From a virus, in IMG/VR virus record IMGVR_UViG_3300042352_001346, positions 16,909-80,908 of that record: a DNA stretch of 64,000 nucleotides; one strand, given 5' to 3'. Shown here in pieces: positions 1 to 64,000 of the stretch (its first letter is position 1; the number at the start of each line of letters is the position of its first letter). A program made the position numbers and the translations under genes. The notes beneath the pieces are model-generated. The model ran no database searches and was not told the DNA's origin. It saw only the letters and a program-made list of their open reading frames with translations.

Positions 1-15
1 ATATTTCCTAGATAA

Positions 16-23
16 TAAATTTG
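16..23 (+). promoter_or_regulatory. Possible -7 promoter box for the tail operon
   Basis: TAAATTTG matches the Bacteroidetes -7 consensus TAnnTTTG and lies 21 nt before the ATG at 45. The expected -33 element would fall outside the window, so this is weak evidence. Confidence 0.3.
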
Positions 24-44
24 TAAAGATAAAATTTGTAAAAT

Positions 45-410
45 ATGCAAAAAGAAATAGTATTAAAAATACAAGAAAATAATTATGTTATTAAACCTAT
101 AACAGCAGGTAATATAATTGATATTGAAAGTGCTAAAGTACTTTATAGCAATAATACTTATACTCAATTATTAAGTAGTAATACATATAGTAATAAATTA
201 GCACAAGAAATAACAGAATGTTTTGCAGTTCTAGATAATATAACTCCAAAAGAGTTTAAAAAAGATTTAAATGTTGAAACTCTTTTTGAACTTGATTTAG
301 AAAATACTTTGTTATTAATTAAAGCTTATAAAGAACAAATTGCTCCTTATTATAATGGATTAATTGCTCTTTACAAAGAAGCATTTAAGGAATCAGAGGA
401 AAAAGCTTAA
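45..410 (+). CDS. Putative tail assembly chaperone-like protein
   Basis: This 121-aa protein of unknown family is the first of two small genes just before the tape measure gene, the usual place for tail assembly chaperones. The sequence is mainly helical and acidic, with no cysteines grouped for metal binding and no signal peptide. The ATG is preceded by an A-rich stretch and no Shine-Dalgarno sequence. I looked for a slippery site joining it to the next gene, as in lambda G/GT. The next frame carries a stop at 425-427, just before its own ATG, so no frameshift product is supported. The role rests on gene order alone. Confidence 0.4.
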   Translation: MQKEIVLKIQENNYVIKPITAGNIIDIESAKVLYSNNTYTQLLSSNTYSNKLAQEITECFAVLDNITPKEFKKDLNVETLFELDLENTLLLIKAYKEQIAPYYNGLIALYKEAFKESEEKA

Positions 411-427
411 AATGAAAGTTATTGTGA

Positions 428-805
428 ATGCCAAATTTATTAAAAAAACTTTCATTAAAGGAGGTTAAAAATTTCATTATTGATTGGAATGTTAAATTTC
501 CAATTGATAGATGGTATCGTCAAAAATATGGTATAGCTTTTAATTCTTCGCAACATAGAAAAGTAAGTCTTCTTGATATTCTAATAGATTATGAAGAAGA
601 CTTTCTATTTAATACTATGCATAGTCGTATATCTGAAAAAGATAAAAGAAAAAAAGAATATTTAAGTACTGGTATATTTTTACAAAAACAAAAAGAAGTA
701 AAAGAAAATTTATCAGAACAAGAAGTTGATGATATTTTTGACAATATTGATTTAGATTCTTTAAATAGAAATATAATATCAGAAGAAAAAGATAATGAGC
801 AATAA
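428..805 (+). CDS. Small protein preceding the tape measure
   Basis: This 125-aa protein has a conserved-looking N-terminal part (residues ~20-60, containing FPIDRWYRQKYGI) and a charged, acidic C-terminal half. It overlaps the tape measure gene by 11 nt, which suggests translational coupling. Position between a small acidic protein and the tape measure suits a tail assembly chaperone or tail completion factor. I do not recognise a named family, and no catalytic motif is visible. Confidence 0.4.
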   Translation: MPNLLKKLSLKEVKNFIIDWNVKFPIDRWYRQKYGIAFNSSQHRKVSLLDILIDYEEDFLFNTMHSRISEKDKRKKEYLSTGIFLQKQKEVKENLSEQEVDDIFDNIDLDSLNRNIISEEKDNEQ

Positions 806-2696
806 AATAGAAAAAACGTTATCATTTAAAGCCGAAGATGGTGGAGTTTCTCAATTAATGAGTAAACTTACCAATCAGGCTGAGACTTATAGTAAACAAA
901 TTATTCAATCTGCTCAAAATCAATCTAAAAGTTCTAAGGAATTAATTTCTAATATTGAAAAACAACTTCAATTATTAGAAAGAAAACAAAAGCTTGAAAG
1001 AGATGCTTCTATAAAAAGAATACAAAATGAAGCTAATGAAGCTATAATAGCTTCTAGACAAGAATTTACTGATTTTAAAAATGGTAATATACCTTTACCA
1101 AAAGGTAAAAGACCATATTTAGAAGGTCATGCAATGAATGACCCTGAATATAGGAATCATTTAATTTCTCAAGAAGAGAAAAAAATGACTAGTTCTGTTG
1201 CAGGTATTAGAGATGAAGCTAACGAAGAAATTAAATCTCTTAATGAACAAGCTGAATTACAAACAGATTTATTACGTAAATTATTAGAAGAAAGTAAAAA
1301 AGAATTTGCACATAAGTTAGAAGAAGCAAATGATTCTAATTCTGAAAAAAATTTTAATGCTGCTATTATTAATGGAAGTGGTATAAGAAATACTCATAAA
1401 CCAATTCCTAATGGTGATGATTCTAATAGTCAAGTAGGTGGTGGAACTGATAAAGGAAAAGGATGGAAAGATGTAATGAAAGGCGTTTTAGGTGCAGAAG
1501 CAATTAAAGAAATAGGAAGAAGTTTACAAAGAGGATTTGGAGCCTTTCAACAAACTCAATCAGGTACAGAATTTGTTGAAGCAGAAATGTTTACAGCTAT
1601 ACCATTTGTAGGGCAAGGGTTAGCTGCAGGTAAAAAACGTTATTTAGAACAAAGACAAGCAAGAGAAGTATCATTAAATAAATTAAGAGCAACTAGTGGA
1701 TATAGTGGAGATAATATAAGAGATATTGGAATAGGTGTTGATGGTGTTGAAGGTACTAATTTTGCTAGTCAAATGGTATCAGCTAGAGGTTATGATGGAA
1801 ATACTTCTAATGCTACTAAAAATTATATGCGTTTTGGTAAAGCTTATAATATTAGTGACCAAAATTTATTAAGTAGAGCAAATTCAGATGCATATACTAA
1901 AAATGTAGGTGCAAGTGGTATGATTGAACTTGTAAATCAATTAAAATCCAATAAATCAATGGGTGGAGATACAAGTAGATTAGAAAAACTACTTGAATTA
2001 CAAAATCAATTAATTGAAGAACAAGGTTCATATTCTAATACAGTTGATGATAGTCAAATAGCTAAAACAATTGCTGCATTTAGTAGATTAAGTGGTGGTT
2101 TTAGTGATAATAGAGCAAGTGGATTAATTAAACAAGTTTCTAGTGGTTTAAGAGCACCTTCTAATGATTATCAACAAGCACAAAATTATGCTGTTTTATC
2201 TCAATTAAATCCAAATGCAGATTTTTTTGAAATGCAAAAAATGCAAGAAGGTGGATTCCAAACACCTGGATTTATGAAAAAAACACTTGATTTATATAAA
2301 CAACAATATAAAGGTCAAGATGGAATTGGTAAATATGCATTAATGAAGAGATTTGGATTAAATACTGGTGCTGCAGAAAGTATGTGGGATGGTAATTTTG
2401 ATGATACATTTGCTACTAAACGTTCTGAAAATTTAGGTACTGTATCATATAGAGCACAAGGAAATACTTCAAAAATAGAGCAAGAAAGAGCCAATATAAA
2501 TGAAGAATTTGCTAAAGGTATGTTACCAGGTTTAAAAGAAGCAGGTAAACAAATAGCTTCAGATATTGCAGAAGCTATTAGAGGATTAACTAAAGATAGT
2601 ATGTTATTTGAAGGAATGGGTAAGAAAATGGCTAAAGGTATTGAAGAATATTTAGGTAGTGATGCTAGTGGGTTACATAATTCAACACGTAGATAA
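795..2696 (+). CDS. Tail tape measure protein
   Basis: This 633-aa protein has a long N-terminal coiled-coil (roughly residues 20-180, rich in K, E, Q and A), a Gly/Ser-rich linker near 190-220, and further helical segments to the end. Tape measure proteins set tail length and are threaded through the tail tube; the coiled-coil content and the position between two small assembly-type genes and the hub protein support the call. It is fairly short for a tape measure, which would predict a short tail. The C-terminus contains a small hydrophobic helix-forming region (GLKEAGKQIASDIAEAIRGL). The start overlaps the previous gene by 11 nt, and the stop shares a base with the next ATG. Confidence 0.65.
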   Translation: MSNKIEKTLSFKAEDGGVSQLMSKLTNQAETYSKQIIQSAQNQSKSSKELISNIEKQLQLLERKQKLERDASIKRIQNEANEAIIASRQEFTDFKNGNIPLPKGKRPYLEGHAMNDPEYRNHLISQEEKKMTSSVAGIRDEANEEIKSLNEQAELQTDLLRKLLEESKKEFAHKLEEANDSNSEKNFNAAIINGSGIRNTHKPIPNGDDSNSQVGGGTDKGKGWKDVMKGVLGAEAIKEIGRSLQRGFGAFQQTQSGTEFVEAEMFTAIPFVGQGLAAGKKRYLEQRQAREVSLNKLRATSGYSGDNIRDIGIGVDGVEGTNFASQMVSARGYDGNTSNATKNYMRFGKAYNISDQNLLSRANSDAYTKNVGASGMIELVNQLKSNKSMGGDTSRLEKLLELQNQLIEEQGSYSNTVDDSQIAKTIAAFSRLSGGFSDNRASGLIKQVSSGLRAPSNDYQQAQNYAVLSQLNPNADFFEMQKMQEGGFQTPGFMKKTLDLYKQQYKGQDGIGKYALMKRFGLNTGAAESMWDGNFDDTFATKRSENLGTVSYRAQGNTSKIEQERANINEEFAKGMLPGLKEAGKQIASDIAEAIRGLTKDSMLFEGMGKKMAKGIEEYLGSDASGLHNSTRR

Positions 2697-5600
2697 TGCA
2701 AGATAATTATTTATATATACATAAAGATATTACTATAACTGATGCTAAAGAATTAGTAGAAGGTAATAATATTTTTTCATTAGTTAAAACATGGAATTTA
2801 AGAGGTTTATTAGATTATGAAATATATAATAAAAAAAATATTACACGTATTTATGAAACTTTATTAGAATCATTACAAAATTCAGAATTTAGAAAAAATT
2901 CTCCTGCTCAAAATTTATTAACTACTAATTATTTAAAAGATTTAGAAAAACTTGAAGATAAACAATTTATTGGACCTTTTAATACAACTTCCTTAGTAAA
3001 AGGTACAAAATTATATTTTCCTAGAATATTTTGGAATCATGAAGTGATGATTAGTGAATCTAATTTTGTAGAAACTAAAGATTATGAAGATTTTCTAACA
3101 GTAGAATTAAAAAAATTATTAAATGATGCCAAATATTTTCCAGTATCTAAAATGGATATTGGTAATAATTTTGGTAAAATACAAGAATTATCTCCTAAAA
3201 TAACAGTTTGGGCTTGGGTTAGAAGTCTAAATAAAGTACCTCATACAGATATTGAATCTAATAATGAATTACCTGGTCAAATAATTAATTTAACTCCTTA
3301 TATAAGAAAAATACAAACTTTTAGTGGGGCTGGAGGAGGAAATTTTACTATTAATTTAGCACCGATAAGTGGTTATTGGGATAATGATAATGGTTGGCAA
3401 ATAGATAAAGATTCAATTTTAAGATATAATCAAAATAATGAATTAAATATATTTGCACATAGTAATATTGAACAAAAAGTATTTGATAAAAATGAACAAT
3501 CTATTACTAATAAAGAAAATTTATTTTATTTTGAGCAAATAATGCAAGAAAATGATTTTATTTGGATTAGATATGAATCATTAAATAATGAATTACCTTA
3601 TAGATTAAGAGATTCTTCCAAAGAAGAAATATTTTCTGATGATATACCAGGTAAGATTTATGATATAATGGGATTAGTAGATAATTGTAATAATATTAAA
3701 AATTATGAAGGTGTAAGTGTTGATATTAATATTAGTGGTAGAGATTTAATTAAAATAGTAATAGAAGATGGTTGTTATTTTTATCCAACTCAATTTATAA
3801 ATGAAGGAATTTTTGCTAATGATACAAAAAGTAATTATTTACAAAGGGTAGAAGGTCAATTAGCATCTTTAACACAAGCATCTCAAAAAACAATTGAAAA
3901 TACATTAAAATTTATTTTTAATGCTTTATCTAATTCTGAAATTGTACCTGATTATTTATTTAGTCAATATCCAGATGCAGATAAAACTAAAAGATTTGAA
4001 TTTAATGAAAATTTTTACAAAGTTCATAAAACAAATTATTTAGAAGATAATAGAGATGAAAAAAATATTAAAATAATTTTACAAAAGAAATATAATTTAC
4101 CTAATAGTGATGTAGATTATATTTATAAAATAATTTATAATTTTGTAAATACAGCTTATAAAAAGAAAAAAATAACAACAGCAGGTATTTTTACTAAAGA
4201 TTATGAAAATATAGAAGATAATCCATATCAAAATATAACAGGTTGGAAGAATTTTGATTATTTTGAAGGTTTAATTGCTATTTTTGTAAGAAATGGAGAA
4301 ACTCCTGAGTATTTTATAAATCAAGGAATATCTTTTTATGAAGACCCCACTATAGATATATCTAGTTCTGAGGAAGAAGATTATGGTTTAGAAGGAGGTG
4401 TTCAAAATTATATAAATTTAATTTATAGATTAATTAGAAAAAAAGAAGAAAAAATACCTAAAAATGAAAGTAATTTAATTAATCAAAAAGATTTTGTTGA
4501 TGCTAAAGGAATATGGAAAATAATTAAATTATCAATTGATGATGATGTTAGAAATAGAATGTTGGTAGATAATACAATTGGTAATGAAATGGGAAGTATT
4601 TTAAATTATATACAAAAAGTATGTCAAGAACCTTTTGTGCAATTTGATTGTGATACTTATGGTGATAAATTTGTATTTTATGTAAGAAAACCACCATTTG
4701 ATAAGAAAAAAATACAAGAATATGTTAAAACATACATTGATAATATTGATGCTTTAAGAATATCATCTGAGGATGTTTCAGGTACTCAATTAGTTAATAC
4801 TACAGGTATGGCATATTCTTGGTATAGAATTATACCTCAAGGAGCATTGAGTGGTATGGGAGGAAATGATATTACTTTTGCTTATATAAAAGCATTACAC
4901 TTTCCTGAATATGCAAAAATATGGGGTGAAAAACCATTAGAAATTTATTCAAATTATATTTCTAATTATTTTCCAGCAGGTGGTAAAGAAAATTTATACA
5001 TGAGTAATGTATTAAGGTCTGTAATTGAAGATTTAAAATATTTAGTAGAAAGTAATGCTTATTTACCTTTTACTAGAAATGGAACAATTACACTTAAAGG
5101 AGATAGACGTATAAAAAAAGGAATTTGGATATTATATAAACCAACTAATGAAATATTTTATGTTGATAGTGTAACAAATATTGCTGAATTTAATGATGGT
5201 CAAATTGTTAGAAAAACTATATTAAATGTATCTAGAGGAATGGTTTATGATTTTGTAAAAGGTAAAGAAATTGATGGAAAACTATATAGTTATTTTAATA
5301 TTATAGATACTGATTATAAATTTGAATACAAAGAAATTGAAAATACTACTATTCAAAAAGAAGAAGTACCTATTATTGATAATAATAAAGTATCAATAAC
5401 TCCTATTAAAACATCTAATTCTGTTTTGATAGGTAAATGTATTACCAAACAAGTTATGAGGTATCATGACTCCCATGGTTTTGGATTTTTTGGTGCAGTT
5501 AGAAATAGAGAAAAAAATGGAATTAAATATAAAGGTACTCATCAAGGTGTAGATATTATTTCAATTCCAAATGAAAATGTATTTGCTCCTATAGATGGTG

Positions 5601-6565
5601 TTATAAGAGTAGCTTTGCCTGGACATCATAATTTACCAGGAATTTCTATATTAGGAAAGAATCAATATGATGGTTATGAAATAAAAATATTTTATTGTAG
5701 TTCAATTATTCCAGAAGGAACTAGTGTTAAAAAAGGAGATATTATTGCTCGTGCTAGTAATATGGCTGTTTTATATAGTCAAGGTATGACTAATCATTTA
5801 CATTTTGAAAAACATTTTAGAGGTAAATTAGAAAATCCTACTAATGATTTATTTAGAGATTTTTCTAATGATGATAAAATAATTAATAATAAAATATATT
5901 GTCGTAATTTATCTATTTCTAATGAAGGAAGAAATTATATAAAAGAACAAGAATTATTTCATGAATTTATATATCAAAAAGAAAATGATTATTATATAGG
6001 ATATGGTCATTTACTTAATAGTCAAGAAAGTATTGATACTTATAATAAATTAAAAAGTTTTAATAAACCAATTACTGAAATAGAAGCCGAAGGTTTATTT
6101 GAAAATGATTTAAAAATTAAAGGTGAAGATAAAGTAAAAAGTATATTTGGTAATATATTAATGATGCAAAATCAATATGATGCTCTTGTAGATTTTGGTT
6201 ATACATCAGATAATTTTGATAATTATCCTTTATTTATTATTAAAATAAAAGATTATTTAAATAGTCCTACTTTAGTTAAAGAAAAAGATATAAGAAATTT
6301 TTGGAAAGACCAATCAGTACAAGATTCAAAATTATTTATTAGTACTGATTTAATATCTAGAAGGGTAAAAGAAATAGAATTGTTTTTTGAAGGAATTACA
6401 GAGTATTATAATAATGAAGAAAAACAAAAAACTTTTATCAAAACTACTACTAAAAAAACTAAAGAAATACAAACAAATGCAGGTAATATTTTATCTTCTT
6501 TTAAAGTAAATAAAAATGTATTTAATTTCTTTTTAAGAAAACAAGATAAATCATTTAGATATTAA
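2696..6565 (+). CDS. Baseplate hub protein with M23 peptidase and lysozyme-like domains
   Basis: This 1289-aa multidomain tail protein probably opens the cell wall during injection. The first ~900 residues look like a large structural hub region. Residues ~920-1050 form an M23 (LytM-type) metallopeptidase: HQGVDI supplies the first His/Asp pair and HLHFE the second His set. Residues ~1075-1230 resemble T4 lysozyme (GH24): IGYGHLL followed about 75 residues later by QNQYDALVDFGY. In the lysozyme part the catalytic Glu appears retained, but the Asp and Thr positions seem replaced (a Lys/Gln and a Tyr), so this domain may bind rather than cut glycan. It follows the tape measure directly and precedes the spike gene, as in other contractile tails. 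Confidence 0.7.
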   Translation: MQDNYLYIHKDITITDAKELVEGNNIFSLVKTWNLRGLLDYEIYNKKNITRIYETLLESLQNSEFRKNSPAQNLLTTNYLKDLEKLEDKQFIGPFNTTSLVKGTKLYFPRIFWNHEVMISESNFVETKDYEDFLTVELKKLLNDAKYFPVSKMDIGNNFGKIQELSPKITVWAWVRSLNKVPHTDIESNNELPGQIINLTPYIRKIQTFSGAGGGNFTINLAPISGYWDNDNGWQIDKDSILRYNQNNELNIFAHSNIEQKVFDKNEQSITNKENLFYFEQIMQENDFIWIRYESLNNELPYRLRDSSKEEIFSDDIPGKIYDIMGLVDNCNNIKNYEGVSVDINISGRDLIKIVIEDGCYFYPTQFINEGIFANDTKSNYLQRVEGQLASLTQASQKTIENTLKFIFNALSNSEIVPDYLFSQYPDADKTKRFEFNENFYKVHKTNYLEDNRDEKNIKIILQKKYNLPNSDVDYIYKIIYNFVNTAYKKKKITTAGIFTKDYENIEDNPYQNITGWKNFDYFEGLIAIFVRNGETPEYFINQGISFYEDPTIDISSSEEEDYGLEGGVQNYINLIYRLIRKKEEKIPKNESNLINQKDFVDAKGIWKIIKLSIDDDVRNRMLVDNTIGNEMGSILNYIQKVCQEPFVQFDCDTYGDKFVFYVRKPPFDKKKIQEYVKTYIDNIDALRISSEDVSGTQLVNTTGMAYSWYRIIPQGALSGMGGNDITFAYIKALHFPEYAKIWGEKPLEIYSNYISNYFPAGGKENLYMSNVLRSVIEDLKYLVESNAYLPFTRNGTITLKGDRRIKKGIWILYKPTNEIFYVDSVTNIAEFNDGQIVRKTILNVSRGMVYDFVKGKEIDGKLYSYFNIIDTDYKFEYKEIENTTIQKEEVPIIDNNKVSITPIKTSNSVLIGKCITKQVMRYHDSHGFGFFGAVRNREKNGIKYKGTHQGVDIISIPNENVFAPIDGVIRVALPGHHNLPGISILGKNQYDGYEIKIFYCSSIIPEGTSVKKGDIIARASNMAVLYSQGMTNHLHFEKHFRGKLENPTNDLFRDFSNDDKIINNKIYCRNLSISNEGRNYIKEQELFHEFIYQKENDYYIGYGHLLNSQESIDTYNKLKSFNKPITEIEAEGLFENDLKIKGEDKVKSIFGNILMMQNQYDALVDFGYTSDNFDNYPLFIIKIKDYLNSPTLVKEKDIRNFWKDQSVQDSKLFISTDLISRRVKEIELFFEGITEYYNNEEKQKTFIKTTTKKTKEIQTNAGNILSSFKVNKNVFNFFLRKQDKSFRY

Positions 6566-6570
6566 ATTAA

Positions 6571-7494
6571 ATGAATAATAAAAATAATTTTTTTAAAGAA
6601 CAAAGTGAGAGAGTTAGTAAATTCCCAATACCAGGTAAAAGAAATTCATCTGGAGGGGGGTATATTATTATACCGGAAGATATAGATAGAGAAAAATTTA
6701 TAAATAGTTGTAAATTAAATAATAGTGTTAGTATTGTTACAGAAAATTCTGAAAGAATTGATAATGTTAATGTATCTATAAATTTATGGAATTATTTAAC
6801 TTTTCCTTTAAGTTCAAAAGAAGTTGGTAGTCATATTATTTGGGTTAATATAGAAGTACAAAATTGTCCAATTATTATTGGTATTATTACAGATAAAAAT
6901 GAATTGATAAGAGGTGAAGAAAATGAAATTAGATTAGAAAGAGATACACAAGATGCACATATTATACTTTCAGGTAATTCTAAAGATGGTAGTTTTTTAT
7001 TAGAAGTAGAAAGTAAAGATGATAATCATGATGCTGAAATAGTATTTAAAATAAATAGCAAAAATAAAAAATCTAAATTTAAAATTATATCAGATAATAG
7101 TATAATTTTAAATTCTAAAAATATACAAATTATTAATGAGGAAGAATTAAGATTTACATTTCAAAATCCTAATTCAGAATTATATACTACTTTATATTAT
7201 AAAGTAGGTAGTGGTTTACATTATAAAGATGAATTTGGTAATGAATTTATTATTGATAAAAACGGTATAAAAGTATTAACTAATAAATATCAAATTAATG
7301 AAAAAAATGTACAACCTATAGCTTTAGGAAATTCTACTCAAGAATTATTAAAACAATTAATTAATTTAATAGGAAATACTACTGTTACTACTGAATTTGG
7401 AGCAATGCCTTTAAATAATAAAGATAAAATATTAAAGTTATTATCTTCAAAAGAATTTAAAAGTATATTAAGTTCATCAACTCATTCAAATTAA
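6571..7494 (+). CDS. Baseplate spike protein (gpV/gp5 type)
   Basis: This 307-aa protein has a beta-rich sequence. Residues ~50-110 look like an OB-fold ending in a PIIIGII segment, as in gpV/VgrG spikes. Residues ~115-240 are alternating hydrophobic/polar strands typical of a beta-helix (for example SIILNSKNIQIINEEE). Gene order (tape measure, hub, spike, wedge, gpJ) supports a membrane-piercing spike at the tail tip. The C-terminal ~50 residues are helical and Ser-rich. No peptidase or lysozyme motif is seen; those sit in the upstream hub. Confidence 0.55.
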   Translation: MNNKNNFFKEQSERVSKFPIPGKRNSSGGGYIIIPEDIDREKFINSCKLNNSVSIVTENSERIDNVNVSINLWNYLTFPLSSKEVGSHIIWVNIEVQNCPIIIGIITDKNELIRGEENEIRLERDTQDAHIILSGNSKDGSFLLEVESKDDNHDAEIVFKINSKNKKSKFKIISDNSIILNSKNIQIINEEELRFTFQNPNSELYTTLYYKVGSGLHYKDEFGNEFIIDKNGIKVLTNKYQINEKNVQPIALGNSTQELLKQLINLIGNTTVTTEFGAMPLNNKDKILKLLSSKEFKSILSSSTHSN

Positions 7495-7505
7495 ATATAA
7501 AATTT

Positions 7506-7745
7506 ATGTTAGTAGAAGGAGAATTAAATGATAATTTATATAATTTTTTAATATCTATTAAAGATAAAGAAGAAGCTGAACAAGTTAATGCAATAAGGAA
7601 TTATACAAAAAATTTTGAAAAAATAATTTATCAATGTTTAAAAAATATAACTATAAAAATACCTGTAGGAGCAATTCAAGTTCAAGGTACACCTAGTAAT
7701 CAATCAAATATAAGTGAATTGATATTAGAAAATGTAGTTAATTAG
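7506..7745 (+). CDS. Small baseplate-region protein
   Basis: This 79-aa protein is encoded 11 nt after the spike gene. The first half is helical and acidic; the second half contains a short strand-rich segment (IKIPVGAIQVQGTPSNQSN). Its location in the baseplate block suggests a small structural or assembly role. I do not recognise the family. Confidence 0.4.
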   Translation: MLVEGELNDNLYNFLISIKDKEEAEQVNAIRNYTKNFEKIIYQCLKNITIKIPVGAIQVQGTPSNQSNISELILENVVN

Positions 7746-7773
7746 TAAAATTTTAAAATTTTTCGTACATTTG
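7742..7773 (+). promoter_or_regulatory. Bacteroidetes-type promoter for 7783
   Basis: A perfect -7 box TACATTTG (7766-7773) stands 10 nt before the ATG at 7783. A degenerate -33 box TTAG (7742) sits at exactly the 24-nt offset seen in the better promoters of this genome. It would restart transcription inside the tail operon. Confidence 0.5.
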
Positions 7774-7782
7774 TAAAGTATT

Positions 7783-8553
7783 ATGGCTGACTCTACAACA
7801 TCACAAATTATAAATAATGCTGTTACCTTAACAAATAATTTAGGTAAAGCAGTTTTGCATAATTTATATCCAGTTGATTTTGAATTTTATATGATTGCTT
7901 TTGAATTAGTAGATGCAGATAATAAAACTGTTGACTATTTAATTTTTCCAGTTAATCCTAAAAATGTAAGAGAAGAACACACTAATTTAGAAAATATAGA
8001 AAGAACTGCTGGAGGAATGGTTTCACTAAATTCTTCTTTATTTCAACCTGTAAATATTAATATTAATGGTGATTTTGGTAGAAGATTTAAATTTTTAGTA
8101 GGTAGAGAAAATTTAAATATGATTGCAATGTCTTATAATGGTGAAAGAATAAATGAATTTTCAAAACAAATAAAAACTGGTTATGGTGTTATAAAAATAT
8201 TAGAAAATATGGTTTCAATGTCAAAAACAATTGATGTTAAAAGCAGACCTTATAAAATGTATTTTTATAATCATATTACAGGTAATTCATATTTGGTTAA
8301 AAAAATTGTATTTAGTTGTGAACAATCATTTCCTAGTTCAAATATGATTCATAACTATTCTATATCTATGGTTGGAGTTGCACCAGTTAATTCATTTACT
8401 AAAAAAGATAGTGCTAAAGCATTATCTAATATGACTATTCAATCAGTTTTAATGAATGGAGTAAATAAATTATCTAGAACTATTTCTAATAATATTAATT
8501 CCTATGAACAAGGAAGAAAAATAAATAATCTACCTAGTTATGGTGGCAGTTAA
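7783..8553 (+). CDS. Baseplate/tail structural protein
   Basis: This 256-aa protein sits between the spike and the gp25/gpJ-like wedge genes and has its own promoter. The middle section (residues ~50-190) is beta-rich with a conserved-looking FPVNPKNVREEHTN segment and a SYNGERIN loop; the C-terminus is Ser/Asn-rich. It resembles tail proteins that connect tube and baseplate, but I cannot assign a specific family. It overlaps the following gene by 14 nt. Confidence 0.45.
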   Translation: MADSTTSQIINNAVTLTNNLGKAVLHNLYPVDFEFYMIAFELVDADNKTVDYLIFPVNPKNVREEHTNLENIERTAGGMVSLNSSLFQPVNININGDFGRRFKFLVGRENLNMIAMSYNGERINEFSKQIKTGYGVIKILENMVSMSKTIDVKSRPYKMYFYNHITGNSYLVKKIVFSCEQSFPSSNMIHNYSISMVGVAPVNSFTKKDSAKALSNMTIQSVLMNGVNKLSRTISNNINSYEQGRKINNLPSYGGS

Positions 8554-9478
8554 TAAAAATGATACATATTTATATTTTAAAAAAATAACTAAATTTGATA
8601 TACAAAAGTTATTTGGAGATTTTTTATATTTTATAAATAATCACTCACCTAATATAGTAGGGTATTACAGTTTATCTTCGGATTTTAATGCAAATAGTTT
8701 TAATGCAATGTTTACTCTTATAAAAGATACAAAACATTGTTTAGAATGTTTTCATATTAGTAAAAAGTATTTTGGTACTTATGAATATTGGGAGTTATTA
8801 GATAATGTTGAAAGTATTTTTTCTAAAATTTCAATAATTTCAAATATTGGATTTTTTCTTAGGTCTCCTTTAGGTAGTAATAATTATAGTGGTGGTAATA
8901 TTGAAAAAGAATTTTTAATAAAATCTACATTAGAAAAATTTACATTAGAAGAATTACGCAATTCTAATAATGAAAATGATTGGTTTAAAGTTGCTTTATA
9001 TAATAATTTAAATGAAGAAGATTATAAAGCAAATGAAAAATTTATACTTAAATATGTAGTACCTTCTGATTTAAATAAAACTTTTTTAAATGTAGTATTA
9101 GGATTAAATAGTGGAGAGTATTTAAAAGGTATAGATATAAGTAAAATTATTAAATTTAATTCTGATATTAATGATATTATAATTTTAACTCCGGAAGAAA
9201 CTCTTCAACAATCAACCGATATTAAATTAAATTTAAAAAGAGGACAAATACCTGAATTTCCAAATGATGGTGTACAAAAAGAATTATTTGTAGGTACAAA
9301 TGTAGCTAGTTTAAATTTTCCAATATTATTTAGGCAAATAACCAATTTATTTATTAAAGATGATACCTTTTCAAGTATTAGTATTATTAATGCTAAATAT
9401 GAAAAAGATGCTTTATATATTGAATTTGGTATAACTACTACTTATGGTGATAGTATAAAAAGAAAAGTAAAAGTTTAA
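8540..9478 (+). CDS. Baseplate wedge protein, possible gp25-like C-terminus
   Basis: This 312-aa protein lies immediately before gpJ, where gp25/W-type wedge proteins are normally found. The last ~100 residues fit that pattern loosely (a PEFPNDGVQKELFVG segment, a helix, then strands ending in a basic tail). The N-terminal ~200 residues are unfamiliar and may be a lineage-specific addition. The start ATG lies inside the previous gene in another frame. The functional call leans on gene order. Confidence 0.4.
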   Translation: MVAVNKNDTYLYFKKITKFDIQKLFGDFLYFINNHSPNIVGYYSLSSDFNANSFNAMFTLIKDTKHCLECFHISKKYFGTYEYWELLDNVESIFSKISIISNIGFFLRSPLGSNNYSGGNIEKEFLIKSTLEKFTLEELRNSNNENDWFKVALYNNLNEEDYKANEKFILKYVVPSDLNKTFLNVVLGLNSGEYLKGIDISKIIKFNSDINDIIILTPEETLQQSTDIKLNLKRGQIPEFPNDGVQKELFVGTNVASLNFPILFRQITNLFIKDDTFSSISIINAKYEKDALYIEFGITTTYGDSIKRKVKV

Positions 9479-9480
9479 TT

Positions 9481-10683
9481 ATGTTTACTGAAATAACTAC
9501 AACAGAAGAATTAAAACAATTAATTTCAGAAGGATTTTTTTTAAAAACAGATAAAATAACAAAAATATCTGATGATAGTGTATTAAATGGTTTATTATAT
9601 AGTAATGCGAAAATAGGACAAAAAGCTTTAAAAGAAATTGCATTAGTAGAAACTTATATTTATCCTGATTTAGCTAAAGGTGAAAAGTTAGATAAAATAG
9701 CTTCTGATGTAGGTATTTCTAAAAGATTTAATGCTTCAAAAAGTTCAACTTATATTAGATTAGTAGGTAATCCTGGTACTTTTTATGATTCAAATATTAT
9801 AACTTTTAGTAGTACTGATGGTATTAATTTTGAATTAGAAAGTTCAATTTCTATACCTGATGCAGGTTTTATTTATGCTAAGGTTCGTTCTAAAGAAACA
9901 GGTGAAAAAACAAATTCTGCTCCTTTATCAATTACTAAAATATCTCCTATACCTAATGGTCATTTATATTGTATAAATGAATATCAAGCAAGTAATGGTA
10001 GAGATATTGAAAGTGATTTTTCTTTATTACAAAGAATTAAAACTGGTCCTAATAAATTAGCTAAAAATACTTTAGAATATATTAAACAAGTATTATTGAA
10101 TGTAGATACTGATATTTTAAGAGTTATTTATCAAGGGAGAAATGCTCAAGGTAAAAATGTTTTAAAATTATTATCTCAAAATGGTGTAGCTTATAATAAT
10201 TCTCAATTAAGAAATTTTGAACAATATGTTAGTGATTATTTAGGTATATCTGATTTAAAAAGATATGATAATTCTGTTATTGGTATTACTTTTGAAAATG
10301 CTGCTATTTATCCAATTGATATTTCTGCAAGAGTTGAATTATATAATGGTGTAGATGCAGATGAAGTTAGAATTGAAGCACAAATAAGGAGTAGTAAAAT
10401 ACTTGATTTAAGAACATGGTCAAATGATAAAATAATTGATTGGGAAGATTTTTTAATAGCTATAAAAACAATTGAAAAAGTAAAATCTGTAAAAGACCAA
10501 TACTTTACTCCTAAGACAGATATTAAAATACCAAAAAATACATTTCCAAGAATAAGAGGATTTTTATTATTAGATATGGATGGAAATATATTATCTGATT
10601 CTAATAATGCTTTAAATTCAATTTATTATCCTACAGAATTAGATTTTAATTTTCAATATACTATAATGGGTAGAAATACTTAA
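9481..10683 (+). CDS. Baseplate protein gpJ-like
   Basis: This 400-aa protein has gpJ features: an N-terminal helix, GEKLDKIASDVGI near residue 70, a central beta domain with SIPDAGFIYAKVRS near 120, and a GRDIESDFSLLQRI stretch at about 175, matching the conserved G.x.E.xD...R.R segment of Baseplate_J proteins. In contractile tails gpJ forms the baseplate wedge that triggers sheath contraction. It starts 2 nt after the previous stop. This is the clearest sign in the window of a contractile tail. Confidence 0.75.
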   Translation: MFTEITTTEELKQLISEGFFLKTDKITKISDDSVLNGLLYSNAKIGQKALKEIALVETYIYPDLAKGEKLDKIASDVGISKRFNASKSSTYIRLVGNPGTFYDSNIITFSSTDGINFELESSISIPDAGFIYAKVRSKETGEKTNSAPLSITKISPIPNGHLYCINEYQASNGRDIESDFSLLQRIKTGPNKLAKNTLEYIKQVLLNVDTDILRVIYQGRNAQGKNVLKLLSQNGVAYNNSQLRNFEQYVSDYLGISDLKRYDNSVIGITFENAAIYPIDISARVELYNGVDADEVRIEAQIRSSKILDLRTWSNDKIIDWEDFLIAIKTIEKVKSVKDQYFTPKTDIKIPKNTFPRIRGFLLLDMDGNILSDSNNALNSIYYPTELDFNFQYTIMGRNT

Positions 10684-10714
10684 TTTGGAAAGTTTAAAAT
10701 TTTTTATATCTTTG
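10684..10714 (+). promoter_or_regulatory. Promoter of the lysis cassette
   Basis: A -33 box TTTGG at 10684-10688 and a -7 box TATCTTTG at 10707-10714 precede the ATG at 10737. They separate the lysis-like cassette transcriptionally from the baseplate genes. Confidence 0.7.
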
Positions 10715-10736
10715 TATCTATAAATAATTATAATTT

Positions 10737-11144
10737 ATGAATAAAAAATTAATAAATAACTGGAAAAAAATAAAATATTTTTTAGAAAAATATGATGGTA
10801 TTTGGAGTATTCCATTATCAATATCTATTTTTTATTTTTCTGGTTATATTTTATCAGAAGTATTTGGTACTCAAACAGGAACTTATGACCCTGGTTTTAT
10901 ACAACCTTTATTTTTATCTGCTACAATTGTAATTGGTGCAGTTAATGTAGGTGTTATTGGTCTTTATTTTACTATAAGAGGTTTTCACAATTTTATTTAT
11001 GGTAAAAAAGATAAAAATTCAGTTACTAATCAAGCTAAAGTTGATTGGGTTAAATTAACACCTTGGGAAAGATTTAAAATAACTTTATTTTCATTGGCTT
11101 TTTTAATTGCATTAGTTATTATTGTTTATTTAAAACTTATTTAA
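10737..11144 (+). CDS. Membrane protein, candidate holin
   Basis: This 135-aa protein has three apparent membrane segments (residues ~22-40, ~58-80 and ~113-133), a charged loop between the second and third, and a short N-terminal cytoplasmic tail. It heads a three-gene set with a lipoprotein CHAP hydrolase and a membrane-anchored coiled-coil protein, which looks like a lysis cassette, so a holin role is reasonable. Sequence alone cannot tell a holin from another small inner-membrane protein. Confidence 0.5.
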   Translation: MNKKLINNWKKIKYFLEKYDGIWSIPLSISIFYFSGYILSEVFGTQTGTYDPGFIQPLFLSATIVIGAVNVGVIGLYFTIRGFHNFIYGKKDKNSVTNQAKVDWVKLTPWERFKITLFSLAFLIALVIIVYLKLI

Positions 11145-11150
11145 TAAAAG

Positions 11151-11873
11151 ATGAAAAAGAATATTTTTCTTTTACTATTTACTTTAACATTACTTTTTAT
11201 CTCTTGTATTCGTAAAGAAAAAAAAGAAGTAGAAAGTATTGTTGTAGGTGATTCAATACAAAATATAGTTAATAGTAAAAGTAAAGATACTTTACAAATA
11301 AATACTAAGACTATATTAATTAAAACTGATTCTTTTTCTGAAAATAAAGATACTGTAAAAGTAATAGTGAAAGATACTATTATAAAAACTTATCGTCCAA
11401 TTTTTATTGAGAAGAAAAAATTATCTTTAAAAGAAATTTACTCTTCTCAATTAGGTGTTAGAGAAGCAACTGGGAAAAATGATGGTAAAATTGTTGAAAT
11501 GTACCTCCATTCAGTTGGTTTAAATAAAGGTAATCCTTGGTGTGCTGCATTTGTTCATTGGAGTTTAGATTCTGCAGGTTATAAAAATAATATAACTGGT
11601 TGGAGTCCAACAACATTTAATCCAAATAACCTTATTTATTTTAAAAATAAGTTTAAAAAAGAACCTAGAGAAGGTGATGTATTTTCATTGTATTTTCCTT
11701 CATTAAAAAGAATTGCACATACAGGATTTTTTGATTATAAACAAAATTCATCTATATACTCTACTGTAGAAGGAAATACAAATGATGCTAATAGTAGAGA
11801 AGGTGATGGTGTTTATAGACGTTATCGTTCTTTTAATTCTACTTATAGTATATCAAGATGGACAGGTAATTAA
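11151..11873 (+). CDS. Lipoprotein with CHAP peptidoglycan hydrolase domain
   Basis: This 240-aa protein begins with a lipoprotein signal peptide (MKKNIFLLLFTLTLLFISC, lipobox ending at the Cys) followed by a ~70-residue low-complexity spacer. Residues ~95-238 form a CHAP/NlpC-like amidase or endopeptidase: catalytic Cys in NPWCAAFVHW (~130), His in AHTGF (~190), and a polar residue in VEGNTND (~207). It would cut peptide bonds in peptidoglycan while lipid-anchored, presumably to a membrane facing the periplasm. That is unusual for an endolysin, which is normally soluble. It lies 6 nt after the candidate holin. Confidence 0.75.
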   Translation: MKKNIFLLLFTLTLLFISCIRKEKKEVESIVVGDSIQNIVNSKSKDTLQINTKTILIKTDSFSENKDTVKVIVKDTIIKTYRPIFIEKKKLSLKEIYSSQLGVREATGKNDGKIVEMYLHSVGLNKGNPWCAAFVHWSLDSAGYKNNITGWSPTTFNPNNLIYFKNKFKKEPREGDVFSLYFPSLKRIAHTGFFDYKQNSSIYSTVEGNTNDANSREGDGVYRRYRSFNSTYSISRWTGN

Positions 11874-11898
11874 ATCTTAAATATAAATATTAGTTTTT

Positions 11899-12537
11899 AT
11901 GAAAATTGTAAATGTTATTGAATTTGTAAAAAAGAATTTTCTTCAAAGTTTAATTTTATTTATTGCTTGTTTTTTACTTTTTAGAGAATGCACTAGACCA
12001 AATAATACACCTTTTCCACAACCAACTATAGTGGTAAAAATTGATTCTAGTTGGATAAATAAAAAAGCAGATAATATTACAATTAATCCTGTAATACAAC
12101 AAACTATACCTTACAAATTAACAGGTAAAGATACTCAATATATACCAAGTCCAAATTATGATATTTTAAAAAAACAATATGAGGATTTAAGAGATTCTTT
12201 ATTATCTATTAATATTTATAAAGATAGTTTAAAAATTGATAGTTTAGGCTATGTTATTTTAAATGAATCTGTTTTTAAAAATAAATTATTAGAAAGAAAA
12301 TATTCTTATAATTTAAAATATCCAAGAATTAAAGAAACAATAACAATTACACAACCTTATTTACCTAAAACTCAAATTTATATTGGTGGTGAATTATATG
12401 GTAATCAATTATCATTAATTAAAGGTGTAGGTATAAATTTATCTTTAAAAAGTAAAAAAGATAAAATTTATGAAATTGGTACTATGTATTTAGGTAATGA
12501 ATTAATTTATAAAGGTGGTTATAAAATTAAATTATAA
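11899..12537 (+). CDS. Membrane-anchored spanin-like protein
   Basis: This 212-aa protein has a single membrane segment (residues ~14-29) ending in a Cys, then a Pro-rich stretch, a short coiled-coil (residues ~95-125) and a C-terminal beta-rich part. It follows the candidate holin and lipoprotein hydrolase, and the topology suits an inner-membrane spanin (Rz-like) or a similar envelope-spanning accessory. The beta-rich C-terminus (IYIGGELYGNQLSLIKGVG) is more than a classical Rz has, so a different envelope role is possible. Confidence 0.4.
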   Translation: MKIVNVIEFVKKNFLQSLILFIACFLLFRECTRPNNTPFPQPTIVVKIDSSWINKKADNITINPVIQQTIPYKLTGKDTQYIPSPNYDILKKQYEDLRDSLLSINIYKDSLKIDSLGYVILNESVFKNKLLERKYSYNLKYPRIKETITITQPYLPKTQIYIGGELYGNQLSLIKGVGINLSLKSKKDKIYEIGTMYLGNELIYKGGYKIKL

Positions 12538-12542
12538 AAAAA

Positions 12543-15089
12543 TTGTCTGCTATAATTTTTAATAAAGTTTTTAAACCTGGTGAAAGTCATACATTTGACT
12601 ATTATCCTCAATTACAAGTCCTATCTATAATAGGATTTACTGATGTTGTATTACATAGTAATATTGATTGTTATTTTTATAAATCATTCAAATATTCATT
12701 AGATGGTGTTAATTTTACAGATGTACCTTTAGAATTAACTGATATTAATTTACAAAATATTCCATTTCAATTAAAATCTATTTTAGTATTAAGAATAACT
12801 TATGAGAGGAGAGGAATAGATAATTCATCTTTATTAACTTTAAGTAGTTTTGTATTAGATAATACAGTTGAATTATTAGATAATGGATTTTATTTCACTA
12901 ATTCATTATTTAGTACATTTTTTAATCAAAATGATGAAAAAGTATTATCTTGGGCAGTAAATGTATTACAAAAATTATATGCTCCTGGTATTGTTCCTGA
13001 ATATATTGAAAGAGGAAAAGAAAAAAATGAAAATGGTGAAGATGAAGATTATATAGCTTATTGGTTTTCAATTACTCATTTCTTTGCTTTATTTGTTATT
13101 TATTCTAGAATATTTAAAGATATAAAATTATATTTCTCTACTTTAAAAGAGTATTTGTTAGAAAAAGGAATTTTATTAAATGAAGATTCTTCATTAGAAC
13201 AATTACAAGAACTAATGAAAAATTTTTATAATGAAATTTCTCGTAGAGGTACTAATTTAATGCTTTTTAAAAAACCTTATGCAGAAGATGGAGTTCATGG
13301 AGAAATATTAAGATTAATTTCATTTAAGTATGGTGATGAATTTATATTTAGTTTAACTCCAAAACATAGAATTGGTTGGAATTTAGGAAAATCAAGTCCT
13401 ATTTATAAAGGAGTATCTGATGCAAATAATGTTATTAAAGGATATGAATTAGATTCAACAAAAGATTTAATTCCTCAATATCCAATACCTATAGATAGTA
13501 ATATAATAGAAGAATTAGATGGTGATAATAAAGTATTAAATTTATCTAGTGGTGATGTAATTGGAAATATTAATATATTAGATATTGATAATCCTTATTT
13601 ATTAACTTATGATTCTAATTTAGATTATTCTATTGAATTTTATTATAGACCTAAAGATACTTCCAATGATTTAAATATCAAATTAAAATTTTTTGATAGT
13701 GATTTAATACCTTTTTCTAATGCAACTAGAAAAACTAAAAAAGCAGTATTAATTACTACTGATTCATTTGCACATTCTCCTATTGTATTATCAAGAACAG
13801 ATATTTATTATAAAATAAAATGTATTATTTATAATAAAAGTGAATTAAATTTTAAAGAAAAATTAAATGTTAGTTCTGGAAATAATTTAAAAATTAATGA
13901 TATTAATCCTAAATACTTTATTCCTCTTATATCAGGTAATGGATATTTATATGGATTAAAAATAAAACCTTTAAGGTCAAATTATAGTTTAGGATTTATT
14001 CATTCAAATCATTTAATTCAATGTTGGATAAAAAATAATTCAAAACAATTATCTAAAAATAATATTAAAATTATTTTAGAAGATTTATTTAGACCATATA
14101 ATTCTTGGATAAAAGTTAATTTAATTGGTGATAATTTTTATCAAGAAGAACCATTTAAAAATTATTGGGTAGCAGGTGAACAAGAATGTGAAATAGTAGA
14201 TGTTTTTTGGATTGGGGATGAAAGTACTACTAAATGTGAATTATCTGGAGAAAATAATACAGGTATTAAAATATATACATTACTTAGTCAAGTTTATTAT
14301 TTGGATGGTGTATTGTATTATACTGGAGTTACTAAAGATAATGATTATTTAGATAGTGATTATGTACCTCCTATTGAAGATTTAACTGTATGTCCATTAA
14401 GAAGAAGTACTTTATGGATACCTGATGAAAGTACAGCTATTTGTATTGAAGATGATACTCCACCACCACCAGAAGAATATAATCCTATATTAACATCTGT
14501 AACTTACTCTGATTTAGATGATAGTTTTACAGCTGTTTTTAATTTAAATACTCCCCCTCTTTCACCTGTATCTGTAATTTTACAATATAGTTATGATGAA
14601 ATTACTTGGATTTCTGATAATGGTAGTGTAATATCTCCTAAAGTAATTTTTATTTCTGGAGCAACTTTTCCAATTTATTTTAGAATAATAGTTGTATTTG
14701 CAGGAGGTGTTTATTCTAATGAATCAAATACTATTGAAGTAAATTATACAGAAATTGCAGGTACTATAAGATTAGAAAATAATTTAAATTTATCTACATT
14801 AAGTATAAATAGATTTTTTAAATCAGGAATAAATATTTATACTGGACCTGCTATTAATAATGGTGAATTTAAAGATATTCCTATACCAAATATAAATTCT
14901 AATTCTTTATATGGTATAAGAATAGTTGGTAATACTTTACCAGTTGCTCCATTATGTGCTATAAATTTAATTAGAGCATCATCTATTATAAAAACTACAT
15001 ATATAGATGGTTCAAATGGAGATAAATTTTTTGATTCAAATGTAGTTTTAAATGATGGTGATATAATTTCAATTGATTACGATTTATAA
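12543..15089 (+). CDS. Large tail fibre/adhesin protein with C-terminal modules
   Basis: This 848-aa beta-rich protein has a probable TTG start; no ATG occurs near the N-terminus and the previous gene ends 5 nt upstream. The first ~600 residues read as a virion-anchoring and fibre region. Near residues 612-640 it contains a DSDYVPPIEDLTVCPL module, a related Cys-containing segment follows, then a PPPPEEYNP linker and a fibronectin-like beta domain (~645-735). The same DPDYVPP module recurs in the next two genes. This suggests a modular receptor-binding apparatus. No enzymatic motif was found. Confidence 0.55.
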   Translation: MSAIIFNKVFKPGESHTFDYYPQLQVLSIIGFTDVVLHSNIDCYFYKSFKYSLDGVNFTDVPLELTDINLQNIPFQLKSILVLRITYERRGIDNSSLLTLSSFVLDNTVELLDNGFYFTNSLFSTFFNQNDEKVLSWAVNVLQKLYAPGIVPEYIERGKEKNENGEDEDYIAYWFSITHFFALFVIYSRIFKDIKLYFSTLKEYLLEKGILLNEDSSLEQLQELMKNFYNEISRRGTNLMLFKKPYAEDGVHGEILRLISFKYGDEFIFSLTPKHRIGWNLGKSSPIYKGVSDANNVIKGYELDSTKDLIPQYPIPIDSNIIEELDGDNKVLNLSSGDVIGNINILDIDNPYLLTYDSNLDYSIEFYYRPKDTSNDLNIKLKFFDSDLIPFSNATRKTKKAVLITTDSFAHSPIVLSRTDIYYKIKCIIYNKSELNFKEKLNVSSGNNLKINDINPKYFIPLISGNGYLYGLKIKPLRSNYSLGFIHSNHLIQCWIKNNSKQLSKNNIKIILEDLFRPYNSWIKVNLIGDNFYQEEPFKNYWVAGEQECEIVDVFWIGDESTTKCELSGENNTGIKIYTLLSQVYYLDGVLYYTGVTKDNDYLDSDYVPPIEDLTVCPLRRSTLWIPDESTAICIEDDTPPPPEEYNPILTSVTYSDLDDSFTAVFNLNTPPLSPVSVILQYSYDEITWISDNGSVISPKVIFISGATFPIYFRIIVVFAGGVYSNESNTIEVNYTEIAGTIRLENNLNLSTLSINRFFKSGINIYTGPAINNGEFKDIPIPNINSNSLYGIRIVGNTLPVAPLCAINLIRASSIIKTTYIDGSNGDKFFDSNVVLNDGDIISIDYDL

Positions 15090-15096
15090 AAAATTT

Positions 15097-15306
15097 ATGC
15101 CAACTAGAATACAAACAGGTATATTAAAAGTAACAACTTTAATAGAAATTAGTGGAAAAACTGGTTTACCTACTGGAGTAGAAAAACCAAATATTCCTTC
15201 TGACCCTGATTTTATACCTCCTACTGTAGATGCTATATCTTGTCCAGTAGGTACAATTGATATAGGAGATTTTAATGAAGATTTTAATGAAGATTATGAT
15301 ATTTAA
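15097..15306 (+). CDS. Small tail module protein
   Basis: This 69-aa protein is almost entirely one copy of the module found in its neighbours (TGLPTGVEKPNIPSDPDFIP ending in a CPVG), followed by a short acidic tail with a repeated DFNE unit. I chose the ATG at 15097; an in-frame TTG at 15073 lies inside the previous gene and is less likely. A stand-alone copy of a fibre-attachment or trimerisation module is the simplest reading. Confidence 0.5.
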   Translation: MPTRIQTGILKVTTLIEISGKTGLPTGVEKPNIPSDPDFIPPTVDAISCPVGTIDIGDFNEDFNEDYDI

Positions 15307-15314
15307 ATAAAAAT

Positions 15315-16199
15315 ATGTCTAATACAGGTTATAAAAAATATTTGAATTTAATTGAAGTATATGTTGATAATAATCAACCTACTGGAAATGTTAAACCTAA
15401 CATACCTTCTGACCCAGATTATGTAGCACCTGTTACAGATTTAACGTTATGTCCATTAACTACAACAACTACTACAACAACTACTACAACAACTACTACA
15501 ATTAATCCTTTAAATACTTGTGGTGGTCCATCTAAAACAAATTCAGTATTAAATGGTGCTCCATTAGTTGAAGAATATTATTTAGGTGATGTAGCAGGTA
15601 TTGCTTATATTCAATATAATATAATAGGATTATATGGATTAGAAGAAAAAGTAAAATTAGAAGTTAAATATAATGGAATTACTATTGCAACAAAAGATAA
15701 TTTAATTTTAGGAGATAATGGTAATTTATATTTTAATTATAATCCAATAGTATTTGGATTATATAAAATTGAATTAGTATATACTGTATATTTAATTGAT
15801 GTAACAACAACTACTACAACAACTACAACTGAAATATTAAATAAATTTGATTTTAATATTTTAATTGGTATGATGGACGTTAGTGGTCCTTTTGATGGAT
15901 GGTTAGGTTCATTTAGTATTGTTGATGAAGTTACTTCTACAGTATTAAAAACTTTTAATTTTGTTACTTTACAAAAAGTAGATATAAGTTTAAATACTTC
16001 TGATATAAATTTTATTACAGGTAGAGATTACTCTATAAATTGGAATTTTGAAGTTAGAGATAATGGTACTTCTGTAGATTGTAGTGGTAGATTGTTTTTA
16101 AATTCAATTTTAACTCCAATACCTATTAGTAATTCAGGAAGTCAAACTTTTACATTTATAGCAGGTTTAAATTCAGCTGATTTATTTATTGATTCTTAA
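15315..16199 (+). CDS. Modular fibre protein with polythreonine linkers
   Basis: This 294-aa protein is built as beads on a string: an N-terminal module (QPTGNVKPNIPSDPDYVAP, residues ~17-38), a run of 14 threonines (15459-15500), a beta-rich domain of ~100 residues, a second run of 9 threonines (15804-15830), and a C-terminal beta domain. The Thr runs are written as a 12-bp DNA repeat of ACT and ACA codons, so they can change length by slippage and offer sites for domain swapping. They also look like mucin-type linkers that could be O-glycosylated; a glycosyltransferase-like gene is two genes downstream. Confidence 0.6.
   Translation: MSNTGYKKYLNLIEVYVDNNQPTGNVKPNIPSDPDYVAPVTDLTLCPLTTTTTTTTTTTTTTINPLNTCGGPSKTNSVLNGAPLVEEYYLGDVAGIAYIQYNIIGLYGLEEKVKLEVKYNGITIATKDNLILGDNGNLYFNYNPIVFGLYKIELVYTVYLIDVTTTTTTTTTEILNKFDFNILIGMMDVSGPFDGWLGSFSIVDEVTSTVLKTFNFVTLQKVDISLNTSDINFITGRDYSINWNFEVRDNGTSVDCSGRLFLNSILTPIPISNSGSQTFTFIAGLNSADLFIDS
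15459..15500 (+). repeat. Polythreonine-coding 12-bp tandem repeat
   Basis: About 3.5 copies of a 12-bp unit (act aca aca act) encode 14 consecutive threonines. A related, shorter tract encoding nine threonines is at 15804-15830 in the same gene. Replication slippage or recombination here would change linker length without breaking the frame. Confidence 0.9.
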
Positions 16200-16207
16200 T
16201 TTTATAT

Positions 16208-16588
16208 ATGGCAGATATAACAACAAAAGTATTTTGTCCTAAACCAGGAGTTAATTTTCAATTTGAAAGAGAATTATTTAGTGAAACTATATCTTTTAAT
16301 GTACAATTATCAGAATCTTTTACAGATATTAATTATATTAATGAAATAAATATTGATGAAGATTCTAAATCTTTTAATAAAAATTATTTGGGAAGTGACA
16401 ACCCTAGTGTTTTAACTATAATTAAAGAAAGTGGAACATTTATAAATGCAACTATAAGAGTTATAGTTAATGGAATAATAATTAGAGATGATGTAGATAT
16501 TACAATAGAAATGAATGAAGGTATTTATATTGTAAAAGGAATTGATGCTAAATCTGAAATATCTGTAAAAATATTTAATGGTTTGTAA
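16208..16588 (+). CDS. Small beta-rich virion-region protein
   Basis: This 126-aa protein lies between the polythreonine fibre gene and the glycosyltransferase-like gene. It has alternating strands and no signal peptide or cysteine cluster. A fibre accessory, chaperone or decoration protein is likely from position. I do not recognise the family. Its stop codon shares its last base with the ATG of the next gene. Confidence 0.4.
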   Translation: MADITTKVFCPKPGVNFQFERELFSETISFNVQLSESFTDINYINEINIDEDSKSFNKNYLGSDNPSVLTIIKESGTFINATIRVIVNGIIIRDDVDITIEMNEGIYIVKGIDAKSEISVKIFNGL

Positions 16589-17559
16589 TGAATGATAATG
16601 ATTTATTTTATATATCTGCTCAACCAGATGAATTTTATTTTTATTGGCAATTAGATATACAAATATTTAATTTTTTAAGAATAGGTGTATCTTGTGATAA
16701 TATACATATTTTAATAGGTTATAAAGATAAAATTAGTATAGATGGTCATAATTTTAAAAATAAATATTATAATAAAGTAAATATTTATTTTTATGAAGAT
16801 GAAAGAAAATATAAACCTAGTTATATACCATCTATAAGACCTTATTTATTACAAAAACATTTTAAATTAAATAAATATTTAGAAAATAAAATAATATTTT
16901 ATCATGATTGTGATATTATTTTAAAGAAAAAATTAGATATTAATAAATATTTAAATGATGATATTTGTTACCTTAGTGATACTAGAAGTTATTTAAAAGT
17001 TAGTTATATTCAAGAAAAAGGTTTTGGTTTGTTAGAAAATATGTGTAAAATAGTTGGTGTAGGTACTGAACAAGTTAAAAATATTGATAATAATTGTGGA
17101 GGTGCTCAATATTTATTAAAAAATATAAGTAGTAAATTTTGGGGTAAAGTAGAAAGAAATTCTAATCAATTATATACATATTTAGAAAATTCTAAAGAAT
17201 TATATGGTAAATCATATAAAGGTTTTTATAATCCAATTCAAAGTTGGTGTTCTGATATGTGGGCTTTATTATGGAATTTAATTATATTAAATAAAGAAGT
17301 AAAAATTATTAGTGAATTGAATTTTGTACATGCAACAGATAATATAGAACAATGGAAATATGCAGATATATTTCATAATGCAGGAGTTACAAATAAAGAT
17401 AAAAAATTTTTATTTAATAAAAATGATTATAGAAATTCATTACCTAAAAGTAAAGAAATTATTGTAGATAATAATTTTTGTTCATCTATTTATGTTAATG
17501 AAATTAAAAATTTTGAAAATTCTGAGATTTTTTTTAACTTTACTAAAAGAGAATTATGA
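16588..17559 (+). CDS. Glycosyltransferase-like protein (GT-A fold) in the fibre locus
   Basis: This 323-aa protein probably transfers a sugar from a nucleotide-sugar. The key sign is a DxD-type motif, H-D-C-D at residues 106-109, directly after a hydrophobic strand (NKIIFYHDCDIILKK); this is the usual metal/nucleotide-sugar site of GT-A enzymes. An aromatic acceptor-side segment (SWCSDMWALLWNL) lies near 215-227. It has no signal peptide or membrane segment, so it should act in the cytoplasm. It is translationally coupled to the fibre genes on both sides, suggesting the acceptor is a fibre protein, perhaps its threonine runs. The acceptor is inference. Confidence 0.55.
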   Translation: MNDNDLFYISAQPDEFYFYWQLDIQIFNFLRIGVSCDNIHILIGYKDKISIDGHNFKNKYYNKVNIYFYEDERKYKPSYIPSIRPYLLQKHFKLNKYLENKIIFYHDCDIILKKKLDINKYLNDDICYLSDTRSYLKVSYIQEKGFGLLENMCKIVGVGTEQVKNIDNNCGGAQYLLKNISSKFWGKVERNSNQLYTYLENSKELYGKSYKGFYNPIQSWCSDMWALLWNLIILNKEVKIISELNFVHATDNIEQWKYADIFHNAGVTNKDKKFLFNKNDYRNSLPKSKEIIVDNNFCSSIYVNEIKNFENSEIFFNFTKREL

Positions 17560-19871
17560 TTAACATATCTCCAAATATATTTTTAGAAGTACAAGAATTA
17601 TCTAAATTAATATCTTTTCTTACAGTAGATAAAGGAAGTGCTTTATCAATTATTAAAGATGTAACTTATTCACCTGGTATTATACGTTTAAAATCAGATA
17701 CTTCTTTATCTAATTTTAAAATTGAAGCAGGTACTAATCAAAGAACTATAAAAATTTTAGATTCTTATGCTTTTGATAGTAATTTAAATTTAATTTATAA
17801 AAAAGCAGAAGATAATATATCAATTCCTAATGATGGAAATTGGTACTGGTTGAAAATAGGTCATTTAAAAACTCATAAAGAAATAGGTGTAGTATCTATT
17901 GATGAACAAGGTAATTTAACTGGTGTTGATACTGCCTTTTTAGATGTATTAAGAGGTGGAGAATTTCCTGTTAAAGTTAAATTTTATAATACTTATCATA
18001 ATTATGAAGATTATGAAGTATTAGAAGTTACAGATGATAATCATGCTATAATAACTGGTGACTTTATTGCAGAAACTAATTTAAATTATTCAGTTGTAGG
18101 TCAATTTACTGATGGTGTAGTTATAAATGATAATTTAAAAGAAATATATAGTTATGATAGTTGTTATAATTTTCAAATTGGTCAAGGGTTAGTACTTGAA
18201 ACATCTATAAATCAAGAACCTAATAAATTATCAACTGAATTTTATATAGCTAGAGTTAGAGTTAATGGAAACTCAGTATTAATTGAAGATAAACGTACAG
18301 AATTTTGGCAATTAAAATCTGATTATGATTTATCATTTTTAAATCGTAATTTTACAAATAATTTAATTGGTGTAGAACAAATAACTTGGGATTTAGTTAC
18401 AGCCCCTAAAAATGAAAATATTATAAGAATTGGTTGGGGATTTAGAACTTCAAATTGGACAATAGATTCTTCATTAAGAAAAATGTCATTTTCAGGTGGT
18501 ATTGGTGGTAAATTTAAAAGTACTTTAGATTTTTCAGATGGTGATTTTACAGGTTATAGATTATATGCTGTAGATGGTTCTTATGTAAAAATAATAGATA
18601 GTTTTAAATCAGGTTCTCAAATTAATGTTATAACAGATGTATTAAATCCAATTAATTATACATCTGGAGATATGTTAATAATTGTTCCTGATATTGAAGA
18701 AATTGGTATTAAAGTAAATTCATTTTCAGATTCTAATCAAGCAATATTTAATCAAATAGATTTAATTAAATATTTTCCAGTAAGAGAAGGTTATGTTGAT
18801 TTACCTGTTAAACACCCATTGAAAGAAATTAATTCTGTATATAAAGTAAAAATAACTTATTCTTATAAGGTATTTAAAAATCATACTAATTGGATTAATT
18901 TATCTGATGATAATACTAATGGATTTTATGCTGAAAATTCTTTTGATGATAAAGGTACTTTAAAACCTGACCCAGTTAATAGATTTAAAAAAACATATAC
19001 TAATAGTTTAATTGAATTATTAGTAAATCCATCTAATTATGGTTTATTCTCATATACAATTGATAAAGGTGATTTACTTGATGTAAAAAATACTAATATT
19101 GCAACAGTTTCATCTAATAAAATAGATTTAGTTGTTGGAGTAGATAAACAATATCAACGTTTTTTTGGTAATATGGATTTATCTGATGATTTAGTTATAA
19201 ATTTAACTAAAGGAAAAAGAGAAGGCAATAAATTTACTATTCAAATAGATTTAAGTTCATTTAATCCAACTAGTAATTATAAAATTTCTATTATTGATGA
19301 TTATCAAAGTACAGTTTCATTTACTTTATTAAAAACTATTAGTAATGGAGATTTATTTACTATGTTAAATATTGATAAAGGTGGTTTAAGATTTGATTGT
19401 ATTTATGATGGTTCAAATTGGTTATTAACTCAAAATTATTGTATTGATAAACATTTTGAATTTGTTGACTTTGAAGGTGATTTAAATACTTTATTTGATA
19501 ATAATGGTTTAGGAAAAGTAAAAGGATGGTTTGGCTATGCTTTATGTAATAAAGCATATACTATATATGGTATATCTGTACCTAATTTAAGTGGTAAATT
19601 TAAATTAAGTCAAGGAATTAATGGTTTAGATACTTATGTATTAGGTACATCAGGTGGTAAAAAAGACCATACTTTAATTGTTGATGAATTACCACCTCAT
19701 GGTCATACTGTACCAACTGGATTAGCAGGACAATCTTATTCTGCTGGTTCAGGTAGTTCTAGAAATTCAATTGATTCTGGAAATCCAGCTACTAGTCTTA
19801 CTGGAGGTGGATTACCACACAATAATATGCCACCTTATTATGTTATAGGAACAGCTAAAAAATTATTTTAA
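17556..19871 (+). CDS. Receptor-binding tail fibre with collar domain (gp12-like)
   Basis: This 771-aa fibre protein ends in a typical phage tail collar domain. Residues ~665-771 contain VPNLSGKFKLSQGI, then KDHTLIVDELPPHGHTVP and finally NNMPPYYVIGTAKK. The HGH motif is the metal-binding signature of T4 gp12 and similar short tail fibres. The N-terminal region (residues 1-~110) has a SPGIIRLKSD segment typical of baseplate attachment. The ATG overlaps the stop of the glycosyltransferase-like gene (ATGA). Confidence 0.7.
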   Translation: MINISPNIFLEVQELSKLISFLTVDKGSALSIIKDVTYSPGIIRLKSDTSLSNFKIEAGTNQRTIKILDSYAFDSNLNLIYKKAEDNISIPNDGNWYWLKIGHLKTHKEIGVVSIDEQGNLTGVDTAFLDVLRGGEFPVKVKFYNTYHNYEDYEVLEVTDDNHAIITGDFIAETNLNYSVVGQFTDGVVINDNLKEIYSYDSCYNFQIGQGLVLETSINQEPNKLSTEFYIARVRVNGNSVLIEDKRTEFWQLKSDYDLSFLNRNFTNNLIGVEQITWDLVTAPKNENIIRIGWGFRTSNWTIDSSLRKMSFSGGIGGKFKSTLDFSDGDFTGYRLYAVDGSYVKIIDSFKSGSQINVITDVLNPINYTSGDMLIIVPDIEEIGIKVNSFSDSNQAIFNQIDLIKYFPVREGYVDLPVKHPLKEINSVYKVKITYSYKVFKNHTNWINLSDDNTNGFYAENSFDDKGTLKPDPVNRFKKTYTNSLIELLVNPSNYGLFSYTIDKGDLLDVKNTNIATVSSNKIDLVVGVDKQYQRFFGNMDLSDDLVINLTKGKREGNKFTIQIDLSSFNPTSNYKISIIDDYQSTVSFTLLKTISNGDLFTMLNIDKGGLRFDCIYDGSNWLLTQNYCIDKHFEFVDFEGDLNTLFDNNGLGKVKGWFGYALCNKAYTIYGISVPNLSGKFKLSQGINGLDTYVLGTSGGKKDHTLIVDELPPHGHTVPTGLAGQSYSAGSGSSRNSIDSGNPATSLTGGGLPHNNMPPYYVIGTAKKLF

Positions 19872-20435
19872 ATGTTAAAATTTTATTATACAGGTGGTTC
19901 TTCTAATTATTTAGCTTCTAAATCTCTTGGAGGTGTTATGAGTCCCACTGTAATACCAAATTCAAGTTTAGGTAATTTATTTGAATCATTTTCAGTTAAT
20001 AATATTAAAAATTTAAAATTAAAACCTATATTAGGTTTTATTCTTAAAAATGAAGATAATGAAAAAACATTATCTAATTTAAAACTTTGGTTTGAATATG
20101 ATGAAAATATACAAAAAAGATTTTCAAAATATAAAATAGGTTTTGTATCACCATCAATTAATGGGAATGTTGTAAGTATGGAGATTATACAACCATACTC
20201 TACTCCTTATTATGTTAGTGATTTTTATGAATCAGATGGTGAAGATAATGCTCTTTCTCTTCCAAATATTGAACCTTCTGGAGTATTAGGGATATGGTTA
20301 CAAAAAGAATTTATTAAATCTAATATAGATGATTATTATAGTAATCAAAATATTTATGATAGATTTACAAATAAAACAGAAGATTATCTTGAAGAATTAG
20401 TTAATATGAAATTAACTTGGGATGAATCTGTTTAG
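19872..20435 (+). CDS. Tail fibre-region protein, function unknown
   Basis: This 187-aa protein starts at the base after the fibre stop codon. It is mixed alpha/beta with an aromatic-rich middle and no catalytic motif. As the last gene of the tail operon before a new promoter, it may be a fibre chaperone or cap. It ends with TAG. Confidence 0.4.
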   Translation: MLKFYYTGGSSNYLASKSLGGVMSPTVIPNSSLGNLFESFSVNNIKNLKLKPILGFILKNEDNEKTLSNLKLWFEYDENIQKRFSKYKIGFVSPSINGNVVSMEIIQPYSTPYYVSDFYESDGEDNALSLPNIEPSGVLGIWLQKEFIKSNIDDYYSNQNIYDRFTNKTEDYLEELVNMKLTWDESV

Positions 20436-20452
20436 TATATATTAAAAAAAGA

Positions 20453-20484
20453 TTTGGTAATTGTAAAATTCTTTAATATCTTTG
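20453..20484 (+). promoter_or_regulatory. Promoter of the packaging-region operon
   Basis: TTTGG at 20453-20457 and TATCTTTG at 20477-20484, 24 nt apart, lie 7 nt before the ATG at 20492. Confidence 0.75.
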
Positions 20485-20491
20485 TAAAGAT

Positions 20492-21076
20492 ATGAATGTT
20501 GTAGAAAAAATTAAAAAAACGTATGAGTTTTTTAGTAGAATTGTAATATCTGATGAAAGCTTTAAATTTAAACAAGATTATACAGAATATTTGACTTTGG
20601 AGTCATTTGTTAAGAGAATTAATAAAGATTATTCTTCTTATGGTAATACATTTTTATTTAATTATTTTTGTTTTCAATTTTCTTACTGGAATAGTAAAAA
20701 TTTTACTAAATCCAAATTACCTAAATTACCCAATCTTACATGGATTATTGGTAAAAAAGCTTATGATAGATGGAATAATAAAAATGAAAATTGGAAATTT
20801 TTTATTGATAGAGATTTTTTAAGTAAAAATAAAAAAATTACAAGAAATAGATTAATTATTGCTTTATTAGAAGATAAAGTTGAAATAAATGTTGAAGTAA
20901 TTAATATTTTAGAAAATCAAAATAAGAAAAAATATTATAATACTCCAATGGGATTAGCTTATTGTTTGGAAACTACAACATTATTTAATGAAAAAAGTAA
21001 TTTGTGTTTAGAATGTAATAGTAAAAATGCTTGTAAAGCATTATTAGATAATTTAACTAATAAAAATGTATGTTAA
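20492..21076 (+). CDS. Unknown protein with C-terminal Cys cluster
   Basis: This 194-aa protein leads the operon that ends with the terminase. Residues ~45-75 are aromatic-rich, residues ~105-130 are basic and helical, and the C-terminus carries four cysteines (CLECNSKNAC plus a final Cys) that could bind zinc or an Fe-S cluster. No family recognised. It overlaps the next gene by 7 nt. Confidence 0.4.
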   Translation: MNVVEKIKKTYEFFSRIVISDESFKFKQDYTEYLTLESFVKRINKDYSSYGNTFLFNYFCFQFSYWNSKNFTKSKLPKLPNLTWIIGKKAYDRWNNKNENWKFFIDRDFLSKNKKITRNRLIIALLEDKVEINVEVINILENQNKKKYYNTPMGLAYCLETTTLFNEKSNLCLECNSKNACKALLDNLTNKNVC

Positions 21077-21366
21077 ATATTTATTATAAAGCCTATCAAG
21101 TTGAAAGTATTTATGATGGAAAAGGTCAATTTATAACTAGATTAGGTGAACCTATTTTAGATGAAGAGTTTAAATATAAAGAAGATTTATATTTAAAATT
21201 AGATAAACATTTTAAAAGTTTAGATATTGAAGAGAAATTTGAAATAGCTATTATTGAACTTGTAAATTATAAAAATGATGTCAGTAAACAAGGAACCTTG
21301 CAAGGGCAAGGAGGGAATGTGCAACAATACTCTAATAGTCAACAAGAGATACCATTTGTGTCCTAA
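21070..21366 (+). CDS. Small acidic protein overlapping an HNH gene
   Basis: This 98-aa protein is helical and charged for residues 1-~65, then has a Gln/Gly-rich low-complexity tail. That tail is encoded by the same DNA as the N-terminus of the HNH protein in another frame (92 nt of overlap). The first two thirds look like real coding sequence and the tail may have arisen by overprinting. Function unknown. Confidence 0.45.
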   Translation: MLNIYYKAYQVESIYDGKGQFITRLGEPILDEEFKYKEDLYLKLDKHFKSLDIEEKFEIAIIELVNYKNDVSKQGTLQGQGGNVQQYSNSQQEIPFVS

Positions 21367-21781
21367 TTGTAATGCTGATAGATTAAATAAAAATGCTTCT
21401 GCAATAATAAAAAAAGAAGAAAATGATGAAAAAGAAAGATTATTAAAAGAAGCTTATAAAATAGTTGATGCAAGAGAACAAATTTGTTCTGGTTGTGGAC
21501 AAGTACAACATTTAAGTAGGTCGCATATTATCAGACGTAGTAAAAATAGTGATTTAATAGCAGAACCTGATAATATTGTTTTAGATTGTTTATTTAGAAT
21601 AAATCCTGATAAATTTGGTAATGAAGGTTGTCATTCTAGATGGGAATCTAATAATATTGAGAAAATGTTAACTTTAAACAATTTTCAAGAAAGAATGAAT
21701 TATTTAAAGTATAATGATAAAAGTATATATAATACTCTTTTAGATAAATATAATTTATGGCGGAACAAACAGCAACAATAA
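21275..21781 (+). CDS. HNH endonuclease
   Basis: This 168-aa protein has two zinc-binding parts: an N-terminal knuckle (CKGKEGMCNN then LCPNCNADRL, residues ~9-40) and a C-terminal HNH-type core (CSGCG near 73, SRSHIIRRS near 84, then an Asn-containing NIVLDC and GCHSRW). HNH nucleases next to the large terminase often support DNA packaging, and this one lies two genes upstream of TerL. The start has two consecutive ATG codons (21275 and 21278). A homing nuclease is the alternative, but the fixed packaging-region position favours a phage core role. Confidence 0.65.
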   Translation: MMSVNKEPCKGKEGMCNNTLIVNKRYHLCPNCNADRLNKNASAIIKKEENDEKERLLKEAYKIVDAREQICSGCGQVQHLSRSHIIRRSKNSDLIAEPDNIVLDCLFRINPDKFGNEGCHSRWESNNIEKMLTLNNFQERMNYLKYNDKSIYNTLLDKYNLWRNKQQQ

Positions 21782-22200
21782 TAAAAATATTTAGAGAATT
21801 ATCTACAATAGCACACATGTTAGAAGATGATTATCTTAAAAGTATTTTAGATAAAGTTGAATTAATTTCAGAAGAAGATTTATTAAAAGCATTAAAAACT
21901 TATATTATTGATTTTGATTCATCAATAGATGATGAAGAAGAAGATAAATATAAACGTAAATGGATTAGAATTGGAATGAATTTATTTGAAACCAAATTTT
22001 TAAATGAGGTTGGTATTAGAGATGAATTTCCACAATTTGGTGAAGAAATGTTATATTATATTATTATTAATGAAACAACTAATGTTGATTTTTCAATACA
22101 AAATAAAAAAATATTATTTCCATCCAAAGAAGAACGTGATACTGAATTTGAAAAAATAGCATCAAGATTAGATAAATTAAATATTGTAGTAAAATCTTAA
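21757..22200 (+). CDS. Acidic helical protein, possible small terminase
   Basis: This 147-aa protein is very acidic around residues 50-65 (a DSSIDDEEEDKYKRK segment) and otherwise helical. Its gene overlaps the HNH gene by 25 nt. Being two genes upstream of the large terminase makes a small terminase or packaging factor possible, but no DNA-binding helix-turn-helix is obvious. Function unproven. Confidence 0.3.
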   Translation: MAEQTATIIKIFRELSTIAHMLEDDYLKSILDKVELISEEDLLKALKTYIIDFDSSIDDEEEDKYKRKWIRIGMNLFETKFLNEVGIRDEFPQFGEEMLYYIIINETTNVDFSIQNKKILFPSKEERDTEFEKIASRLDKLNIVVKS

Positions 22201-22208
22201 ATTGTAAA
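22201..22208 (+). promoter_or_regulatory. ATTGTAAA leader motif
   Basis: ATTGTAAA ends 2 nt before the ATG at 22211. The same octamer sits just before many start codons in this genome. Confidence 0.5.
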
Positions 22209-22210
22209 AT

Positions 22211-22915
22211 ATGGCAGCAAAACATAATCATGACTTTATTGTTATGGATTTAGAAACAGGTGGTATGAATCCTAGAAAGCATCCTATCTGTTCAATTGCT
22301 TTAATAGTTTTAAATAATGATTTAGAAGAGCAAGAAAAATATTCAGCTTTTATAAAACCTTATAATTCTGAATTAATTTATACAGAAGAAGCTTATGAAG
22401 TTCATGGTTTAACTAAAGAATTTTTAGAAAAAGATGGTAAAGATATTAAAGTAGTATTTAAAGAAATATGTGCTATATTTAAAAAATATAAACATTATTT
22501 TTATAAACCAATTTTAGTAGGTCATAATTTATCTAAATTTGATATTGGTGGAGGTATTAATAATATGATACCTGGTAAAAATGATTTTTTAGGTGGTTTT
22601 TTATCTTATATGTGGGAAGAAATGTTTAAAGATAATATTTATAACTATGTTGAAAATTTTATTTTTGATACATTATTTTATGCTAAATTTTGTTTAAAAG
22701 ATGCTCAAGAAAATGATATTGATGTATCAGATATTAAACTTGTTACGTTATGTGAATTATTTGGTATTCAAGCATCTGATGCTCATGATGCTAGTAATGA
22801 TGTTGAAATGAATAAAGAATTATTTAAATTTTTTATGAATTATTTGAAAGGTAATAAAGATATTATTAATAAAGAACAAAAAACAAAAGCAAGGATTAAT
22901 TTTCATATAGGTTAA
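22211..22915 (+). CDS. DEDDh 3'-5' exonuclease (DnaQ-like)
   Basis: This 234-aa protein has the exonuclease motifs of the DnaQ/RNase T family: ExoI MDLETGG (residues ~12-18), ExoII VGHNLSKFD (~100-108) and ExoIII with the DEDDh His as HDASNDV (~194-200). It removes nucleotides from DNA or RNA 3' ends. The phage polymerase (40076) seems to have lost its PHP active site, so this could be its proofreading subunit despite the distance; end-processing with the adjacent terminase is another option. Its gene is 1 nt upstream of the terminase ATG. Confidence 0.75.
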   Translation: MAAKHNHDFIVMDLETGGMNPRKHPICSIALIVLNNDLEEQEKYSAFIKPYNSELIYTEEAYEVHGLTKEFLEKDGKDIKVVFKEICAIFKKYKHYFYKPILVGHNLSKFDIGGGINNMIPGKNDFLGGFLSYMWEEMFKDNIYNYVENFIFDTLFYAKFCLKDAQENDIDVSDIKLVTLCELFGIQASDAHDASNDVEMNKELFKFFMNYLKGNKDIINKEQKTKARINFHIG

Positions 22916-22916
22916 T

Positions 22917-24584
22917 ATGTCTGCAATAGGTGGTTCAGTATATAATACATATAAATCTTTAAGTATAACTCAAGTTACTAATGTTTTTAAACAAGTAGAA
23001 GAGATTATTAGCTTAATGGATGATTATGCTGTGAAAGAAATATTTTCCGGTAATGAAAAAGATATAGATAAACTTCTTGATGTAATGTTTGAAACTACAA
23101 AAGAAGCTTTATATTTTAATCAAGGTCCTATAAAATCACATTCATTTGGTTATTTAGATAAATTAACTGACCAATTTGATGAACAGTTAAAAATACGTAG
23201 TTTTAATTATTTTATAACTTCTGTATTACCTACTTTTGAAATGTCTTTCCACCATTTAGAATGGGGAAATTTAGTTCAATTATATAGATTTCTATGTATA
23301 GAAGCTGCTCGTGACCATTCTAAAAGTTTTACATTTAGTTTTGCATATCCATTATGGAAACTTTATAGATATAGACGTGAAAATTTTGGAATACGTAATT
23401 ATGAAAATTTATTAAATAAAAAAGGAATGATTATTACCAATGAACATTCATTGGCTAAAGATTTTCTTAAAATAATATCAGATGAAGTTGAAAGTAATCC
23501 AATATTAAGAGAAAAAATTTATTGTAAAAATACTTGGGGTAAAGAAGAAATTACTACTCAACAAGGTGCTGAATTAAAAGTAAAAGGTGCAGGTTCAGCG
23601 TTACGTGGACGTCACCCTGGTTGGATGGTTATAGATGATTTTTTAAATGATGAAGTATTATATTCTCCAATACAAAATACAAAATATAATAGTTTCTTTC
23701 AATCAGTAATTATGAATATGATTGTTCCAAAAGGACAAATCATAGTTGTAGGTACACCTTATACTGAAAATGACCTTTATTCTGTACTTAAAAAAGATAA
23801 ACGTTGGAGAGTATTTGAATATCCTGCTATATTTCCTGATGGTAGATTACTCTGGCCTACACGTTATACATTACAAGAAATACTTGATAAAAAAGAATCA
23901 CAAGGTAATATAATTTTTTCAAGAGAAATACTTGTTAGACCAATTGCTAGTGATAGTTCAATTTTTCCTTGGAAAATATTAGAAACAAGTTTCATAAATA
24001 TGGGAGAAATAAAGTTAGTTGAAAACTTTTATTCTCATCCTATGAAATTTAAGAAAATAGTAATGGGTTGTGACTTTGCTATTAGTTCAGAAGTTGGAGC
24101 CGATTATTCTGTATTTACTACAATAGGTATTGATGATTTAGATAATTATTGGTTATTAAATCAATGGACAGGTAAAGGTGTTAGCTATAATGAACAAATA
24201 GCTAAAATGAAAGAATTATATAGAAACTTCAAACATAATTTAATTATGTGTGAAGATAATGCTTTTCAAAGTGTTATGTTGGGATTAGCTAAGGAAGCAG
24301 GTATAAAAGTAGTACCACATACAACAGGTGTTAATAAATATGATTTGAAAACAGGACTTCCTGGTCTTGCTACTTTATTTGAACAAGGACGTATGAAGTT
24401 ACCTCGTGGTGATGAATATAGTAAAAATGTAAGTAATGAAATTTGTACCCAATTAAATAGTTTTACTTTTATGGAAAATAAAATTAAATCTGTAGCACAA
24501 CATGACGACCAAGCTATGAGTATCTGGATTGCAGTTAAAGCTGCTAGTTATGTTACAAAAAACTTCAATTATGGGTTCTTATAA
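22917..24584 (+). CDS. terL: Terminase large subunit
   Basis: This 555-aa packaging motor has an N-terminal ATPase with an ARDHSKS Walker A-like loop ([AG]RxxxKS, residue ~129) and a Walker B WMVIDDF (~235). The C-terminal RNase H-like nuclease has acidic residues in GCDFAIS (~383), LIMCEDN (~441) and HDDQ (~528). The length is normal for TerL. It pumps DNA into the prohead and cuts the concatemer. Portal and capsid genes are absent from the window, so TerL here closes the structural module rather than opening it. A promoter and an unrelated gene follow. Confidence 0.9.
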   Translation: MSAIGGSVYNTYKSLSITQVTNVFKQVEEIISLMDDYAVKEIFSGNEKDIDKLLDVMFETTKEALYFNQGPIKSHSFGYLDKLTDQFDEQLKIRSFNYFITSVLPTFEMSFHHLEWGNLVQLYRFLCIEAARDHSKSFTFSFAYPLWKLYRYRRENFGIRNYENLLNKKGMIITNEHSLAKDFLKIISDEVESNPILREKIYCKNTWGKEEITTQQGAELKVKGAGSALRGRHPGWMVIDDFLNDEVLYSPIQNTKYNSFFQSVIMNMIVPKGQIIVVGTPYTENDLYSVLKKDKRWRVFEYPAIFPDGRLLWPTRYTLQEILDKKESQGNIIFSREILVRPIASDSSIFPWKILETSFINMGEIKLVENFYSHPMKFKKIVMGCDFAISSEVGADYSVFTTIGIDDLDNYWLLNQWTGKGVSYNEQIAKMKELYRNFKHNLIMCEDNAFQSVMLGLAKEAGIKVVPHTTGVNKYDLKTGLPGLATLFEQGRMKLPRGDEYSKNVSNEICTQLNSFTFMENKIKSVAQHDDQAMSIWIAVKAASYVTKNFNYGFL

Positions 24585-24603
24585 TACTAAAATTAAAGAA
24601 AAA

Positions 24604-24636
24604 TTTGGAAATTTAAAATTTTCTTCGTACATTTTG
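24604..24636 (+). promoter_or_regulatory. Promoter of the exported-protein gene
   Basis: TTTGG at 24604-24608 and TACATTTTG at 24628-24636 (one extra T in the -7 box) precede a leader of about 60 nt before the ATG at 24702. The leader lacks the ATTGTAAA motif seen elsewhere. Confidence 0.65.
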
Positions 24637-24701
24637 TGTCGCAAAAGGTTAACGACCTTAAAAATCAAATCAAAAATTAATTAATCACAAAAACAAAAAA
24701 C

Positions 24702-25151
24702 ATGAAAAAAACAATTGTTTTGATGTTTATGGCTGTATTCAGCCTAGTTGCCTATAATGGCATTGCTTCTTACAAACCTGATAAGTTTGAAGTGCAAAAA
24801 GAAGTAAGTAATGTTCAACTTGAACAAGTTTACTCTTTTGAAAATATAAATCAAGTAGTAGTTTTTGAAAGAACTTCTATTCAAGATGAAAGTTTTACAA
24901 AAGTAGAAAATTTTAGACCTGTAGAAGATGTAGGTTTAATTAAGTATCAAAATATTTATATTAATAAAGAAATAATTACTGCCGTTCATTTATACTTAAC
25001 CCAACTTAAATTTGCCTTTATAGACCCTGGACTAAATTTAACAGTTGTTAGTATATATAATGAAAATAAAACTACTGAAATTAATAAATTACTTGATACA
25101 CCCTACCCACCTGGCTTATTTTTAAAACAAAATTCTAAAAATAATATTTAA
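24702..25151 (+). CDS. Exported protein of unknown function (moron-like)
   Basis: This 149-aa protein has a clear Sec signal peptide (MKKTIVLMFMAVFSLVAYNG, likely cleaved near residue 22). The mature part is beta-rich with no cysteines. It has its own promoter upstream and a strong terminator downstream. Its first ~100 nt use noticeably more GC-containing codons than nearby genes. These are the usual marks of a moron acquired from the host. A role in the infected cell envelope, such as superinfection exclusion, is possible but not shown. Confidence 0.5.
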   Translation: MKKTIVLMFMAVFSLVAYNGIASYKPDKFEVQKEVSNVQLEQVYSFENINQVVVFERTSIQDESFTKVENFRPVEDVGLIKYQNIYINKEIITAVHLYLTQLKFAFIDPGLNLTVVSIYNENKTTEINKLLDTPYPPGLFLKQNSKNNI

Positions 25152-25174
25152 GTTGCCTGTTTAATAATAGATCT

Positions 25175-25212
25175 AAAAATGCTATCCATTTATAATTATG
25201 GATAGCATTTTT
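25175..25212 (+). terminator. Rho-independent terminator
   Basis: Perfect 15-bp stem (25175-25189 with 25198-25212) and an 8-nt loop, with the 3' arm ending in a T run. It closes the exported-protein gene and stands just before the next promoter. Confidence 0.9.
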
Positions 25213-25226
25213 GTATAAAAGAAAAA

Positions 25227-25321
25227 TTTGGAGATTTTCTCTTTTTTTCGTACCTTCGCAGGAGAAATTAAGAATACAAATATATTAATTTCTAATTGTA
25301 AATTAACTAAAATTGTAAAAA
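25227..25321 (+). promoter_or_regulatory. Promoter and conserved leader of the helicase gene
   Basis: TTTGG (25227-25231) and TACCTTCG (25251-25258) form the promoter. The ~60-nt leader holds two ATTGTAAA copies (25295-25302 and 25312-25319), the second ending 2 nt before the ATG. It closely resembles the leaders before 44797, 58297 and 61650. Confidence 0.8.
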
Positions 25322-26914
25322 ATGACTCCTTCTCCACTTCAACAAAACATTGCTAATTGTTTTTCAAATGAAAATTGTAATATTGTAATTGATGCTTTAG
25401 CTGGTTCAGGTAAAACAACTTTACTTAAAATATTATCTAATTTAATTCCTGCTGATGAAAAAGCAGCATTTTCAGCTTTTAATAAATCAATTGCTGATGA
25501 ATTAAAAGAAAAAATCTCAAAACCAAATGTTGAGATTGGAACTATGCATAGTTTTGGTTGGAAAGCAATTATTAGAACTTATCTTAAACCTGTTGTTAAA
25601 AATAACAAAATTGGAGATATTTGTTATAATTTTTTACCATCATGGTCTGCATCAGATGGTGTACAATTAGGTGCTGATTATTTACAAAAAATTAAAAAAA
25701 TAGTTGATTTAGCTAGATTAAGTTTAGCTGATACAGAAGTAGCTTTAGAAGCTATTGCTGAAAGACATGATATTGAATTAACAAATGGTGAATGTAAAAG
25801 AGCATTAGAAGTGTTAAGAATATCTAATCAAGATAAAAAGAATTTTGATTTTACAGATATGATTTATATTGCAGCAACTGACCCAAGAGTTAAGTTGAAT
25901 AAATATAATCATTTTTTTGTTGATGAATGTCAAGATTTGAGTCTTGCTCAACAATTAATGATTGAAAAATCATTATTGCCAGGTGGAAGATTTGTAGCTG
26001 TAGGTGATAAAAGACAAGCAATTTATGGTTTTGCAGGTGCTGATTCTGAAAGTTTTGAAACACTTTGCAATAAACCAAATACACTTGTTTTACCTCTTTC
26101 TGTAAATTATCGTTGTGCTAAATCTATTATTAAACTTGCTCAAAGTTTAGTACCAAATATTCAAGCACATGATGGTGCTATAGAAGGTTTAATTGATTTT
26201 ACAGCTTCATATAGAAATATTAAGCAAGGTGATTTTGTACTTTGTAGAAATACTGCTCCATTAGTTAAATTATGTTTGCAATTTATTCGTGAAGGTAGAA
26301 AAGCTTATGTTAAAGGTGGTGATATAGGTACAAATTTATTAAATATTATTAAAAAATCAAAAGCTGATACTATTGAAGAATTAAAAAGTAAATTAACTGA
26401 TGAATTATTTAAAATATTTGATAAGTTAAAAAAGAAATTTCCATACCTTAGTGATGAAGATATTAAAGCTGAAAATGCATATTTTTTATTTTATGAAAAA
26501 AGATTAGTTATTAATACTATAATTAATAGTGGTGTTAATATTAAATCTGTTCAAGATGTTAGTAATTGTATAGCAAGTATTTTTGCTGATGAAAAAGAAG
26601 GTATAATATTTTCAACTGTACATAAAGCAAAAGGTTTAGAATCAAATAATGTTTATATTATATGTCCGGAACTTATGCCATCTAAACGTGCTAAAAAACA
26701 ATGGCAAAAAGAACAAGAGCAAAATTTAATATATGTAGCTTATACAAGAGCAAAACAATATTTAGGTTTTGTTACTGATTTTGAATTTCAAAAGAAGAAA
26801 AAAGTTGATTATAATACAGAAGATGTAACTGGTACTATGATGGAAGATGATAATAATATAGATGAACATTTAGTTATAAATAATAATGATTTTGGTTCTA
26901 AAAGTATATTATAA
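25322..26914 (+). CDS. UvrD/Rep-like superfamily I DNA helicase
   Basis: This 530-aa protein has the SF1A motif order: Q motif region (PSPLQQNIA), Walker A AGSGKTT (~residue 25-31), motif Ia/Ib with GTMHSFGW, Walker B FVDECQDLS (~199), motif III GDKRQAIYGFAGAD, motif IV NYRC, and motifs V/VI in VHKAKGLES and LIYVAYTRAKQ. It unwinds DNA 3' to 5' using ATP. It is shorter than cellular UvrD (~720 aa), lacking most of the 1B/2B insertions. It has its own promoter with a conserved leader, and is followed by the UV endonuclease gene under a separate promoter, suggesting a repair or recombination role. Confidence 0.85.
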   Translation: MTPSPLQQNIANCFSNENCNIVIDALAGSGKTTLLKILSNLIPADEKAAFSAFNKSIADELKEKISKPNVEIGTMHSFGWKAIIRTYLKPVVKNNKIGDICYNFLPSWSASDGVQLGADYLQKIKKIVDLARLSLADTEVALEAIAERHDIELTNGECKRALEVLRISNQDKKNFDFTDMIYIAATDPRVKLNKYNHFFVDECQDLSLAQQLMIEKSLLPGGRFVAVGDKRQAIYGFAGADSESFETLCNKPNTLVLPLSVNYRCAKSIIKLAQSLVPNIQAHDGAIEGLIDFTASYRNIKQGDFVLCRNTAPLVKLCLQFIREGRKAYVKGGDIGTNLLNIIKKSKADTIEELKSKLTDELFKIFDKLKKKFPYLSDEDIKAENAYFLFYEKRLVINTIINSGVNIKSVQDVSNCIASIFADEKEGIIFSTVHKAKGLESNNVYIICPELMPSKRAKKQWQKEQEQNLIYVAYTRAKQYLGFVTDFEFQKKKKVDYNTEDVTGTMMEDDNNIDEHLVINNNDFGSKSIL

Positions 26915-26921
26915 AATAAAA

Positions 26922-26953
26922 TTTGGTTAATTTAAAAATTTTTCATATCTTTG
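26922..26953 (+). promoter_or_regulatory. Promoter of the UV endonuclease gene
   Basis: TTTGG at 26922-26926 and TATCTTTG at 26946-26953, 24 nt apart; an ATTGTAA motif at 26964-26970 abuts the ATG region at 26972. Confidence 0.75.
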
Positions 26954-26971
26954 TATAAATAAAATTGTAAC

Positions 26972-27874
26972 ATGTTTTCATATTGTTGTATTAATACAGA
27001 ATTGCAAAAGCAAGGAATAACTACAAATCGTACTATACGTAAAGACCGTTTTGAAAAAGAAGGTTTAAAATTATGCGGTGAATTAGCTTTAGCTAATTTA
27101 ACTGATTTAGTAAAAATTTTAAGTTGGAATAATGAAAATAATATAAAATGTTTTCGTTTAAGTTCAACTATATTTCCTTGGTCTAGTCAATATAATATAG
27201 AAGATTTACCTAATTATAATTGTATAAAAGAACAATTAATATTTATAGGTAAATTTATTCAAATACATGATATTCGTGTATCTTTTCATCCTGACCATTT
27301 TTGTGTTTTAGGTTCAGATAGAGAAAAAATTGCTTTGAAAGCTGCAAAAGATATTAATTTTCATAGTCAATTATTTGATTTAATGGGATTAGAACAATCT
27401 CATAAGTATCCCATTAATATACATGTAGGTACTACAAAAGGTGGTAAAGAAAAAGCTGCTCTTAGATTTTGTATTGCTTATGAATTATATTTATCCGAAG
27501 GAGCAAAGAAAAGATTTGTAGTTGAAAATGACGACCATCCTACAGAGTTTACTCCGGAAGATTTATACAATATGATTTGGCGTAAAATACAAATTCCTAT
27601 AACATTTGATTATTATCATAATAAATTAAATCCAGGCAAATTAAATGAAATGTCTGCTTTTAAATTATGTTATATGACTTGGAAAAATGTTAAACCTTTA
27701 TTTCATTACTCAAGTTCAATGAGAGAAGAATATAAAGATAATGCTATAAAAATAACTGCTCATAGTAATTATATTTTAGAAGAAATTAATATTTATTTAG
27801 ATGTAGATATTGATTTAGAAGCAAAAATGAAAGAACAAGCAGTATTAAGGTATTTAAATACTTTTAATAAATAA
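26972..27874 (+). CDS. uvsE: UV damage endonuclease (UvsE/UVDE family)
   Basis: This 300-aa TIM-barrel endonuclease matches UVDE: FRLSSTIFPW (~residue 63-72), SFHPDHFCVLGS (~103-114), INIHVGTTKGG (~147-157) and VVENDDHP (~187-194). These His, Glu and Asp residues bind the metal ions. UVDE nicks DNA 5' of UV photoproducts and some abasic sites. The length is normal. Its stop codon shares a base with the next ATG. A phage copy would let infected cells repair UV damage without host nucleotide excision repair. Confidence 0.85.
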   Translation: MFSYCCINTELQKQGITTNRTIRKDRFEKEGLKLCGELALANLTDLVKILSWNNENNIKCFRLSSTIFPWSSQYNIEDLPNYNCIKEQLIFIGKFIQIHDIRVSFHPDHFCVLGSDREKIALKAAKDINFHSQLFDLMGLEQSHKYPINIHVGTTKGGKEKAALRFCIAYELYLSEGAKKRFVVENDDHPTEFTPEDLYNMIWRKIQIPITFDYYHNKLNPGKLNEMSAFKLCYMTWKNVKPLFHYSSSMREEYKDNAIKITAHSNYILEEINIYLDVDIDLEAKMKEQAVLRYLNTFNK

Positions 27875-28713
27875 TGAAAATTTATATAGAATATCAAGCA
27901 CTTTCAGATAGAGAAAATATAATTGCTGAAATATCTCTAGATAAAAATTTTTATGAAAAACTTGATAAAGAAGATAGATTTGGTAAATATTTACAAGATA
28001 CTTATGATTTAGAAATTATACAAGGGTGGGAGGTTTTTAATGAATCATTTACTGAAAGATTATATTCTCTTTTAGTACAAACTTTTAAAGATAAAAATAA
28101 AATTGCTGATTTTTTAAAAGTTTGTCAAGAATTAAAAGATTATTTATTTAAATTTCCATATAATGAAAGAATTGAATTTTTAACAAAAATGTTTTCTCTA
28201 TTATATAAAGCTTATAATCAAGGAGGTAATTTTGTTTTAAATCAAATTAATTCTGCCATAGATAAAGAAAAATTTGGAGAGTTTGAAAAATCTTCGTACC
28301 TTTGCGGTAATAAAAAAATTGTAAAAATGTCTAAGAATTGTAAATTTGTAAGAACTGTAGGACTTCAAAATCTAGAAGGTTATCATATTAAAGTAAAATG
28401 TTCTACTTGTGGCATTGAAGCTATTTATTTTCAAGAAAATGAAAATGATATTCGTTTATTTAATCCAATTACAAACGAATATGATATTAAAGTTGACTCA
28501 ACAACTGTATGTGAAGGACAAAAGTATCTTGATGATAAGAAAAAATCAGATGCTTTAAAATCAATTCAAATACGTAAAGGTAGTACTGTAAAAACAAACG
28601 ATTTTATAGGTAAAATTATAAAATATAATTCAAATGTTGATATTTGGATTGAAGCACATAATGGTCCTCAACCTATTAAAAAAGAACAAATTATTGAATT
28701 AATAGAGTATTAA
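27874..28713 (+). CDS. Long reading frame containing an internal promoter; probable gene fusion
   Basis: This open frame of 279 codons starts at the last base of the uvsE stop codon. Residues 1-~135 are a helical, charged unknown protein. Residues ~134-151 are encoded by a near-perfect promoter plus an ATTGTAAA leader. From residue 152 (ATG at 28327) a second, different protein follows, with a CSTCG zinc-knuckle-like motif. The simplest reading is that a gene lost its stop codon and now reads through the promoter into its neighbour. A long fusion and a short independent protein could both be made. Confidence 0.5.
   Translation: MKIYIEYQALSDRENIIAEISLDKNFYEKLDKEDRFGKYLQDTYDLEIIQGWEVFNESFTERLYSLLVQTFKDKNKIADFLKVCQELKDYLFKFPYNERIEFLTKMFSLLYKAYNQGGNFVLNQINSAIDKEKFGEFEKSSYLCGNKKIVKMSKNCKFVRTVGLQNLEGYHIKVKCSTCGIEAIYFQENENDIRLFNPITNEYDIKVDSTTVCEGQKYLDDKKKSDALKSIQIRKGSTVKTNDFIGKIIKYNSNVDIWIEAHNGPQPIKKEQIIELIEY
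28273..28326 (+). promoter_or_regulatory. Promoter embedded in a coding frame
   Basis: TTTGG (28273-28277) and TACCTTTG (28297-28304), 24 nt apart, are followed by ATTGTAAA (28318-28325) and an ATG at 28327. The match to this genome's consensus is among the best in the window, yet the whole element lies in an open reading frame. Confidence 0.75.
28327..28713 (+). CDS. Probable independent product of the internal promoter
   Basis: This 128-aa protein starts at the ATG directly after the ATTGTAAA leader. Residues ~20-60 contain KVKCSTCGIEAIYF, a possible half zinc knuckle; a later Cys (TTVCEG) may complete it. The C-terminal ~50 residues form a small basic beta domain (STVKTNDFIGKIIKYN). This start is better supported by promoter and leader than the upstream one at 27874. 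Function unknown. Confidence 0.6.
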   Translation: MSKNCKFVRTVGLQNLEGYHIKVKCSTCGIEAIYFQENENDIRLFNPITNEYDIKVDSTTVCEGQKYLDDKKKSDALKSIQIRKGSTVKTNDFIGKIIKYNSNVDIWIEAHNGPQPIKKEQIIELIEY

Positions 28714-28714
28714 T

Positions 28715-28852
28715 ATGTTAAAGAATATATTAGATAAATTTATACTTTGTTGGGGGTGTAGAAAAAAATTAACTATTAATTTTAAAAAAGGTGATACACA
28801 AATAGAAATAATTTGTACTTATTGTGATAAAATTAATAAAGTAAAATTATGA
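28715..28852 (+). CDS. Tiny zinc-ribbon protein
   Basis: This 45-aa protein has two CxxC pairs (CWGC at residues 12-15 and CTYC at 34-37) separated by a short strand-rich segment, so it should fold as a single zinc ribbon. It starts 1 nt after the previous stop and overlaps the next ATG by 4 nt. Small zinc ribbons often bind nucleic acid or transcription proteins; nothing more can be said. Confidence 0.55.
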   Translation: MLKNILDKFILCWGCRKKLTINFKKGDTQIEIICTYCDKINKVKL

Positions 28853-29025
28853 CTGTAGGTGAAGCAACTAAAAAACTTTTAAAACTTGGTTATATTCAAC
28901 TAAATCAAGTAGGTTCACATATTAAATTTGGTAAAGATAATGATAGAATTACTTTATTAAAAAGAAAAAGTGATAAAGAACTCGTTAATCCTGCAATTGT
29001 TAAAAAAATAAATTCATTAATATGA
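28849..29025 (+). CDS. HicA-like protein without a visible HicB
   Basis: This 58-aa protein follows the HicA pattern: an N-terminal helix (TKKLLKLGYI), a short strand, then QVGSHIKFGKDNDRITLL with the GSH motif that carries the catalytic His of HicA mRNA interferases, and a C-terminal helix. The size is normal for HicA. In toxin-antitoxin pairs hicB follows, but the next gene (29022) has neither a HicB partial RNase H fold nor a DNA-binding end. It may be an orphan toxin used against host mRNA, or a double-stranded-RNA-binding fold put to other use. It overlaps both neighbours by 4 nt. Confidence 0.6.
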   Translation: MTVGEATKKLLKLGYIQLNQVGSHIKFGKDNDRITLLKRKSDKELVNPAIVKKINSLI

Positions 29026-29330
29026 GTAAGTTATATTATAAATACATTATTGTTGATGGTGGTCCTATTTTATTTTCTGACAAAGTATCCCATCTTCAAG
29101 TAGGTGAAGGTTTTTTAAAATCTAAAGCTACTATATATAGTGCAGGATTTTGTTGTATTGAATTTATAGAAGATGAAGAAGTACCTAAAGTAATATGTAG
29201 TGGTAGAAGTGATTCTTTAAATATTGAATCTCACTCTCAAAATGATGCTATTGTTATTACAGATTTTTTTAAACAATTGAGTGCAGTTAAATATCATTTA
29301 TTAGTGATAAAAGATTTATATGGAAAGTAA
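29022..29330 (+). CDS. Unknown small protein after the HicA-like gene
   Basis: This 102-aa protein is mostly beta strands in the first 60 residues (YYKYIIVDGGPILFSDKVSH) and helical at the end. Several segments (VDGGPILFS, GFCCIEFIE) look conserved. It does not show HicB features, so I do not call it an antitoxin, although its position would suit one. Function unknown. Confidence 0.4.
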   Translation: MSKLYYKYIIVDGGPILFSDKVSHLQVGEGFLKSKATIYSAGFCCIEFIEDEEVPKVICSGRSDSLNIESHSQNDAIVITDFFKQLSAVKYHLLVIKDLYGK

Positions 29331-29859
29331 AAAATATAAATTACCAGGTCATAAAGGTAAATTTATGAAAGGACAATCTTCTCAATACCAAATTGCAATG
29401 GAGAAGTCTATAATTAAAAATTTAGAACGTAAACCTAAAAATAAAGAAATGAAAGTAGCAATTATAGGTAGTCGCACATTTCAAAATAAAAATAGTTTGT
29501 TTTTAGCACTTAATGATTTTAGAAGAGTATTAAGAGCAACTAAACATACTGATATTACAGAAATAGTATCAGGTGGTGCACAAGGTGCTGATTTTTTAGC
29601 AGAAGAATATGCTAATGAATCTAAAATTAAGAAAACTATATTTAAAGCTGATTGGAGTGATATGTCTTTACCATGTTCTAAAAAAACAAATGCACAAGGT
29701 AAAGAATATAATGCTTTAGCTGGTTTTAAAAGAAATACACAAATAATAGATTATTGTGACCAAGTAATTGCATTTTGGGATGGTAAAAGTCCAGGTACTC
29801 GTGATAGTATTGAAAAAGCTAAAGCACAAAATAAACCTGTTAAAATTGTAAAAATTTAA
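29320..29859 (+). CDS. SLOG-family protein (YspA/cpYpsA-like)
   Basis: In this 179-aa protein, residues ~45-179 match the SLOG/DUF2493 Rossmann-like fold: KVAIIGSRTF, EIVSGGAQGADFLAEEYA, FKRNTQIIDYCDQVIAFWDG and KSPGTRDSIEKA. The GGAQGAD loop is the ligand-binding signature. SLOG proteins bind nucleotide-derived ligands and occur in DprA, LOG enzymes and several antiphage systems. The first ~40 residues are a basic extension. The ligand is unknown; a nucleotide-sensing or counter-defence role is possible. Confidence 0.75.
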   Translation: MESKKYKLPGHKGKFMKGQSSQYQIAMEKSIIKNLERKPKNKEMKVAIIGSRTFQNKNSLFLALNDFRRVLRATKHTDITEIVSGGAQGADFLAEEYANESKIKKTIFKADWSDMSLPCSKKTNAQGKEYNALAGFKRNTQIIDYCDQVIAFWDGKSPGTRDSIEKAKAQNKPVKIVKI

Positions 29860-29861
29860 AT

Positions 29862-30176
29862 ATGGTAGAAAATAAATTTATTGTTGGAGATATTTTTAAA
29901 TTAAAAGTTGAATGTTTATATAATCCTATTGGTACAATAGGAGTTTGTTATGCTCAATATGATAATGGAATTTCTGTTATTTTTGAAAATGGCAAATATG
30001 ATGGTTTTAGTTTATCTAAAGATATAGTATTAGGAGGTAGAAGTGAAGTTGAGATGTATTTAGAAAAAATTAATCATAGTGAAGAATTATCTGATTATTA
30101 TTTTAAAAATGTAATCAGATTAACAGAAGATTTTAGAAAAGGATATTTTCATAACGCATTTAATTCTTTGTATTAA
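29862..30176 (+). CDS. Unknown small protein upstream of the helicase
   Basis: This 104-aa protein's first ~60 residues form a small beta domain reminiscent of short binding folds (FIVGDIFKLKVECLYNPIG), followed by a helical C-terminus. It starts 2 nt after the SLOG gene and ends 2 nt before the DnaB-like gene. No family recognised. Confidence 0.4.
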   Translation: MVENKFIVGDIFKLKVECLYNPIGTIGVCYAQYDNGISVIFENGKYDGFSLSKDIVLGGRSEVEMYLEKINHSEELSDYYFKNVIRLTEDFRKGYFHNAFNSLY

Positions 30177-30178
30177 AG

Positions 30179-31549
30179 ATGAATTTAAGTAAAGACTTTT
30201 TATTAGAATTATTAAAAACTTGTTTTAGAAATAAGGAAATACTAGATATTGCTTATCATCATTTAGAGTATCATTATTTACCTTCTGAACCATATAAAGA
30301 TGTTTGGAAGGAAATTAGAGATTTTTATATTTTAAATGATAATTGTCCAAGTTTTGGTTATATTTCTCAAAGATTAACTGATTTAAAAAAAGAAGAAGCA
30401 TTAAATTTACTTGTAAAAGTAAAAGAAGCATCTATACCTGATTTAAAATATTTAATCAATCAATTTGAAGAGTTTTTAATAAATATTATAACAATTGATT
30501 CTTTGCAAGAAATTGTTACATTATTTAATACAAATAAAAAAGATGAAGCAAGAACAAAACTATTAGAAAAATCAAAGAAAATTGAAAATTTCACTTTAGC
30601 CAAAGGTTCTAATTTTTTTGAATCATTATTTGGTGGATTTGTTCAAAGACAAGAATTAAGAAAGATAGAAGCAGGAGATTTGGGATTAAGGAAAAAAACA
30701 CATAGAGGTATTGACCAAATAGATGATTTAACTTTTGGTGGATTACCTGAGACTGATATGGATTTATTTATCTTTCCTTCTGGTTATGGTAAAACAACTT
30801 ATTTAAGATGGCGTTCTCAATATAATGCAAGATTAGGTTTTAAAGTATTATATGTTAATCTTGAAGGTTCAAAACAAGATAATGAAGAAGGTCATGATGC
30901 TGTTTTAACAGGTAGAACTTTATTTGATGTTGAAAGAGGTAATTTAAGTGATAAATTTGTAGATGAAATAAATAATAGTTTACAATATTTATTAAATAAT
31001 ATTGGAGGTGATGTTATTTATACATCTGTAGAACAATTTGGTGAGTATTATTTACATGATTTAGAAAAAGATATTCAACGTTTTATTAAAGTACATGGTC
31101 AATCACCAGATGAAATAGATTTAGATTATTTTGAAGCTTTAGAAATTAAAGGAAAATATGATAAAAATACCATTCAAGGTGAAAAAGCTAGAAGAACAGC
31201 ACTAGCTAAAGGATTGAAAAATTTATGTGTAAAATATAAAACTAGATTAGCAACTTGTACACAAGCTTCTGATGTTAGTATAGATAAATTAAATACAGCT
31301 GATAGTGTATTAACAAGAAATGATTTATCTGCTAATAAAGCATTATTGAATGAATTTTCATTTTTATTTAGCTTTAATCAAACATCAGATGAATATGATG
31401 AAGGTAGAGCAAGAATTTTTTGTGATAAAGCAAGAAAATCTAAAAGAGGTTGGACTGTTCAAATATATCAAGATTTAGAACATTTGAAATTTTATGATAG
31501 ATTTAAAACTCTTACCACCTTATACCAAAGAGGTGATTTTATAATATAA
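30179..31549 (+). CDS. DnaB-type replicative helicase
   Basis: This 456-aa protein has a helical N-terminal domain (residues 1-~140) and a RecA-like ATPase. GIDQIDDLTFGGLP leads into Walker A PSGYGKTT (~197-204); the Walker B/H2 region is DEIDLDYFEALE, and TCTQASD follows. These match the SF4 family, which unwinds the replication fork 5' to 3' as a hexamer. It directly precedes the primase gene, the usual helicase-primase pairing. The Asp-Tyr after Walker B resembles other phage DnaB proteins. Confidence 0.8.
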   Translation: MNLSKDFLLELLKTCFRNKEILDIAYHHLEYHYLPSEPYKDVWKEIRDFYILNDNCPSFGYISQRLTDLKKEEALNLLVKVKEASIPDLKYLINQFEEFLINIITIDSLQEIVTLFNTNKKDEARTKLLEKSKKIENFTLAKGSNFFESLFGGFVQRQELRKIEAGDLGLRKKTHRGIDQIDDLTFGGLPETDMDLFIFPSGYGKTTYLRWRSQYNARLGFKVLYVNLEGSKQDNEEGHDAVLTGRTLFDVERGNLSDKFVDEINNSLQYLLNNIGGDVIYTSVEQFGEYYLHDLEKDIQRFIKVHGQSPDEIDLDYFEALEIKGKYDKNTIQGEKARRTALAKGLKNLCVKYKTRLATCTQASDVSIDKLNTADSVLTRNDLSANKALLNEFSFLFSFNQTSDEYDEGRARIFCDKARKSKRGWTVQIYQDLEHLKFYDRFKTLTTLYQRGDFII

Positions 31550-31565
31550 AATTTTAAGAGTTCTA

Positions 31566-31597
31566 TTTGGACTTTTAAAAAATTTTTATTACTTTTG
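31566..31597 (+). promoter_or_regulatory. Promoter abutting the primase start codon
   Basis: TTTGG (31566-31570) and TACTTTTG (31590-31597) have the standard 24-nt offset, but the -7 box ends one base before the primase ATG at 31599. Transcripts would begin at or just inside the start codon. Confidence 0.65.
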
Positions 31598-31598
31598 T

Positions 31599-32612
31599 AT
31601 GAGATTCAAAGAAGATGAAATAAAGACAGAATTTAAATTAAAAAAAAGTGGTAATAAAGGATGGTTTTTATCATATAATAATTGTCCTTATTGTAATAAA
31701 ACTGAACATTTATCTATTATATTTGGTGAAGTAAGTAGTTTTACTTGTAAAAGGTGTGGTGAACATGGTTCTTTGTATAAATTACTTGAAAAAGTAGATA
31801 GAAAAGATTTAATATTAGGTAATAAAGATTTTATTTCTACTAATAATAAAATTGAAGGTATAAATGAAAATATAATTTCAACAAAAGTATTTGATTTTAA
31901 TCTTCCAATTAAACAAAAACCATTAGGATTTATACGAATTTTTGAAAATGATTATTTAGAATCAAGAAATTTTACTAAACAACATTTTGAAATTTATACA
32001 ATAGGAATAAGTACTTTTGACCCATTTGTAAATAAAGATTATATAATATTTGTATGTAATCAATTTAAAAATGAAGTTGGTTGGTTAGCTAGAAGTAAAA
32101 AATCAAAAGAAGAAATTGATGCAATAAATGTTATTCGTAAACAAAAAGAATTACCTAAGTATTTAAGATGGCAAAATAGTATTGATACTGATTTTTCAAA
32201 TATCTTATTTGGTTTTGATGAATTAGAAGAAAATACAAAAATTGTTATTGTAGTTGAAGGTGTTACAAGTAAAGCAAATGTTGATAAATTATTAGGTCTT
32301 TTTAATCAAAAAACTGTTAAATGTGTAGCTTCATTTGGTAAAAAAATTACAGATTTTCAAATTGCTTTATTAAAAAGTAAAAATATTGAAACAGTAATTT
32401 TACTTTATGACCCAGATGCAGTTAAAGAAATAAAAGAATATAGTTTTAGACTTGAAGATAATTTCGATAATGTATTAGTAGGCTTTATACCATTTAAAAA
32501 ATCAGATGGTAGTAATAAAGACCCAGGTGATTTAATTAATAGTGAATTAGATAAAGTTATGAATACATTACAAAGTCCAATAAACTTTTTTACTGAAAAA
32601 ATTAAATTTTAA
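31599..32612 (+). CDS. DnaG-type primase
   Basis: This 337-aa protein has an N-terminal zinc ribbon (CPYC near residue 29 and CKRC near 52) and a TOPRIM domain with VVVEGVTSK (~218) and LLYDPDA (~268), which supply the metal-binding Glu and Asp residues. It makes RNA primers for the phage replisome and pairs with the DnaB-like helicase upstream. It is shorter than bacterial DnaG (~600 aa) because the C-terminal helicase-binding domain is missing, as in several phages. No alternative in-frame start exists before the zinc ribbon. Confidence 0.8.
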   Translation: MRFKEDEIKTEFKLKKSGNKGWFLSYNNCPYCNKTEHLSIIFGEVSSFTCKRCGEHGSLYKLLEKVDRKDLILGNKDFISTNNKIEGINENIISTKVFDFNLPIKQKPLGFIRIFENDYLESRNFTKQHFEIYTIGISTFDPFVNKDYIIFVCNQFKNEVGWLARSKKSKEEIDAINVIRKQKELPKYLRWQNSIDTDFSNILFGFDELEENTKIVIVVEGVTSKANVDKLLGLFNQKTVKCVASFGKKITDFQIALLKSKNIETVILLYDPDAVKEIKEYSFRLEDNFDNVLVGFIPFKKSDGSNKDPGDLINSELDKVMNTLQSPINFFTEKIKF

Positions 32613-32619
32613 TTATTGT

Positions 32620-33093
32620 ATGGCTTATAAAGATAGAAATATTAGTCCAGTTGAATTTTTAAAAAGATTACAATTAGAGTATATTTGTGCAGAAATTAGA
32701 AAGAAAATTTATATTACTGATTCAGATGTTTCATATTGGAATAAAGTAATGGAAGGTAAAAAAATTAAAATAATTGATTTATCTACTAAAAATTTTTTAC
32801 CAACTATTTTCAATAATGATGAAGAAAAAATAGCCTTATATAAAGAAGTTTATAATCAACAAGGATTGCCTAATTTTATTTATAAAAATCAATCTACTGA
32901 ATTAACTTTAAAACCAAATGATATTAAATTTTATTATTATCCAAATACATCAGTTAGAGTTTATCCAAAAAATGAACCTATGTTTTTAGGTACTATAAAA
33001 TTTACTAATTATGAAGCTGAATTATTAGAAATTCATAGTAATAGTGGTGAAGTTGGTGTATATCCAATGTCGCAAGTATCAAGAATATTGTAA
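32620..33093 (+). CDS. Unknown protein after the primase
   Basis: This 157-aa protein has a helical first third, followed by a mixed region ending in short strands (VYPKNEPMFLGTIKFTNY). No catalytic or metal-binding motif seen. It is probably co-transcribed with the helicase and primase. Confidence 0.4.
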   Translation: MAYKDRNISPVEFLKRLQLEYICAEIRKKIYITDSDVSYWNKVMEGKKIKIIDLSTKNFLPTIFNNDEEKIALYKEVYNQQGLPNFIYKNQSTELTLKPNDIKFYYYPNTSVRVYPKNEPMFLGTIKFTNYEAELLEIHSNSGEVGVYPMSQVSRIL

Positions 33094-33113
33094 ATGTTAT
33101 AAATTGTAATATA

Positions 33114-34190
33114 ATGAATAATAAATTATTTTTAACTGATTTTTCTTTTGAAGAAAGTGAAATTGTTGTAACTCCTGTTAATTTTGATTTAACATGTTCT
33201 TATGGTTTAGGAACGGCTAAAGGTCCAAATTCTTTAATAAAAGAATCAGTTCAAATTGATAATCACTTCCTTAATAGGAAACATAATTCAGTTGAAGAAC
33301 CTGCTAAATTCTTTTTAAATAAAGGAGAAATTATTAATGAAATTGCTAAAGCTAATTCATCTTTACGCAAAAGTGTTAATTTATATTGGGATATGGTAGA
33401 TGAAACTTCTAAAGGAGTTGAAGAAACTGACCAAATAAAAGAACGTAAAAAATTTATTATTAATAGTGTAAATCAATTGCAATCAAATATATTTACTATT
33501 ACAAATTTAATTACAGAAAATGTATTAGAAAATAATAAAATACCTTGTATAATTGGAGGAGACCATTCAATAATTGAAGGTGCTTTATTTGCTATTGATG
33601 AACAATATAAAGATAATTATAATATTTTACAAATTGATGCTCATTGTGATTTAAGAATAGGAGGATATGAAGGATTTGAAAAAAGTCATGCTTCAATTAT
33701 GGCAAATATTCTTAGTAATAATATTAATGTAAAATCTTTGGTACAAGTTGGTATTAGAGATTTTTCTAAAAATGAATATAATTTAACTTCAATAACTCCT
33801 AGACAAGAATTTACAAATAAATATTCACCTACACCTATTTATAAATTTTTAGATGAATATATAGCAGAAGCTGATTATTCATTTAATGGTGGTGGGTATT
33901 TACATAATATTGTTGAAAAAATAGCTTCTGTATTTAATGTAAATAAATGTAAGAATATTTATTTAACATTAGATGTTGATGGTTTAATTCCTTCTCTTTG
34001 TTCCAATACAGGTACACCTGTACCAGGTGGTTTAGATTTTAATAAAGTATTGTTTTTAATTAAAAAATTAAAAGAATGGGGTTTTAACTTTATTGGTTTT
34101 GATATAGTTGAAATTGGAAATGATAAATTTGATGGTAATGTAGCAAGTCGTTTATTGCATCAAATTGGTAATATAATTACAAAATATTAA
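33114..34190 (+). CDS. Ureohydrolase (agmatinase/arginase family)
   Basis: This 358-aa enzyme probably removes urea from agmatine (giving putrescine), arginine or a related guanidino compound. All metal-binding motifs of the family are present: GGDHS (~residue 147-151), DAHCD (~175-179), and a final LDVDGL (~286-291) followed by NTGTPVPGGL, the family's C-terminal signature. An insertion of ~40 residues follows the N-terminal region. Putrescine is the precursor of the polyamine made by deoxyhypusine-synthase-like enzymes, and such a gene is next. Agmatine and arginine cannot be told apart from the sequence. Confidence 0.85.
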   Translation: MNNKLFLTDFSFEESEIVVTPVNFDLTCSYGLGTAKGPNSLIKESVQIDNHFLNRKHNSVEEPAKFFLNKGEIINEIAKANSSLRKSVNLYWDMVDETSKGVEETDQIKERKKFIINSVNQLQSNIFTITNLITENVLENNKIPCIIGGDHSIIEGALFAIDEQYKDNYNILQIDAHCDLRIGGYEGFEKSHASIMANILSNNINVKSLVQVGIRDFSKNEYNLTSITPRQEFTNKYSPTPIYKFLDEYIAEADYSFNGGGYLHNIVEKIASVFNVNKCKNIYLTLDVDGLIPSLCSNTGTPVPGGLDFNKVLFLIKKLKEWGFNFIGFDIVEIGNDKFDGNVASRLLHQIGNIITKY

Positions 34191-34201
34191 AAATAAATTT
34201 T

Positions 34202-35224
34202 ATGATTATAATTAATGAAAAAAATGGTTTAGCTAAAATACAAAGTATATCAAATTTTATAGAAAAATATATGTTGCATTTTAATGGTGCAAATATGGTT
34301 GCTTCTGCAAAATCATTGAAAAAACATTTAGATGGTGGTGGTAAATTAATTATTACATTAGCAGGTGCATTTTCTACAGGTGAATGTGGTAAATTATTAG
34401 CCCAATTAATTAAAGAAGATAAAGTACATGCAATTTCATGTACAGGTGCTAATATTGAAGAAGATGTTTTTCGTTTATTAGGACAAAGTCATTATGGATT
34501 TAATTTAAAATATAATGATTTAACACCTCAACAAGAACAAGAGATACTTGATAATGATGTTAATCGTGTTACAGATACAATTATACCTGAAAAACATGTA
34601 ATTGATATTCTTTATAAAGGTCTTGATGAAGTTTGGTTTGGAGAGTATGAGCGTAGAAAAGCTAAAGGTAAAATGTGGCATGAATATTTTTATGAATTAT
34701 TTAGTAATAATTATATTCAAGAAAATTTAGATAAAGATGCAGTATTAGAAGATAGTTGGTTATATCAAGCTGCACTTAAAAATTTACCTTTATGTGTACC
34801 TGGAAATTGTGATAGTACAATGGGTAATGTATTTGCTCAACTTGTAATGGAAGAAGATATTGAAAGTTGGATAATTAAACATGATAGTGAATATATGGTT
34901 AGAATGGCTAATTGGTATATTGAATGTTGTAATAATGGTCAAAAATTAGCTATGTTAACTTTAGGTGGTGGTATATCAGCTGATTTTCCACAAACTATTA
35001 GTCCTTTTGTTGTAAAAGATTTAAATCATCCAAATGGTGCTGTTTGGTCACATATGACAGTAGTAACAATGGATATGTCTGTAACTGCAGGAGGTTTTAG
35101 TGGTTGTGCATTAAATGAAAAAATAACATGGGCTAAATTAGGTGTTGATTCAGATAAATTTTTAATCAATAGTGATTTTAGTATTGTATTTCCTTTAATT
35201 GCAGCATATTTATTGGAATTATAA
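34202..35224 (+). CDS. Deoxyhypusine synthase family protein
   Basis: This 340-aa NAD-dependent enzyme belongs to the DHS/homospermidine-synthase family. Visible features include LAGAFSTGECG near residue 57, CTGANIEEDVF near 80, LPLCVPGNCDST near 198 and LTLGGG near 258. The TWAKLG segment near 310 matches the WGKI motif whose Lys forms the covalent aminobutyl intermediate. Eukaryotic DHS modifies eIF5A; bacterial relatives lack that substrate and are thought to join aminobutyl groups to putrescine, giving homospermidine. Pairing with the ureohydrolase supports polyamine synthesis. No eIF5A-like gene is seen here. Confidence 0.8.
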   Translation: MIIINEKNGLAKIQSISNFIEKYMLHFNGANMVASAKSLKKHLDGGGKLIITLAGAFSTGECGKLLAQLIKEDKVHAISCTGANIEEDVFRLLGQSHYGFNLKYNDLTPQQEQEILDNDVNRVTDTIIPEKHVIDILYKGLDEVWFGEYERRKAKGKMWHEYFYELFSNNYIQENLDKDAVLEDSWLYQAALKNLPLCVPGNCDSTMGNVFAQLVMEEDIESWIIKHDSEYMVRMANWYIECCNNGQKLAMLTLGGGISADFPQTISPFVVKDLNHPNGAVWSHMTVVTMDMSVTAGGFSGCALNEKITWAKLGVDSDKFLINSDFSIVFPLIAAYLLEL

Positions 35225-35239
35225 ATAATTTAAAAGAGA

Positions 35240-35271
35240 TTTGGAAGTTTTAAAAAAGGTTTTTATTTTTG
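35240..35271 (+). promoter_or_regulatory. Promoter of the guanidino hydrolase gene
   Basis: TTTGG at 35240-35244 and TATTTTTG at 35264-35271, 24 nt apart, precede the ATG at 35297. Confidence 0.7.
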
Positions 35272-35296
35272 TATAAGAAAATTAAATATTAATAAA

Positions 35297-36268
35297 ATGC
35301 AAAGAAAAGTAAAGTCAATATTAACGACAGCTATTTTTGACGACCCTATAGTTAGTTTAGGCAAATTAGATATGCCAGTATATGCAATGGTTCCTCCTCT
35401 TGGATTTCATGCTAATAATGTAGAAAATAATTATATGAGGTCACTATCTGATGAAGATAGAAAAGTTGATAAAAGACTTTATTTGCAACAATGGGGAGAT
35501 ATTTATAGTTATTTAGCTGCTAACTCTTTAGTTTATTTAATTCCAAATCCAAATGAAGATTTACCTGATTTAACTTATTGTTCAAATATTGGTGTTTGTC
35601 TTGATGATGTTGAAGATGGTAAAGTATTTATAGCAAGTAATTTTTCTGCTAAATCAAGAACAGGAGAAACTGCAGTTGGTTATAATTTCTTTAAATCTAT
35701 GGGGTATGAAGTTCATGAATGCCCTTATAAATTTGAAGGTTCTGCTGATATGAAACAAATTAAACCTGGTGTTTGGGTTGGTGGATATGGAGTAAGAACT
35801 GAAAAAGAAGCTTATGATTGGATGGAAGAAAAATTTGGCATTAAAATTATAAAAGTAAAAATGCTTAATGATGATTTATATCATCTTGATTGCTGCTTTA
35901 TGCCAATTACTAAATTATCTGCTTTATGTTGTAAAGAATGTTTTAGTAAAAAAGATATTGAAACAATTGAAGAAGAAACCGGTATTTATTTATATAATAT
36001 ACCATTACAATATGCTGAATATGGTGGTACTAGTTGTATAAGAATGTATAATTCATTATTATTTGCATCTTCACTTGATTATGAAATACCAGGTACCGAA
36101 GAATATGAAATTGAAAAAGGTAAATGTGATTTAATTGAAGAAATTGCATCAGAAGAAGGTCTTGAAATTGTTTACTTTGATATGTCAGAAGGTTGGAAAG
36201 CGGGAGCGGACATGTCGTGCTCATTTTTGGAAATAAACCGTAATTCTTTTAAAATAGATTTACAATAG
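35297..36268 (+). CDS. DDAH/amidinotransferase-fold guanidino hydrolase
   Basis: This 323-aa protein has the pentein fold motifs used by arginine deiminases, dimethylarginine dimethylaminohydrolases and amidinotransferases: LPDLTYCSNIG (~residue 90-100), FEGSAD with the acidic catalytic residue (~145), YHLDCCF with the His (~195-201), and a nucleophilic Cys in GADMSCSFLEI (~305-315). Such enzymes attack the guanidino carbon of arginine derivatives. Substrate could be arginine, methylated arginine or agmatine. It lies downstream of a ureohydrolase and so adds a second guanidino-cleaving enzyme to the island. It has its own promoter. Confidence 0.75.
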   Translation: MQRKVKSILTTAIFDDPIVSLGKLDMPVYAMVPPLGFHANNVENNYMRSLSDEDRKVDKRLYLQQWGDIYSYLAANSLVYLIPNPNEDLPDLTYCSNIGVCLDDVEDGKVFIASNFSAKSRTGETAVGYNFFKSMGYEVHECPYKFEGSADMKQIKPGVWVGGYGVRTEKEAYDWMEEKFGIKIIKVKMLNDDLYHLDCCFMPITKLSALCCKECFSKKDIETIEEETGIYLYNIPLQYAEYGGTSCIRMYNSLLFASSLDYEIPGTEEYEIEKGKCDLIEEIASEEGLEIVYFDMSEGWKAGADMSCSFLEINRNSFKIDLQ

Positions 36269-36370
36269 CAGAGAAGAAACTGCCATGATTAGTGTTTTTT
36301 TAACCTACTTGGCACTTAAGAAAAACTTACAACCAGTTTTATAGCTAGTTGTTTAAAATTTAAATTTATT
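36268..36370 (+). other. Intergenic region with several possible hairpins
   Basis: This 102-nt gap before the decarboxylase-like gene has more GC than its surroundings. It contains short inverted pairs: GCAG/CTGC (36268-36271 and 36280-36283), TGCCA/TGGCA (36281-36285 and 36310-36314) and ACAACCAG/CTAGTTGT with one mismatch (36329-36336 and 36345-36352). It could be a structured leader. It does not match a riboswitch class I know. Confidence 0.35.
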
Positions 36371-37123
36371 ATGTCTTATTCAATAGAACATTTCGTAAGA
36401 ACAATAGTTGAACCTGCAAAACGTAAAGGTAAAAAATATCTATCAGAAGAATTTTTTTACCGCAATCCCAATAGACCGCAAAAAATAAATTCCAATTATT
36501 TTTATGCACCATCAGATGGTATTATAATTGGAATGAAAGAAGTAATGCTTAAAGATAGTATTTGTGAAATAAAGGGAGAAGCATATACTTTAGATGATGC
36601 AATGGGTGGAAGATTATCTGATGAAGATTATGGTTTTCGTTCTAAAGATAAATTTTTAGTTGTTGAAGTATTTTTAACGATGTATCATGTGCATTATACT
36701 CGTGTACCTTATGGTGGTATTATTAATACAGAATATTTACCTCCTATTTTAACTCAAAATCTTCCTATGTTAAGTATGGAAAATGACTTATTAAAAGGAA
36801 TTGTAAATATGAATAATGCTGATTATTTATTTAATAATTATAGAGCATTTCAATCAATTTATAATCCAAAATTTCAAATTAATTATTTTGTATTAAATAT
36901 AGCTGATTATGATGTTAATGCTATAATTTCTCATCATCAAGACGGGGATTTAATTGGACAAAATGATATACTTGGTGCTATGCAATATGGTTCGCAAGTA
37001 ACTTTAATAGTTCCAAAACCTAAAAAATATGATGATTATGATTTAATATTTAATTCTAATCTTAAAGTTGGTGATTGTATTGAAGGTGGATTAGATTATT
37101 TAATTGAATTTATAGATAAATAA
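36371..37123 (+). CDS. Phosphatidylserine decarboxylase-like pyruvoyl enzyme
   Basis: This 250-aa protein resembles the soluble part of PS decarboxylases: YAPSDGIIIG (~residue 56-65), KGEAYTLDDAMGG (~74-86), FLTMYHVHYTRVPYGG with the conserved His (~104-119), and MQYGSQVTLIVP (~202-213) at the self-cleavage site. Those enzymes cut before the Ser of an LGST motif to form the pyruvoyl cofactor; here Gly-Ser is kept but the Thr is Gln. No membrane segment is seen. In this polyamine-like island it may decarboxylate an amino acid or polyamine intermediate instead of a lipid; the substrate is unproven. Confidence 0.6.
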   Translation: MSYSIEHFVRTIVEPAKRKGKKYLSEEFFYRNPNRPQKINSNYFYAPSDGIIIGMKEVMLKDSICEIKGEAYTLDDAMGGRLSDEDYGFRSKDKFLVVEVFLTMYHVHYTRVPYGGIINTEYLPPILTQNLPMLSMENDLLKGIVNMNNADYLFNNYRAFQSIYNPKFQINYFVLNIADYDVNAIISHHQDGDLIGQNDILGAMQYGSQVTLIVPKPKKYDDYDLIFNSNLKVGDCIEGGLDYLIEFIDK

Positions 37124-37172
37124 AAAATTTTTTGGTATTATAATTTTTTTTAACTTAACAAAAACATGTATT

Positions 37173-37568
37173 ATGTTACTAGTAGCAACACGTTTGGACG
37201 TATCTCCACTTATTCCAGCAGACCATAAGAAAAAAATTGGTTTGTTTGCAGATGAATTAATTCCTGCAGGTACTAAAATTTGGGAATTTACAAAAGGTAT
37301 TGATAAAGAAGTATCAGAAACCAATGTAAATAAATTGCCTAAATTGCAAAAAGATTTTGCAAATAGTCAATATCCATGGACAGAAAAGTATTATCTTATT
37401 TATGGAGATAATACAAGATTTATTAACCATTCAGAAGAACCAAATGTTGGTGAAGAAGGTGATTACCTTGTAGCCTTAAAAGATATTCAAGTTGGAGAAG
37501 AACTTGTATCTGATTATAGAACATTTGAAGAAAATTTTGAAGAATTTAAAGCAGAATATTTTAATTAA
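37173..37568 (+). CDS. SET-domain protein (lysine methyltransferase-like)
   Basis: In this 131-aa protein almost the whole length is a SET fold: IGLFADELIPAGTKIWEF (~residues 22-39) as the N-terminal strand set, RFINHSEEPN (~82-91) matching the NHS...PN S-adenosylmethionine site, and GEELVSDYR (~107-115) matching the ELxxDY motif with the catalytic Tyr. No pre- or post-SET zinc clusters. SET enzymes methylate lysines on proteins. Small bacterial SET proteins are known; the target in a phage is unknown. A terminator follows immediately. Confidence 0.75.
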   Translation: MLLVATRLDVSPLIPADHKKKIGLFADELIPAGTKIWEFTKGIDKEVSETNVNKLPKLQKDFANSQYPWTEKYYLIYGDNTRFINHSEEPNVGEEGDYLVALKDIQVGEELVSDYRTFEENFEEFKAEYFN

Positions 37569-37587
37569 TATTTATTGTTGTATTTTA

Positions 37588-37627
37588 AGCAACAAGAATG
37601 TATTTATTGCATTCTTGTTGCTTTTTT
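37588..37627 (+). terminator. Rho-independent terminator
   Basis: A perfect 13-bp stem (37588-37600 with 37610-37622), a 9-nt loop and a T run. It closes the guanidino/SET operon. Confidence 0.9.
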
Positions 37628-37646
37628 AATTAAAAAATTAACTATA

Positions 37647-38153
37647 ATGATATTATCATCAGAAAAAATATTAGAAAGAGACCTTTTACAAACTAATGGT
37701 AAAGGTGAAGCACAACAATGTGGTTATGATTTAACCCTTTGTAGAGTAACTCAAATACAAGGAAATAGTTTTATTGGAAAAGATAAATCTTTTATTCCTG
37801 AATATATTGAGATTGAAACTGATATATATGTATTTCCTGATGGTAGTAAAAGAGAAGGATGGCATTTATTACCTGGTATTTATAGTTTAACTTATGAACA
37901 AGGTTGTAAATTAGATGCTAGTCATAATGCAACAGTAAAAAATCGTAGTTCTATGCAAAGAAGTGGTACTTTGATAGAGTCTGGTAAGTTTGACCCTGGT
38001 TTTTCATGTGATAAAACAGGTTCTACAATGTTTGTTTTTTTACCAATTACAATTGAATTTGGTGCTCGTATATCACAATTTGTAGTATCTGAAAATTATC
38101 CTACAGAAAATTTATATAATGGTCAGTATCAAGGTGAAAAAGATAGAAAATAA
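37647..38153 (+). CDS. dCTP deaminase/dUTPase-family protein
   Basis: This 168-aa protein matches the trimeric Dcd/dUTPase fold: CGYDLTL (~residue 24-30), KNRSSMQRSG (~97-106), KFDPGF (~112-117), EFGARISQF (~133-141) and YNGQYQGEKD near the C-terminus. I chose the ATG at 37647; an upstream in-frame start would lie inside the terminator. The Glu that catalyses deamination in bacterial Dcd (within a LEF motif) is not evident; the equivalent stretch reads MFVFLP. So it may bind or hydrolyse dUTP/dCTP instead of deaminating. The next gene is GMP reductase-like. Confidence 0.65.
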   Translation: MILSSEKILERDLLQTNGKGEAQQCGYDLTLCRVTQIQGNSFIGKDKSFIPEYIEIETDIYVFPDGSKREGWHLLPGIYSLTYEQGCKLDASHNATVKNRSSMQRSGTLIESGKFDPGFSCDKTGSTMFVFLPITIEFGARISQFVVSENYPTENLYNGQYQGEKDRK

Positions 38154-38166
38154 ATAAATTTATTAT

Positions 38167-39117
38167 ATGGCAGTATTACTTAAAACATCATCATTAAGTT
38201 ATGATGATGTTACTTTATTAGCACAATTAGGAGTTGTAGATAGTAGAAAAGAAGTACCTATTGAAGGTAATCGTATAGTTGTTTCAGCTATGACTAGTAT
38301 AATTGGACCTGCTTTTATTAAAGCAGTTGCAAGTATTTCTCATAATTGGCAACCTACTCTTCATATTCCAAGGGATGAATATAAATTTGAAAATGTAAAT
38401 TTATGTAAAAAATATAATTTAAAAAATATATTTATAGGTGTTGGTTTGAAAGAAGATATTGGATTTGAAAATCATGTATTGTTTCTAACAAATTACAGAG
38501 TAGCTTTTATAGATATTGCAAATGGTTATTTACCTCAAATAAAAGAACGTGTTAATCAGTTAAAAGCTAAAGGATTTGAAAAAGTAATTTGTGGTTCTGT
38601 ACATACTAAAGAAGGTGTAGAATATTTATCTAATTGCGATGTTGATATAATTCGTACAGGTATAGGTACATCTTCATCTATATGTTCTACACGTTATACA
38701 ACAGGATTTTATAGAGCAACAATTTCTGAATTATTAGAATGTTGCCCTTATGCTTATAATGAAAGAAAGTTAATACTTGCAGATGGTGGTTTTAAATATG
38801 TAGGTGATTATGCAAAAGCATTCTTAGCTGGAGCATCTTATTGTATGGGTGGAAAATTATTTACTAATTGTAGAGAAGCAAGAATGCATGTTGATGGTAC
38901 AGGTGAATATGTAGGTATGTCAAATCCAGTTAAAGGTGTATCAAATAGTGGTTTTGATGAAAGTTTTTCTGTTAAAATACCACCTCCTACTAAAGATTTA
39001 CATGATGTGATAAGAGAAATATGGGATGGTTTACGTTCTGCAGTTTCTTATTCAGGATATAATACCTTAGAAAATGCTATTGGTAATGGTGTTTTTGAAC
39101 AAAAAATAAAATTGTAA
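38167..39117 (+). CDS. GMP reductase/IMP dehydrogenase-like protein
   Basis: This 316-aa TIM-barrel protein has SSLSYDDVTLL (~residues 8-18), the catalytic-Cys loop IRTGIGTSSSICSTRY (~160-175) and ILADGGFKYVGDYAKA (~203-218), typical of the IMPDH/GMPR family. It has no CBS domains and its length fits GMP reductase, which converts GMP to IMP with NADPH. The loop has unusual residues, so IMPDH-type activity is not excluded. In a very AT-rich phage, turning GMP into an adenine precursor would make sense. It lies 13 nt downstream of the dCTP deaminase-like gene. Confidence 0.7.
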   Translation: MAVLLKTSSLSYDDVTLLAQLGVVDSRKEVPIEGNRIVVSAMTSIIGPAFIKAVASISHNWQPTLHIPRDEYKFENVNLCKKYNLKNIFIGVGLKEDIGFENHVLFLTNYRVAFIDIANGYLPQIKERVNQLKAKGFEKVICGSVHTKEGVEYLSNCDVDIIRTGIGTSSSICSTRYTTGFYRATISELLECCPYAYNERKLILADGGFKYVGDYAKAFLAGASYCMGGKLFTNCREARMHVDGTGEYVGMSNPVKGVSNSGFDESFSVKIPPPTKDLHDVIREIWDGLRSAVSYSGYNTLENAIGNGVFEQKIKL

Positions 39118-39122
39118 AGAAA

Positions 39123-39186
39123 TTTGGAAAGTTTAAAAATTTTTCGTACCTTTGCAGTATTAATTGTAAAATTAAATATTGTAAAA
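39123..39186 (+). promoter_or_regulatory. Promoter and leader with tandem ATTGTAAA
   Basis: TTTGG (39123-39127) and TACCTTTG (39147-39154) are followed by ATTGTAAA at 39163-39170 and 39178-39185, the second ending 1 nt before the ATG at 39187. This promoter shows that an apparent upstream TTG start at 39124 is not used. Confidence 0.8.
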
Positions 39187-39774
39187 ATGGAAAATAATTT
39201 TGAAACTTCATTAACCAAAATAATTGGTTCAATTAAAAGGTATTCTATAACTCGCCAAATTTTTACTTATACATTTAAAACTAATCATCATTTTACAGAA
39301 AGTAAAAGAAAGAGAGTATTATCTTTAGAAGATGTACTTGAAGTAATTGATTTTGGTGGTTTTTCTTGGGATTTCAATAATTCAAAACTTTATTATCAAT
39401 TAACTGAAACTGAATATAAGTATTTAAATACTTTAAAAGGTAAAATATTATCATCTGATGAAATTAATTTTATAAATAATTTGATTGAAGGTGATAATTC
39501 TTTATTTATAGCTATTCAAGAAAAAGAATCATTATCAAAAGATAGTGCATTAGAAAAAATTGCTGAAATATTAGTAGGACGTACAGCAGAAGAATTAGAA
39601 ATTGCAAAAGATATACTTTATAATGACAGAGATTATAAGTATAAATCTGATAAAGTAAAAGCTTATTTAAAAGGTTCTATTAGACCAGATTATATTGTTA
39701 ATATTCTTTCTTTAAGAAAAGAAACAGTAGTTAATTTAAGTTATGTTGAAAGTATTAAAAAACAATTAAATTAA
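39187..39774 (+). CDS. Unknown protein before the polymerase gene
   Basis: This 195-aa protein's start is set by promoter and leader position. Basic N-terminal half, acidic helical centre (EELEIAKDILYNDRDYKYK), then a helical C-terminus. No recognised domain. Co-transcription with the polymerase suggests a replication role, unproven. Confidence 0.45.
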   Translation: MENNFETSLTKIIGSIKRYSITRQIFTYTFKTNHHFTESKRKRVLSLEDVLEVIDFGGFSWDFNNSKLYYQLTETEYKYLNTLKGKILSSDEINFINNLIEGDNSLFIAIQEKESLSKDSALEKIAEILVGRTAEELEIAKDILYNDRDYKYKSDKVKAYLKGSIRPDYIVNILSLRKETVVNLSYVESIKKQLN

Positions 39775-39780
39775 TTTATT

Positions 39781-40074
39781 ATGGATATTTATAATAAATT
39801 AAATGATTTAATTAATAATCATGTATTTTTTACTATAAAAAAAATACGTTTAAGAAGAACTGTATTTATATCTCTTGTAAAAGAATTAGAATTGAATTTA
39901 TCTATACCAAATAAACCTGGATTTAAATATACTGATTTTAAATTATCGACTCCTAATGGTATTGTAATAAATATTGAAGAAATAGGTAATCGAGGTACTA
40001 ATAAAGTAATAGGTATAGATAAAAAAGAAATTGAAATATTATCTTTTGATGATAATTTTAATATAATTAAGTAA
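39781..40074 (+). CDS. Small basic protein before the polymerase gene
   Basis: This 97-aa protein has a helical basic N-terminus (KKIRLRRTVFISLVKEL) followed by strands. It ends 1 nt before the polymerase ATG. No family recognised. Confidence 0.4.
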   Translation: MDIYNKLNDLINNHVFFTIKKIRLRRTVFISLVKELELNLSIPNKPGFKYTDFKLSTPNGIVINIEEIGNRGTNKVIGIDKKEIEILSFDDNFNIIK

Positions 40075-40075
40075 T

Positions 40076-43000
40076 ATGGAATTAAAGCAATGGATTCAAA
40101 ATAATAATTTAGATGTAAAATTTATAGATAGTTTTACATTAAAATGTGATGAAAAATTATTTAGAATAGTATTTCCTAATAATGAGGATATATTATTTGA
40201 TGATAATTTTTCATTAGTTTTGGATGATAGTGATAAGAATTTTGATTGTGATTTTTATTTATTTGAATTTGGAAATAAATGGTTTTATATAGATAAAATT
40301 CAATGGAAAAAACCTAAGTTAAAATTATTTAAATATGTTGGTAAATCTATTAAAAATAGTTTATCTAATGCATTACCATTTGCTCATTTAGGTTTGAGAG
40401 GTAAATATGAAATTTTAAATGGTTCAGGTGATTATGAAAAATATTGCAAAAAATGTAATTTTATAAATGGATATGGTTTAGGTATTTGTGAAAAAAATAC
40501 ATTAGCAGGAGTAGTTGCTTTTCAACAAGCATGTGAAAAAAATAAAATTAAAGGTTGTATAGGTATGACCATTGATTGTAAATTTGATGATGAAACTGAT
40601 TCATGTGAGTGTAAAGTATTTGTTGTAGATAAAATTGGATGGAAACATATTTTAAAACTTAGTGCTTTAATAAATATACATGAAAATAAATATATAACTG
40701 AACAACAATTATTAGATAATTCATCAGGATTAATATTTATTTTTGGTAATAGAGCACCTTTAAATGAAAGACGTATAGAAGTTTTTAATATTGCTTTTTA
40801 TGAAGTTTATTATCAATTTGATAGTGTTGTTTGGGAAAGTGATAGAATAGATATGATTCATCTTGCTAATATGAAAGATTATATTGAATTGTATAGAAAT
40901 AAATTAAAACCAATTTTATTAAATGATAGTTATTATATAGATGAAGAAGATTTTGAAGTAAAAAAAATATTAAATAAAATTGGTAATAGAAGATTTCAAA
41001 ACGATAGTAAGAATCAATATTATCAATCATTAGAAGATATTATTGCTTATTTAGACCCTTTGTTTAAAAATAAATCATTATTAGAAGATTTATTTATTTC
41101 TTCATTATTAAATACTAAAACTTTATTAGATAATTGTGAATTTAAATTAGAATTAAATAAACAATTCTTTATACCAAAATTTAGCACTGCACATTTATCT
41201 AGTGAATATCCAAAAGATAATAATGCTTTATTCTTTTATTTAATTAATAAAGGAATGAAAGCTAAAGGTATTGAAAATAATATTAAATATTTACAAAGAC
41301 TTGATGAAGAATTAGAAGTAATAATGAAAGGAGGATTTGTAGAATATTTTTTAATTCTTTGGGACGTAATTAGATGGTGTGAAGAAGAAAAAGATATATT
41401 AACAGGTATTGGCAGAGGTTCAGCTGCAGGTAGTTTAATTGCATTTTTATTAAATATTACTAGAATAGACCCTTTACCTTATGATTTATTATTTAGTAGA
41501 TTTTTAAATGCTGGTCGTATAGGAAAATCATTACCAGATATAGATACAGATTTTGAAGGTGAAAGACGTGAAGAAGTAAAACAATATTTAGAACAAATGT
41601 ATGGTAAAAACTTTGTTTGTAGTATTGGAAGTTTTAATGCATTAAAATTAAAATCAGGTCTTAAAGATTTAGGACGTATAAGTGGAATTGAATTTAATTA
41701 TGTAAATGTAATAACTTCATCTTTAAATCCTAAAGAAGGTAGAGATGCTGAAATAGAAGAATTATTTATTTTAGCATTAGATATGGAGAAAAAAGGTAAA
41801 CCTGGTGTTAAAGATTTTATTAAAAAATTTCCACGTATAGCTAATAATTTATATCTTTTATTAGACCAACCAAAATCACCTAAAGTGCATCCTTGTGCAA
41901 CTATTATTTTACCAAATGCAAATGATGGTGAAGATATATTTGATAAAATACCTCTTAGAAAAGATGGCGAAGTATTAATTTCTATGTGGGAAGGTGAATA
42001 TCTTGAAGCATTAGGTTATCTTAAAGAAGATATACTTGGAATTGCTCAACTTGATAAATTTGGCATGATTTTAAAATTAATCAAAAAACATACAGGTAAT
42101 AAAATTGATATTTATAATCTTCCAGTTGATGATATTAAAGTAATTGATTTTTTTCAAAAAGGATTAACAGGTGATGTTTTTCAATTTGGTAGTATAGGAT
42201 TAACTAAATTTTGTAAAGAAGTTAAACCATATAATATAGAAGAATTAATTAATATGGTTGCTCTATACAGACCAGGTCCAATTGGTTCAGGAGCACATAC
42301 CAAATATATTAAAGTAAAAGAAGGTAAAGAACAACCTGATTATGATTTTAATTTAAAGGAAGTAACAGAATCTACTTTTGGTTTGTATATATTTCAAGAA
42401 CAAGTAATGAAAGCTTGTGGTATATTAGGTGGATTTAATGGAATTGAAGTTGATGATATTCGTAAGGGAATGGGTAAAAAATTAATTAAAGTACTAGAAC
42501 CTTATAAAAAAAGATTTGTTGATAATGCAGTTAAATTAGGTTGTGAACAAATAGAAGCTGAAAAAATATGGGATAAGTTAGAATTATTTTCTGGATATGG
42601 TTTTAATAAATCACATGCTGCTTGTTATGCAATGATGGGGTATATTTCACAATGGTTGAAAGTATATTATCCTCTTGAATTTTGGACTAGTGCATTTCAA
42701 TTTTGTAAAAATGATAAAGAAGGACAAATAACAGAAAGAAGATTTTTATCTGAAATTAAAAAAACAACTAATTTAAAAATTGTACCTCCTGATATTAATA
42801 ATAGTACATTAAATTTTGAAGCTGACCCTAAAAGATTTAAAATATATTGGTCTTTATCAAGAGTTAAATTTTTAGGTGAAGTAGGTCTTGATGTTTTATT
42901 ATTAGAACGTGAACAAAATGGTAAATTTTTCTCAATTGAAGAATTTACAAAAAGATTACCTAAAGCTTTTATTAATAAAAGAATTGTAATTTGTTTGATT

Positions 43001-43537
43001 TTATCAGGTGCATTTGATGATATGTATAATATTATGAATCCTTTAGATAGGAAAATAATATTAGATAAATTTTATGCAGTTTCAGGTAATGCACAAGATG
43101 AAAAAATTATAGATTATTCTCTTATAAATAAAGAATGGTATTGGGTAATGAAACAAATGGAGTTTAGTGGTTTAGGTGATATTAATTATAGAAAATTAGC
43201 TGAGGAAAATGGTTTTGGTAATTTAGTAAATAATTATATTGATTCCTATGAATTACAAAGAGAAAGCAATGTAAAACAAAAGGTAACTATGGGTGGTATT
43301 TTAAAAAAAGTTACTACAAGGTCAAGTCAAAAAGGTCCTTGGGGTGTATTAGATTTAGATAGTAACAATGAACAAATACAAGTATATTGTTGGAATGCAG
43401 AATGGACAAGTTTAAAAGAAGAAATACTTAAATCTGTTGAAAAACCATTTATTTTTACAGGAGTAGTACAATTTAATGCTTATAGTCAAACTAATATTAT
43501 ACATTTACAAAATAATTCAGTAACTAAATTTTTATAA
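40076..43537 (+). CDS. DNA polymerase III alpha-like (DnaE type)
   Basis: This 1153-aa C-family polymerase is the phage replicase. The catalytic core shows GIGRGSAAGSLIAF (~residue 445) and PDIDTDFEG (~487) with the catalytic Asp residues; the fingers show GFNKSHAACYAMMGY and the C-terminal part an OB-like region (VTMGGILKKVTTR). The N-terminal PHP-type domain (residues ~100-165, FAHLGLRGKYEIL) has lost the metal-binding HxH pattern and the usual TDH segment reads ICEKN. That domain therefore probably has no proofreading or phosphatase activity. Most phages use A- or B-family polymerases; a DnaE-type one is less common. Confidence 0.88.
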   Translation: MELKQWIQNNNLDVKFIDSFTLKCDEKLFRIVFPNNEDILFDDNFSLVLDDSDKNFDCDFYLFEFGNKWFYIDKIQWKKPKLKLFKYVGKSIKNSLSNALPFAHLGLRGKYEILNGSGDYEKYCKKCNFINGYGLGICEKNTLAGVVAFQQACEKNKIKGCIGMTIDCKFDDETDSCECKVFVVDKIGWKHILKLSALINIHENKYITEQQLLDNSSGLIFIFGNRAPLNERRIEVFNIAFYEVYYQFDSVVWESDRIDMIHLANMKDYIELYRNKLKPILLNDSYYIDEEDFEVKKILNKIGNRRFQNDSKNQYYQSLEDIIAYLDPLFKNKSLLEDLFISSLLNTKTLLDNCEFKLELNKQFFIPKFSTAHLSSEYPKDNNALFFYLINKGMKAKGIENNIKYLQRLDEELEVIMKGGFVEYFLILWDVIRWCEEEKDILTGIGRGSAAGSLIAFLLNITRIDPLPYDLLFSRFLNAGRIGKSLPDIDTDFEGERREEVKQYLEQMYGKNFVCSIGSFNALKLKSGLKDLGRISGIEFNYVNVITSSLNPKEGRDAEIEELFILALDMEKKGKPGVKDFIKKFPRIANNLYLLLDQPKSPKVHPCATIILPNANDGEDIFDKIPLRKDGEVLISMWEGEYLEALGYLKEDILGIAQLDKFGMILKLIKKHTGNKIDIYNLPVDDIKVIDFFQKGLTGDVFQFGSIGLTKFCKEVKPYNIEELINMVALYRPGPIGSGAHTKYIKVKEGKEQPDYDFNLKEVTESTFGLYIFQEQVMKACGILGGFNGIEVDDIRKGMGKKLIKVLEPYKKRFVDNAVKLGCEQIEAEKIWDKLELFSGYGFNKSHAACYAMMGYISQWLKVYYPLEFWTSAFQFCKNDKEGQITERRFLSEIKKTTNLKIVPPDINNSTLNFEADPKRFKIYWSLSRVKFLGEVGLDVLLLEREQNGKFFSIEEFTKRLPKAFINKRIVICLILSGAFDDMYNIMNPLDRKIILDKFYAVSGNAQDEKIIDYSLINKEWYWVMKQMEFSGLGDINYRKLAEENGFGNLVNNYIDSYELQRESNVKQKVTMGGILKKVTTRSSQKGPWGVLDLDSNNEQIQVYCWNAEWTSLKEEILKSVEKPFIFTGVVQFNAYSQTNIIHLQNNSVTKFL

Positions 43538-43538
43538 A

Positions 43539-44111
43539 ATGGCTCAAAAAGTAATTCATTTAGAAAATAATGTAGTAGTAATTTTGCAATATAGTGATTT
43601 TGCAAATGAAATTAATGTAGATGATTTAATGTCAATTGATTCTACTAATATTTTAGGAGAAGTATTAACATTTCCAGTTATATTAAATAGATTTGGTTTA
43701 ATATTAGCTGAAAAAGAAGATGATTTAAGACGTACAAATTTTTTGTATGAAACTAAATTAGATGAAGTTAAAAATGAATTAGCAAAAGCTTATGGAAGAG
43801 CATTTAGTTATTTTCAATCAGAAGCTGGAGGTAGTGTAAAAAATCCAACTGGTGCTCAATGTGAGAATAGAGCTAAAGAAGATGAAATTGTATTAGAAAA
43901 AAAGAAAGATGCAGATAATATAAGAAATATACTTTTAGATGTTCAAAAAGAAAGAGACTTAATGAATAGTCTTTATTGGTCAGCTAAAAGTAAAGATGAA
44001 AAATTAAATAAATTAACAGAAAAATTATCACCAAGAGAATTAGAAAGTGAACTTATAGATGGTTTAATAAATGGTGTTATGATTAAAAAAACTAAATCTC
44101 TTATGGGGTAA
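43539..44111 (+). CDS. Coiled-coil protein after the polymerase
   Basis: This 190-aa protein starts 1 nt after the polymerase stop. Residues ~60-165 are highly charged and helical, probably a coiled coil (KEDDLRRTNFLYETKLDEVK). A replisome accessory role is possible; no family recognised. Confidence 0.45.
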   Translation: MAQKVIHLENNVVVILQYSDFANEINVDDLMSIDSTNILGEVLTFPVILNRFGLILAEKEDDLRRTNFLYETKLDEVKNELAKAYGRAFSYFQSEAGGSVKNPTGAQCENRAKEDEIVLEKKKDADNIRNILLDVQKERDLMNSLYWSAKSKDEKLNKLTEKLSPRELESELIDGLINGVMIKKTKSLMG

Positions 44112-44121
44112 TGTTGTATGA

Positions 44122-44153
44122 GTTGGGAAAGTTTTAAATTTTATATACCTTTA
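44122..44153 (+). promoter_or_regulatory. Promoter-like element before 44179
   Basis: A degenerate -33 GTTGGG (44122) and -7 TACCTTTA (44146-44153) with the standard 24-nt offset, 25 nt before the ATG at 44179. Weaker than other promoters in the window. Confidence 0.5.
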
Positions 44154-44178
44154 CTTTATAAAATTAAAAAAAACTATC

Positions 44179-44634
44179 ATGACTAAATGGCAACAATTTT
44201 TGGAAGTTATTAAAAAATATACTTTCAATACAACTACAGTAGATTTACAAACTAATGGTGCAGCAGATATAAAAACTGCTTTATCAGCTTTAGGTTTACC
44301 TCCTAAATTAGTTTTTAAATTATCACAAACAGGTACAGCTGTACCTACATTAACTGCAATTTTAAATACAATTGGTGCAACAGTTGGAACTCCAACAAGA
44401 ACATCAGCAGGTTTTTACACAGTACCTATTACAGGAACTGGTTTGTTAACTACTGCATTAGCAAGTAAAATACCTATTAAAATTGCAAATGGTTGTACAG
44501 CAGGTCTTGTTACAGCTGAAGTTTTAGCAACAGATGTTTTAACTATTAAAACATATCAAGTTACAGATGGTGCAATTGCTGATGTAATGTTAGATAATTG
44601 TACATTTGAAATTGATTTTTATCCTCAAAGCTAA
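44179..44634 (+). CDS. Beta-rich, Thr/Ala-rich protein; possible virion component
   Basis: This 151-aa protein's composition differs from its neighbours: rich in Thr, Ala and Gly with few charges after residue 30 (for example TSAGFYTVPITGTGLLTTAL). This is more like a capsid decoration or fibre protein than a replication factor. It has its own weak promoter and a terminator directly after it, so it is transcribed as a single-gene unit within replication genes. Function unknown. Confidence 0.4.
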   Translation: MTKWQQFLEVIKKYTFNTTTVDLQTNGAADIKTALSALGLPPKLVFKLSQTGTAVPTLTAILNTIGATVGTPTRTSAGFYTVPITGTGLLTTALASKIPIKIANGCTAGLVTAEVLATDVLTIKTYQVTDGAIADVMLDNCTFEIDFYPQS

Positions 44635-44659
44635 AATCTTTTCTAATTATTTAATTATA

Positions 44660-44699
44660 GAGCAGTATGTTAATTAATATACTGCTCTTGCTTTTTTTT
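44660..44699 (+). terminator. Rho-independent terminator
   Basis: A 9-bp stem (44660-44668 with 44679-44687) followed by a run of eight T. It ends the preceding single-gene unit. Confidence 0.88.
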
Positions 44700-44714
44700 A
44701 AAAAAAAAGAAAAA

Positions 44715-44796
44715 TTTGGAGATTTCGAAAAATCTTCGTACCTTCGCAAGAGAATTAAGGATACGAATAAATTGTAAACAAATAAAATTGTAAAAA
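44715..44796 (+). promoter_or_regulatory. Promoter and conserved tandem ATTGTAAA leader
   Basis: TTTGG (44715-44719) and TACCTTCG (44739-44746) are followed by a leader with ATTGTAAA at 44771-44778 and 44787-44794, ending 2 nt before the ATG at 44797. Leader sequence is strongly similar to those before 25322, 58297 and 61650. Confidence 0.82.
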
Positions 44797-45630
44797 ATGA
44801 AAAATTTCTCAACACTTGTACCTGCCGAGTTTTATGCTCCAACTGAAAAAGTTGATACCATAAGTTTAATGCCAGGTTTTTTAGCTATGCCTTATAATGA
44901 AGCAGCAGTTGTTATGCATTTGCCAGTTGAAGGTCAATTAGAAGCTAATAAAACAACTGTAAATTTTTGTTCTAAAGGTTATGCATTAATTCCAAATGCT
45001 ACTATTTTTCCAATTATTGAAGAAAAATTAAAAGCAAGTAATTTAGCTTATCAAGTGTATTATAAAATACATAATACAGCAATTTTCTTTATTACTTATG
45101 TATTAACAGGTTCTGAAATAGAAGTTGATGGTATTACTTACAATCCATCTATTTCAATTCAGCACAGTTATAATTCACAAGTATTGTATGGTATTACACC
45201 AGGTTTGAAAGAAAAAGATGGTGAAAATGTATTATTTGGTCTTTCAGAAGATTATATTGTTTCTCATTGTACAGGTAATACTGAAAAAATTATCACTACT
45301 ACTTTAGATACAATTATTAACTATGTAGAGAAATATAAATCATCAGTTTCTGAAAGTATAGCATTGCTTACAGAATATGATATTAATATTTCTGAATTAG
45401 AAGCTACTGTTGAAGAAGCAATTGATGAAGTTAAGTTTTTAAAACTTAAAGATAAAGTAGTTGAAAATGTATTGGCTTTAAATAAAGCAGGTTCTACAAA
45501 AGTTAACTATTGGACAATTTATAAAGGTTTTGTTCAAGAGTTAAATGAAAATAATACAATGCAACACGATAAAAGAGTGAAGCTTGAACAATATTTATTT
45601 GATTACTTCACTAGTGATGAAGAAGAATAG
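44797..45630 (+). CDS. Unknown early-type protein, possibly DUF932-like
   Basis: This 277-aa protein has a conserved-looking middle (residues ~85-150, VYYKIHNTAIFFITYVLTGS and then SISIQHSYNSQVLYG) that recalls DUF932-type phage/plasmid proteins, followed by a helical acidic C-terminus. Strong promoter and leader upstream, terminator downstream. It is upstream of the candidate ssDNA-binding protein. Family assignment is tentative. Confidence 0.4.
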   Translation: MKNFSTLVPAEFYAPTEKVDTISLMPGFLAMPYNEAAVVMHLPVEGQLEANKTTVNFCSKGYALIPNATIFPIIEEKLKASNLAYQVYYKIHNTAIFFITYVLTGSEIEVDGITYNPSISIQHSYNSQVLYGITPGLKEKDGENVLFGLSEDYIVSHCTGNTEKIITTTLDTIINYVEKYKSSVSESIALLTEYDINISELEATVEEAIDEVKFLKLKDKVVENVLALNKAGSTKVNYWTIYKGFVQELNENNTMQHDKRVKLEQYLFDYFTSDEEE

Positions 45631-45652
45631 TTTTTACAATTGTTAGTTAGTA

Positions 45653-45678
45653 AGGCGAGTTGTTTCTACAACTTGCCT
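45653..45678 (+). terminator. Probable terminator
   Basis: 10-bp stem (45653-45662 with 45669-45678, one G-T pair) and 6-nt loop, followed by a T-rich tract. It lies between the previous gene and the one at 45718. Confidence 0.7.
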
Positions 45679-45717
45679 ATTTTAGTCTGTATTTTTTAAT
45701 CTTTAAATATATAAATC

Positions 45718-47121
45718 ATGGGTACTTTTGACCGCAGTATTATTCCGGAAGTAACAACGGAAGATTTAGTTGCACAGCAACAGGAAAATGAAGCCTTAGT
45801 AGGTAGAAAAAAAAGTGTTGATTATTTAGCCTTTAAATCAGGTCTAAATATTAGAAGAATTATGCCACCACATCCAGGTACAAAAACTTGGATTGCATGT
45901 AAAGGTGTGCACTGGTTACCTATTCAAGTTGTAGTTAAAAAAGACGACAAAAAAGAAGTAAGAGGTGCTAAACCTGAGGAAATTGAATTAGGTTTAAAAA
46001 ATGGTACCTACATTTATGAAATTAAAAGAAAACCAATTTTTAATTCTCGTATTCATGGTGGTATTACAAAATCATTATCAGAAGAATATAAAAAATTCGC
46101 TGAAAAATGCTTTACAGAAGAATATGAAGGAGACCCAAAAAGTAAACAAGGTAAAACTGATATTGCTAAAAAAATGATGCCTATTACTGATTGGAAAGAA
46201 GGTATTAATTTAGGTATTTCATGGGTTGCTTATTGTCTTGATATTGTAGGAGAAAAAAGAGTTTTTGGTCGTCAAGAATTTTCAGATGGTTTGAAAAAAT
46301 CAATGGATGCATTTTGTATTTCTGAAAGTGGTGGGCAAGCTATACAAACAGATGTTTTTTCTCATATTGATAAAGGTAAAGCATTAGGTATTACTTATGA
46401 CCCTACAAATGAAGATAAAAAGAAAATTTATATTCCTGTACTATATTGGCAAAAAGACTGGCCAATTACAGATGATGAACTTGAACTTTGGAATAGTTGT
46501 GCTTCTTTAGAAGAAATGTTTAAAAATTGTTACAAACGTAGAGACTTTTTGCAAGAATTAGAAGGATTAAGAAGATTTGATGAAACTAAAAAATTAAACT
46601 TTTTTGCTTATTCAGATTTTCAAAAAATCATTGCTGAAATTGCTGCTTATTTTCCTGAGGAAGAAACAACAAACTCTTCAAATGATGTTGCTCCACAACA
46701 AACTTCAACAACTTCTCCTTCAACATCTGCTGCTCCAAATAATCTAGATGCTATAAGTTCAGGTACTTTTGAAACAGCATTATCTAACGATAAATATGAT
46801 AAAGCATTTTTGCTTAAATTCATAGAAGTTGGTAAAATTAATGTAACTCCAAGAGAATCACATAACAAAGAAAGAATTTGTAGTGATATTATTGATGCCT
46901 TATTAGAAGCTAATGGCAATAATAAAAATAAAGTTACCAAACTTGTTGAAGATTTAATTGAAGATACAAGTGCAATTCTTATTCCTGCTGCTAATCAAGC
47001 ACCAGAAAGTGTTGTAAACACTAATATTGTAGAAGAAAAACAACCTGAACCTACAAGTCCAGTTAGTTCTACTTTAGCAGATTTACAAAATAAATATGCT
47101 CCTCAACAATCTCAACAATAA
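45718..47121 (+). CDS. Candidate single-stranded DNA-binding protein
   Basis: This 467-aa protein leads the recombination block (SbcD, RecA, SbcC). Residues ~25-290 are a compact domain with aromatic and basic strands (LNIRRIMPPHPGTKTWIA) as in gp32-like binding folds; residues ~310-345 are a Ser/Thr/Pro linker, and a helical domain and Gln/Pro-rich acidic tail follow. Length, gene context and a flexible acidic end suit a phage SSB that coats replication intermediates and recruits partners. I could not identify a definite OB-fold signature. Confidence 0.45.
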   Translation: MGTFDRSIIPEVTTEDLVAQQQENEALVGRKKSVDYLAFKSGLNIRRIMPPHPGTKTWIACKGVHWLPIQVVVKKDDKKEVRGAKPEEIELGLKNGTYIYEIKRKPIFNSRIHGGITKSLSEEYKKFAEKCFTEEYEGDPKSKQGKTDIAKKMMPITDWKEGINLGISWVAYCLDIVGEKRVFGRQEFSDGLKKSMDAFCISESGGQAIQTDVFSHIDKGKALGITYDPTNEDKKKIYIPVLYWQKDWPITDDELELWNSCASLEEMFKNCYKRRDFLQELEGLRRFDETKKLNFFAYSDFQKIIAEIAAYFPEEETTNSSNDVAPQQTSTTSPSTSAAPNNLDAISSGTFETALSNDKYDKAFLLKFIEVGKINVTPRESHNKERICSDIIDALLEANGNNKNKVTKLVEDLIEDTSAILIPAANQAPESVVNTNIVEEKQPEPTSPVSSTLADLQNKYAPQQSQQ

Positions 47122-47139
47122 TTTTTTAATTGTAAAATT

Positions 47140-47172
47140 ATAACCAACCCTTTTAATTAAAGGGTTGGTTAT
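47140..47172 (+). terminator. Hairpin terminator before a homing endonuclease gene
   Basis: A perfect 14-bp stem (47140-47153 with 47159-47172) and a 5-nt loop. The 3' side is only moderately T-rich. The next ATG is 10 nt downstream. Confidence 0.75.
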
Positions 47173-47181
47173 ATTATATTT

Positions 47182-47826
47182 ATGTTTAAAATTTGTACAA
47201 AATGTAATTTACCTAAAGAATTAACAGAAGAGTTTTTTCATAAAAGAAGTGATTCTAAAGATGGATTTAGAAATGAATGTATTATATGTAGAAATAAAGG
47301 ACAAATTGAACGTAATATTATAAATTCTGAAAAGAATAAAATATACGTTAATGCATATAATTTACTACATTCAGAGAAGAGAAAAGAATATATGAGAATT
47401 TATAATTCTCAAAAAATTGAATTGTGTTGTTTAAGGTGTAAAAATGAAATAGTTGTAACAAAAGCATGTGTATCTAAAAATACTAATTATTGTCCTCATT
47501 GTTATAAATCACAACCAATATTTGAAGAATTTTTAAAAATTTGGTTAGATAAAAATCAAATTAAATATTTAAGAGAACAAAATTTTAATTGTATTATCAA
47601 TAGTAATTTTAGATATTTTGATTTTTATTTACCTGACTATAATTTTATAATTGAAATAAATGAAGATAATCATAAATATAGTAAAGAATTAGATGAACTT
47701 AAAAAACAGTTTATTTTAAGTAAAAATATTAATTTTATTGCTATTAATGTTTCACATAAAGAAAAATTAACAAGTTTTAAACATATTTTAAATAATGTCA
47801 AAACCATTATATATAGTAGCAACTGA
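47182..47826 (+). CDS. Free-standing homing-type endonuclease with zinc-finger N-terminus
   Basis: This 214-aa protein begins with a treble-clef-like Cys pair (ICTKCNLP) and a second pair (CIICRN), has more zinc knuckles (CLRCKN, CPHC) and ends with a Vsr/restriction-like nuclease core: YFDFYLPDYNFIIEINEDNH, in which D and E residues form the metal site. This mix is typical of phage homing endonucleases. It starts 10 nt after a terminator and its 3' end overlaps the sbcD gene by 32 nt in another frame, so it sits exactly at the edge of a conserved gene. Confidence 0.7.
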   Translation: MFKICTKCNLPKELTEEFFHKRSDSKDGFRNECIICRNKGQIERNIINSEKNKIYVNAYNLLHSEKRKEYMRIYNSQKIELCCLRCKNEIVVTKACVSKNTNYCPHCYKSQPIFEEFLKIWLDKNQIKYLREQNFNCIINSNFRYFDFYLPDYNFIIEINEDNHKYSKELDELKKQFILSKNINFIAINVSHKEKLTSFKHILNNVKTIIYSSN

Positions 47827-48859
47827 TATTCATATAACAGCTGATAATATTGATAAGAAAAAACAATATTTATTAGAAATGTGTGAAAAATCAAAAGAAC
47901 TAAAGTGTGAAGATTTATTACTTTTAGGTGATATTTTTGATTCAAGAAAAGGTCAACCACAAAAAGTATTAAATGGTTTTACAGAAATTTTATTAATGTT
48001 GAATAAATATTACAAATCAATATTAATAATAGCAGGTAATCATTGTAAATCTGACTATTGTAGTGAAAGAAGTTATTTAGATGAATATCAATATCATCCA
48101 AATACAAAAATAGTTGATAATTATTATCACTATAAAAATCTTAATTTAAATCATTATTATCATTTTATCCCATACTTTGAAGAAGAAACAACCTATTTAT
48201 CTTATTTAAATAAAGCTTTGGAGGTTGTAAAAGAAAATCCTACATTTGAACATTATTTATTTACACATATAGGGGTTAGAACTTTTTTAAATAATAGTAA
48301 AAAAGAAGTTCTTAATCCAGTTGTACCTGAATTATTTGCACCATTTAAAAAAGTATATATTGGTCATTATCACTGCAAAAGTAAAAAATTAAATATTCAA
48401 TATATTGGTTCATTAAATCCTGAAAATTTTGGTGAAGATAATGATAAGGGATTTATGGTATTTTATGAAAATGGTAGTGAAAAATATTTTAATTTAAAAT
48501 TTATAGAATATCATACAGTTACAATTGAATTAGATGCATACTCTTTAGAAGAAGTACAAAATTTAAGAAATAAATATACGAATTTTAAAGATAAAATTAG
48601 ATTTGTATTTTATGGTAATAAATCACAACTTAATACAATTGATGTAGGATTTTATCAAAGTGTAGGTATTAAAGTTGAAAAAAAACGTAAAGATATTGAA
48701 GAAACATTAATAGCTGCTTCTAATAATCAATTAGTAGTTAAATTTGATATTGAATCAATTAAAACGGAATTTAATGATTTTAGTACTATACTTCAATTAG
48801 AAAAAGAAAAATTTGAACTAGGTAAACAATATTTAAATAAACAATTACAAACAATCTAA
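47795..48859 (+). CDS. sbcD: SbcD/gp47-like nuclease subunit
   Basis: This 354-aa calcineurin-type metallophosphoesterase shows all five motifs: ATDIHIT (~residue 9-15), LLGDIFDSR (~42-50), IAGNHC (~80-85), THIGV (~156-160) and YIGHYH (~188-193). With SbcC it forms the Mre11-Rad50-type complex that trims DNA ends for recombination and opens hairpins. The C-terminal ~100 residues are the helical capping region. Followed directly by recA and then sbcC. Confidence 0.85.
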   Translation: MSKPLYIVATDIHITADNIDKKKQYLLEMCEKSKELKCEDLLLLGDIFDSRKGQPQKVLNGFTEILLMLNKYYKSILIIAGNHCKSDYCSERSYLDEYQYHPNTKIVDNYYHYKNLNLNHYYHFIPYFEEETTYLSYLNKALEVVKENPTFEHYLFTHIGVRTFLNNSKKEVLNPVVPELFAPFKKVYIGHYHCKSKKLNIQYIGSLNPENFGEDNDKGFMVFYENGSEKYFNLKFIEYHTVTIELDAYSLEEVQNLRNKYTNFKDKIRFVFYGNKSQLNTIDVGFYQSVGIKVEKKRKDIEETLIAASNNQLVVKFDIESIKTEFNDFSTILQLEKEKFELGKQYLNKQLQTI

Positions 48860-50230
48860 ATGTCAGCAAATTTTTCAAGTAAAATTACAGCAGCTTTATC
48901 ACATATTCAAAAGAATATTAGTAGTGAGATTTTAGTAGATTTAGAAGATAAAGATAAATATGAATATAATTGTCTTTGTAAAAGTGGTTCAATTGGATTA
49001 GATATAGCTTTAGGCAATGGATGGGTAAAATCAAGATTTATTGAATTATCAGGTCCTGAAAGTAGTGGTAAAACCACACTAGCCATTTTAGCAATTATTG
49101 CTGTACAAAAAAGAGGAGGAACTGCTGCTTTTATAGATGCAGAACATGCTTTTTCATTAAAATATTTTAGAGAATTAGGAGGAGATACTAATAAATTAAT
49201 ATTAGTTCAACCTGATACTGCTGAACAAGCATTAGAATCTTTAAGAATATTAATTGGTACAGGTGAAATTGAAGTTGGTGTATTAGATAGTACAAATGCA
49301 CTTGCACCTGAGACTGAAATGGAAGGTGAAGCAGGAGATTTAAAAGTTGGTTTAGCTGCAAGATTATTATCTCAACATTGTAGGCAAATGACACCTTTAA
49401 TGAAATTACCTATTGAACCAACTATATTTTATATTTCTCAAATGAGAGAAAAAATAGGTGTTATGTATGGAGACCCTAGAGTTATTGGTGTTGGTAATGC
49501 AATGAAATTTTATGCATCACAAAGAGTAATGTTTAAAATAATTGAGAAGATTGAAGGAGGTGAAAATAAAGAATATATTGGTAATAAAGTAAGAGCAACA
49601 GTTATTAAAAATAAAGTTGCACCACCTTTTAGAGAAGCTGAATTTGTAGTTATTTATGGTGTTGGTATTTCAAGAGAATATGAAATAATTGAAGCAGCAT
49701 TAAAATTAAAAGTACTTATTAAAACAGGTCAAGGTATATTAACAGGGTTTGAAACACCATTATGGAGTGGACCTATAGGTACTTCTGAACCAAAAGCACT
49801 TGAAGCATTTAAAACTGATGATTTTGCAGATTTAAAATATGAAGTTGAGCAAAGGTTAAAAGTTGAATTAAAAGAATTAACAGAAGAAGAGTGTAATAAT
49901 TCTTTAATTGAATTACATAAAAAATATAATGATAAAAATGTAGCATTTGAAGAAATGATGAAATATGCTAATCTTTATTCAGGTAAATCATTACATATTG
50001 AATCTTTATATTTTTCAAATGAAGCTTCTAGAATAAAACCACTTGATAAAATAGCTGCTAAAAAAGTAAAAGATATGGAAGCTAAAATATATCAAAGGTT
50101 TTTAAAGAAAGAAGAATTTAAACCTGAAATAGTTATTGAATATGGTGGTGAAGAAAATATAGATTTAAAACAAACTGTAGTATTAACTATATCTAATGAA
50201 GGTAGAATAACTGATGTTAAACATTCATAA
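48860..50230 (+). CDS. recA: RecA/UvsX-like recombinase
   Basis: This 456-aa RecA-fold ATPase has Walker A GPESSGKTT (~residue 64-72), FIDAEHAF (~93-100), Walker B GVLDSTNAL (~139-147) and YISQMREKIGVMYGDP (~192-207), which covers the L2-type loop. It pairs homologous DNA strands. It starts on the base after the sbcD stop codon. The ~150 residues after the core form a lineage-specific C-terminal extension. Confidence 0.88.
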   Translation: MSANFSSKITAALSHIQKNISSEILVDLEDKDKYEYNCLCKSGSIGLDIALGNGWVKSRFIELSGPESSGKTTLAILAIIAVQKRGGTAAFIDAEHAFSLKYFRELGGDTNKLILVQPDTAEQALESLRILIGTGEIEVGVLDSTNALAPETEMEGEAGDLKVGLAARLLSQHCRQMTPLMKLPIEPTIFYISQMREKIGVMYGDPRVIGVGNAMKFYASQRVMFKIIEKIEGGENKEYIGNKVRATVIKNKVAPPFREAEFVVIYGVGISREYEIIEAALKLKVLIKTGQGILTGFETPLWSGPIGTSEPKALEAFKTDDFADLKYEVEQRLKVELKELTEEECNNSLIELHKKYNDKNVAFEEMMKYANLYSGKSLHIESLYFSNEASRIKPLDKIAAKKVKDMEAKIYQRFLKKEEFKPEIVIEYGGEENIDLKQTVVLTISNEGRITDVKHS

Positions 50231-50243
50231 ATTGTAAAGTAAT

Positions 50244-52292
50244 ATGTGGAAACCACAAAAGATTGTAATTAAAGGTGTTGGTCCTTATTCAAATATAGAT
50301 TATTTATATAATGTAGGAAGCATTCGCTTCCTGCAGGGTATAAATTTAGATGATGTAGGACAAAAGAATAATGGTTCAGGTAAATCATTTATACCTGAAT
50401 GTGCTTTTATTGCCTTAACAGGTAGTTGTTTTAGAAAATTAAGTTTAAAAGAACTTATTAAAGATGGATTTGAACAAGGTGAAATAATATTTACTTTAAC
50501 AAATGAATTTTTAAAAGAAACATTAGAAATAACTCGTATTATTAAAGATTCAGGTCAAAAATGCCAAATTAAAAATAATGATAAAATTGAAAGAGCATTT
50601 ACAACTGGATTGGAAGAATGTGCAAAATATTTATTTTCAAAGATAGAAATATCTAATGAAGATTTAATGAACTTTTATATTGTTCAAAAAGATAAATATA
50701 AAAGTTTTTTTGATTGTGGAGATACTGAACAAAAGAAAATTATATCTCGTTTTAGTCGTAGTAATGTTTTAAATGGTATAGATAAAATTATTGAAAAAGA
50801 TACTCAAATTGAAAAAGATAAAATCAATTCTTATCAATTAGAAATATCTAACTTAACTTCTAAAAATGAAGTTTATAGAGAAGAAATTGATAAAATTGAA
50901 AAATACAATCCTGATGAAGAAAAAAGAAAGGATTTAAAAATAGAAGATGATGGAATATATCAATTAAATAAAGATATACAATTAGAAAAAAATAAATTAA
51001 TCCCAATTAATAATGAAATTGAAGAGTTAAATCAATTAGTAATTTTAACTCAAAGAGAAATTATTAGTCAAAAATCATTAATAGATTCTTTTGTTTTTTC
51101 TATAAAACAAGAAGATATAGATAATGTAGAAAAAGATAAAAAACAAGTAGAAATTTTAATTACTAATATTGAAAAAGTTAAAGAAAATAATTTAAAAGCT
51201 AATCGTGAACATAGTAAGGAACTTAATGAAATTTTATTAAAATTAAATGATTTTATTAAATGTCCTAAATGTAATCATGAATTTTCATTTAAAGATTCAA
51301 ATGAAGATGTATCTTTAGTACGTAAAAAGAAAATTGATTTACAATTAAAAATAGAAAGTATTACTAATGAAATTAAAGTTATTGAAAATGATATAACTTT
51401 AACAGATAAAAATAAAAAAGAATTTAGTGAAAAAATTCTATTACTTGAAAATAATTTAAAAAAAGAAAAAGCTGATAAAAATAAATTAGAAACTAATTTA
51501 ACTGAATTAGAAACTAATTTAAATAATTATTATCAAAAATTAAATACTAAAAAATTAAATTCTAATAATATTGAATTATTAATTCAATCTAAAAATAATC
51601 AAATTGAAATACATAAACAAAATATTATTTCAATTGAGAAGAAAAAGTATAATTCTGATGAAGATGGTAAAGAAAAAAATGAATATCTTGATAAAATATT
51701 AGCTAATGAAAAAATAATTCAAGAAAATGCAGATATAATATTAGATTTGCAAAAAACTATTAATACCAAAATAGAATGGATTGAATTATTTAAAAGATTT
51801 AATACATTTTTAAGTAATAAAGCTATAAAAAGTATTGAAGGTTATACTAATTTTTATTTACGTGAATTTGGTACAAATTTATCTGTATTAATTGAAGGTG
51901 AAAGAACATTAGCAAATGGTAAAGATACAAGGGAAGAAATTTCAGTTCAAGTAGTACGAAATGGAATAATTGCAGCAAATTATCAAAGGTTTAGTTCCGG
52001 TGAAAAAGTTAGAACTAAATTAGCAAATATAAAAGCATTTCAAACTTTAATAAATTTATCTACACAAAATGGTGGTTTAGATTATTTATCATTAGACGAA
52101 ATTATTGAAAGTCTTGATAATGTTGGGGTTAATCTTTTAGGTCAGGCTTTAAAAGAAATACATTCTACAATTGAAATAGTTACTTTTACAAATAATGATA
52201 TAATGAATGTTGATACATTATATTGTGTTAAAGAAAATGATAATACTACAATAATTACACAAGTTGAAGCAAAAAATAGAAATTTAATTTGA
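50244..52292 (+). CDS. sbcC: SbcC/gp46-like ATPase subunit
   Basis: This 682-aa SMC-family ATPase has a split ATPase head: Walker A KNNGSGKS (~residue 42-49), signature RFSSGEKVRTKLA (~583) and Walker B LSLDEIIESLDNVG (~615). Between them lie two coiled-coil arms with a zinc hook CPKCNHEF (~339-346) at the turn. It works with SbcD in end resection. The leader has ATTGTAAA at 50231-50238. It is shorter than E. coli SbcC but similar to T4 gp46-type proteins. Confidence 0.87.
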   Translation: MWKPQKIVIKGVGPYSNIDYLYNVGSIRFLQGINLDDVGQKNNGSGKSFIPECAFIALTGSCFRKLSLKELIKDGFEQGEIIFTLTNEFLKETLEITRIIKDSGQKCQIKNNDKIERAFTTGLEECAKYLFSKIEISNEDLMNFYIVQKDKYKSFFDCGDTEQKKIISRFSRSNVLNGIDKIIEKDTQIEKDKINSYQLEISNLTSKNEVYREEIDKIEKYNPDEEKRKDLKIEDDGIYQLNKDIQLEKNKLIPINNEIEELNQLVILTQREIISQKSLIDSFVFSIKQEDIDNVEKDKKQVEILITNIEKVKENNLKANREHSKELNEILLKLNDFIKCPKCNHEFSFKDSNEDVSLVRKKKIDLQLKIESITNEIKVIENDITLTDKNKKEFSEKILLLENNLKKEKADKNKLETNLTELETNLNNYYQKLNTKKLNSNNIELLIQSKNNQIEIHKQNIISIEKKKYNSDEDGKEKNEYLDKILANEKIIQENADIILDLQKTINTKIEWIELFKRFNTFLSNKAIKSIEGYTNFYLREFGTNLSVLIEGERTLANGKDTREEISVQVVRNGIIAANYQRFSSGEKVRTKLANIKAFQTLINLSTQNGGLDYLSLDEIIESLDNVGVNLLGQALKEIHSTIEIVTFTNNDIMNVDTLYCVKENDNTTIITQVEAKNRNLI

Positions 52293-52314
52293 TGAAAAAT
52301 TCCTAAATTTTATT

Positions 52315-52322
52315 TATCTTTG
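52315..52322 (+). promoter_or_regulatory. Possible promoter of the endonuclease VII-like gene
   Basis: A -7 box TATCTTTG stands 15 nt before the ATG at 52338. The -33 position carries no clear TTTG. It may let the inserted nuclease gene be transcribed on its own. Confidence 0.4.
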
Positions 52323-52337
52323 TATAAATTCATCAAA

Positions 52338-52973
52338 ATGACTAAAATTTGTAGTGAATGTAAATGTGATTTAGAATTAAATGAAGATAATTTTTATAAA
52401 AGATGGTCTAATCAAGAATTATCTTTACAAAATTCAGGAAATCAATGTAAAAATTGTGTTAAACAAAGATTAAAAGATAATCATTTTTCTAGTAAAACAG
52501 AAGAAGGTAAAATTATATTACTTACTTATAGAGAATTTGTACAAGAAAATAGTATTTTATTTTCAGAAAATAAAAGAAGATGCAAACATTGTACAGAGAT
52601 AAAGAATCTAAATAATGATTTTTATACAGATTCTACTATGATTGGAGGTAAAAGAATAATTTGTAAATTATGTGATAAAAAACAAAATTATTTAAGTAAA
52701 TATGGTATAACTTTTGAACAATTACAAAATATTTTAACTCTTCAAAATAATAAATGCTTAATTTGTTTAAATGAAGTCAAAATGTTTATTTTTGATTTTA
52801 CTAATGGTGATAAAAGAGAAAGTCATTTTGGAGTGATTGACCATTGTCATAAAACTAAAAATATAAGAGGTATTTTATGTGATACTTGTAATAAAGGATT
52901 AGGTTTTTTTAAAGATGATATAAATTTATTAAATTCGGCAATAAAATATTTAAATGAGAGTATTATCAATTGA
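52338..52973 (+). CDS. Endonuclease VII-like HNH homing nuclease
   Basis: This 211-aa protein's N-terminal half has zinc knuckles (CSECKCDLE, CKNC, CKHC, CKLC), as in the nuclease at 47182. The C-terminal half is a T4 endonuclease VII-type HNH core: CLICLNEV, GVIDHCHKTKNIRG, LCDTCNKGLGFF. I chose the ATG at 52338; an in-frame TTG at 52320 would be part of the promoter. The gene sits between sbcC and the RuvC-like gene, overlapping the latter by 20 nt, which suggests a mobile insertion at a conserved junction. Confidence 0.72.
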   Translation: MTKICSECKCDLELNEDNFYKRWSNQELSLQNSGNQCKNCVKQRLKDNHFSSKTEEGKIILLTYREFVQENSILFSENKRRCKHCTEIKNLNNDFYTDSTMIGGKRIICKLCDKKQNYLSKYGITFEQLQNILTLQNNKCLICLNEVKMFIFDFTNGDKRESHFGVIDHCHKTKNIRGILCDTCNKGLGFFKDDINLLNSAIKYLNESIIN

Positions 52974-53481
52974 TGCAGGAAATATTCAAAGTGCATATAT
53001 TATTTTTTGTAATATAGAAAAAAGAGTAGTACAAAAAAATATTTTACCAAATAATGAATTTTTAAATGAAATTCTACATAGTTGTTTTGATGAAGTAGCA
53101 ATTGAAAAAATAATATCTATGGGAATGCCAGTTGGAGATACAACATTTCAAACTGTATTTCAAAATGGAAGAATTTATCAAGCAATATATGATAAATTTG
53201 GTATTGTAGCTAATTTATATTCAAGATTAGATATTAAAGTTCATTTATGTTATACAACTAGAGCAAAGGACCCAAATGTAAGAATGGCATTAGTAAATCG
53301 ATTTGGAGAACCAAGTACTAAAAAAAATCCACATAATATTTATAATGAATTAACAGATAAAATTTATTTTGGTACACATTTTTGGTCTTGTTTAGCTGTT
53401 GCTATGTATCATATAGAACCACATCATCATTTTCCAATTAGAGTAGATGAATGGGGAAATTATAAAGAAGTAAAAGGATAA
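52954..53481 (+). CDS. RuvC-like Holliday junction resolvase
   Basis: This 175-aa RNase H-fold nuclease has its first Asp in LSIDAGNIQSA (~residue 4-14), acidic strand VAIEKIISMGMPVGDTTF (~48-65) ending in TVFQNGR, and a C-terminal helix in HFWSCLAVAMYHIE (~143-156), similar to phage RuvC variants. It would resolve four-way junctions made by RecA and SbcCD. The last conserved Asp of standard RuvC is not obvious, so cleavage chemistry may differ. The ATG overlaps the upstream nuclease gene. Confidence 0.7.
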   Translation: MRVLSIDAGNIQSAYIIFCNIEKRVVQKNILPNNEFLNEILHSCFDEVAIEKIISMGMPVGDTTFQTVFQNGRIYQAIYDKFGIVANLYSRLDIKVHLCYTTRAKDPNVRMALVNRFGEPSTKKNPHNIYNELTDKIYFGTHFWSCLAVAMYHIEPHHHFPIRVDEWGNYKEVKG

Positions 53482-53484
53482 TTT

Positions 53485-53709
53485 ATGGGTGAACAAATTG
53501 AACAATGGTATTATAATGTAAAATACTATTTAAATTATATTGAACCAATACATAAAGAGTTTAATATACCTATTAATGATAAAAGTCAAATTTTATCTGA
53601 ACAACAACAAATTTCATTTTTACATAGAATGAAACATGAACATATAGATGAATGTTTCATTAAAATACAATCATCAACTAAATTTAGTAAGTTAATTAAA
53701 ATAAAGTAA
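53485..53709 (+). CDS. Small unknown protein
   Basis: This 74-aa protein is helical and basic toward the end (KFSKLIKIK). It starts 3 nt after the RuvC-like gene. No domain recognised. Confidence 0.4.
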   Translation: MGEQIEQWYYNVKYYLNYIEPIHKEFNIPINDKSQILSEQQQISFLHRMKHEHIDECFIKIQSSTKFSKLIKIK

Positions 53710-53711
53710 AA

Positions 53712-53743
53712 TTTGGAAATTTAAAACTTTCTTACTATCTTTG
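53712..53743 (+). promoter_or_regulatory. Promoter of the kinase-thyX operon
   Basis: TTTGG at 53712-53716 and TATCTTTG at 53736-53743, 24 nt apart, 18 nt before the ATG at 53762. Confidence 0.75.
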
Positions 53744-53761
53744 CATTAATAAAAAATAATT

Positions 53762-54334
53762 ATGAATTTTCCAAAAAAGATTTTTTTCTTTGTAGGTGCA
53801 TCAGGAGTTGGTAAATCAACATTAATTAATTATTTAAGAGAAAATTTTACTGTAGATGCAAAAGAAATATCTGCTAGACCTTATCTACCTAAAAAAGAAG
53901 GTTCTTATGACCAAATTTTAACAGATGAATCTCAAGCTGTAATTGTTCAAAGTAGAACATTAACAGTACTTGAAGATTTATTTTCATATCAACAAGGAAC
54001 TAAAACTATACCTACAATTTATTCACGTTCTCCTATATGTAATTTAGCATATTCTCGTGTATTAAGTAAAGGTTTATTTTTAGAATCACTCAATTTAAAA
54101 GAGATTGAGATTTGTAAACAATATTGTTATTTTATATATATACCTGTTGAGTTTGAAATGGTAGAAAATGATGATAAAGTTAGAGGTACTAATAGAGAAG
54201 TACAACTTGAAACAGATACTGCAATTGTAAAAATAATGAGTGATTCAGGTATTACTCCTTTTATTCTTACAGGTTCAATTGAAGAAAGATTTAAAAAATT
54301 AAATTATATTTTTATAGATTATAAAATTAATTAA
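53762..54334 (+). CDS. P-loop nucleotide/nucleoside kinase-like protein
   Basis: This 190-aa protein has Walker A GASGVGKSTL (~residue 11-20) and a YSRSPICNLAYSR segment (~92-104) similar to the DRSP..Y motif of AAA_28/NadR-type and deoxynucleoside kinases. A probable lid region follows (RGTNREVQ, ~140). It stands 1 nt before the thyX gene, so phosphorylation of a thymidine or deoxyuridine nucleotide is likely. Exact substrate unknown. Confidence 0.65.
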   Translation: MNFPKKIFFFVGASGVGKSTLINYLRENFTVDAKEISARPYLPKKEGSYDQILTDESQAVIVQSRTLTVLEDLFSYQQGTKTIPTIYSRSPICNLAYSRVLSKGLFLESLNLKEIEICKQYCYFIYIPVEFEMVENDDKVRGTNREVQLETDTAIVKIMSDSGITPFILTGSIEERFKKLNYIFIDYKIN

Positions 54335-54335
54335 A

Positions 54336-55511
54336 ATGATACAAGCCAAAGTAATTGCAGATAGTAAAAATGAGTTCGATAATCGTATAACTACCATGGT
54401 AGTTACATTTCCTAGAATTATTCTTGCAGAATTAAATACTCATAGAATGTTGAGTAAAAATAGTGCAAGTAGTAGAGCAATACCTACTAAAAAAATGATT
54501 AAAATGATATTAGATAATCCTTTCGTACCAATTGCTTGGCAAAAAGAACATACCGGTATGCAAGGATTTGAATACTACGATAATGAGGAAAAATTTTCTA
54601 TTATCGATTTATCTGAAATTATGTTTCAGAGATTGAGAAAAATGTATATTAATACAGAAGATAATACAGAAGAAGAAATAAGTGATGAAGTATTAACTTT
54701 TTATAATAATATTTTCTTAAACTTTAGAGGTAGTTATACATTAAATGAATTTTGGTTATTAATAAGAAATAAAGTACTTGAGTGTGTATTATTATTATAT
54801 TGTTTAGGAGTAACTAAACAACTTTGTAATCGTTTATTAGAACCTTTTATGTGGCATACAGTAATTGTAACAGCTACAGAATGGGAAAATTTCTTTCATT
54901 TAAGATGTCCTCAATATTGGTGTAATACAGATAATTCAATTCATAAAAGTAAAAAAGATTGGATTAAGCATCGTAAAATTGAATCAGATAGAATAGATAA
55001 ATTAGATGAAGGTCAAGCTACTGTATCTTTTTCTAAAGGATTTACAAAACCAACTAATGAAGAATGGTTATTTTTAAATAAAGGTCAAGCAGAAATTCAC
55101 ATGATGGCTCTTGCAGAAGCTATGTATGATGCTCTTAATGAATCTACTCCTAAAAAACTTAAAGCAGGTGAATGGCATATTCCATTTGGTGATAGTATTA
55201 AAGAACCTAAATTATATTCTTTAATGGCTAGTAAATATGGTGAAGGATTACCTCAACCTGAATGGAGTAGTAAGTTTTGGAATATGAAAATTCAAATAGC
55301 AATTGCTATGTGTGCAAGAGTATCTTATACAGTTGTAGGTGAAGAAGGTAAAGAACCTAATTATGAAAATGATATTAAACTTCATGATAGACTTTTAAAA
55401 AGTGGACATGCTTCTCCATTTGAACATGTAGCACAATCATCTAATATAAATGAAATAAGTGGTAATTTTTTAGGAGGATGGAAACAATACAGGAAAATAT
55501 TGGGATTATAG
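54336..55511 (+). CDS. thyX: Phage-type ThyX-like thymidylate synthase (permuted motif order)
   Basis: This 391-aa FAD-dependent thymidylate synthase-like protein makes dTMP from dUMP. The ThyX signature that binds FAD/dUMP, THRMLSKNSASSRA (~residue 35-48), lies at the N-terminus, while HASPFEH (~356-362) and GWKQYRK (~380-386) lie at the C-terminus, the reverse of cellular ThyX. This permuted order is known in phages. The C-terminus is short and overlaps the next gene by 34 nt, perhaps trimmed by that insertion. Confidence 0.78.
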   Translation: MIQAKVIADSKNEFDNRITTMVVTFPRIILAELNTHRMLSKNSASSRAIPTKKMIKMILDNPFVPIAWQKEHTGMQGFEYYDNEEKFSIIDLSEIMFQRLRKMYINTEDNTEEEISDEVLTFYNNIFLNFRGSYTLNEFWLLIRNKVLECVLLLYCLGVTKQLCNRLLEPFMWHTVIVTATEWENFFHLRCPQYWCNTDNSIHKSKKDWIKHRKIESDRIDKLDEGQATVSFSKGFTKPTNEEWLFLNKGQAEIHMMALAEAMYDALNESTPKKLKAGEWHIPFGDSIKEPKLYSLMASKYGEGLPQPEWSSKFWNMKIQIAIAMCARVSYTVVGEEGKEPNYENDIKLHDRLLKSGHASPFEHVAQSSNINEISGNFLGGWKQYRKILGL

Positions 55512-56182
55512 AAAATAAAATTTGTATTATTTGTAATATAGAAAAAGAATCAAATGAAGATAATTTTCCTTATTATAGAGGTAATGATAATATTTTAAAA
55601 TTTAGAAATGTATGTAAAATTTGTAGAAATAAACAAAAACAACAATCTAAAATAAATTTAGGTTTAATTAAAGGTGAAGATAATAGTTTCTATTCAAATC
55701 AATTTTTAATAAAAGCAAATTTAATACATGATAATAAATATAATTATTCTAAAGTTATTTATAATGGAGTAAGAAATAAAGTAGAAATAATTTGTTTAAA
55801 ACATGGTTCTTTTGAACAAAGACCAAATGCTCATTTATTAGGACAAGGTTGTCCTAACTGTTCAATTTCATTAGGAGAAAATAAAATATTAAAATATTTA
55901 TTAAGTAAAGATATTTCTTTTAAACAAGAAAAAACATTTGATAATAAATTTTGGTTTGATTTTTATATACCTTCATTAAATTTTTGTATTGAATATCAAG
56001 GTGAACAACATTATTTAGAAAATAACTTCTTTTCTAAATCTTTATTTGAAAATAAAATAATTGATAAAGAAAAAAGAAATTTTTTAAAACAACTAAATAT
56101 AAGATTATTAATAATACCTTATACAAAATTTTTGAAAATAGAAGTAATAATAGATAATTATTTAAAATATATTAATGGATAA
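55478..56182 (+). CDS. Homing-type endonuclease at the thyX junction
   Basis: In this 234-aa protein zinc knuckles CIICNI and CKICRN (residues ~17-50) resemble the nuclease at 47182. The middle (residues ~65-130, with KYNYSKVIYNG, CLKHGSFEQRP and GCPNC) matches a repeat found in phage homing nucleases. The C-terminus is a Vsr-like core with FWFDFYIPSLNFCIEYQGEQ (D and E residues of the metal site). It overlaps thyX by 34 nt and the next gene by 8 nt, so it fills the gap between them with no spare sequence. Confidence 0.72.
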   Translation: METIQENIGIIENKICIICNIEKESNEDNFPYYRGNDNILKFRNVCKICRNKQKQQSKINLGLIKGEDNSFYSNQFLIKANLIHDNKYNYSKVIYNGVRNKVEIICLKHGSFEQRPNAHLLGQGCPNCSISLGENKILKYLLSKDISFKQEKTFDNKFWFDFYIPSLNFCIEYQGEQHYLENNFFSKSLFENKIIDKEKRNFLKQLNIRLLIIPYTKFLKIEVIIDNYLKYING

Positions 56183-56489
56183 TTTTCAATGTTCTTGTGG
56201 CAAGACTCATTTTATACCATCTTACAAAACTAAAGTTGTAGATGGTGAATTAGTACATTGTGATAAAAAAAGTGGTTTGCCTTTAAAATGTACTTGTAAA
56301 TCTAAAAAAAATATTTTAATACCAATTGAAAGAGAGGTAGAAGGATTTACAGGTAATATTGGTGTATTTAGTAGTATGTCACTAACTGAAAAACAATCAT
56401 CATTAGCTAAACGTAGTAAAAAACATTCAGATAGATTTGCAAATTTAAATGATGTTAAATTTAATAGTAAAGGAGGTTTTAATTTATGA
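56175..56489 (+). CDS. Small Cys-rich protein
   Basis: This 104-aa protein has an N-terminal zinc-binding pattern (CSCGKTHFIP at residues ~5-14, then CDKK, CTCKS near 30-40), followed by a basic helical tail (SLTEKQSSLAKRSKKHSDRF). It may bind nucleic acid. Unknown family. Confidence 0.45.
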   Translation: MDNFQCSCGKTHFIPSYKTKVVDGELVHCDKKSGLPLKCTCKSKKNILIPIEREVEGFTGNIGVFSSMSLTEKQSSLAKRSKKHSDRFANLNDVKFNSKGGFNL

Positions 56490-56770
56490 GTTACACATTA
56501 GAACAAAAAGCATCTACTCTTGCTTCAATAGGAGGTGTTAAAATTGCTAATATAGGTAATGAATGGTATGTATTTTCAACTTTTAATGAACCTACACTTC
56601 AATCAAAACATATATATCTTGAAGGCAAAAATATAACTAAATTTTTAGATTCAGTACAAACTGATAATGCTACTTCATTAACTAGTACAGTTAATGCTCA
56701 TGTAGAAAATTTACCTAAGGAAAAAAGAAAATTTCATGAAGCTACTCCATGGCAAATATGGATTCCTTAG
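56486..56770 (+). CDS. Small unknown protein
   Basis: This 94-aa protein starts with a 4-nt overlap (ATGA) with the previous gene and ends in TAG just before the GC-rich structured region. No domain recognised. Confidence 0.4.
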   Translation: MSYTLEQKASTLASIGGVKIANIGNEWYVFSTFNEPTLQSKHIYLEGKNITKFLDSVQTDNATSLTSTVNAHVENLPKEKRKFHEATPWQIWIP

Positions 56771-56879
56771 AAAGTTGCGCCGAAAATCTTTTAGTTGCAT
56801 GTGTTGCCACTACGACCCTCTAGACCGCCGTAGTTATTTCTATTGATTTTTTCGGCACCTTCGCTGCAGTTTCATTGAT
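56771..56879 (+). other. GC-rich structured intergenic region with a promoter-like 3' end
   Basis: This stretch is far more GC-rich than anything else in the window. GCCGAAAA (56779-56786) can pair with TTTTCGGC (56849-56856), enclosing a second stem ACTACG/CGTAGT (56809-56814 with 56829-56834). The 3' arm overlaps a promoter-like TTTTTTCGGCACCTTCG, similar to the TTTTTCGTACCTTCG of other promoters here. It could be a regulatory RNA, a leader or an origin-like structure. Confidence 0.45.
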
Positions 56880-56899
56880 TTGTATAGTAGCCTATACAA
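56880..56899. promoter_or_regulatory. Perfect inverted repeat, candidate operator
   Basis: TTGTATAG and CTATACAA are perfect 8-nt arms around a 4-nt spacer, 13 nt before the ATG at 56913 and downstream of the -7-like box. The position is ideal for autoregulation by the next gene's product. Confidence 0.55.
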
Positions 56900-56912
56900 C
56901 CCTTATACTAAT

Positions 56913-57569
56913 ATGAAGAAAAAAATAAGTAAATTTAATAATTCACCATTAACTCAATTAAAAATTGTTGAAGGTTTGTTTAAAGAAGCAAATCTAAAGG
57001 AATTATTATATGAACTTAAATTTTATTACTTATTAAAAAATAAAAACATACAAGGATTTTTTAAAAATGCAAAAATAAAAGTATCTAATTTTTCTCAATC
57101 TTACATTTATAAAATGTTTCAAAAACTAACTAAATTAGGTTGGTTAAAAAAATGTAAAGATGGATATTATTTAATTTCCTATAAAAATTTATTTAATTAT
57201 TTTGGCATTTCTCCTAAAAAGAAAAAAATATTTTGTATTAGCGCAAAGCAAATAGCGCAGTTTGAACTTATAATAGCATTTTTTGAAATTAAACTTAATT
57301 TATTTAGACAAAATTGGTTAGTTAGAAAGTTAATTAAACAGGTATCGATTCAAAAAACTGAACAGGATAAACCGATTAATACCTTTTGCTCTCTATCTTG
57401 CCAAGGAATATCTAATTTATTAGGTTATATTTCTGCTAAAAAAGGTTATGAAATTGAACATGAATTAGTTTCAATGGGTTTAATTAGTATTACTAAAAGA
57501 ATTAGTAAAAGAGGTAATATGCCTTTGATGACTGAAATAATTTGTTTAAAATCATTTTCATTATCTTAA
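56913..57569 (+). CDS. Possible DNA-binding regulator or initiator
   Basis: This 218-aa basic protein has two helical regions like winged helices: residues ~50-90 (SQSYIYKMFQKLTKLGWLKK, helix-turn-helix then a wing-like GYYLISYK) and residues ~160-205 (CQGISNLLGYISAKKGYEIE then LVSMGLISITKR). I chose the ATG at 56913; an upstream TTG would run through the inverted repeat. Context (operator-like repeat, structured leader) fits a transcription or replication regulator. No family recognised. Confidence 0.5.
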   Translation: MKKKISKFNNSPLTQLKIVEGLFKEANLKELLYELKFYYLLKNKNIQGFFKNAKIKVSNFSQSYIYKMFQKLTKLGWLKKCKDGYYLISYKNLFNYFGISPKKKKIFCISAKQIAQFELIIAFFEIKLNLFRQNWLVRKLIKQVSIQKTEQDKPINTFCSLSCQGISNLLGYISAKKGYEIEHELVSMGLISITKRISKRGNMPLMTEIICLKSFSLS

Positions 57570-57625
57570 TGGAAATTCCCATGCTTAGGATTGGTTAATT
57601 AGGAAATAAATAAAATACACAATAA

Positions 57626-58141
57626 ATGGTTATATATATTTATACAGATGGAAGTTGTTGGCACAAAACAAGAGAAGGAGGTATTGGTATAAATTTATTA
57701 ATAAAAGAAAATGATAAAGTAATTTTACAACAATCATTTTATAAAGGTTTTTATGATACTACTATTAATCGTATGGAATTGTTAGCAGTTTTATTTGCTT
57801 TAAAATTAATTAATAACCCAAATGTACAAATTAATATTATATCAGATTCTGAATATGCAGTTAATTGTACTAAAAAAGGAATTAATATTAAAAATGGTAC
57901 ATATATTGAATATAGAATAGATTATAAAAATAAAGATATAATAGATATATTGTATAACCAAATTCAATATTTTACAAATTTAAATATATCTTGGACGAGA
58001 GGACATGATGGGAATGAAAATAATAATATTGCTGATAAATTAGCTTCAATTGCTTATCATGATAGTAAAAATAATAAAATAAAAGATAGTGGTTATTTTA
58101 CTAAAGATGTAATAAATGATATAAAACTTTTTAAAAAATAA
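57626..58141 (+). CDS. rnhA: Ribonuclease HI
   Basis: This 171-aa protein has all catalytic motifs: IYTDGSC (~residue 4-10, first Asp), RMELLAVLFAL (~48, Glu), IISDSEYAV (~74-82, second Asp) and WTRGHDGNENNNIADKLA (~122-139, His and last Asp). It cuts RNA in RNA-DNA hybrids and would remove primers. The length is normal. A hairpin directly follows the stop codon. Confidence 0.88.
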   Translation: MVIYIYTDGSCWHKTREGGIGINLLIKENDKVILQQSFYKGFYDTTINRMELLAVLFALKLINNPNVQINIISDSEYAVNCTKKGINIKNGTYIEYRIDYKNKDIIDILYNQIQYFTNLNISWTRGHDGNENNNIADKLASIAYHDSKNNKIKDSGYFTKDVINDIKLFKK

Positions 58142-58143
58142 AT

Positions 58144-58174
58144 ATATTTGTATTAAAATTATTATTACAAATAT
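58144..58174 (+). terminator. Hairpin after rnhA
   Basis: A 9-bp stem (58144-58152 with 58166-58174) and a 13-nt loop, 2 nt after the rnhA stop. A second hairpin follows at 58187-58215 (8-bp stem AAATCTCC/GGAGATTT with a T run), which overlaps the following promoter. Confidence 0.65.
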
Positions 58175-58186
58175 AGAAAAATTTTT

Positions 58187-58296
58187 AAATCTCCAAGTTT
58201 TTTCTTCGGAGATTTTTTCGTACCTTTGTTAGAGAATTAAGGGTTACAAATGTATAAACTTAATTTAAAATTGTAAAAGTTTAAAAATTGTAAAAA
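58187..58296 (+). promoter_or_regulatory. Terminator-promoter overlap and tandem ATTGTAAA leader
   Basis: TACCTTTG at 58221-58228 is the -7 box; the -33 region has no TTTGG but reads TTCGGAGATTTTTTCG, close to the consensus. The leader holds ATTGTAAA at 58270-58277 and 58287-58294 and ends at the ATG at 58297. The hairpin at 58187-58215 overlaps the promoter. Confidence 0.7.
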
Positions 58297-58875
58297 ATGT
58301 CAACTATCAAATTAACAACTATAGGTAATAGTTATTGGAATAAAACAGGTGCTTACCAAAGTGAATATGAATATCTTTATCAATTAAATGTTCCTAATCA
58401 AGGAATAGCTAAAACACTTAATGGCGAATTAATAAGAAGTATTTCCAGATTATTTTATGAATATTGCAATAATGGTAATTGTAATGCTTGTGAAGAAAAA
58501 ATTAAATATCATACCTATGATGTTACTTGCTCCAATTGTAATGGTGATGGAATAATTGATGAAGAAGAATGTACTAATTGCGGTGGTAGTGGTCTTGAAG
58601 AAGAGGAAGAAGAATATATCGAAGATACTTTAGTTACTCCTCATTATCAAATTTTTATAGATTTAATTGAAAAAACTGTACCATATATAGAAAGTACTAT
58701 TAATGCAGTTAGAGAAATTATTTTAATAGCTGGTTCTCATGGTACAACTTATTTTGATGATAAATTAATGGTAACATATAATGAACTTTGTGATAAAGTA
58801 ATATTTTATGTTTTAACTAATGAAGATAAAGAAATACCTTCTTGGTATATAGAACAATATAATTCACTTTTTTAA
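58297..58875 (+). CDS. Protein with DnaJ-type half zinc finger
   Basis: In this 192-aa protein residues ~70-105 contain CSNCNGDGIID and CTNCGGSGLEEE, two CxxCxGxG repeats like half of a DnaJ zinc domain, inside an acidic context. No J domain (HPD) is present. It heads an operon of small genes under a strong promoter. It may bind a protein partner; function unknown. Confidence 0.5.
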   Translation: MSTIKLTTIGNSYWNKTGAYQSEYEYLYQLNVPNQGIAKTLNGELIRSISRLFYEYCNNGNCNACEEKIKYHTYDVTCSNCNGDGIIDEEECTNCGGSGLEEEEEEYIEDTLVTPHYQIFIDLIEKTVPYIESTINAVREIILIAGSHGTTYFDDKLMVTYNELCDKVIFYVLTNEDKEIPSWYIEQYNSLF

Positions 58876-58886
58876 TTTTATTATTT

Positions 58887-59660
58887 ATGAATAATCAATA
58901 TATAGAATTGCTTGAATTGTATAAAAAAGCATTTGAAATTAGAGATAAATATGGTGTAATTATACACTCTATGATTGGTAATAGACAAGGTTTTAATATC
59001 GAATCAGATATTTGGGATTGGAATCTTAAAAGTGACATTTATTGGACTGCTTGTTTGATAAATGAAAAAACTGGTAAATGGATTGGTTATGAAGGAGATT
59101 GTAAAGGTATTCAATATACTTCCGAAGTAGGATTTGATACTGAAAAAGAAGCTTTAGAAGATGGTTTTATTTTATTTGAAAAATGGAAAAATAATCCATT
59201 ATTAAATGATAATACTCGTCGTTTATTTATTGAATTAGAAGAAGTAGATGATAAGCATTTAAAATCATTAGCAAAATGTTTTAACATTAAAGATGATGAT
59301 TGGAAGTTTGATAAAATATTTGATAGTGAAAGTGTTTATGATATATATAGTGTATTAGATAGTATTGAAGAAAGTGATGAAATTTATGCTGATACTGCTT
59401 TAGTTAATTCACTTTTTAGTATGGGAAGTGGTAATTTATTTAATTCATTAATGCATCATGCAATTTCAAGAAATATTAAAGATAAAAAAATCTTTATATT
59501 TAGAAAACAAAAAGAAATTCATTGGGATAATTTAAAAAGAAAGTTATTTATATCTACTTTTGTCAATAATAATAATCAATTATTTGTAATTGATGAAGAT
59601 ACAAGTGATTGTTATAAATGGAAATTAGTAGATGTTAGTTCAATTATTGAAGAAATGTAA
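58887..59660 (+). CDS. Unknown acidic protein
   Basis: This 257-aa protein has aromatic-rich residues ~25-70, with an acidic helical centre (EELEEVDDKHLK type residues). No catalytic motif or membrane segment. Second gene of the small-gene operon. Confidence 0.4.
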   Translation: MNNQYIELLELYKKAFEIRDKYGVIIHSMIGNRQGFNIESDIWDWNLKSDIYWTACLINEKTGKWIGYEGDCKGIQYTSEVGFDTEKEALEDGFILFEKWKNNPLLNDNTRRLFIELEEVDDKHLKSLAKCFNIKDDDWKFDKIFDSESVYDIYSVLDSIEESDEIYADTALVNSLFSMGSGNLFNSLMHHAISRNIKDKKIFIFRKQKEIHWDNLKRKLFISTFVNNNNQLFVIDEDTSDCYKWKLVDVSSIIEEM

Positions 59661-59670
59661 AATTAAAATT

Positions 59671-59952
59671 ATGCAAAATTTAGCTTTGCTTAGCCAAGCA
59701 GATATTGAAAGGAAGTTAAAATTACCTATTCTTTTAGGAGAAGGACAAAATAGTGATTATTTAGTACAATTATTTTATAATCCTTATGCTGCTGGTTCTT
59801 TTAAAGATTATACTGTAAAAGTATTTGATAAGAAATTTGGCAGTAGCGAACATGGAAAAAATGAATATGAAGGCATACACTTGGTAAGTGCAATTGAAAC
59901 TTATAATAAATGTATCGAAAAATTTCAAATTGTAAAAGATGCAAACATATAA
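59671..59952 (+). CDS. Small unknown protein
   Basis: This 93-aa protein's chosen start is the ATG at 59671, 10 nt after the previous stop; an in-frame ATG at 59632 would overlap the previous gene. Short mixed protein with SADIERKLKLPILLGEGQ-like helix-loop; no domain recognised. Confidence 0.4.
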   Translation: MQNLALLSQADIERKLKLPILLGEGQNSDYLVQLFYNPYAAGSFKDYTVKVFDKKFGSSEHGKNEYEGIHLVSAIETYNKCIEKFQIVKDANI

Positions 59953-60247
59953 TAAAACATCTTCATCCTTTACTAAAGGAGATATTTCACTATTACCTAT
60001 TTCAGTATTAGCTGAAATTAAAAAAATAATTGGTTATCAAAATTTTCAATATAAAGAATGTTTTGAAGAAAAAAATGGTTGTATAATTGTTTATACCAAT
60101 GAAAGAAAATTATTTATTTATCCAAGTACTAAAAAAGTTGTAGCTGAAATGCCTTCTGTAAAAGTATCTAAATGGATTGCAAAAGTTGAACAATATTTAA
60201 TAACATTTGAAAATACATTAGAAGATGAAGTTTCTAACTCACTTTAA
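59939..60247 (+). CDS. Small unknown protein
   Basis: This 102-aa protein's gene overlaps the previous one by 14 nt. A small beta domain in the middle (CIIVYTNERKLFIYP) and an acidic end. No family recognised. Confidence 0.35.
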   Translation: MQTYNKTSSSFTKGDISLLPISVLAEIKKIIGYQNFQYKECFEEKNGCIIVYTNERKLFIYPSTKKVVAEMPSVKVSKWIAKVEQYLITFENTLEDEVSNSL

Positions 60248-60419
60248 TAAAGAACATTTTAATTTCTATAAAAGAGTTGCTGCAGGTGTTAATAAAATAA
60301 TAGGTAAAAAAGCTATAAATGTAAAATTATCTATTTCTGGTTTAAGAGGGGTAATAGAATATGATTGTTCTGAAATAGAATTATTAATTTATTATAAAAT
60401 TGCAGCTAAATATTGCTAA
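60225..60419 (+). CDS. Very small basic protein
   Basis: This 64-aa protein is basic and aromatic at the N-terminus (HFNKEHFNFYKRVAAGVNK). Overlaps the previous gene by 23 nt. Could bind nucleic acid; unproven. Confidence 0.35.
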   Translation: MKFLTHFNKEHFNFYKRVAAGVNKIIGKKAINVKLSISGLRGVIEYDCSEIELLIYYKIAAKYC

Positions 60420-60420
60420 A

Positions 60421-60654
60421 ATGAAAGAAGAAATAACAAAAATAATCAATACTCATTTTGTAGCTGGTAAAACAGATATAGAACAAGCTACAACTAAAGT
60501 AATTGAGTTATTTGAAAAACAAAATGAAGAACTTATTACAATATTAAATAATTTTAATAAGTATTGCGAATCTAATTCAATTGGAGATAAGATGGCTTTA
60601 TTCAATGACCCTTATTATAAAGCAAAATTATTTTTAAAAAATTTAAAATCATGA
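60421..60654 (+). CDS. Small helical protein
   Basis: This 77-aa protein's start is taken at ATG 60421, 1 nt after the previous stop; an in-frame TTG at 60400 is less likely. Helical throughout (IEQATTKVIELFEKQNEEL). The stop overlaps the next ATG. Confidence 0.4.
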   Translation: MKEEITKIINTHFVAGKTDIEQATTKVIELFEKQNEELITILNNFNKYCESNSIGDKMALFNDPYYKAKLFLKNLKS

Positions 60655-60878
60655 ATATTTTAACAATTGAACAATTAGATAAATTAGATTTATCTGATTT
60701 GTGTGATTTTATTGAAAATTATGCTATTTTTATTAAAGTAATACCTTGTGAAGATAGACAATATTCTTCTCTTGCTCCTCTTGCCAGTGAAGAGCAAAAA
60801 GAATGTTATAATAATGCAGTTAAAATGTATAATGAAAAAGCTAAATCATGTATTTTTAGATTAATTGTAAAAAAATAA
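60651..60878 (+). CDS. Small unknown protein
   Basis: This 75-aa protein is acidic and helical, with ATGA overlap to the previous gene. No domain recognised. Confidence 0.35.
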   Translation: MNILTIEQLDKLDLSDLCDFIENYAIFIKVIPCEDRQYSSLAPLASEEQKECYNNAVKMYNEKAKSCIFRLIVKK

Positions 60879-60879
60879 T

Positions 60880-61113
60880 ATGAAAAAAGAAAAAGAAGTT
60901 AAAATAAAAAATAAAAAAATACCAAAAGAAAAGAAAGTTGTTGAATATTTCGATGTAGATAAATTTGCTCAGCAATATTATCCAAATAATAAAGTTTTTG
61001 TTAGTAATAATCATAATTTTGGTGTAAAAGTATATAGTACTAAAAGTATGTTTAGTGGTAAAACATCAACTGCTTCTCAAACATCATTTAAAACAAGAAA
61101 AATTAAAGCGTAA
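60880..61113 (+). CDS. Small lysine-rich protein
   Basis: This 77-aa protein has a highly basic N-terminus (MKKEKEVKIKNKKIPKEKK) and a Ser/Thr/Lys-rich end. It could bind nucleic acid. Its stop shares a base with the next ATG. Confidence 0.4.
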   Translation: MKKEKEVKIKNKKIPKEKKVVEYFDVDKFAQQYYPNNKVFVSNNHNFGVKVYSTKSMFSGKTSTASQTSFKTRKIKA

Positions 61114-61544
61114 TGGCAAAAAAAGCAAAGTTTAAACTTTATTTTAAAGACAGTAATGGTACTGTTAAAGTTATTAAACATCCGTTAATTTTAGGTTTTT
61201 TAGCATCTAAGCTTGAAGAAATTATTGCTGAATTTAATAGATTAAGTTCTAAAAATCACATTCCAAAAGCAGAAGAAGTATTAACTTATTATTACGATAT
61301 CGAACATTTTGTAAAATTTGCAGGTGCTTTTAATCAAGACCCTTCTTTAATAAAAATTAAAGTTAAATTTGAAGCAATTAATGCAGATGGTACAACTGAA
61401 ATTAAAAATGTCTTAGAAAATAGAAAAGGATATACTATTTTTTATGATTCTTACAGACCATTATGTAATATTTGTTTAGTACCTGAAAATAAAATTATTA
61501 AACAATTAGAACAAACTTCTAATAAAGAAAATCCATTTTTATAA
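61113..61544 (+). CDS. Unknown protein, last gene of the small-gene operon
   Basis: This 143-aa protein has a mixed fold with a strand-rich middle (KVKFEAINADGTTEIKNVLE). No motif recognised. A strong promoter follows 7 nt after the stop. Confidence 0.4.
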   Translation: MAKKAKFKLYFKDSNGTVKVIKHPLILGFLASKLEEIIAEFNRLSSKNHIPKAEEVLTYYYDIEHFVKFAGAFNQDPSLIKIKVKFEAINADGTTEIKNVLENRKGYTIFYDSYRPLCNICLVPENKIIKQLEQTSNKENPFL

Positions 61545-61551
61545 AGAAAAA

Positions 61552-61649
61552 TTTGGAGAGTTTAAAAATTTTTCGTACCTTCGCAGGAGAAATAATTAAT
61601 ACAAATATATTAAATTTATTTCAATTGTAAAAACTTAAAATTGTAAAAA
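61552..61649 (+). promoter_or_regulatory. Promoter and conserved tandem ATTGTAAA leader
   Basis: TTTGG (61552-61556) and TACCTTCG (61576-61583) precede a leader with ATTGTAAA at 61624-61631 and 61640-61647, ending 2 nt before the ATG at 61650. It is nearly the same leader as that before 25322. Confidence 0.82.
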
Positions 61650-62696
61650 ATGTCTAAGATTCTCGACAAAATCAAAAAATTGTATGATAAAAGTTTATCT
61701 GCAAAAGAATTAGGTAATCAAGCAGAAGCTGAAGCTTTTTTAGCCAAAGCAACTGAATTATTAGCAGAACATAATTTATCATTTTCTGACCTTAAAAGTG
61801 ATGAAGAAAAAGAAGAAGAAATATTTTTTGATGAAGAACAAGGAAGACATTTCCCTTTATATGATAAGCCTGAACAAGGTAGGTGGAGAATGGATTTATT
61901 AGCTACTTTAGCAAAAAATAATTTTTGTACTTGTATTTATAGAGGAAATGGTACAGCTTATTTTAGAGGTTTTTTAATTGGTACACCAACAAATATTGAA
62001 ATAGTAAGATATTTATATGAAATTAGTCAAAATTTATTTCCTGAATTAGCTGCACAATCTTATACAGCTAAAGTTCTTGAAATTAGAAAAGAATTTACAT
62101 ATAAAGGTGTTACAGCTGCAGATGCCCATTCTAATATGATTGATAAAATTCAATTAGAATTAGATAAAATTAGTAATGCATCTTTACTTTCAGCATTTTT
62201 TAGTAAAGACCCTTTAAATCAAACTAAAATAAAAACTTTTAGTCAAGCTTTAAAATTAAAACCAGAAGACTTTATGCCTTCTTCTTATAAAGAAGATATT
62301 TTAAATAAAGTTGAACAAGATTGGATTTTAAAAAATGTTAATAAATTATCTGGTTTAATCTCTGATAGAAGTACATATATTAGAAATTTTTTATTAGGTG
62401 TTCCTCATGGTATTAGCAAAAAAATGCAACAACAAAAAGAAAGTTTTGGTGTTAGAGAAGAAGAAAATAATGTGCCACAAGAAAAAACACTTAATGCTCT
62501 TATAAAAGTAAATAAACAAGATTTGGAAAAATTCATAGATAATAAATTTCCAAATATAAAATCTATTTCAAATGCTTCTTCATCAATTTTTGATAAAAAT
62601 GCATTTAAAGATGGTTTAAAAAGTGGTTTTGATAAATCTTTTAATAGAGGTTTAAATACAAATACTACAAATAGTAAAGTAAATTTATTAAATTAA
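61650..62696 (+). CDS. DUF2786-domain protein
   Basis: This 348-aa protein's N-terminal ~45 residues match DUF2786: ILDKIKKLYDKSLSAKE, then GNQAEAEAFLAKATELLAEH. The rest is helical with one aromatic domain (residues ~75-160, RWRMDLLATLAKNNFC) and a basic Ser/Asn-rich C-terminus. DUF2786 proteins occur widely in phages and bacteria; function unknown. It is a single-gene unit with strong promoter and terminator, so probably expressed early and at a high level. Confidence 0.65.
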   Translation: MSKILDKIKKLYDKSLSAKELGNQAEAEAFLAKATELLAEHNLSFSDLKSDEEKEEEIFFDEEQGRHFPLYDKPEQGRWRMDLLATLAKNNFCTCIYRGNGTAYFRGFLIGTPTNIEIVRYLYEISQNLFPELAAQSYTAKVLEIRKEFTYKGVTAADAHSNMIDKIQLELDKISNASLLSAFFSKDPLNQTKIKTFSQALKLKPEDFMPSSYKEDILNKVEQDWILKNVNKLSGLISDRSTYIRNFLLGVPHGISKKMQQQKESFGVREEENNVPQEKTLNALIKVNKQDLEKFIDNKFPNIKSISNASSSIFDKNAFKDGLKSGFDKSFNRGLNTNTTNSKVNLLN

Positions 62697-62720
62697 GATA
62701 CGGATTAGTAAGTATAAATA

Positions 62721-62756
62721 AAAAACTCTCAAAGATAATTATCAATGAGAGTTTTT
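62721..62756 (+). terminator. Rho-independent terminator
   Basis: 11-bp stem (62721-62731 with 62746-62756), 14-nt loop and T run. It separates the DUF2786 gene from the reductase gene. Confidence 0.88.
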
Positions 62757-62810
62757 TTAACAAAATTGTAAAATTAAATAAACTGTTTTTAATTTTTATG
62801 AACAAAATAG

Positions 62811-64000
62811 ATGAATAATCAAACTTTAGGCAAAAAAACATTTTTACTCAGCGATGAATTTATCCAAAATTATGCTAATAAAAAAGCACCTTTCGGTTTT
62901 AATGGTTTAGGAGAATTAGTTTATATGAGAACTTATTCTCGTTTAAAATGTGATTCATGCGGAGGTTCTCATATTGATAAAGAAAATAATACTACATTTT
63001 GTACTACTTGTGGAAGTAAAAATGTAAGAAATGAAAAATGGTTTGAAACAGTAAGAAGAGTAGTTGAAGGTACTTATTCAATTCAAAAAAATCATATAAA
63101 TTATTATGATTTAGGTTGGGATGAAGAAAAAGCACAAAGAAGTGCTCAAGAAATGTATGAATTAATGTGGTCAATGAAGTTTTTACCTCCTGGTCGTGGA
63201 TTATGGGCTATGGGTACAGATATTCTTGAAAAAAGAGGATTATTTGCAGCATTAAATAATTGTGCATTTGTATCTACAGAAGATATTGATAAAACATTAA
63301 CAAAACCATTTGAATTTTTAATGGATATGTCGATGTTAGGTGTTGGTGTAGGATTCGATGTTCGTGGTGAAGGAAAAATTGAAATAAAAAAACCAAGACC
63401 AACAACAGATACTAATATTTATGTTATTGAAGATAGTAGAGAAGGATGGGTTAAAAGTTTAAAATATGTATTACTTGGATATTTTAAAGGTTATGCTATA
63501 CCTCATTTTGTATATGATGAAATACGTAAAGAAGGTGAACCAGTAAAAACATTTGGTGGTATAGCATGTGGTCCAGGTCCTTTAAAATACATGCATGAAC
63601 AAATATGTAAAATGTTAGATGAATGTATAGGACAACCTATATCAATTACTAATATTGTTAATATTATGAATATGGAAGGTCAATGTGTTGTGGCTGGAGG
63701 TATTCGTAGAACAGCTGAAATTGTATTTGGTCCTCAAGACAATGAAGAATATTTAACTTTAAAAGATTATTATTGGAATGCAGATAAACAATGTTATGAA
63801 GGTAATAAAGTTGAACGTGCAGAATATGGTTGGACTTCTAATAATAGTATTTTTGCAGAAATAGGTCAAGATTATAAAAAAGTAGGTAAACAAACTGCAT
63901 TAAATGGTGAACCTGGTTATGCTTGGCTTGAACAAATGCAAAAATATGGTAGAATAATTGATTTACCAAATTGGAAAGATAAAAAAGCTAAAGGTGGTAA
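62811..64000 (+). CDS. nrdJ: Class II (B12-dependent) ribonucleotide reductase, 5' part
   Basis: This open frame runs off the window end (396 codons seen). It begins with a short segment and a zinc ribbon (CDSCGG ~47, CTTCGS ~64), then WFETVRRVVEGTY, FLPPGRGLWAMG (~125-136), NNCAFVST (~149-156, with the first redox Cys) and GVGVGFDVRG, typical of adenosylcobalamin-dependent reductases (NrdJ). It converts ribonucleotides to deoxyribonucleotides for replication. The active-site loop and C-terminal Cys pair lie beyond the window. An ATTGTAAA at 62765-62772 lies 38 nt upstream. Confidence 0.82.
   Translation, partial: MNNQTLGKKTFLLSDEFIQNYANKKAPFGFNGLGELVYMRTYSRLKCDSCGGSHIDKENNTTFCTTCGSKNVRNEKWFETVRRVVEGTYSIQKNHINYYDLGWDEEKAQRSAQEMYELMWSMKFLPPGRGLWAMGTDILEKRGLFAALNNCAFVSTEDIDKTLTKPFEFLMDMSMLGVGVGFDVRGEGKIEIKKPRPTTDTNIYVIEDSREGWVKSLKYVLLGYFKGYAIPHFVYDEIRKEGEPVKTFGGIACGPGPLKYMHEQICKMLDECIGQPISITNIVNIMNMEGQCVVAGGIRRTAEIVFGPQDNEEYLTLKDYYWNADKQCYEGNKVERAEYGWTSNNSIFAEIGQDYKKVGKQTALNGEPGYAWLEQMQKYGRIIDLPNWKDKKAKGG

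Follow-up and report, generated by a model that had tools for sequence, protein, structure and literature searches.

Among described systems, the nearest to the region considered here are the operators of autoregulatory phage repressors of the repressor/Cro type, the sigma-ABfr promoters of Bacteroidota and the structured phage non-coding RNAs held in Rfam; no usable comparison for a phage regulator region of this kind was found in the literature. Sections of PMC6847099 and PMC2483708 describe the Bacteroidota promoter type, with TTTG at -33 and TAnnTTTG at -7. The window (i.e. the whole 64,000-base stretch of phage DNA analysed) represents bases 16,909-80,908 of an 80,908-base IMG/VR virus record, and the locus of interest is a 142-nt gap in front of an open reading frame (ORF) for a 218-aa protein. 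As at repressor/Cro-type operators, a short perfect palindrome lies directly before a gene with a putative helix-turn-helix product, whereas the present locus has only one site, its protein is unlike theirs and larger, no promoter is recognised, and the operator itself is putative. The gap also contains CACCTTCG in the context TTTTTTCG, as do the strong sigma-ABfr-type promoters at 25251, 44739 and 61576 of the same contig, and its box includes the T-run and CTTCG; however, the -7 box has C for the first T and no TTTGG precedes it at -33. The likeness to the Rfam RNAs lies in a multi-branched fold that is possible on the - strand, but nothing in the window matched an Rfam family at gathering score, the region itself giving chance-level matches only (E of at least 3.1).

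The intergenic gap and its promoter context

The gap runs exactly from the TAG of a 94-aa ORF (stop at 56770) to the ATG of the 218-aa ORF at 56913, thus occupying positions 56771-56912 (Table 1). The sequence-only reading had described a GC-rich stretch of 110 nt with nested stems that stands out from its surroundings. This was borne out with respect to composition, as the GC content is 0.427 at 56771-56880 against a window mean of 0.242, and no other 110-nt stretch of the window is as rich as 56760-56869 (0.455; next independent peak 0.418). The stems are likewise present as inverted repeats, while the + strand fold proved no better than that of shuffled sequences (see below). Codon use in all six frames of the gap differs from that of the phage (GC3 of 0.35-0.43 vs 0.069) and all six score negative; additionally, the + strand is rich in pyrimidines, unlike a coding strand, with 189 of 80,800 windows being as low in purines. 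A candidate gene in the + frame 56757-56912, which starts from ATG 56757 and specifies a hydrophobic peptide but is interrupted by a single amber codon, was rejected on its GC3 (0.35 vs 0.069). The ends of a transposable element or cassette were similarly rejected, there being no direct or inverted repeat of at least 7 bases between 56690-56800 and 57530-57680. The genome is compact, and most of its other long gaps hold, as judged by eye, a promoter or a terminator.

The contig encodes phage proteins, namely a terminase-like ORF (identified by tblastn against phage records) and ThyX, RNase H and endonuclease VII (identified by family search). Nearly all of its genes lie on the + strand, and the sole - strand ORF of at least 120 aa in the whole contig (128 aa) is antisense to a large + strand ORF. 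By its promoter type, the 80.9 kb phage contig looks Bacteroidota-like: the pattern TTTGG-N13/26-TAnnTT(T/C)G has 15 matches on the + strand and two on the - strand (in 80.9 kb), and a clear promoter family, TTTGGA-N18/19-TA(C/T)CTT(T/C)G, is apparent. A promoter matrix was built from 12 of the 15 + strand matches, the three taken as intragenic being left out. Downstream of several of these promoters, a leader carries AATTGTAAAAA ahead of the ATG. One of the strongest matches, at 28273-28309, lies in frame within ORF 27874-28713, which may represent two genes, the second beginning near the ATG after this promoter. Furthermore, within 58142-58296 a terminator-like hairpin takes the place of the usual TTTGG -33 box and is immediately followed by a TTCGTACCTTTG promoter box.

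The promoter-like box that the sequence-only reading had placed in the gap did not hold up, since CACCTTCG poorly matches the promoters that the phage itself uses elsewhere: among 161,698 positions it ranks 190 for the -7 element alone and 4859 for both boxes. A -7 TAnnTTTG is absent, as is a -33 TTTG at a distance of 18-20 nt (best -33 score -13.5), and neither the phage motif TTTGG-N18/19-TAnnTTYG nor a site of the sigma-70 type was found in the gap. The search pattern for CACCTTCG was written after the sequence had been seen, and its expectation of zero is therefore no proof. On the - strand no good promoter match was obtained, the best, at 57077, being equalled or exceeded in score at 84 positions.

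Table 1. Positions (window numbering) of features at the locus and of the promoters of the contig
Feature	Position	Strand	Remarks
94-aa ORF	56486..56770	+	Upstream gene, stop borders the gap; no family above cut-off
Terminator-like hairpin	56735..56751	-	Inside the 94-aa ORF; tail AAATTTTCTT not a clean T run; 1 found vs 0.1 in shuffles
GC-rich, + strand pyrimidine-rich non-coding stretch	56771..56879		Based on composition and codon use
Outer inverted repeat GCCGAAAA / TTTTCGGC	56779..56856		62 nt between arms
Inner imperfect inverted repeat ACTACGACCCTCT / AGACCGCCGTAGT	56809..56834		At one position, G-U pair on the - strand and mismatch on the + strand
CACCTTCG	56856..56863	+	Resembles the -7 box of the phage promoters; without first T and without TTTGG at -33
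Perfect 8-4-8 palindrome, 20 bp	56880..56899		Unique in contig; candidate operator
218-aa protein	56913..57569	+	One plausible winged-helix segment (about residues 45-95)
Promoter family members (-33 positions)	10684, 20453, 25227, 26922, 28273, 31566, 35240, 39123, 44715, 53712, 61552
Twelfth promoter used for the matrix	-4378		Upstream of the window

The palindrome and the 218-aa protein

The perfect 8-4-8 inverted repeat is exactly as first described: TTGTATAG-TAGC-CTATACAA occurs in a single copy in the 80.9 kb contig, so that a dyad-symmetric site adjoins the regulator gene, ending 13 bp before its ATG. The window has no excess of perfect 8-4-8 repeats (five seen against about 6.5 expected from 10 first-order simulations), and the palindrome may therefore be due to chance; the simulated rate translates into a chance of about 1.4% for such a repeat in a random stretch of 142 nt. 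Among the repeats listed, with overlaps counted, those with at least two G/C per arm and loops of 0-10 were commoner than simulated (40 vs 12.5). The nearest variant of the palindrome in the window differs from it at three positions, and at least as many matches as in the actual sequence were obtained in 36 of 100 shuffles. The palindrome is thus suggestive by its position and not by its rarity.

The exact arms around any 4-nt centre were found in 26 IMG/VR stretches, two of which are this phage. An operator common to relatives was rejected, as inspection of the flanking ORFs by eye revealed no relative of the 218-aa protein in the other 24, and its best non-self match in a phmmer search against all ORFs of the collected loci had an E value of 0.28. 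At one of these unrelated loci (L058), the palindrome with the same 8-base arms is also intergenic, at a distance of 69 bp from a short ORF whose product appears to resemble Cro.

The 218-aa product is a putative DNA-binding protein, as judged from weak family matches and a low-confidence predicted structure. Residues 32-93 match winged-helix regulator models of the TrmB, Nse1 and Sar types (with Pfam E values of 0.003 to 0.5, none of which passes the cut-off), and a single-sequence AlphaFold model, while poor overall (pLDDT 44), has a pLDDT of about 76 at residues 70-90, where the order is helix-helix-strand-strand. Foldseek returned no match with E <0.69, several CprK/CRP-type regulators being among the weak ones. 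Two winged-helix-like segments had been proposed for this protein; one is plausible on the above grounds, while the second found no support, the C-terminal segment yielding no convincing winged helix when folded alone (pLDDT 49) and chance-level matches only when used as a query (E of at least 3). Among 69 genes, the 218-aa gene has the fourth most atypical codon use and the fourth highest GC3, which fits, without proving, a possibly recent acquisition.

In IMG/VR, the 218-aa gene was found only in two near-identical contigs, whose identity to the window is 99.99% in each case over 10.6 kb; phages, plasmids, 34 whole records of related viruses and the species genomes scanned yielded no relative of its product. 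Relatives reached through ThyX comprised 39 viral and two genome loci; with the two near-identical contigs left out, tblastn detected no relative of the 218-, 94- or 104-aa proteins in the remaining 37 viral loci. These relatives are too distant for comparison of the gap, their DNA similarity to the window not extending beyond matches of 17-19 nt, and TerL as a query identified no relative in IMG/VR. Similarly, the gap DNA matched nothing among RNA families, phages, plasmids or related viruses beyond the near-identical records. Upstream of this locus, a homing-endonuclease-like gene (55478-56182; phrog_559 HNH) directly follows thyX, and a distant phage (L006, 9041-9724) has a different homing-endonuclease-like gene, apparently GIY-YIG-like by its motif, in the same place, as if genes of this kind repeatedly landed at the 3' end of thyX.

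Folding by strand

The stems behave mostly as composition predicts on the + strand and show a modest excess on the - strand, because both the z-scores and the energy scan differ between strands. The + strand RNA fold of 56771-56880 has a z-score of 0.06, with 99 of 200 dinucleotide shuffles at least as good, and inclusion of the palindrome gives -1.44; the corresponding single-stranded DNA (56771-56880) gives -0.92. The - strand fold reaches -1.86 for the GC-rich part alone, -2.65 with the palindrome and -2.32 for a longer stretch. When 1825 windows of 140 nt were scanned per strand, 109 on the + strand and two on the - strand were at least as stable as 56765-56904, and additional G-U pairs arise in both the inner and the outer stem on the - strand only. 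The structured RNA envisaged in the sequence-only reading is thus not supported on the + strand, where the fold is no more stable than composition predicts, and is possible on the opposite strand, for which neither an Rfam match nor a good promoter was obtained. The pattern of the inner stem occurs in 10 stretches, two of which are this phage; the other eight are without the outer stem and appear unrelated by eye, one of them (L089) apparently resembling the end of a tRNA gene. A one-sequence covariance model found only itself among 51 sources and 25 records.

Weighing of the readings

We tentatively prefer to read the 142-nt gap as a control region of the ordinary kind, lying between genes and serving a phage regulator, with the palindrome likely the operator of that gene; to this reading as a whole we give somewhat less than even weight. 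The GC peak, the unique palindrome, the winged-helix-like segment, the atypical codons and GC3, the unremarkable + strand fold and the non-coding nature of the stretch all point in this direction, while the weak protein matches, the lack of a structural match, the failure to recognise a promoter in the gap and the lack of a flanking direct repeat of at least 7 bases marking an insertion point away from it. The 218-aa regulator would bind the palindrome as a dimer and, when bound, would limit its own transcription by single-site autoregulation; alternatively, the candidate operator may serve another repressor. The GC-rich part would be a stretch whose composition differs, perhaps introduced together with the 218-aa gene, and not an RNA fold of the + strand. 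The autoregulated switch originally suggested is compatible with the findings, in that the unique palindrome ends 13 bp ahead of the ATG and the product has one winged-helix-like segment. Nearly as likely as a control region is a chance patch of odd composition, in which neutral foreign or decaying DNA would carry the stems and palindrome by accident and the gene would be transcribed by read-through from upstream. The absence of a canonical promoter, a + strand fold equal to shuffles, the chance rate of perfect 8-4-8 repeats and the confinement of matches to near-identical records all speak for such a patch; however, most other long gaps hold a promoter or terminator, and the palindrome is placed where operators usually sit.

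That the - strand yields a structured RNA, about 90-170 nt in length and complementary to the end of the 94-aa gene, is unlikely: the stability of the fold on this strand, its additional G-U pairs, the pyrimidine-rich + strand and the terminator-like hairpin read from 56751 to 56735 argue for it, but the best promoter match is poor, the GC-rich part alone folds with a modest z-score, Rfam offers no match and the covariance model recovers nothing but itself. A more elaborate version is less probable still, namely a new small - strand RNA with a three-way junction and a palindromic UCUAGA loop able to pair with a second copy, which would act in antisense on neighbouring phage genes and would have been acquired with the 218-aa regulator. 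We consider it only slightly more probable that the palindrome is an mRNA leader hairpin tuning translation of the 218-aa protein; an 8-bp stem does form in the predicted leader, ending 13 nt before the ATG, and part of PMC6847099 reports that translation in Flavobacterium is tuned by mRNA structure, but the fold of the whole leader, itself a prediction, is matched in stability by shuffles (z 0.15). It is highly improbable that the site is a replication origin at which the 218-aa protein would act as initiator, a possibility also raised in the sequence-only reading. Several inverted repeats beside a DNA-binding-like gene and RNase H one gene downstream would suit an origin; however, the cumulative GC skew, computed as had been proposed, rises across the window without a turn, no 11-mer occurs in at least three copies within 1.4 kb around it, DnaA-box-like words are absent for several kb, and the GC-rich composition is unfavourable to melting.

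If the operator reading is true, the locus would provide one testable regulator-operator pair for poorly known AT-rich phages, and would otherwise matter little. The clear promoter family of the contig is the more useful by-product, for the annotation of such phages.
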